This document shows positions 1-22,428 of a stretch of DNA of 22,428 nucleotides, piece by piece. The notes under the pieces are model-generated. The model saw only the letters and a list, made by a program, of their open reading frames with translations, was not told the origin of the DNA and made no database searches. The stretch's first letter is position 1. Each line of letters begins with the position of its first letter. The translations under genes and the position numbers were made by a program. Source of the DNA: Gammaproteobacteria bacterium (lineage in GTDB: Bacteria > Pseudomonadota > Gammaproteobacteria > Pseudomonadales > Azotimanducaceae); contig NZNP01000063.1 of the NCBI GenBank assembly GCA_002694945.1, positions 1 through 22,428 on the forward strand, written 5' to 3'.

Positions 1-96
1 TCTAACGGCAATATCGTTTGGTCTCGATGCCGCATGACTGGCCACCGCCATGCCTTGCACAGCAGCGTCTTCAAGAGAAAGTTTTTTGTAGTCCAT
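1..96 (-). CDS. Probable AMP-dependent acyl-CoA synthetase, N-terminal fragment
   Basis: The reverse strand opens with ATG at 96 and stays open to the window edge for 32 codons. The start MDYKKLSLEDAAV is followed by a segment ending HAASRPNDIAVR. A short helix followed by 'xxRPxxxAV' is typical of the first 30 residues of ANL-superfamily (acyl-CoA synthetase/AMP-ligase) proteins, which activate carboxylic acids with ATP and CoA. The AMP-binding motifs would lie outside the window, so the family call is an inference from the N-terminus alone. It is transcribed away from the SDR at 170, with about 73 bases between them that should hold both promoters. It would fit a catabolic island as the CoA-activating enzyme. 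Confidence 0.5.
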   Translation of the reverse strand, partial: MDYKKLSLEDAAVQGMAVASHAASRPNDIAVR

Positions 97-169
97 ATTG
101 CTTAAAGATAAGTCAATATTTTGCATCTTGAAAGCACATTAGCGGCATAATGTCGTTGGTGGACTCAGG

Positions 170-880
170 ATGAATATAATGAGAAAAAAAGTATGTCTAA
201 TAACAGGGGTTGGTCCAGGTACCGGTTCGGCTCTGGTCAGGGAATTTGCGTCAGGCGGCTATCGCGTTGCGATGCTGGCAAGAAACGAAGAGAGACTGCT
301 TGCTCTTGATAGCGAGGTGTCAGAAGCCAGTCCTTACGTCTGTGACGTCAGCGACACTTCTGCCTTGGCAGAAGTTCACAGCAGTATCAAAGCAGACTTA
401 GGCCCTCCGCAGGTTGTTGTCCATAACGCGGTCGGTGCTGAGCGTGGTACGTATATGGAAATCGATCCAATTCGCTTTGTGAAAAACTTTGAAGTCAATA
501 CGGTTGCTCTATTGCACCTAGCTCGCCTGGTGACAGACGATATGATGGCGCAGGGGTTTGGTGCCATCATCTGCACAGGTAATACGTCAGCCTACCGTGG
601 TCGGGCAAAATTTGCCGGTTTTTCTCCAACCAAAGCAGCGCAGCGCATGCTCCTTGAGAGCATTGCGAGAGAGGCTGGCCCGAAGGGAATTCATGCGGCT
701 TATGTAGCTATTGATGCGGTAATTGACCTAGAGTGGACTCGGAAGGCTTTCCCAGGAAAGCCAGATGAATTCTTCTGTCGGCCAGAGGATATCGCCGCTG
801 AGTGCTACCGAATTGCTCATCAGCCCAAAAGTGCCTGGTCTGCAGAGTCAATTATCCGTCCCTTTGGGGAGACTTGGTGA
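170..880 (+). CDS. Atypical short-chain dehydrogenase (SDR) lacking catalytic Tyr
   Basis: A 236-aa Rossmann-fold SDR-like protein. The dinucleotide loop TGVGPGTG lies at residues 12-19, and the NNAG motif is degraded to HNAV (85-88). In the active site the YxxxK motif reads FSPTK (151-155), so Tyr is Phe while Lys is kept; the position usually held by Ser is N138. This matches a known SDR branch with an 'FAxxxAK'-type site and a C-terminal RPxxExW tail, seen here as RPFGETW, whose members are not typical dehydrogenases. ATG at 170 has GGTGGA upstream. An in-frame ATG at 179 (MRKKVCLITG) has AGGA at better spacing and may be the true start. It is the first gene of the operon and ends 2 bases before the GST-fold gene. 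Confidence 0.88.
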   Translation: MNIMRKKVCLITGVGPGTGSALVREFASGGYRVAMLARNEERLLALDSEVSEASPYVCDVSDTSALAEVHSSIKADLGPPQVVVHNAVGAERGTYMEIDPIRFVKNFEVNTVALLHLARLVTDDMMAQGFGAIICTGNTSAYRGRAKFAGFSPTKAAQRMLLESIAREAGPKGIHAAYVAIDAVIDLEWTRKAFPGKPDEFFCRPEDIAAECYRIAHQPKSAWSAESIIRPFGETW

Positions 881-882
881 CC

Positions 883-1656
883 ATGGCTGATATACGAATT
901 TTTTCATATTTACCAAACCCCAGAGTCTGGAAGTCCCTTATTGCGGCTGACCTTTGCGGTGTAGAAGTCGAAGTGGTTGGAGACAAACCTGCCAAACTGG
1001 GTAATTGGCTCTGGGATTTTGACGCTCGAGAGCTGCGTGAAAGTGAAAAGTCCGCTGATAATTCCAATGCGAGAGTCAGCCGACGGGGGTTTTCGGGGAC
1101 ACTCTACAAAACGGATGCGTTTCTCCGGGCTCATCCCTATGGGACGGTTCCGGCAGCCTTTAGCGCTGATGGTCAGACAGGGATTTTTGAATCTAACAGC
1201 ATTCTGCGTTCGGTCGTGAGGGCAAGTCAGGAATCCCATGCTTTATACGGTCGGGATGGGAGGGAAGCATCTCGGATTGACAGTTTCCTTGATGCTTGCC
1301 TTGTTTTTGCGCGGGAGGCTCAGGTTTATCTGCTTGGCATAAAATCGATGACAAGAGAAACTTATAACCGAATGTCGGCGGCCTACGAGTTTTTCCTAGA
1401 TGGTATAGAGCAAGCGCTGGCTGAGGAGTCATTTATAGCTACGGATGTGCTGACTATTGCTGACATTTGTTTCGTCTGTGACTTTTCCCAATTTCTTAGA
1501 GAGAGGTATATGAGTCGATCTCTGGAAGCGCTCGGACTGCCGCCGATTTCCGCTGATATTGGAAAGCATTATCCTCGTGCCTATCAGCATTTATTGGATC
1601 TTGGCAAGAGCAATGAATTTGCCCGTTATCTGGGTGACTATCTGGATGGGCTATAG
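883..1656 (+). CDS. Glutathione S-transferase-fold protein
   Basis: A 257-aa protein starting MADIRIFSYLPNPRVWK. The N-terminal 80 residues look like a thioredoxin/GST N-domain, with 'YLPNPRVWKSLIAADLCGVEVEV' matching the first strand and helix of EF1-gamma-like GSTs. An all-helical GST C-domain follows, with the characteristic 'ADICFVCDF' helix near residue 195. I chose ATG at 883, which has GGGGAGA upstream at about 10 bases and begins 2 bases after the SDR stop. An upstream in-frame ATG at 802 would overlap the SDR by 79 bases and adds no GST sequence. The likely role is glutathione conjugation, isomerisation or ligand binding for a catabolic intermediate. The substrate is unknown. Confidence 0.82.
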   Translation: MADIRIFSYLPNPRVWKSLIAADLCGVEVEVVGDKPAKLGNWLWDFDARELRESEKSADNSNARVSRRGFSGTLYKTDAFLRAHPYGTVPAAFSADGQTGIFESNSILRSVVRASQESHALYGRDGREASRIDSFLDACLVFAREAQVYLLGIKSMTRETYNRMSAAYEFFLDGIEQALAEESFIATDVLTIADICFVCDFSQFLRERYMSRSLEALGLPPISADIGKHYPRAYQHLLDLGKSNEFARYLGDYLDGL

Positions 1657-1665
1657 GAGAAAATT

Positions 1666-2727
1666 ATGGAGTATGGAGTTGCGTTTGCCTCAGAGTTGGA
1701 TTCATGGAAATGGACTAAGCGGGCTGAAGAACTGGGCTTCAGTTCGGCCTGGTTTTATGACACGCAATTACTGAATCCTGATGTTTTTATCTGTATGACA
1801 CTTGCTGCAGCTAATACCGAAAGAATTCGACTTGGGACAGGAGTATTGGTGCCTACTAATAGAATTGAACCTGTCACGGCCAATGCCTTTGCCTCACTGA
1901 ATAAATTGGCGCCTGGAAGAATTGACTTTGGAGTTGGCACTGGCTTTACAGCGCGAAGAACAATGGGTCTTAACGCCATACCACTTGCACAGACGCGGAG
2001 GTATATCGAACGAGTTCAATCGTTGATCCGAGGAGAGACTATTGAGTGGGACTTTGAAGGTAAAAACCGGAAGATCCGTTTTTTGAATCCGGATCTAGGG
2101 TTGATCAATATAGAAGATGAGATTCCGTTGTGGGTTTCGGCATTTGGTCCCAAAGGACAAAAAATGACAGCGGAACTGAACGCGGGTTGGCTAAATTTTG
2201 GTGCAGGCGACGGGGCCGTTCAGGGTATCTCTGATATGCAATTAGCTTGGCGGAAGGCTGATAGAGATAGTCAAAGACTTAACTCAGTATTGTTTTCAAT
2301 GGGCTCGGTGATGACAGGAGATAGTGCCGTTGATGATCTGAAAGTTATGGCTGAGGCAGGTCCTTACACAGCGGTAATTTGTCATGGTGCAGCCGATACT
2401 GCGGGGATGTTCGACAGTTTAAAGCCGGAAGGGCCTTTAGCAGAACTTTTAGAAAGTTATCTTGAGATACATCAGGCTTACGAGCCCGCTGATGCTAAGT
2501 ATCTGCAAAATCATCGTGGTCACTTAATGTTTGTTCGGCCTGAAGAAACCCATCTGAATCCTGATATTGTAAGAGCAACATCCATGAGCGGCACTCGTAA
2601 TGAGCTCGTTGACGAAGTTGGACGCCTTAAGGATGCCGGATACAGCCAGTTAACGATTCAGCTAGTACATGGCCACGAAGAGGCTTTGGAAGAGTGGGCT
2701 GAAGTTTTTCATATGTCGGGCCTCTGA
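1666..2727 (+). CDS. Luciferase-like (LLM-class) flavin-dependent monooxygenase/oxidoreductase
   Basis: A 353-aa bacterial-luciferase/F420-type TIM-barrel protein. Family features include the N-terminal strand MEYGVAF, a 'RAEELGFSSAWFYD' helix-strand unit, 'RIRLGTGVLVPTNR' near residue 53, and the strongly conserved 'PGRIDFGVGTGF' near 83-94, which binds the FMN or F420 phosphate region. The C-terminus carries 'LAxxLKDAGYSQ'-type helix/strand repeats. A clear AGGAGA lies 6 bases before ATG at 1666, and the gene follows the GST-fold gene by 9 bases, so they are co-transcribed. Members either insert oxygen (Baeyer-Villiger type, desulfonation, hydroxylation) with FMNH2 or transfer hydride from F420H2. 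The sequence does not settle which. The downstream nitroreductase could supply reduced flavin. Confidence 0.87.
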   Translation: MEYGVAFASELDSWKWTKRAEELGFSSAWFYDTQLLNPDVFICMTLAAANTERIRLGTGVLVPTNRIEPVTANAFASLNKLAPGRIDFGVGTGFTARRTMGLNAIPLAQTRRYIERVQSLIRGETIEWDFEGKNRKIRFLNPDLGLINIEDEIPLWVSAFGPKGQKMTAELNAGWLNFGAGDGAVQGISDMQLAWRKADRDSQRLNSVLFSMGSVMTGDSAVDDLKVMAEAGPYTAVICHGAADTAGMFDSLKPEGPLAELLESYLEIHQAYEPADAKYLQNHRGHLMFVRPEETHLNPDIVRATSMSGTRNELVDEVGRLKDAGYSQLTIQLVHGHEEALEEWAEVFHMSGL

Positions 2728-2789
2728 TCCGCACATCCTGAAAAAAAGTTTCCCTTCCAATTAGATAGATGCTGTGAGTCCTCTTGTGG

Positions 2790-2818
2790 TTGCTCATCGT
2801 ATATTGATTGGATAATCC
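2790..2818 (+). promoter_or_regulatory. Weak sigma70-like promoter candidate upstream of nitroreductase
   Basis: TTGCTC at 2790-2795 and TAATCC at 2813-2818 are 17 bases apart in the 126-base gap between the LLM gene and the nitroreductase. Both hexamers match consensus only partly. The gap itself, rather than the boxes, is the main reason to expect a separate promoter. Confidence 0.22.
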
Positions 2819-2853
2819 TTTAGTCAAGCTTTTGTTAGGAAGATCAGGAGAAC

Positions 2854-3591
2854 GTGACAGTGTTGAACAAGACTGAAATTGCCGAAGATCGGGTCGGTCT
2901 GCTGGAAGGCTTAGTTACCACGAGGGCGATAAGGCGGTACCGAGATGAACCGGTCCCAGATGCCGCCCTACGAGATATTCTCTTTGCAGCTACCCGTGCT
3001 CCTAGCGGTTCTAACCGACAGCCCTTTCGCTTTATCGTGCTCACCGATTCCGAGGTTGCTTCTAGGGCCAAAACACTTATTGCCCGTGGGGCGAGATCGA
3101 TCTGGGAGGACAAACGTAAAACCGATCAATATGATCAGAGATCCGGTCAGGATGAACGCTCTCCCAAAGCTCGAATGGCAAGAACCATGGATGCTTATGT
3201 CGATAACTTTGAACGGGTGCCTGCGTTGATTCTTCCTTGCCTCGTGCGATACAGGGAACCCACGCCGATGGAAGGCGCTTCGCTTTACCCAGCAGTACAG
3301 AACCTTTTGCTGGCTGCGAGAGCACTTGGTTATGGAGGTGTTATTACAGGGTTTCAGGGGCTGGTGGAGCAGGAGCTCAAAGAATTGCTCGGTATTCCTG
3401 AGGAAGTTTTTATTGGCTGCACGATATCGTTAGGCAAGCCTGTGGGTCATCATGGCCCTGTCCGCCGAAGGCCGATGTCCGAATTGGTTTATGGTGATAA
3501 TTGGGGCGAGTCTGCCGCTTGGGCTCAAGACCCTCCGGGTACTCGTTTCACGAGTGCAGGACCGCCTCCTTCAGCTTCCTATCCGCGATAA
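2854..3591 (+). CDS. Nitroreductase-family FMN oxidoreductase
   Basis: About 245 aa. The N-terminal FMN-binding signature is clear: TTRAIRRYRDEPV (22-34), then 'ATRAPSGSNRQPFRF' (46-60). 'YPAVQNLLLAARALGYGG' follows near residues 145-165, the second family hallmark. Members are homodimeric FMN enzymes that reduce nitro groups, quinones, enones or flavins with NAD(P)H. GTG at 2854 lies only 3 bases after AGGAG (2846-2850). The in-frame GTG at 2860 has 9-base spacing and is a likely alternative start. The last 21 bases overlap the convergent MFS gene. The C-terminal 30 residues, rich in Pro and Ser, are longer than the usual family end. It may recycle reduced flavin for the LLM enzyme or act directly on a catabolite. 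Confidence 0.88.
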   Translation: MTVLNKTEIAEDRVGLLEGLVTTRAIRRYRDEPVPDAALRDILFAATRAPSGSNRQPFRFIVLTDSEVASRAKTLIARGARSIWEDKRKTDQYDQRSGQDERSPKARMARTMDAYVDNFERVPALILPCLVRYREPTPMEGASLYPAVQNLLLAARALGYGGVITGFQGLVEQELKELLGIPEEVFIGCTISLGKPVGHHGPVRRRPMSELVYGDNWGESAAWAQDPPGTRFTSAGPPPSASYPR

Positions 3592-4821
3592 ATTTGAGAA
3601 GCGCCACAGTAGCGCTGATGAAATCCAGACACCCAAAATAACAAAAGCTAAGGCACTTAGGATTCCGAAAAATTCAGTGAAGTAGCCAAGGGCTAGAGCT
3701 CCGATTGGCATGCCCCCGGTGTTTGATAGCGTGAAGACAGCTAGGACTCTGGCTCTCATATCGTCTGGTGCATTCTCCTGCATGATAGTTCTTGACATGC
3801 TCATTGCGACGCCGCCGCCCATTCCCCAGAGAAAAATGGAAGTAAGAAAGCCCCAAAATGGCGGCTCTAGCAAGCCGATGCTTAAACTTAGCCCTCCTCC
3901 AATAATCGCCAGAAGCAGTGCGCGTCCCTGCCGACGTATACCGCCGGCCATAACCAAAAGGACTGTCGAGGTCACCGTGCCAAAGACAAAAACGCTGTAG
4001 AGTAACGAAATTTCTATTGCTGTTCCGCCATAGATATCTCTAACGATGAGTGGGTTCAGTACCATAAATGTACCGCCGTAGAAAAAACTCATGCACGTTA
4101 GCATTAGCATCGCAGGCCGCATGATGTTGGAATTCCAGACAACGGAAATACCACGGGTCAACTGTGCCAGTTTAGGTCCTGCTAAATCTTCGACTGGTCG
4201 AGGGGGCATCGGTCCTAATCGCCAAGCGGCGATTACCCCGCTTAACAAGATAAAGCTTTGTAATAAAAGTAAAGGGATTGCTCCGTAGCTATCTGCAGCG
4301 CGAGCAGCCGTAAAACCGAACAATTGGGCGCCAAAGGTCAAACCCATTGCTACCGTTACGGTGCGCTGTAATTGCTCGCCCGCTATTCTGTTTAAGATGC
4401 CATCTCGAGCAGGCAGCACAAAGGCGTTGATCACACCCATGGACAATGCATAAACAATCAATAACGAATAGGTAAGTTCTCCTGTATGGAGAAAAAGGGC
4501 GACGACCGCAGCTGGAATGGCTGCAGCAGCGTGCAACCCGGTAAGAATTTTGCGTGCATCCAAACGGTCGGCCATTAATCCGCCTAAAAGGATAAGGAAC
4601 AAGCCTGGCAGCTGGGTCATCATCTGGACGATACCAAGTCGATCGGCTGACTCCTGCAGCTTTACAGCAACCAGCCAAGGGAGCAGGATGGTTTGTATGC
4701 CCTGGGGCACGACATAGGTGGCTATGCCTCCCATATACCAAAGGTATTTGCTTTTGGCCTGATTTATCAAAGTCTTTGTGTGTCTGGAGCCGGTGTCAGA
4801 AGTGGCGCGATTATATCCCAC
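3571..4821 (-). CDS. Major facilitator superfamily transporter
   Basis: A 416-aa hydrophobic protein with about 12 predicted membrane segments. Segment 1 starts near residue 27 (YLWYMGGIATYVV). The MFS motif A in the loop between helices 2 and 3 is present as GGLMADRLDARK (80-91), and the N- and C-halves show similar spacing. The overall pattern resembles the MFS_1/MFS_3 (enterobactin-exporter-like) group, so export is somewhat more likely than uptake, but the substrate is unknown. The start is GTG at 4821 with only a weak AGG upstream; a shorter start is possible because the first 25 residues are polar and variable. It converges with the nitroreductase (21-base overlap) and is divergent from the MaoC gene. 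Confidence 0.88.
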   Translation of the reverse strand: MGYNRATSDTGSRHTKTLINQAKSKYLWYMGGIATYVVPQGIQTILLPWLVAVKLQESADRLGIVQMMTQLPGLFLILLGGLMADRLDARKILTGLHAAAAIPAAVVALFLHTGELTYSLLIVYALSMGVINAFVLPARDGILNRIAGEQLQRTVTVAMGLTFGAQLFGFTAARAADSYGAIPLLLLQSFILLSGVIAAWRLGPMPPRPVEDLAGPKLAQLTRGISVVWNSNIMRPAMLMLTCMSFFYGGTFMVLNPLIVRDIYGGTAIEISLLYSVFVFGTVTSTVLLVMAGGIRRQGRALLLAIIGGGLSLSIGLLEPPFWGFLTSIFLWGMGGGVAMSMSRTIMQENAPDDMRARVLAVFTLSNTGGMPIGALALGYFTEFFGILSALAFVILGVWISSALLWRFSNLSRIGS

Positions 4822-4901
4822 ACGACGTTGACCTACTGCTGTTGGGTGATTTATTTTGGCAACAATATTACTGATGATTAATTGAAGAGATGGAGGCAGT
4901 T

Positions 4902-5375
4902 ATGTCAGAAGCTTTGCAGAAAGCATACGAAATCATGCAGGGTCGGGTCGGAGAAATGACCTCGCAAAGTGAATGGTTTGAAATTACTCAGGAGCGAGTC
5001 GACGATTACGCCGATGTCTCTATGGACCATCAGTGGATACATGTTGATGTGGAACGAGCGACTAATGAAAGTCCCTTTGGTGCGCCGATTGCACATGGGA
5101 ATCTGACTCTGGCGGTAATGGGACACCTGCCCGTCGCACTTCGTAACGAGGGTCCGGCCATTGAAGGCCAGAAACTCGGTATTAACTACGGTTTCGACCG
5201 CATACGCTTTCCGTCACCGGTGCCCGTCGGCAGTAAGATTCGTTCGACTAACACTTTGCGACGCGTTGAGATAAAGGGCGATATGATTGAAACCATGACG
5301 GAAATAGTTGTCGAAGCCGAAGGCAGTGATAAACCCGTCTGTGTTGCTGAGAGTCTCGGAAGAATGGTGTTTTAA
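4902..5375 (+). CDS. MaoC-family (hot-dog fold) dehydratase/hydratase, NodN-like
   Basis: A 157-aa single hot-dog domain. The hydratase motif is visible as ADVSMDHQWIH (37-47), with D42 and H47 as the probable catalytic pair, followed by 'FGAPIAHGNLTL' (59-70), the hot-dog helix that carries the conserved His-Gly. This is the layout of (R)-specific enoyl-CoA hydratases and NodN/MaoC-like proteins, which add water to trans-2-enoyl-CoA. I chose ATG at 4902 because GGAGG at 4892-4896 sits 5 bases before it; the in-frame ATG at 4890 overlaps that Shine-Dalgarno. The gene stands alone, divergent from the transporter, and ends before a hairpin at 5402-5435. It probably handles CoA thioesters made after ring opening or side-chain activation. 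Confidence 0.88.
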   Translation: MSEALQKAYEIMQGRVGEMTSQSEWFEITQERVDDYADVSMDHQWIHVDVERATNESPFGAPIAHGNLTLAVMGHLPVALRNEGPAIEGQKLGINYGFDRIRFPSPVPVGSKIRSTNTLRRVEIKGDMIETMTEIVVEAEGSDKPVCVAESLGRMVF

Positions 5376-5401
5376 GGCTTAGATCGGCTTGTGGTTGCAC
5401 A

Positions 5402-5435
5402 GCGGCAAGCTCTATATTTGAACAGAGCTCGCCGC
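5402..5435. terminator. Bidirectional hairpin between convergent MaoC and YghU genes
   Basis: GCGGCAAGCTCT (5402-5413) is inverted as AGAGCTCGCCGC (5424-5435) around a 10-base loop. The 12-bp arms have a single mismatch and high GC. It sits between two genes that end towards each other, exactly where a shared terminator is expected. There is no strong T-tract on either side, so termination efficiency is uncertain. Confidence 0.55.
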
Positions 5436-5461
5436 CGAACTGCTAATCATGAATTCGAACG

Positions 5462-6292
5462 TTAATCGAAATCGGCAGCGCTGTGTCGTTCTGGGACACG
5501 GGTTTCTTCAGGCCCCCAGGGTCGATTGACACGACGACCCCGATCAACCGCTGGTCTCGCTTCGATAGCTTTCGCCCAGCGAGCAACATTTTTGTATGAA
5601 TCTACATCTAAAAATTCGCTCGCGTCATAGATGTTGTGGAGCACAAGGGCGCCATACCAGGCATAGTTCGCCATATCAGCAATATTATAGTTGTCGCCAC
5701 AGAGATAATCGCGATCAATTAAGTTTCGCTCCAGTACATCAAGTTGGCGCTTTACTTCCATGGCATAACGATTAATCGGGTATTCCCATTTCTCAGGAGC
5801 GTAGGCGTAGAAGTGACCGAATCCACCCCCTAGGTAAGGAGCACTTCCCATCTGCCACATTAACCAAGACAGACATTCCGCTTTTTCCGATGCTTTGGAC
5901 GGAATGAAATGCCCGAATTTCTCTGCCAGATAAATGAGGATCGCACCGCTTTCAAAGACTCGTGTAGCGGGGTCTGTACTTCTATCTAACAGCGCAGGAA
6001 TCTTTGAGTTTGGGTTAATGTCTACAAAGCCGCTTCCAAATTGCTGCCCCTCTCCAATATTGATTAGCCAGGCATCGTATTCGGCATCGCAGCCCACTTC
6101 CAAAAGTTCTTCCAAAAGTACGGTTACCTTGACTCCATTTGGTGTTCCAAGGGAGTGCAATTGAAGCGGATGTTCGCCGACTGGTAATTCTTTGTCATGG
6201 GTTGGGCCTGCTATCGGGCGATTTATATTGGCAAAACGACCGCCGCTTTCCTGATCCCAGGTCCAGACTTTAGGTGGGGTGTACTCAGTCAT
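5462..6292 (-). CDS. yghU: Glutathione-dependent disulfide-bond oxidoreductase, YghU type
   Basis: A 276-aa GST-superfamily protein that I recognise as close to E. coli YghU along its whole length. It has the N-terminal extension 'PKVWTWDQESGGRFANINRP', then 'LPVGEHPLQLHSLGTPNG', 'NPNSKIPAL', 'RVFESGAILIYLAEKFG', 'YLGGGFGHFYAYAPEKWEY', 'YNIADMANYAW' and 'RPAVDRGRRVNRPWGPEE'. YghU binds two glutathione molecules and has disulfide-bond reductase and some peroxidase activity in the cytoplasm. ATG at 6292 begins MTEYTPPKVW, which aligns with the E. coli start. A TTG at 6310 would extend it by six residues but overlaps the likely GAGGAC ribosome site. It probably protects against oxidative by-products of the neighbouring oxygenases, although it may be unrelated housekeeping. 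Confidence 0.93.
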   Translation of the reverse strand: MTEYTPPKVWTWDQESGGRFANINRPIAGPTHDKELPVGEHPLQLHSLGTPNGVKVTVLLEELLEVGCDAEYDAWLINIGEGQQFGSGFVDINPNSKIPALLDRSTDPATRVFESGAILIYLAEKFGHFIPSKASEKAECLSWLMWQMGSAPYLGGGFGHFYAYAPEKWEYPINRYAMEVKRQLDVLERNLIDRDYLCGDNYNIADMANYAWYGALVLHNIYDASEFLDVDSYKNVARWAKAIEARPAVDRGRRVNRPWGPEETRVPERHSAADFD

Positions 6293-6446
6293 AGATGAAA
6301 GTGTCCTCAAAATAACTCAGACATCTTACAACGCAAAAGAAAAGTTTGTTGAGACATTATTCAACATTATCGTTTGCCACAGAATCTTGAGTGAATAACT
6401 CGATCGAATTAATCGATTTTCCAGAAGGACAACATACTTCTCTTTA

Positions 6447-6471
6447 CATCACCGTTTTAAACAAGGTGATG
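6447..6471. promoter_or_regulatory. Operator-like inverted repeat CATCACC-N11-GGTGATG
   Basis: Perfect 7-bp arms, CATCACC (6447-6453) and GGTGATG (6465-6471), flank an 11-base AT-rich centre. The spacing gives about one and a half to two helical turns between half-sites, which fits a dimeric repressor. It lies about 150 bases upstream of the yghU start and 385 bases upstream of Rieske 1, so its target is unclear. No regulator gene is in the window. Confidence 0.35.
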
Positions 6472-6800
6472 ATACAGAGCAGCACCTGCATGAATCGTGA
6501 AGAATAGGATCAAGAGTTTAGAGTTAATGCTGTGGCCGAAGTGAAAACTCTAGCCAAGTCTGCTAAGGCAGTGGCCCATGCTGAAAAATTGACTGCCCCG
6601 AAAGCAAGGACCTCATGGTCAGTTATTTATATTGCTTTTAGGATGACGAAAACGATATGCAAAGGTAAGAGGGCATAGAGAGCGTCTTACTTCGAGGTTT
6701 CACTGAGAGGATCTCTCTATTACTCGGAACAGTGAGCTTTTAGCTATTTGCAGGTCATTGAGTCTTGGGATCGTGTTGACGCTAGCTTTTCCAGAACTGC

Positions 6801-6830
6801 TTGCGAATACCTAAAACCGTCAGATATGCT
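6801..6830 (+). promoter_or_regulatory. Candidate promoter of Rieske oxygenase 1
   Basis: TTGCGA at 6801-6806 and TATGCT at 6825-6830 are separated by 18 bases, placing a start of transcription near 6837, about 19 bases before the ATG at 6856. The match to sigma70 consensus is moderate. The -10 box lies between the arms of the inverted repeat at 6812-6837, as expected for a repressor-controlled promoter. Confidence 0.35.
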
Positions 6831-6837
6831 GGTTTTA
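6812..6837. promoter_or_regulatory. Inverted repeat TAAAACC-N12-GGTTTTA before Rieske oxygenase 1
   Basis: Perfect 7-bp arms, TAAAACC (6812-6818) and GGTTTTA (6831-6837), flank 12 bases and surround the candidate -10 box. It ends 18 bases before the Rieske 1 start codon. The geometry suits an operator; alternatively the arms could form a weak hairpin at the 5' end of the message. Confidence 0.45.
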
Positions 6838-6855
6838 TTTAAGAGTAAATAAACC

Positions 6856-8418
6856 ATGGTTGAAACCCAAACTGGACACGATCGATCTGATGGTATTTCT
6901 TACGATGACATTCTAAGGAATGATACGGTCCCGCCACCAGCTGTCTACTTGGAAAATTCGCCGCTTGCTCCTGGAGTGACTCGAGTGCCTGTAGAGAAAT
7001 ATTTCTCAAGGGAACAGCATGAATTAGAAGTTGAACGTTTATGGAAGCGAGTTTGGCAAATGGCTTGTCACGAGTCCGATATAGCGAATGTGGGCGATAC
7101 GTATGTATACGATATCGCGGAGCTCTCCTTCATTGTAGTAAGGGTATCCGAAAACGAAGTCAAAGCGTTTCCCAATGCTTGTCTTCACCGCGGGAGAACG
7201 CTTTGCGATAGCCATCGACGTGAACTGAAAGTATTTCGCTGCCCATTTCATGGTTGGTCTTGGAATCTAGACGGTTCGTTAAAAGAGATCCCAGGCCATT
7301 GGGACTTTCCCTCTGTTAAAGCAGAAGAGTATGGGTTGCCGGAAATTAGGGTAGGACATTGGGGAGGGTTCGTCTTCATTAATCCGGATTCTGAATGTGA
7401 GCCCCTCGAAAACTTTTTAGGTGATATTGATCGTCACTTTGGTATTCCCTTTGAACGACGTTTCAAAGCTGCGCACTTGATCAAAGTTTTACCGTGTAAC
7501 TGGAAGGTTGCCCAGGAGGCGTTTATGGAGTCCTACCATGTAGTGGCCACCCATCCAGAACTACTCGGTTACTTTAGCGATGTTAATTCGAAATACGATG
7601 TGTTTGGAAATTTATCGCGCGCGATCTCCGCTTCTGGGCCGCCTAGTCCTCACACGGGTTTAGTTAATCCGGACATGTCTTCTTATCCGGACAAGAAAGC
7701 TTTCACGAGCCTAAGGCACATGATCAGCGGACATGTTTACAGGCGGCTCGGAGAAAATCGCGTTGAGGTAACTTTACAGGATGGACGTACAGGAATTTTT
7801 GATCAGTATGCTGAATATATCGACGGTGAGGTTAAGTCTGCGGACATTCAGATGTGCTCATGGGTTGGTGGTGCCATTTGCGAGGGAGAGGAAGATACTC
7901 CGATGGAATACTCAACGGAGTCGCCTCACGCTTATCGAGACGAAGTGGCTTCAGCACGTCGCGAGGCATTGCGACCTCAGTTTGGAGAAGGCGTCGAAAA
8001 AATTTCTGATGCTGATTTAGTTGACGCGATTTATTATTCTGTCTTCCCTAATATCAGTCCCTGGGGTGACTTTAATCCAATCTTTTATCGGTTCCGCCCT
8101 AATGGGTCGAATCCAGAAGAAAGTCTGCATGAAGTCATGTACATGGTGCCGCTACCAGAGGGTGTCCCAATGCCGGAGGCTGCGAACTGCACCTACTTGG
8201 GTGTCGATGATGACTATTGTGACGCGCCGGAAATAGGGAGTTCTCTAGCTAAAATCTTCAACCAGGATTTCGTTAATCATCGTCAGGTGCAGAAAGGTCT
8301 GCATTCTCATCCCAAGGGTCATACGATTTTTGCTAGTTACCAGGAGACTAAGATCCGTCATTTTCATCAGACGCTCGATAAATGGCTGTCAAGTGATAAG
8401 GCGCCGCTGTCGGAATAG
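6856..8418 (+). CDS. Rieske non-heme iron oxygenase, alpha subunit (Rieske oxygenase 1)
   Basis: A 520-aa ring-hydroxylating oxygenase large subunit. The Rieske [2Fe-2S] ligands are C109-L-H111 and C129-P-F-H132. The catalytic domain contains NWKVAQEAFMESYH, placing mononuclear-iron ligands at H228 and H233, with D471 (in FNQDFVNH) as the probable carboxylate ligand. It is about 70 residues longer than the paralogue at 20391. The extra length lies between residues 265 and 383 and includes a segment, about 294-338, ending GEVKSADIQMCSWV. No beta subunit is nearby, so an alpha-only oligomer is likely. It probably adds one or two oxygens to a cyclic substrate using electrons from a ferredoxin. 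The ribosome site before ATG at 6856 is weak. Confidence 0.93.
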   Translation: MVETQTGHDRSDGISYDDILRNDTVPPPAVYLENSPLAPGVTRVPVEKYFSREQHELEVERLWKRVWQMACHESDIANVGDTYVYDIAELSFIVVRVSENEVKAFPNACLHRGRTLCDSHRRELKVFRCPFHGWSWNLDGSLKEIPGHWDFPSVKAEEYGLPEIRVGHWGGFVFINPDSECEPLENFLGDIDRHFGIPFERRFKAAHLIKVLPCNWKVAQEAFMESYHVVATHPELLGYFSDVNSKYDVFGNLSRAISASGPPSPHTGLVNPDMSSYPDKKAFTSLRHMISGHVYRRLGENRVEVTLQDGRTGIFDQYAEYIDGEVKSADIQMCSWVGGAICEGEEDTPMEYSTESPHAYRDEVASARREALRPQFGEGVEKISDADLVDAIYYSVFPNISPWGDFNPIFYRFRPNGSNPEESLHEVMYMVPLPEGVPMPEAANCTYLGVDDDYCDAPEIGSSLAKIFNQDFVNHRQVQKGLHSHPKGHTIFASYQETKIRHFHQTLDKWLSSDKAPLSE

Positions 8419-8482
8419 ATATCGAGGAACGTATCTGCATGATAAAGGCGCTAAAGTTGGACCGAGCTCCCGATATTTGCCA

Positions 8483-8505
8483 TAACAAGACTTTACTCCT
8501 TGTTA
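8483..8505. promoter_or_regulatory. Inverted repeat TAACAAG-N9-CTTGTTA upstream of the globin gene
   Basis: Perfect 7-bp arms at 8483-8489 and 8499-8505 with a 9-base centre lie in the 160-base gap between Rieske 1 and the globin. It is AT-rich with no T-tract, so an operator is more likely than a terminator. The gap suggests the globin operon has its own promoter. Confidence 0.35.
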
Positions 8506-8578
8506 ACTAAATCGAGTTTATCGAAGAAGCATATATGTGTCGTCTACAATGCTTTTGATGCAAGATCTAAGGATCATT

Positions 8579-8986
8579 ATGTCTTCTAAGGATGATGTTA
8601 TTGCCGAGAGCCTTTCGTTAGTAGCCGAACGAGCCGGTGATGTTACGTCCGTTATTTACGAAAAATATTTTATGCGATGCCCAAGTGCTGAAGAGGTCAT
8701 GTCGCACCTTGACGCTCAGGTTTTGGGTAAGATGATGGAAGAGGTTTATCGGTTGCTGATGGTGAATGACTATGAGTCTGAAAATGATTACCTTAACTGG
8801 GAAGTTAGTAACCATGAAACGGCTTACAATGTTGAACCGCATATGTACGAAGGGTTTTTTAGCGCGGTTATCGATTCAGTCCGCGAAGTAATGGGCAGCC
8901 AATGGACGCCTGCGCTAGAGCGTGTTTGGGAGTCCAAGTGCGAAGAGTTACGATCTGAGATAGCACGGAGGTTTAGCGTCGATTGA
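8579..8986 (+). CDS. Single-domain globin-like protein
   Basis: A 135-aa all-helical protein. The pattern 'IYEKYFMRCPSAEEV' (26-40) resembles the B/C helices, and 'NHETAYNVEPHMYEGFFSAV' (78-97) resembles the F/G segment of bacterial globins, with H79 the best candidate for proximal heme ligand. 'GSQWTPALERVWESKCEEL' fits the H helix. The spacing from H79 to the conserved Val/Pro is one residue longer than in flavohemoglobin, so heme binding is likely but not certain. ATG at 8579 has AAGGA 5 bases upstream. A GTG at 8537 would add 14 residues without support. The stop overlaps the next gene's TTG start (TTGA). Possible roles are oxygen delivery or NO/oxygen sensing for the oxygenases. Confidence 0.72.
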   Translation: MSSKDDVIAESLSLVAERAGDVTSVIYEKYFMRCPSAEEVMSHLDAQVLGKMMEEVYRLLMVNDYESENDYLNWEVSNHETAYNVEPHMYEGFFSAVIDSVREVMGSQWTPALERVWESKCEELRSEIARRFSVD

Positions 8987-10698
8987 ATAAATTAAGCAGC
9001 GATTCTTTTGCCCTTACAGAGCCTGCGCGCGGTAAAGCCGGTCAGAAGGCGCATCCTGACCTAATAGAGCATTCCTCAAGATTAGAAAAGTGTTTCTATA
9101 GCTGCGGTCCTGACGCTTGGTGCTATGTTGGCAATGGCTTGTCTAATCAGACTTTCATTCGTGGCCCTGGGGGTATCATCGCGATTGATACAGGCGAAAG
9201 CATAGAGGAAATGCGAGCTGCGCTTGCTGCTTTAAGGGAAGTAACTGATCTGCCGATCGTAGCCTGCATCTATAGTCACTTTCACTATGTCAACGGCACC
9301 AAGGCGCTATTGGATGAAAGAGACGTCGAGTCGCTACCCATATATGGTCACGCAGGTATTCCGGCTAATCTGGCACGCTTTGGCGGCGAGGTGGGACCTA
9401 GGTCTAGTCGAGGACTTGTTCAGCAATTCGCCATTTTTTTGCCGGAAGAGGGTGAAGATGGACAGGTGAATGTCGGTTTGGGACGCTTTTACCGGAATCC
9501 TGAACATTCGCCGTTCTCTCCCGGCTACATTGCACCAAATATTACTTTTACAGAACCATTTTCAGATCAGATCGCGGGATTGGCCGTAGAAATGACCCCT
9601 GCGCCCAGCGACGCAACCGACTCTATAACAATCTGGTTTCCAGAATTGGGAGTCTGCGTAAACAACCTTGTTTGGCCTGCGCTCTTCAATATTTTTGCAA
9701 TTCGTGGCGAAGAGTTTCGTGATCCGCGCATTCTTCTAGAGGGGCTCGACCACCTTGCATCTTTGCCAGCAGTTCAATTAATAGCAGCGCACGGCCCTCC
9801 TTTGGAAGGCAGGAAAGAAATAGCTGGGGTTATCGAAGACTACGCGGATTCAATTCGCTACATTTGGGATCAGACCGTCCGCGGAATAAATAAAGGCTTG
9901 ACGCTTGATGAGCTTGCTGTCGATCTAAGCTTACCTGAGAGATTCGAGCGAACTTACTTTACACGGCAATTTTACGGTGTTGTGGAACACCATGTACGTC
10001 AGATACACGCGGGGCTCTTTGGTTGGTTCGATGACGATCCCTCTAAGCTATTTCCTCAGGTTCCTTTGGAGAGGGCACAGAAGCTGGTCAAAGGTTTCGG
10101 TGGAGTCGAACAGGTTCGCCAAGCTTTTGAAGAGGCGATTCAGTCAGAAGACTATCGATGGGCGATTGAGTTGTCCGATTGGCTGGTCAAAGTTAATGAT
10201 GACTCGAGTGATAAACATCGCCTAGCCACTGCGCTAAGAGCTGTTGGTCAGCGAACAACCTCAGCGAATATTCGAAATTGGTGCGTAACGAGAGCAATGG
10301 AGCTAGATGGCTTAATTGATCTCACGCGTTTCCGCCAACATCGCTTCGGTTACTCTGAAGTTATGGCAGGAGAACCCGCAGCTTTCGTTAAGCTTCTACG
10401 CGTACTGCTGGACCCAGACAAAGCTAAAGGTTTGCAAGGCGATTTGTGCTTTAAATTTGATGATGGTAGCAGCGCTGGCTTAACACTTCGCAATCAGGTC
10501 GCGGTTCCTACGGATGGCTCAAATTCAAGTATTAATATTGAGTTGGGTCATGAGTCCTGGGCCAGGTTATTGTCCGGTAAAATCTCACCTGAGGCGGCTG
10601 CGCTAAGCGGTGAGCTTAACGTGGTTAGGGGTTCGTTGGATGAGTTTTTAATGATCATGGGGGTCTTTGATCTTTGGCATGTCGATACTAAAAAATAA
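8983..10698 (+). CDS. Alkylsulfatase-like MBL-fold protein with altered metal ligands
   Basis: A 571-aa protein in three parts: a metallo-beta-lactamase domain (about 45-280), an alkylsulfatase dimerisation domain (about 285-430) and an SCP2-like lipid-binding domain (about 455-571). This is the SdsA1 order. The first zinc motif, HxHxDH in SdsA1, reads H99-F-H101-Y-V-N104, so the Asp and third His are replaced. The later Glu ligands also appear lost in 'SDATDSITIWFP' and 'CVNNLVWPALFN', whereas 'IAAHGPPLEG' keeps H270. It therefore probably does not act as a classical two-zinc sulfatase, though one metal or another hydrolysis is possible. It has no signal peptide, unlike secreted SdsA1. The start is TTG at 8983, 11 bases after GGAGG and overlapping the globin stop. 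Confidence 0.87.
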   Translation: MNKLSSDSFALTEPARGKAGQKAHPDLIEHSSRLEKCFYSCGPDAWCYVGNGLSNQTFIRGPGGIIAIDTGESIEEMRAALAALREVTDLPIVACIYSHFHYVNGTKALLDERDVESLPIYGHAGIPANLARFGGEVGPRSSRGLVQQFAIFLPEEGEDGQVNVGLGRFYRNPEHSPFSPGYIAPNITFTEPFSDQIAGLAVEMTPAPSDATDSITIWFPELGVCVNNLVWPALFNIFAIRGEEFRDPRILLEGLDHLASLPAVQLIAAHGPPLEGRKEIAGVIEDYADSIRYIWDQTVRGINKGLTLDELAVDLSLPERFERTYFTRQFYGVVEHHVRQIHAGLFGWFDDDPSKLFPQVPLERAQKLVKGFGGVEQVRQAFEEAIQSEDYRWAIELSDWLVKVNDDSSDKHRLATALRAVGQRTTSANIRNWCVTRAMELDGLIDLTRFRQHRFGYSEVMAGEPAAFVKLLRVLLDPDKAKGLQGDLCFKFDDGSSAGLTLRNQVAVPTDGSNSSINIELGHESWARLLSGKISPEAAALSGELNVVRGSLDEFLMIMGVFDLWHVDTKK

Positions 10699-11551
10699 AG
10701 TAGCCGTAGTTACCGGAGCGGCCGTCGGGTTAGGTAGAGCATACGCCGAAGCTTTGGCAGAGGCGGGTGTAAATCTCGCCGTTTGCGACGTAAGAGACGA
10801 AGTGATGGAGTTGCCTGAATTACTAGCCGATGACGGTGTGAAGGTTTTGACCAGTCAAGGCGATGTATCGGACCCGAAGCATGTTAAAAGTGTTGTTGAT
10901 GGTGCGTGTGAATATTTGGGTGGTATTGATATCTTGATCAACAATGCTGGAGTTTGGGGAGCAAGCACAGCAGATGATGATCTCGACAAATCTATAGCAG
11001 ACTATGAGTCGATCGTTGGTACTAATCTTAAGGGCGAATATCTTTTTGGTCGGGCGGTGATACCTATCATGCTGGCGCAGGCTCGGGGTGGCGACATAGT
11101 TAACATTGCGACGGATCATATGGTGACCTGCGGAACCCCGGATCATGTTTGTCCTGACCTTGAAAGCTGTCCTTGGGGTGAATCGCCCAGACCCACGGGA
11201 GGTGGCGACGCAATGGACCTTTACGATGCTGCGAAATGGGGGTTGAACGGATTACTATACGCCTGGGCTAAATCACTTGCACCCCATGGCATTAGGGTAA
11301 ACGCATTTTGTATGGGGGCCACCGATTCTTGGATGTTGCGTTCTTTTCACGGTCATAACCCTCCTCAGGAGGAGGTGGATAGCTGGATGCGTGCTGAAGA
11401 CAACGCTCGCGTTTTAATTGAACTCCTGGAAGAGGGGCCTTCCGGGAGGAATGCTCAAAACATCAATTTTTGCATTGGCCGACCGGTTGCCCTCGAAGCG
11501 CCAAACGATCACCGATATGTGCGTGCTGAACAAGTAAAGGTTATATCGTGA
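10679..11551 (+). CDS. SDR-family NAD-dependent dehydrogenase with insertion before the active-site Tyr
   Basis: A 290-aa classical SDR. The cofactor loop is TGAAVGLG (12-19), NNAG is at 88-91, and YDAAK at 182-186 gives the catalytic Tyr and Lys. D37 at the end of strand 2 points to NAD(H). The usual Ser is replaced by Thr (T145 in VNIATDH), which can serve the same role. Between it and Tyr lies a Cys/Pro/Gly-rich stretch of roughly 36 residues, about 24 longer than usual, probably an extra loop over the substrate. ATG at 10679 overlaps the previous gene by 20 bases; a TTG at 10667 is a less likely start. It probably oxidises an alcohol or dihydrodiol made by the oxygenases. Confidence 0.9.
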   Translation: MSILKNKVAVVTGAAVGLGRAYAEALAEAGVNLAVCDVRDEVMELPELLADDGVKVLTSQGDVSDPKHVKSVVDGACEYLGGIDILINNAGVWGASTADDDLDKSIADYESIVGTNLKGEYLFGRAVIPIMLAQARGGDIVNIATDHMVTCGTPDHVCPDLESCPWGESPRPTGGGDAMDLYDAAKWGLNGLLYAWAKSLAPHGIRVNAFCMGATDSWMLRSFHGHNPPQEEVDSWMRAEDNARVLIELLEEGPSGRNAQNINFCIGRPVALEAPNDHRYVRAEQVKVIS

Positions 11552-12321
11552 CCTCGATTAACCCAAAAGCGTCCACTCGCGTTGCCATCGTTAGTGGCGC
11601 AGCTCAAGGGCTGGGCCGAGCTTTTTCGTTGCGTCTAATGGAAGCTAACTACTGTGTAGTCGCTTTCGATATTGATGAGTCTGTTATGGATTTGCCAGTG
11701 ACGGCGAAGCTGATTGCGGATCAGTCGCAACGACTGGATGTCCAGGCCGTAGTAAAAACTGCATCTCAGCTAGGGCAGATAGGTGTCCTAGTAAACAATG
11801 CGGGCAAATGGAAATCGACGCCAGTAACAAGTGATTGGCAAACCTCGCTTGACGATTGGGATGAGATTATGGGGACAAATCTCCTAGGCGTGATGTTGTT
11901 GTCCAGGGCAGCGATTCCCCACATGAAGCTTTGTGGGGGACATATCATAAATATTTCGTCTTATTATGTATTGCCGGCTAAGAGTGATGGTACAAACCCG
12001 CCTGACACAGACCTATATAGTGCGTCGAAGTGGGCTTTGAATGGCTTTACAGACGCATGGGCAAAAAGGCTCGAAGCTTTCGGTATTACTGTTAATGGTC
12101 TTTGCATGGGAGCGGTAGATACACCAATGTTGCGAAATCTATTCCCGAGCGGAGATCTACCAGTCGATCTTCTGGAGAAAGTATTGCAACCTAAGGCTAT
12201 TGCCGACCAGATGATGGACTTGATGCTTAGCGGCCGAACAGGTGAAAACATTGGTGCATTCGTCGGTGAGCCTGTAACGATTGGTGAACAACCGCCATTG
12301 CACAAGCGGATAACAGGTTAG
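11548..12321 (+). CDS. SDR-family NAD-dependent dehydrogenase
   Basis: A 257-aa SDR paralogous to the one just upstream. It has SGAAQGLG (16-23), D41 favouring NAD, NNAG (83-86), INISS with the catalytic Ser near 137-138, and YSASK (157-161). Its Ser-to-Tyr loop is also lengthened (about 19 residues) but less than in its neighbour. The shared 'KWxLNGxxxAWAK', 'GIxVN' and 'CMGAxD' segments show a duplication origin. It starts with GTG overlapping the previous stop as GTGA, which indicates translational coupling. The two may form a hetero-oligomer or act on successive alcohols or epimers of one intermediate. Confidence 0.91.
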   Translation: MTSINPKASTRVAIVSGAAQGLGRAFSLRLMEANYCVVAFDIDESVMDLPVTAKLIADQSQRLDVQAVVKTASQLGQIGVLVNNAGKWKSTPVTSDWQTSLDDWDEIMGTNLLGVMLLSRAAIPHMKLCGGHIINISSYYVLPAKSDGTNPPDTDLYSASKWALNGFTDAWAKRLEAFGITVNGLCMGAVDTPMLRNLFPSGDLPVDLLEKVLQPKAIADQMMDLMLSGRTGENIGAFVGEPVTIGEQPPLHKRITG

Positions 12322-12324
12322 CTT

Positions 12325-13494
12325 GTGAGCTGGAGCCCTTTTTCTTCTGAAACCCTAGAGAACCCGGCAAGTGGAGTAAGACATCTGCTTCAGCAATGTC
12401 CCGTGCATTACTGTGACGAATTCAATCCAGCTTTCTACACCTTGTCACGATACGAGGATGTTGCTAACGCATTACGAGATGTTGACACGTTCTCTAGTCA
12501 GTTCGGCCAAGGGCCACGTTTCACAGAACCGGCAGGTATGCTTTGTGATCCGCCCCAGCATACTTTTTTTCGAAAATTGCTGCAGGGTTGGTTTACTCCT
12601 GTTGCGGTCAAAGGCCTGCGAAAGCCGGTTATCAATCTAACTCACCACCTGATAGACAGTATTTTGGAAGGTGATGGGAATTTCGATGCGCACGACGATC
12701 TTGCATTTCCATTGCCGGTGACGATTATCGCTCAGTTGCTGGGTGTGCCAGATGATGATCTGGAGCAGTTTAAATATTGGTCGGACATTCAAGTGGCTGC
12801 CATGGGCGCAGCTGACCCAGCCGTGTTTATCGACGATCAGCAAGCCTTTCAATCGTATATGCTCAATCACTTCCGAGGTAAACGTGCTCTTATTCAGGAC
12901 GGCGGTGATCAGACTGAAGATTTACTAGCGGTTATAGCTGGTGCCCGTGACGAGTCTGGTAACTACGCGTCAGAGGTTGATGCATTGTCCGTGCTCAATC
13001 AGCTTCTTGTAGGTGGCAATGAAACGACGACATCGCTTATCACCAATCTTTTATGGCGATTACTGGAACAACCTGCCCGTTGGGAGATGTTAAAAAAAGA
13101 ACCGACGTTGATACCGCAGGCAGTTGAGGAAAGTTTGCGGTACGACCCACCGGTGCTCGGTCTCTATCGTAGTACGACGCGAGAGGTTAAGCTGCATGGT
13201 CAGATAATACCAGCCGGTAGCAAAGTTTATATCCATTATGCCGCGGCGAATCGTGACCCCAGCGTTTTCAAGGAACCGGACCTATTTGATTTGACACGAC
13301 CATCGGCACGCCACATGTCTTTCGGCCTTGGCTTACATTTTTGTTTGGGGGCAACCACAGCTAGACTGGAAGCTGAGGTCGCACTGCGGCTCTTACTCGA
13401 AAAACTGCCCAACCTGAGGCTAGTTCATAACGGAGAGAGAATCGGACCATTTTTTCTCTGGGGAAGAAAAACATTGCCACTTGCGTGGCGCTAA
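12325..13494 (+). CDS. Cytochrome P450 (P450 A)
   Basis: A 389-aa soluble bacterial P450. The I-helix oxygen-activation motif is GGNETTT (230-236), with Asn-Glu in place of the more usual variable residue-Asp/Glu. The ExxR motif is E269-S-L-R272. The heme loop FGLGLHFCLG (333-342) provides the thiolate at C340. 'AAANRDP' (306-312) precedes the meander as usual. Length and motif order are complete. It is a class I type that needs ferredoxin and reductase. It begins with GTG at 12325, three bases after the SDR stop, so it belongs to the same transcript. The probable role is regiospecific hydroxylation of a hydrophobic substrate whose product is handled by the SDRs. Confidence 0.95.
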   Translation: MSWSPFSSETLENPASGVRHLLQQCPVHYCDEFNPAFYTLSRYEDVANALRDVDTFSSQFGQGPRFTEPAGMLCDPPQHTFFRKLLQGWFTPVAVKGLRKPVINLTHHLIDSILEGDGNFDAHDDLAFPLPVTIIAQLLGVPDDDLEQFKYWSDIQVAAMGAADPAVFIDDQQAFQSYMLNHFRGKRALIQDGGDQTEDLLAVIAGARDESGNYASEVDALSVLNQLLVGGNETTTSLITNLLWRLLEQPARWEMLKKEPTLIPQAVEESLRYDPPVLGLYRSTTREVKLHGQIIPAGSKVYIHYAAANRDPSVFKEPDLFDLTRPSARHMSFGLGLHFCLGATTARLEAEVALRLLLEKLPNLRLVHNGERIGPFFLWGRKTLPLAWR

Positions 13495-13503
13495 GGAGAA
13501 CAT

Positions 13504-14331
13504 ATGTCAGTCAATTTACTCATCGTAAGCAAGGGACATGCCTTTTCCCATGATTCTTTTTTAACGATGTTTGCGGAAATGAGTGATGTAGTTACGACGT
13601 TGGTGGAGCAACCTGCTGCTCAGGTAATTCTTCAACCAGAGAACGTCGCTCCTTATGATGCAGTACTCTTTTATGACATGTCAGGTATACCTGATGCAGG
13701 ATTGGTGCATGATGGCGCGAACAATACCGGACAACCGCCATCTGTCTACGTTGATGCGATCGAGAAGCTTCTTGATGCAGGTAAAGGGTTGGTCCTACTT
13801 AACCATGCGACTTTCAGCTGGCCGCTCTGGCCGTTATGGCGAGAAATAACGCAAAGTTCAGCTATGCTTCGAGCAGGCGAACTCGATGGTAAGCAAGTGC
13901 CGGGTTCAGGCTACAGAGGCGGACATGGTCCTCTTCCCAATGCCTCGGTAAAATTAATCTCTCAGGGTGATCATCCTGTTTTGGCGGGCCTGGAGACAGG
14001 TTTTGAGATTGCGGACGAGCTTTATCTAAAAACACCTCATTTTGAATCTGCTGTTACCCCACTTTTGCGAGCTGATTATGATTTTTCAACAGCCAATTTT
14101 ACCCCACCTCCTCTAGCTCCTGAGGAAGAACAGCAAAACTGGCAGCATCCTCAAGGTAGCGATCTGATAGCCTGGGCCCACTCTTGTAGGCGTTCCCCTG
14201 TTGTAGTAACGGACCTGGGTGATGGTCCCTCGGCGTTTGAGAACCCAGATTTCTCAAGGTTTATCGAGAATGCCGTGACATGGGTGTCGTCAGAGCACGC
14301 GCAACGCTGGGTTGAATCGAAAGCCGGCTGA
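13504..14331 (+). CDS. ThuA-like (glutamine-amidotransferase-fold) protein
   Basis: A 275-aa protein with a ThuA/class I amidotransferase-like alpha/beta fold. It opens 'VNLLIVSKGHAFSHDSF', followed by 'YDAVLFYDM' (strand), 'LLDAGKGLVLLNHATFSWPLW' (residues about 88-108), 'YRGGHGP' and 'GDHPVLAGLETGFEIADELYL'. The 'GxGxVxLxHA' and 'DHPxxxGL-x-F-x-x-DELY' segments are ThuA hallmarks, while the amidotransferase Cys is absent, as in that family. ThuA proteins are found with sugar and sterol-like catabolic genes and their biochemistry is poorly known. An AGGAGA lies 5 bases before ATG at 13504, and the gene follows P450 A by 9 bases. I infer a role in the same pathway but not a reaction. Confidence 0.78.
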   Translation: MSVNLLIVSKGHAFSHDSFLTMFAEMSDVVTTLVEQPAAQVILQPENVAPYDAVLFYDMSGIPDAGLVHDGANNTGQPPSVYVDAIEKLLDAGKGLVLLNHATFSWPLWPLWREITQSSAMLRAGELDGKQVPGSGYRGGHGPLPNASVKLISQGDHPVLAGLETGFEIADELYLKTPHFESAVTPLLRADYDFSTANFTPPPLAPEEEQQNWQHPQGSDLIAWAHSCRRSPVVVTDLGDGPSAFENPDFSRFIENAVTWVSSEHAQRWVESKAG

Positions 14332-14399
14332 CCGTAAAAAGTAATATATTCGTTTACCAAAAAACATTAGTCCAAATAAAAGAAGATAAGGAAGACAAA

Positions 14400-15089
14400 A
14401 TGGCAACAGTCATGATAGTGGGTGCAACCCGTGGCATAGGTCTCGAATTGGTTCGTCAGTATGCAGTGCAGGGAGACAATGTTATTGCCTGCGCGAGGGA
14501 TACCAGCGCGGCTTCTCTATTAGAGGAACTTGCTTCGAGTCATAGTAATGTAACTATCGAACAGCTTGATGTAGCGCAGTCCGAGTCGGTTAATGCAGCG
14601 GCAGAACGGATCGGTGATGTGGCAATAGATACCGTGATTGTAGTCGCTGGCGTCGTTGGTGGAATGCGTCAGTCTATTGATGATCTCGATCTAGAGGCAT
14701 GGCATGAGGCTTTCAGCGCTAATACCATTGGTCCGATTATGGTTGCGCGAGCCTTTAAACCTAATCTCGTGGCTTCAGGTGCAGGTAATCTAATGATTCT
14801 CTCCAGCCAATTGGGCGCATCTACTTGGCCCTTTGGTGGGATGTATATCTACTCAACCACCAAGGCGGCTGTTGGTAAAGCGGCCAAGATCCTCTCCATT
14901 GATTGGAAGGAAGACCCTATTATTGTTTCAGTGATGCATCCAGGATACGTCCAGACTGATATGGGTGGCCCTAATGCAGAAATCACCCCTGAGGAAAGTG
15001 CCTCAGGCATAAGAAGTGTAATTGGTAATCTATCTGCGGAAGATTCGGGTAACTTTTATAAATGGAACGGAGATATTCACCCTTGGTAA
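14400..15089 (+). CDS. C-factor-like short-chain dehydrogenase
   Basis: A 229-aa SDR of the C-factor (CsgA-like) subgroup. It has VGATRGIG (7-14), R33 after strand 2 suggesting NADP(H), SSQ with catalytic Ser near 135-136, and YSTTK (151-155). The C-terminal 'GYVQTDMGGPNAEITPEES' and 'GNFYKWNGDIHPW' segments are characteristic of this branch. The NNAG motif reads VVAG. AAGGA precedes ATG at 14400. A 68-base gap separates it from the ThuA-like gene, so it may have its own promoter or be the last gene of the operon. It ends directly against the convergent P450-like gene, with no room for a terminator. The likely role is carbonyl/alcohol interconversion in the pathway. Confidence 0.9.
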   Translation: MATVMIVGATRGIGLELVRQYAVQGDNVIACARDTSAASLLEELASSHSNVTIEQLDVAQSESVNAAAERIGDVAIDTVIVVAGVVGGMRQSIDDLDLEAWHEAFSANTIGPIMVARAFKPNLVASGAGNLMILSSQLGASTWPFGGMYIYSTTKAAVGKAAKILSIDWKEDPIIVSVMHPGYVQTDMGGPNAEITPEESASGIRSVIGNLSAEDSGNFYKWNGDIHPW

Positions 15090-16400
15090 TCAGGCGAGGG
15101 TAACGGGTAACCGCCAACAACTGTGCATTTCGCCTGCGGATAGTGCGCCCATAGTTGGGCTCGTGTTTGCGGTTAGCTTGATCAGGTCTACTTCATCAAT
15201 GATCGCCAATGACGCCGAAACTGCTGCATCTCTGATAATCGCGTAACGTGAACGAGGTCTGTCTTCAGGGACCGCGGGATGTTTTGAAGGTTTGCCGAGT
15301 CCCCAGGCGATGCCGCTGGCCAGCCCATCGGCTCGATAATGGCCTCTTGGTTCCCGCTGACACAGGTCTTTTCGGTCGATAATAAAACAGTCAGGTTCCT
15401 TGAATACCCTAGGATCGCGGTTGGCAGCGGCAGCTGAACAAAGAAGTCTAGCTCCTTGGGGTAGAAGCCGTCCAAACCTCTCGACTTCATGTCTCGTAAA
15501 TCTCGCTGCTGTAAGCACTGGTGTCGAATGCCGCAAAGTTTCAAGCCAGGCGAGTTTCATCAATCTGGTATCGTTACTGACCTCGTTAAGTCGTTCTGGC
15601 TGACTGAGTAGGAGGTACCAGAGATTAGCAAGTCCTCCGTGTAAGGTTTCATGATCTCCTTCTAGGAGGGTTAATGTCACATCACGGGCAGTTAAATCGT
15701 TTCCTTTAATCTTTAGCATGGCTGAAATTAGGTCGTCGGCAGGGTCTGACAGACGTTGAGCGATGAGTTCATTAAAAAAAGTATCTAACTCAGCAATCGC
15801 TCGTTTTCCTTCTTTCCTTAGTTGCGGCAACCAAGATGTGCCGCGTTGCATGCGCCAATAAGCTTCCGTGAACCACTCCATGTTCTCATAGGGTAGCGCT
15901 AGTTGCGCTTTGAGCAATTCAAGGGGTAACTGAGCTGCGAAGTCTGTAACGAGGTCAGGTCGTTCGGATAAAGCCATATTGCCGATCAGTTTCTGGCTGA
16001 TCGTTCTTGTTTGTTCATCAAAAACGCGTTCCTCAATCTCGACAAGGGCTTGTTCATCTCTCAGATTGGTGTCGGATTCCGCGACACCGTACGCCGATGC
16101 CTTGCTGCGAGTTTCAAAATTAGCCTCGTCAGCGAGAATCGAGGTGACATCATCATATTGGGTAATCCAGTAGCTATTGGACAACCAGTCTCGATAGCAG
16201 GGATAGTTCTCTCTCAGTATTTCAAGTAAGGGGTAGGGGTTGGCTTGATAACTATCTGAAATTAATTGCCTTGGTTTGATTTTTTCAGTGCTCTCGCCGA
16301 CACGTTCTCGCTGGTAAACCTCGTAGGTTCGGTAAGCGGCAGTCGTTTCGGAGTTTCGGTCAATCCTTACGCCATTTTTGCCGATTGCTCCACTCGTCAC
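15090..16400 (-). CDS. Cytochrome P450 homologue lacking the heme-ligand cysteine
   Basis: A 436-aa P450-fold protein, last gene of the reverse operon. ExxR is intact (E287-T-L-R290), and 'AAAANRDPRVFKEPDCF' (323-339) is a normal pre-meander, but the heme loop reads WGLGKPSKHP (366-375). The position of the thiolate Cys is K373, and the loop His and final Gly are also lost. The I-helix shows GDHET (248-252) instead of GGxET-T. The reading frame is open throughout, and neither other reverse frame encodes a heme loop there, so this is not a simple frameshift. The N-terminal half is similar to the adjacent P450 B (NPYP-YxxLR pattern, SYWIT/CYWVT, YDDVT/YEDIT). GTG at 16400 overlaps the P450 B stop (GTGA). 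Probably a non-catalytic partner or a substrate-binding protein. Confidence 0.85.
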   Translation of the reverse strand: MTSGAIGKNGVRIDRNSETTAAYRTYEVYQRERVGESTEKIKPRQLISDSYQANPYPLLEILRENYPCYRDWLSNSYWITQYDDVTSILADEANFETRSKASAYGVAESDTNLRDEQALVEIEERVFDEQTRTISQKLIGNMALSERPDLVTDFAAQLPLELLKAQLALPYENMEWFTEAYWRMQRGTSWLPQLRKEGKRAIAELDTFFNELIAQRLSDPADDLISAMLKIKGNDLTARDVTLTLLEGDHETLHGGLANLWYLLLSQPERLNEVSNDTRLMKLAWLETLRHSTPVLTAARFTRHEVERFGRLLPQGARLLCSAAAANRDPRVFKEPDCFIIDRKDLCQREPRGHYRADGLASGIAWGLGKPSKHPAVPEDRPRSRYAIIRDAAVSASLAIIDEVDLIKLTANTSPTMGALSAGEMHSCWRLPVTLA

Positions 16401-17812
16401 GAGATATCAAACTCCAGCCAGAGTTCCCTCACGGAAGTAATTCCCATGGGCGCTGGTTTATTGCCATCGATATCCCGTGGCATTAGATCTTCTTTAATTT
16501 TAGGGTTCTGCATTTTTTTTAACAAAATCTCCGAGCCGACAATTGCCTCCTGATGCGAAATCCACGCGCCAGGGCATAGGTGAGGGCCTACGCCAAAAGC
16601 CATATGGCTGCATCTGCCTTCTTTTCTATAGCCACTGCGCAGTAATTTACCGCTGTAAAGGTCTTGTCGAAAGATGTCGAAACGTTCAGGGTCATCGAAT
16701 ATTCGCTCGTCGTGATTAGCTGAAAAATCGACCATTTGTATGAGTGATCCTGCTGGTATCTTTACACCATGCATTTCGACATCGAATGTATTGTGGCGTG
16801 GTTGGCCTCCTATAGAAGAAGAATGCCGCAGAGTTTCATGAAAAACGTTGTCCCAGAGACTATTGTCTTTCTGAACAGCTAAAAACTGATCGGGGTGACG
16901 CAATAGCAATGTCCACATATTGAGTATCGCTCCCCGAGTCGTTTCGCCGCCGCCTCCTACGATCAAAGCAATATTAGACGTTACCTCCTCTGTGGAGAGT
17001 ACAGCTCCGTCAACTTTTGTTTCGCACAGTTTACTAATTATGTCTTTCCCTATCGGATTGCCAGCGCTGTCGTAGAGATAGGTAGGTGAGTGACGGCGCT
17101 CTTCGACAATGCCCTGGATGTAGTCTTCTAAATCCTGTCTGGCTTCAACGCCCACCCGATGTGTCTCAGATCCGCCAAGACCACTCATCATTGAGTTGTA
17201 CCAGTAATAGAATTGAGGTTGAGCTTCTTTAGGAAAACCTAGCACCTCGCAGACAACGCGAATGGGAAATTCATTGGCGAAAGCTCTACCAAGTTCAACG
17301 AGACGTTTGCTTTCGGTGTCATTAACGTAGGGTTCATCGCCTAATGCGAGGCGACTCCAGTCTTCAATCATCTCCTCAGCCAGACGCTCAATGGCTGGTA
17401 TTCTAAGCAGTAGCGATTTGCCAACCAGGTGCTGACCATAGAGATTTCGTCTTCGCCTATGCTCTACGCCTGATAATTCAAGTTGTGTATTGCCTAACAC
17501 CCCGCTCGAAGATCCTTTGGGTATTGTATTAAAGCCCTCATCATCGAAGTAGCAGTCGGTGATATCTTCGTACCGAGTTACCCAGTAGCAATTGTGAAGC
17601 CTATCGTGGAATACCGGATAGTGGTCTCTTAATATTCGATAATAGGGGTAGGGATTTCGAAAAAATTCAGCTGAATCCAATATTCTAGGGTCAAACAATG
17701 GTTTGCCATCAACATCTGCCCCCATATCGAAGGCCTGCCCCTCGGGCATGAAAGGAAATTTTTCAGCTCCTTCTTTACTTTCTGCGAGCTGTTTAAAAAA
17801 ATCTGTGTTCAT
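16397..17812 (-). CDS. Cytochrome P450 (P450 B)
   Basis: A 471-aa P450 with complete motifs: I-helix GGGGETT (286-292), ExxR E326-T-L-R329, and heme loop FGVGPHLCPG (406-415) with thiolate C413. It is longer than P450 A because of an extended N-terminus (about 45 residues before FFRNPYPYY). ATG at 17812 is chosen because it overlaps the stop of the NTF2-like gene (ATGA) and has GAGAG just upstream; a TTG at 17848 would overlap that gene further. It forms an operon with the NTF2-like gene upstream and the Cys-less homologue downstream, each joined by a 4-base overlap, implying equal production and perhaps a complex. Its redox partner is probably the ferredoxin encoded divergently at 18333. Confidence 0.93.
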   Translation of the reverse strand: MNTDFFKQLAESKEGAEKFPFMPEGQAFDMGADVDGKPLFDPRILDSAEFFRNPYPYYRILRDHYPVFHDRLHNCYWVTRYEDITDCYFDDEGFNTIPKGSSSGVLGNTQLELSGVEHRRRRNLYGQHLVGKSLLLRIPAIERLAEEMIEDWSRLALGDEPYVNDTESKRLVELGRAFANEFPIRVVCEVLGFPKEAQPQFYYWYNSMMSGLGGSETHRVGVEARQDLEDYIQGIVEERRHSPTYLYDSAGNPIGKDIISKLCETKVDGAVLSTEEVTSNIALIVGGGGETTRGAILNMWTLLLRHPDQFLAVQKDNSLWDNVFHETLRHSSSIGGQPRHNTFDVEMHGVKIPAGSLIQMVDFSANHDERIFDDPERFDIFRQDLYSGKLLRSGYRKEGRCSHMAFGVGPHLCPGAWISHQEAIVGSEILLKKMQNPKIKEDLMPRDIDGNKPAPMGITSVRELWLEFDIS

Positions 17813-18258
17813 ATCTCTCGAAGACCGTAAAACTCTCGTTGTGGCCAAAGGAAGTCAATACGTGTTCGGTGGATCCTCCACTTCCCAAACACCTTTTTGT
17901 AGATATCATCGTAGATACCGTAAAGGATAAGGGGGTTGTCGGCACCTTCACTAGTTCTGAGGTCATGCAGATACCAACGCCCATTAGCTGTAGTACTGTC
18001 GACTAGCCTTATCCAGGGGTTTGTTACAGAGTGCATCACCTCATAGGCAGGGCTGTCACCGCCTAGAAATCGGGAAAAATTTTCATGAATGGTTTCCTTG
18101 CCAACCCAGTCACCTCCGTAATTAGGACCAAATTCACAGATCGCATCATCAGTAAATAGGTCAACCAAGTCTTCAATCATCTTCCCATCAAAATAGTGGC
18201 TGTACATTATCCTTAGTTCTTTGATGCTTTCTTTTTCGAGAAATTCTTCCAGTGTCAT
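17809..18258 (-). CDS. NTF2/SnoaL-like protein
   Basis: A 149-aa cone-shaped-fold protein. It begins 'LEEFLEKESIKELRIMYSHYFDGKMIEDLVDLF', the two N-terminal helices of SnoaL-like proteins, followed by 'DDAICEFGPNYGGDWVGKETIHENF', 'MHSVTNPWIRL', 'ANGRWYLHDL' and 'KWRIHRTRIDFLW', the curved-sheet strands. Family members include polyketide cyclases, dehydratases, isomerases (such as ketosteroid isomerase) and hydroxylating-dioxygenase beta subunits. Catalytic residues cannot be assigned with confidence, although the first helix pair carries Tyr and Asp residues at about positions 19-24. ATG at 18258 has GGGGCC upstream. It is first in the P450 B operon, with a 4-base overlap. It may act on the P450 product or stabilise the P450 pair. 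Confidence 0.83.
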   Translation of the reverse strand: MTLEEFLEKESIKELRIMYSHYFDGKMIEDLVDLFTDDAICEFGPNYGGDWVGKETIHENFSRFLGGDSPAYEVMHSVTNPWIRLVDSTTANGRWYLHDLRTSEGADNPLILYGIYDDIYKKVFGKWRIHRTRIDFLWPQREFYGLREI

Positions 18259-18332
18259 AGTGGCCCCAGGAAAATGTGGTCAGTATCAAAAATCTAAATT
18301 AGACTACCGGGAATATTCTGAGGGCGCAATCA

Positions 18333-18632
18333 GTGACCTATGTGATAGCAAGTGCCTGCATTGACGTGATGGACCAATCCTGTATTGAAGTCTGCCCGGT
18401 CGACTGCATCTTTTTCGAAGATAAAGATCGTATGTGTTACATAGAGCCTGCTGCATGTACCGATTGCGGTGTCTGCGAACCAGCCTGTCCTGTTGGTGCT
18501 ATTTACCCTGATACGACCTTGCCTCGCGATGTCAGCAATTTTACCCAAATCAACGCGCTTTGGTTTAGTGATAAGGATGCTGCAAGAGAGGAGGTTGATG
18601 CAGCGATAGATGGCGATGCTAACATTACTTAG
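18333..18632 (+). CDS. 7Fe ferredoxin (3Fe-4S/4Fe-4S)
   Basis: A 99-aa ferredoxin of the Azotobacter FdI/mycobacterial 7Fe type. By analogy with that family, C9, C17 and C52 hold the 3Fe-4S cluster and C21, C42, C45 and C48 the 4Fe-4S cluster. The motifs are CIDVMDQSCIEVCPVDCI and CTDCGVCEPACPVGAI. C25 and C35 are extra cysteines. The C-terminal region (60-99) is short, helical and acidic, suiting docking to P450s. GTG at 18333 has GAGGG upstream and gives MTYVIASACIDVMD, matching the family start. It is encoded divergently from the P450 B operon and upstream of P450 C and Rieske 2, so it is the obvious electron donor. No ferredoxin reductase is present in the window. Confidence 0.94.
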   Translation: MTYVIASACIDVMDQSCIEVCPVDCIFFEDKDRMCYIEPAACTDCGVCEPACPVGAIYPDTTLPRDVSNFTQINALWFSDKDAAREEVDAAIDGDANIT

Positions 18633-18665
18633 AGTGAGAGTAGCTAATTTGACTACCTCACGCTC
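18632..18665 (+). terminator. Hairpin just after the ferredoxin gene
   Basis: GAGTGAGAGTAG (18632-18643) can pair with CTACCTCACGCTC (18653-18665) around a 9-base loop, with one bulge, one mismatch and one G-T pair. It starts within the ferredoxin stop codon. There is no T-tract afterwards, so it may be a weak terminator or an RNA-stabilising structure rather than a full stop. Confidence 0.4.
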
Positions 18666-18939
18666 TTGGTATTGAGACATGCCTAGTGGCATTTTTAATC
18701 CGCCTCGATCTTATTGCAGGCCTTGACGACGGTGGTATCGTGGCGGTTCCGGCAATATAGACCTCAGAGGTTTTTTTGGTCATGACTAATAACCTTTATT
18801 CAATAAAAGTTTAGTAGATTATGGCGACGCCTGCCGGGTTTCTGAATATTTAGTCCCAGGTTGAGCTGGCATCCAATGGATCTGAAACACAAAAACATTT
18901 AAGCCGACGACACAATCAGTTTGAAACGAGATAATTAGG
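18633..18939. other. Non-coding stretch between ferredoxin and P450 C
   Basis: About 307 bases without a supported gene. After the hairpin at 18632-18665 there is ACCTCAGAGG followed by seven T (18761-18777), a short stem too weak to call a terminator. It is followed by an 8-base palindrome GTCATGAC (18779-18786) and an AT-rich palindrome TTTATT-C-AATAAA (18795-18807). These are plausible promoter or operator elements for P450 C, but none is decisive. Confidence 0.4.
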
Positions 18940-20313
18940 ATGACGACCAAAAAAGAACCATACGTACCTGTAACGCCAGCCGTAACCAGTGATATTAATT
19001 TTCTTGATCATGGCTTGCAGAACTGCCCTTACCATGCATACCGGCTGCTGCGGGATGAAGAGCCCGTTTGGATTGATCCCATCACTGGTTTTTATGTGAT
19101 AACTCGTTTTGACGATCTGAGGGGCGTGTTGTTAGATCCCTCGAATTTTTCAAATGATATGCGTGCGGGGGGCAGTAGTCGTGAGCGTATCGATAACGAA
19201 CGTGCTGTGCGCATGATGCAACTTTATGAGGAGAAGGGTTGGGTTCCCGGAGCAACACTCGCCGGGAGAGATGACCCCAACCACAAGCAAATGCGGGCCA
19301 TGTTCAACGAGGCATTCAACCCGCGAAAAATAAACGGTTTAGATCCATTTGTCAGAGATACTGCTTATAAGCTCGTTGATACGTTCGTTGATAAGGGAAG
19401 TTGCGATTGGGTTAAGGAAATGGCGGTGCCGTTACCTCTGATAGTTATTGGTCAGCAAATGGGTGTGCCGGAAGAGGATATCTGGCAGATTAAGGCATGG
19501 ACGGACGCTTGGGTGCAGCGTTTAGGCATGATGCAGAGTGAGGAGGAAGAACGCTGGTCTGTGGAGATGGAAATCGAAGCGCAGCATTATTTTCAGCGGA
19601 TCTTTGAGCGATTGCGAAAACAACCTGACGATACGCTGCTATCTGACATGGTCAATCGTGTTATTCCCGAATGGGGCAGACCCTTAACTGACAACGAGCT
19701 GCACGCAGAGATGATGGCGGATACTTTTGTAGGGGGATCTGAGACAACTACTAATGCTATTGCTTACGGCGTTAAATTATTGATAGAAAACAGAGGAATT
19801 TGGTGGAAATTAAAATCTGATCCAGAAAAATATCTGCGAACCTTTTGCGAAGAAGTTGTGAGGCTCGAGTCGCCAGTTCAGGGACTTTTTCGAAGAGCCG
19901 CGAGAGATGTTGAAATCCATGGCATTACCATCCCTGAGGGGGCGATGGTGAATGTTCGTTTTGCAGCTGCCAATCGGGATGAGCGCGAATTCGATGATCC
20001 TGACCAGATAGACTTGGAACGCGCTAAGCCCGGCCGACATCTTGGCTTCGGTTCGGGTGTCCATCATTGCATTGGCGCGCCATTGGCAAGACGCGAACTT
20101 TACTGGGCTTTTCACGCGCTTGTTCATCGCATCGAAGATATGGAATTTACCTCAGGACAAAATAGTTTTGAGTGCGCGCGTAACTTCTCTCTTCGCGCCT
20201 TAACTGAGTTACATATAAACTTCGAGGTGATATCTGCTGATCAGCGTTTAGACCCATCTAAGATGACGAGCGCATCAAAGGCCACCGATATGCCTAATCC
20301 AAGTGAACTTTGA
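18940..20313 (+). CDS. Cytochrome P450 (P450 C)
   Basis: A 457-aa P450 with all motifs: I-helix VGGSETTT (264-271), ExxR E305-V-V-R308, and heme loop FGSGVHHCIG (370-379) with thiolate C377. The N-terminal 'NCPYHAYRLLRDEEPVW' and 'FYVITRFDDL' are standard for soluble class I enzymes. The segment 'RDDPNHKQMRAMFNEAFNPRK' (110-130) is the C-helix heme-propionate region. It is only distantly related to P450 A and B. The C-terminal tail beyond residue 430 is longer than usual and polar. ATG at 18940 has only AGG immediately before it. Rieske 2 follows after 77 bases. The expected reaction is hydroxylation of a hydrophobic substrate with electrons from the 7Fe ferredoxin. Confidence 0.95.
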   Translation: MTTKKEPYVPVTPAVTSDINFLDHGLQNCPYHAYRLLRDEEPVWIDPITGFYVITRFDDLRGVLLDPSNFSNDMRAGGSSRERIDNERAVRMMQLYEEKGWVPGATLAGRDDPNHKQMRAMFNEAFNPRKINGLDPFVRDTAYKLVDTFVDKGSCDWVKEMAVPLPLIVIGQQMGVPEEDIWQIKAWTDAWVQRLGMMQSEEEERWSVEMEIEAQHYFQRIFERLRKQPDDTLLSDMVNRVIPEWGRPLTDNELHAEMMADTFVGGSETTTNAIAYGVKLLIENRGIWWKLKSDPEKYLRTFCEEVVRLESPVQGLFRRAARDVEIHGITIPEGAMVNVRFAAANRDEREFDDPDQIDLERAKPGRHLGFGSGVHHCIGAPLARRELYWAFHALVHRIEDMEFTSGQNSFECARNFSLRALTELHINFEVISADQRLDPSKMTSASKATDMPNPSEL

Positions 20314-20356
20314 TTTCGATTAAGAAGGAATTGGTGTAGATTATAAGTATAAAACA

Positions 20357-20368
20357 GTCAGTACTGAC
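20357..20368. promoter_or_regulatory. Perfect 12-bp palindrome GTCAGTACTGAC before Rieske 2
   Basis: GTCAGTACTGAC is its own reverse complement and lies 22 bases before the Rieske 2 start codon, between an AT-rich TATAAGTATAAAA stretch (20342-20354) that could be a -10 region and the AGGAGG ribosome site. A repressor bound here would block transcription or early elongation. It is a likely operator, but the protein is unknown. Confidence 0.45.
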
Positions 20369-20390
20369 GGTATTTTAGGAGGCAATGTAA

Positions 20391-21749
20391 ATGGCCGAAA
20401 TGTTTAAAGAGCTCGATCCCGACACGATGGCCCGATCACCCGGGCTAACCTATCAAGACCTGCTGGATCAGGATACACATGAAGTTCCAGAGGTTCTCAG
20501 ACTGCAATCGCCAAAAGACCTTGGCACCGAAGATTTTCTGAAAGACCGGTATATTTCTGCGGACTATCATGACAAAGAAGTTGAAAAACTATGGATGAAA
20601 GTCTGGCAATTTGCCTGTCGAGAGGAAGAAATACCGGAAGTTGGTGATCACATCCGCTATGACATTGCCGGCAGATCTTTCTTAATCGTCCGCCAGTCCG
20701 TTGGAACTCTCAAATGCTATCCTAACGCATGTCTGCACCGCGGGCGCATGTTGAAAGAATTTGATGGCCGGGCATCGGAACTCCGCTGCGCTTTTCATGG
20801 CTTCGCTTGGGAACTGGACGGTTGTCTAAAAGATGTCCCGGCAAGGTGGGATTTTCCTCAGATTGAAGACGAAGAATTTTCGCTGCCTGAGATTCCTCTT
20901 GCTACTTGGGCTGGTTTTGTTTTTATTAATCCCGATCAGAACTGTGAGCCTTTTGAGCCCTTTATTAAAGATCTTGCGGATCAGTTCGAGCGCTGGGATT
21001 TGGGTTCGCTTTATATCCAGGCGCATATCGCAAGAGTCGTACCCTGCAACTGGAAAATTGCCCAAGAGGCCTTCTGCGAAGCCTATCACGTCAACGCAAC
21101 TCACCCTCAAATTCTTCCGAGTTTGGGCGACACTAATAGCCAAGTGGATGTTTGGGAAAACTGCGCGCGTGTTATCACTCCCGGTGGTACGCCTAGCCCG
21201 CTGCTTGAAGATGATCGAAGCGACGAAGATGTTCTCCGGGCTATGATGGACTTGCCACCAGAAGCTGAGTTACCTCCGATACCCGAAGGCATGAATGCAA
21301 GAGCCTACTTAGCGGCCATGAGCAGGGAAGGGCTGAGAGCAGAAGCTGGTGATAGGGTTGATCAATACTGCGATGCTGAGATTGTGGACAGTATAGACTA
21401 CACCCAATGGCCGAATTTTCATCCATGGGGTGCCTTCAACAAGATTGTTTATCGTTTTAGGCCCAACGGCAACGACCATCGCAGCGCCATCATGGAATGC
21501 TATCAGTTGATGCCTTTCCAAGGGGAAAGACCACCCGCCGCAAAAATTCACTGGATAGATGATGATGTGAAATGGTCCACAGTACTTGGTTTCTTGGGCC
21601 GAGTCTTCGACCAAGATGTGTTTAATATGCCTAAAGTTCAAATGGGGTTGGAATCAAGTTACAAATCCAGTGTTACATTGTCAGGTTACCAAGAAGCGAA
21701 GGTGCGGTGGTTGAATCACAAACTAACAGAATGGGTAGGTGAATCATGA
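20391..21749 (+). CDS. Rieske non-heme iron oxygenase, alpha subunit (Rieske oxygenase 2)
   Basis: A 452-aa paralogue of Rieske oxygenase 1. Rieske cluster ligands are C114-L-H116 and C133-A-F-H136. The catalytic iron site is given by NWKIAQEAFCEAYH, with H233 and H238, and D409 (in FDQDVFN). Similarity to Rieske 1 is strong on both sides of a gap: from 'PSP' (268-270) to 'DAEIVDSI' (328-335) there are only about 57 residues, against about 120 in Rieske 1. The following 78-aa gene resembles part of the missing piece. A strong AGGAGG stands 9 bases before ATG at 20391. No beta subunit is present. It ends in a 4-base ATGA overlap with the small gene, so the two are made together. Confidence 0.94.
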   Translation: MAEMFKELDPDTMARSPGLTYQDLLDQDTHEVPEVLRLQSPKDLGTEDFLKDRYISADYHDKEVEKLWMKVWQFACREEEIPEVGDHIRYDIAGRSFLIVRQSVGTLKCYPNACLHRGRMLKEFDGRASELRCAFHGFAWELDGCLKDVPARWDFPQIEDEEFSLPEIPLATWAGFVFINPDQNCEPFEPFIKDLADQFERWDLGSLYIQAHIARVVPCNWKIAQEAFCEAYHVNATHPQILPSLGDTNSQVDVWENCARVITPGGTPSPLLEDDRSDEDVLRAMMDLPPEAELPPIPEGMNARAYLAAMSREGLRAEAGDRVDQYCDAEIVDSIDYTQWPNFHPWGAFNKIVYRFRPNGNDHRSAIMECYQLMPFQGERPPAAKIHWIDDDVKWSTVLGFLGRVFDQDVFNMPKVQMGLESSYKSSVTLSGYQEAKVRWLNHKLTEWVGES

Positions 21750-21982
21750 GTATGAAACATCCTTTCGATGCCGAGTCCTTTTATGAGTTGATGGATGACG
21801 GTACGATTCAGGTGTCTCGTGGAGACCTGGTAGGTCGATTCACTTCTGAAGGTGTTTTCCTCTCTGGAGAAATACGAGAGTCTGATCCGCAGCTTTGTAA
21901 TTGGGTCAGTAATGTCCCAGACCCTGAAACTCAAATGTCGACTTCTCGTATAGCAGGGCGAGATAATAGTAAAGGTCTTTAG
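21746..21982 (+). CDS. 78-aa protein resembling a segment inserted in Rieske oxygenase 1
   Basis: A small protein coupled by ATGA overlap to Rieske 2. I do not know a named family. By hand alignment, residues 12-55 match Rieske 1 residues 294-338 with one gap: about 12 identities (Y13, V23, D27, G30, F32, G41, E42, D47, Q49, C51, W53, V54) plus several conservative changes. The best stretch is FLSGEIRESDPQLCNWV against YIDGEVKSADIQMCSWV. Rieske 2 itself lacks this segment. It is therefore probably a stand-alone accessory domain for Rieske 2, perhaps a small subunit contacting the catalytic domain. The last 20 residues are polar and unmatched. Coding is supported by the overlap, the in-frame similarity and the tail-to-tail end with the next gene. 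Confidence 0.75.
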   Translation: MSMKHPFDAESFYELMDDGTIQVSRGDLVGRFTSEGVFLSGEIRESDPQLCNWVSNVPDPETQMSTSRIAGRDNSKGL

Positions 21983-21983
21983 A

Positions 21984-22388
21984 TCAATTTCGGGTTAAGA
22001 CAGTAGCGGCTCCTTCTAATGGTCGGTCATTGCCGCGTTCTAGCCAGATGTCGCAATCTGCATAGGTTAAGCCTTTTTCTTGCCGTATAGCGGTAACAAG
22101 ACCTCGAGCGATCACCTGATCGTTTTCAAACACGGGCAATGGAAATGTCATCGTTAGGCGCTTAATGGATTCATGTCCGGCCCACGCGTGGAGCATATTG
22201 ATCATATAGCTCAAACCTAGTGGTCCTTGATTGATTGTTCTGTCACCTAGCCCCATCGCTGAGACGACTCGCCTGTCCCAGTGCACAGGATAAGGATCCC
22301 GAAGAATGGCAGCCATGGTGCGCATACGCTCGGGTAGTACCCGAGGCATGGTCCAAGGAGGTATCTCATCACCGACATCGCACATCAT
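21984..22388 (-). CDS. MaoC-like (hot-dog) dehydratase domain protein
   Basis: A 134-aa protein with a hot-dog-fold pattern: 'YPVHWDRRVVSAMGLGDRTINQGPLGLSYMINMLHAWAG' resembles the hydratase region and central helix, followed by strands 'IKRLTMTFPLPVFENDQVIARGLVTAI' and 'LTYADCDIWLERGN'. This fits the C-terminal half of two-part MaoC/FAS1-like dehydratases that act on sterol or acyl-CoA side chains as heterodimers. The classical Asp-x4-His pair is seen only as D38...R/H variants (HWDRR), so activity may depend on a partner subunit. ATG at 22388 has a GAAGAA purine run upstream. An upstream stop at 22398-22400 suggests the preceding gene ends 9 bases before. Its 3' end is one base from the 78-aa gene. 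Confidence 0.72.
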   Translation of the reverse strand: MMCDVGDEIPPWTMPRVLPERMRTMAAILRDPYPVHWDRRVVSAMGLGDRTINQGPLGLSYMINMLHAWAGHESIKRLTMTFPLPVFENDQVIARGLVTAIRQEKGLTYADCDIWLERGNDRPLEGAATVLTRN

Positions 22389-22397
22389 GTTGTTCTT

Positions 22398-22428
22398 CTA
22401 TATCGCCAGGTGACGGTGGTCGTTGCAA
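22398..22428 (-). CDS. Possible C-terminal end of an upstream gene
   Basis: One reverse frame is open from the window edge to TAG at 22400-22398 and encodes ...CNDHRHLAI before the stop. It ends 9 bases before the MaoC-like ATG. This would suit a preceding operon gene such as a partner dehydratase subunit, but ten codons cannot identify it. Confidence 0.22.
   Translation of the reverse strand, partial: CNDHRHLAI

What the first reader, a model, noticed from the sequence alone, without database searches (positions are those of the whole stretch)
15090..18258. Operon pairing a normal P450 with a Cys-less P450 paralogue and an NTF2-like protein
The order NTF2-like, P450 B, P450-like is joined by ATGA and GTGA overlaps. 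The last protein keeps ExxR and the overall P450 fold, but its heme loop reads WGLGKPSKHP with Lys at the thiolate position (codon 15282-15284), and the I-helix motif is altered. Related N-terminal patterns show it arose by duplication of a P450 B-like gene. An intact long frame with coupled translation argues for retained function, for example as the non-catalytic half of a heterodimer, a substrate carrier or an allosteric partner. The NTF2-like protein could be a third subunit or act on the product. I know of no described P450 system built this way.
Basis: partly seen in the sequence, partly recalled or inferred. Interest (0 to 1): 0.8.

Follow-up and report, generated by a model that had tools for sequence, protein, structure and literature searches.

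The report
Cysteine-less P450 partner of a P450
A bacterial oxidising enzyme (a cytochrome P450) is encoded together with a look-alike protein that has lost the iron-holding cysteine but is itself well conserved across distant bacteria, which suggests that some P450s work as a pair of one live and one apparently non-catalytic subunit.

Summary
The 436-aa protein at 15090-16400(-), here CLP, has a full P450 fold but no Cys in the heme loop. Among 73 non-identical homologues from loci (Gamma- and Alphaproteobacteria, Acidimicrobiia), none has Cys there. In 72 of 73 the gene directly upstream, same strand, is an ortholog of the window's P450 B; the last starts at a contig edge. In the other direction, 23 of 23 P450 B-clade genes with room downstream in 97 genomes are followed by CLP, a sister P450 clade is not (0 of 3). 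CLP is under purifying selection and forms one deep clade. Profile alignment puts His374, not Lys373, opposite the Cys; this position is His/Tyr in 68 of 73 but Phe/Trp in 5. The NTF2-like gene is near only 7 of 47 pairs with enough sequence read upstream, so it is not a core part. Most likely CLP is a heme-free pseudo-P450 that binds and activates P450 B, working like the P450-derived glycosyltransferase activators (EryCII/DesVIII) but for a P450 client. Complex formation and absence of heme are inferred, not shown.

The parts
15090..16400 (-). CLP: Cys-less P450-fold protein, 436 aa, GTG start
16397..17812 (-). P450 B: catalytic-type P450 partner, 471 aa, Cys loop MAFGVGPHLCPGAWIS, C-helix EHRRRR, ATG start
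   Evidence: ORF; Pfam p450 91.9 bits for the TTG-started frame; orthologs 66-81% identical directly upstream of CLP in 72 of 73 cases, the window's own included
16397..16400 (-). GTGA stop/start overlap P450 B / CLP (translational coupling)
   Evidence: sequence; a 4-bp overlap in 12 of 71 pairs, window included, median spacing +5 bp
   Evidence: H55 Y13 F3 W2 of 73
16272..16334 (-). CLP residues 23-43, conserved Arg-rich N-terminal arm (YRTYEVYQRERVGESTEKIKP), candidate partner-binding segment
   Evidence: mean modal frequency 0.92 vs 0.70 for the rest of the protein; pLDDT low to about residue 40
15228..15374 (-). CLP residues 343-391, reshaped former heme loop, conserved GxYRADGLAxGIxFGLGKPSxHPAxPEDRPRSxYAxxRD, with an insertion of about 10 aa after it
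17809..18258 (-). SnoaL_4/NTF2-like protein, first gene of the operon, accessory
   Evidence: Pfam SnoaL_4 79.7 bits; near 7 of 72 related loci, 7 of 47 with 2.5 kb or more upstream
18333..18632 (+). divergent FdxA-like ferredoxin, possible electron donor for a local P450
   Evidence: Pfam Fer4, NCBIfam FdxA models below cut-off; a relative at 50% identity or more near 29 of 72 pairs

Best explanation
CLP is a heme-free pseudo-P450 that works as the dedicated protein partner of the catalytic P450 B. The two are made from one message by coupled translation and form a hetero-oligomer. CLP contacts P450 B mainly through its conserved Arg-rich N-terminal arm (about residues 23-43) and the reshaped former heme-loop face, and stabilises P450 B or holds it in the active state, in the way EryCII/DesVIII serve a glycosyltransferase. 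P450 B does the oxygen chemistry with a ferredoxin, in a catabolic setting (Rieske oxygenases, SDRs, CoA transferases nearby). Shown by computation: fold, loss of Cys and of the C-helix motif, selection, strict two-way gene linkage in the samples examined. Inferred: absence of heme, physical complex, activation, the surfaces used, the ferredoxin.
For: Linkage: in 72 of 73 non-identical CLP genes an ortholog of P450 B lies directly upstream on the same strand (71; L070 by a fragment at the contig edge); the last (L056) begins at base 4 of its contig. In 97 genomes (the window's included) 23 of 23 listed P450 B-clade matches (66% identity or more) with room downstream are followed by CLP; a 24th (G001) is cut by a contig end; the sister P450 clade (57-61%) is not followed by CLP in 3 of 3 with room. 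All 71 P450 B read the Cys in the loop (70 match the full pattern, L040 has X letters). No other neighbour is constant in 72 loci. A P450 B-CLP pair in tandem copy in L014. dN/dS low. Distances of CLP and P450 B correlate, r 0.66, 0 of 999 permutations as high, 70 loci. Heme elements lost: Cys 0 of 73, C-helix EH[RKG]RRR in 71 of 71 P450 B but not in any of 73 CLP, I-helix Gly replaced by Asp249 in 72 of 73. EryCII precedent: no Cys, no C/C' helices, extra N-terminal helix as partner surface (PMC3391682, passages and section 11 read).
Against: No complex could be modelled or tested. Linkage and tree similarity also fit two enzymes of one pathway that travel together. CLP keeps ExxR and an Arg (R300) at the place of a heme-propionate Arg (recalled P450cam numbering), and has His/Tyr at the thiolate position in 68 of 73. 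The low pLDDT of the CLP loop is not diagnostic: the AF2 model of P450 B, whose Cys loop is intact, is also under 50 at 406-412, and its N-terminal 15 residues are mostly under 50 too.
Confidence: 0.6

Rival explanations
1. CLP is a separate ligand-binding protein or non-heme enzyme that handles the substrate or product of P450 B (carrier, isomerase, lyase) without forming a lasting complex; the emptied heme pocket was rebuilt with conserved polar residues (E247, D249, H250, H254, C321, C347, C428, H426).
For: CLP-specific conserved polar residues and cysteines: C347 73 of 73, C428 71 of 73, D249 72 of 73, H254 67 of 73. Genes of one pathway also stay adjacent.
Against: Order and spacing are fixed while the other genes around the pair change; a plain pathway enzyme would be expected sometimes to part from P450 B. 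CLP lacks the B'-C region that lines P450 pockets (gap of about 22-30 aa).
Confidence: 0.18
2. CLP is still a heme protein, with the axial Cys replaced by His (or Tyr): a P450-fold b-type cytochrome or peroxidase-like subunit that passes electrons to, or acts after, P450 B.
For: HHalign and L-INS-i put His374 opposite Cys413; H101 Y14 Q2 F2 of 119, H55 Y13 F3 W2 of 73; both His and Tyr are known heme ligands (general knowledge); ExxR kept.
Against: Phe or Trp in 5 of 73, and a Tyr/Phe exchange within Caulobacteraceae (L021, L024, L028 Tyr; L026 Phe); C-helix basic motif in none of 73; the His before the Cys is lost; Asp at the I-helix Gly.
Confidence: 0.14
3. CLP is a member of the P450-derived glycosyltransferase activator family (DesVIII/EryCII).
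For: Same kind of loss (no Cys, no C helix) and a conserved N-terminal extension.
Against: TIGR04515 89.2 bits against a cut-off of 343, while a P450 of the window that has no such role assigned (P450 A, 12325-13494) scores 151.6; the constant neighbour is a P450, not a glycosyltransferase; no glycosyltransferase domain among the window proteins scanned.
Confidence: 0.03
4. CLP is a decaying paralogue (pseudogene) or a sequencing artefact.
For: One genome (G032, L122) holds only CLP fragments in two frames, with no P450 B within the stretch read.
Against: 73 non-identical open frames without internal stop; dN/dS 0.045-0.17 in 34 of 35 pairs with finite dS; 110 columns at 97% or more in 119 rows. 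The one broken copy stands where P450 B is missing too.
Confidence: 0.01

Closest known systems
P450-derived glycosyltransferase activators (EryCII, DesVIII; NCBIfam TIGR04515)
   Same: P450 fold without the heme Cys and without a C-helix motif; N-terminal extension before the core; CypX (3NC3) among the nearest solved folds of both.
   Different: The constant neighbour is a catalytic-type P450, not a glycosyltransferase; far below the family cut-off; own loop signature with an insertion of about 10 aa; loci come from Proteobacteria and Acidimicrobiia.
CYP134A1 (CypX) and other class I bacterial P450s
   Different: No thiolate Cys, no C-helix basic motif, Asp in place of the I-helix Gly, deletion of the B'-C region.
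EutEFG, a split P450 reported as catalytically inactive in the euthailol cluster (PMC11574762)
   Same: An inactive P450 thought to have a structural role for another pathway protein (passages read).
   Different: Three fragments of one P450; the word cysteine does not occur in the main text, and the protein assisted is not a P450.

Membership tests
Cytochrome P450 (heme-thiolate enzymes) | P450 fold / Pfam PF00067 above gathering score | tested here: met
Cytochrome P450 (heme-thiolate enzymes) | axial Cys in FxxGxxxCxG | tested here: not met
   0 of 73 homologues, 0 of 119 rows
Cytochrome P450 (heme-thiolate enzymes) | ExxR in helix K | tested here: met
   E287 and R290 73 of 73
Cytochrome P450 (heme-thiolate enzymes) | C-helix basic motif and (A/G)Gx(D/E)T I-helix | tested here: not met
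   basic motif of P450 B in 0 of 73; D249 at the Gly position in 72 of 73
Cytochrome P450 (heme-thiolate enzymes) | binds heme, 450-nm CO band | not testable with these tools
   needs protein
P450-derived glycosyltransferase activator (TIGR04515) | reaches the family cut-off | tested here: not met
   89.2 of 343 bits; window P450 A scores 151.6
P450-derived glycosyltransferase activator (TIGR04515) | lacks the heme Cys | tested here: met
P450-derived glycosyltransferase activator (TIGR04515) | encoded directly beside its glycosyltransferase | tested here: not met
   upstream neighbour is P450 B in 72 of 73, downstream neighbour in the window is an SDR; downstream genes of the other loci were not scanned for glycosyltransferases
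P450-derived glycosyltransferase activator (TIGR04515) | extra N-terminal A'' helix as partner surface | tested here: inconclusive
   short helices 27-31 and 34-38 at low pLDDT, segment highly conserved
Cyclodipeptide-associated P450 (TIGR04538) | reaches the family cut-off | tested here: not met
   CLP 122.9, P450 B 163.6 of 500 bits
SnoaL_4 (NTF2-like) for the first gene | reaches the gathering score | tested here: met
   79.7 vs 24 bits

The most novel reading that the evidence does not exclude
CLP is a naturally Cys-free but heme-bearing P450-fold protein with a His (sometimes Tyr) axial ligand, forming with P450 B a two-heme P450 complex in which the ligand-switched subunit relays electrons or does peroxidase-type chemistry.
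Probability: 0.12. Interest if true: 0.92.

Novelty: new variant of a known kind. Interest (0 to 1): 0.74.

Why it matters
P450s are usually treated as single-subunit catalysts fed by redox partners (general knowledge). A P450 obligately linked to a Cys-less P450 in several bacterial classes would mean that some P450s are two-subunit enzymes with a pseudoenzyme half. Such P450s might look dead or unstable when expressed alone, and annotation calls CLP just another P450 (names seen include cytochrome P450 and pulcherriminic acid synthase). It would also show that the reuse of a Cys-less P450 fold as an activator, known for glycosyltransferases, arose for P450 clients as well. I found no description of such a pair in nine full-text searches; the library lacks most subscription papers and bioRxiv preprints.

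Tried and rejected
Natural fusion: a search with the two window proteins joined and one search gave P0059 and P0136 as possible P450 B-CLP fusions. P0136 leaves the homologous frame repeatedly; P0059, judged by eye from its sequence, leaves it near the end of the P450 B part; both look like frameshifted records and were not used as fusion evidence (P0059 is nevertheless one of the 119 rows). AF2 evidence from the loop: dropped, because the control model of P450 B is equally unsure there. Lys373 as substitute ligand: dropped, column not conserved. Recent duplication of P450 B: not supported. NTF2 as core part: dropped. Plasmid-borne copies: no match at E 1e-30 in 72,556 plasmid records. Phylum-wide sample: 1 of 397 genomes, only the window's own, at E 1e-60, so the pair is concentrated in some lineages (44 of 206 genomes of the window's family, 14 of 37 genera). 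The 50 rows shown include no EryCII, which says nothing about relatedness. Rows dropped before counts: of 92 CLP ORFs, 19 were identical over residues 61-400 to another and dropped; hits with under 380 aligned residues or under 250 bits were left out (L060 with an assembly gap of N, partial copies at contig ends, fragments in L120-L122); near-identical but not identical copies remain, and L043 and L056 are cut by contig ends. P0001 (the window's own) and P0009 (fragment) were left out of the 119 rows. Only the 120 best of 961 proteins were listed and seen. Start codons were chosen by script, so single gap values may be off. A1 used 78 of the 119 rows for the fold. Close pairs for dN/dS overlap in their members and are not independent. 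Counts of neighbours are lower bounds, because flanks differ (38 of 72 loci have 3 kb or more on both sides).
Full report
What is there. The minus-strand operon reads SnoaL_4/NTF2-like (17809-18258), P450 B (16397-17812) and CLP (15090-16400), joined by ATGA and GTGA overlaps. The window is contig C58 of a 3.41-Mb, 146-contig assembly, 86.6% complete; a search of that genome with CLP gives 25 matching places, itself and P450 B included. Around the operon are a divergent ferredoxin, P450 C, two Rieske oxygenases, an alkylsulfatase, SDRs, a ThuA protein and P450 A: a catabolic neighbourhood by inference from these families.

The Cys is really missing, and in a whole family. CLP found 961 proteins at E 1e-20 or better among 7999 scored candidates; the best 120 were listed. 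In 119 aligned rows none has Cys at the heme-loop position; the only Cys between residues 356 and 401 of any row (P0113) lies in the following helix. In 73 non-identical CLP genes taken from loci the same holds; four have a Cys, at position 392 in that helix. The loop has its own conserved signature, GxYRADGLAxGIxFGLGKPSxHPAxPEDRPRSxYAxxRD, with an insertion of about 10 residues.

Which residue replaces the Cys. HHalign of the CLP profile (78 rows) against the P450 B profile (41 rows) pairs His374 with Cys413, in PSKHPA over PHLCPG, and so does the L-INS-i alignment. The position is His 55, Tyr 13, Phe 3, Trp 2 of 73 and His 101, Tyr 14, Gln 2, Phe 2 of 119. Lys373 is mostly K/I/R/V. A Tyr/Phe exchange inside Caulobacteraceae (L021, L024, L028 against L026) argues for packing rather than metal ligation, but a His-ligated heme in most members is not excluded.

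The pair is inseparable in the samples seen. In the 56 loci (by record titles 26 Gammaproteobacteria/Pseudomonadales or unspecified Proteobacteria, 11 Alphaproteobacteria, 19 Acidimicrobiia/Actinomycetota) and those from the genome search, 92 CLP ORFs reduce to 73 non-identical ones; 71 have a P450 B ortholog (66-80% identical, the window itself 100%) directly upstream on the same strand, median spacing +5 bp (range -22 to +258), 20 of 71 overlapping. Of the two others, L070 has a P450 B piece at the contig edge, and L056 starts at base 4 of its contig. Conversely, 24 P450 B-clade matches (66% or more) were listed in 97 genomes: 23 are followed by CLP, whole or partial at a contig end (G034 and G041 included), and one (G001) is cut at the contig end. 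The sister P450s at 57-61% are not followed by CLP in 3 of 3 cases with room (L115-L117); a fourth is cut (L118). Everything else varies: ferredoxin near 29 of 72 loci, a third Cys-bearing P450 near 24, Rieske ferredoxin 12, CoA transferase 10, NTF2 7; these are lower bounds because flanks differ, but with 2.5 kb or more read upstream NTF2 is still near only 7 of 47, and with 1.3 kb or more read downstream the third P450 is near 20 of 63. L014 carries two pairs in tandem.

Selection and descent. Of 38 close pairs, 35 have finite dS: CLP dN/dS is 0.045-0.17 in 34 and 0.33 in one with dS 0.03; P450 B is lower in 30 of the 31 pairs where both can be compared. In a 44-row tree CLP is one clade (100/100), P450 B one clade (97/94), the sister P450s next to P450 B (100/100); CLP, P450 B, the sister P450s, the third P450 and two more P450s of relatives share one branch (100/98), with CLP outside the rest at weak support (84/47). 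CLP is thus probably an old paralogue, not a recent copy of P450 B. The two subtrees agree in places (L019 with L061, 100/99 and 100/97; the three Acidimicrobiia rows, 99/98 and 100/100). Over 70 loci the two distance matrices correlate at r 0.66 (0 of 999 permutations as high); shared ancestry alone would give part of this. One genome (G032, L122) holds only CLP fragments in two frames, no P450 B in the stretch read and none at E 1e-60 in the genome, as expected if CLP is useless alone.

How it most likely works. The nearest worked-out case I found is EryCII: a P450 homologue without Cys and without C and C' helices, whose extra N-terminal helix is the main surface for its client glycosyltransferase, which it is proposed to activate allosterically (PMC3391682; passages and section 11 read). 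CLP shows the same losses and a conserved Arg-rich N-terminal arm: residues 23-43 have mean modal frequency 0.92 against 0.70 for the rest, with R24, E27, R31 and R33 in 73 of 73, yet AF2 of the lone chain is unsure up to about residue 40, as would fit a segment ordered on a partner. I do not use the equally unsure heme loop as evidence, since the P450 B model has the same weakness there. Inferred: CLP binds P450 B co-translationally and stabilises or activates it.

Known or new. By score CLP is not a member of the glycosyltransferase activators (89.2 of 343 bits, while P450 A of this window scores 151.6), and its constant neighbour is a P450. Nine full-text searches turned up no P450 with a Cys-less P450 partner in the listings seen; the split inactive EutEFG (PMC11574762, passages read) is a different matter. 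I file it as a new variant of a known kind: it probably works like a P450-derived activator but serves a P450.

Noticed in passing
L010, L017, L042, L046 and others (24 of 72 loci): A third P450 (Cys-bearing in the five looked at; HLGFGIGQHFCMGYAMA in L010) is often directly downstream of CLP, giving a three-P450 run; the window lacks it beside CLP.
   Followed up: partly
L014: Two P450 B-CLP pairs in tandem, the CLPs 56% and 51% identical to the window's by tblastn: the pair seems to duplicate as a unit.
   Followed up: partly
L122 4161-4512: Broken CLP remnant in two frames in a genome (G032) for which no P450 B match was reported at the limit used.
   Followed up: partly
window 15117-15440 (-), CLP residues 321, 347, 426, 428: Cysteines C347 (73 of 73), C428 (71 of 73), C321 (65 of 73) and His426 (61 of 73) are conserved in CLP and unexplained; a metal or disulfide site is possible.
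   Followed up: no
L115, L116, L117: A sister clade of P450 B (57-61% identical) exists without CLP beside it; a natural control for what the partner does.
   Followed up: partly
Acidimicrobiia loci such as L031, L038, L047: A recurring set around the pair there: beta-lactamase-fold hydrolase, CoA transferase III, SDR, Rieske ferredoxin, Rieske oxygenase.
   Followed up: partly
window 6856-15089 and 18940-21749: Dense oxidative cluster: two Rieske oxygenases, alkylsulfatase, ThuA, SDRs, P450 A and P450 C.
   Followed up: no
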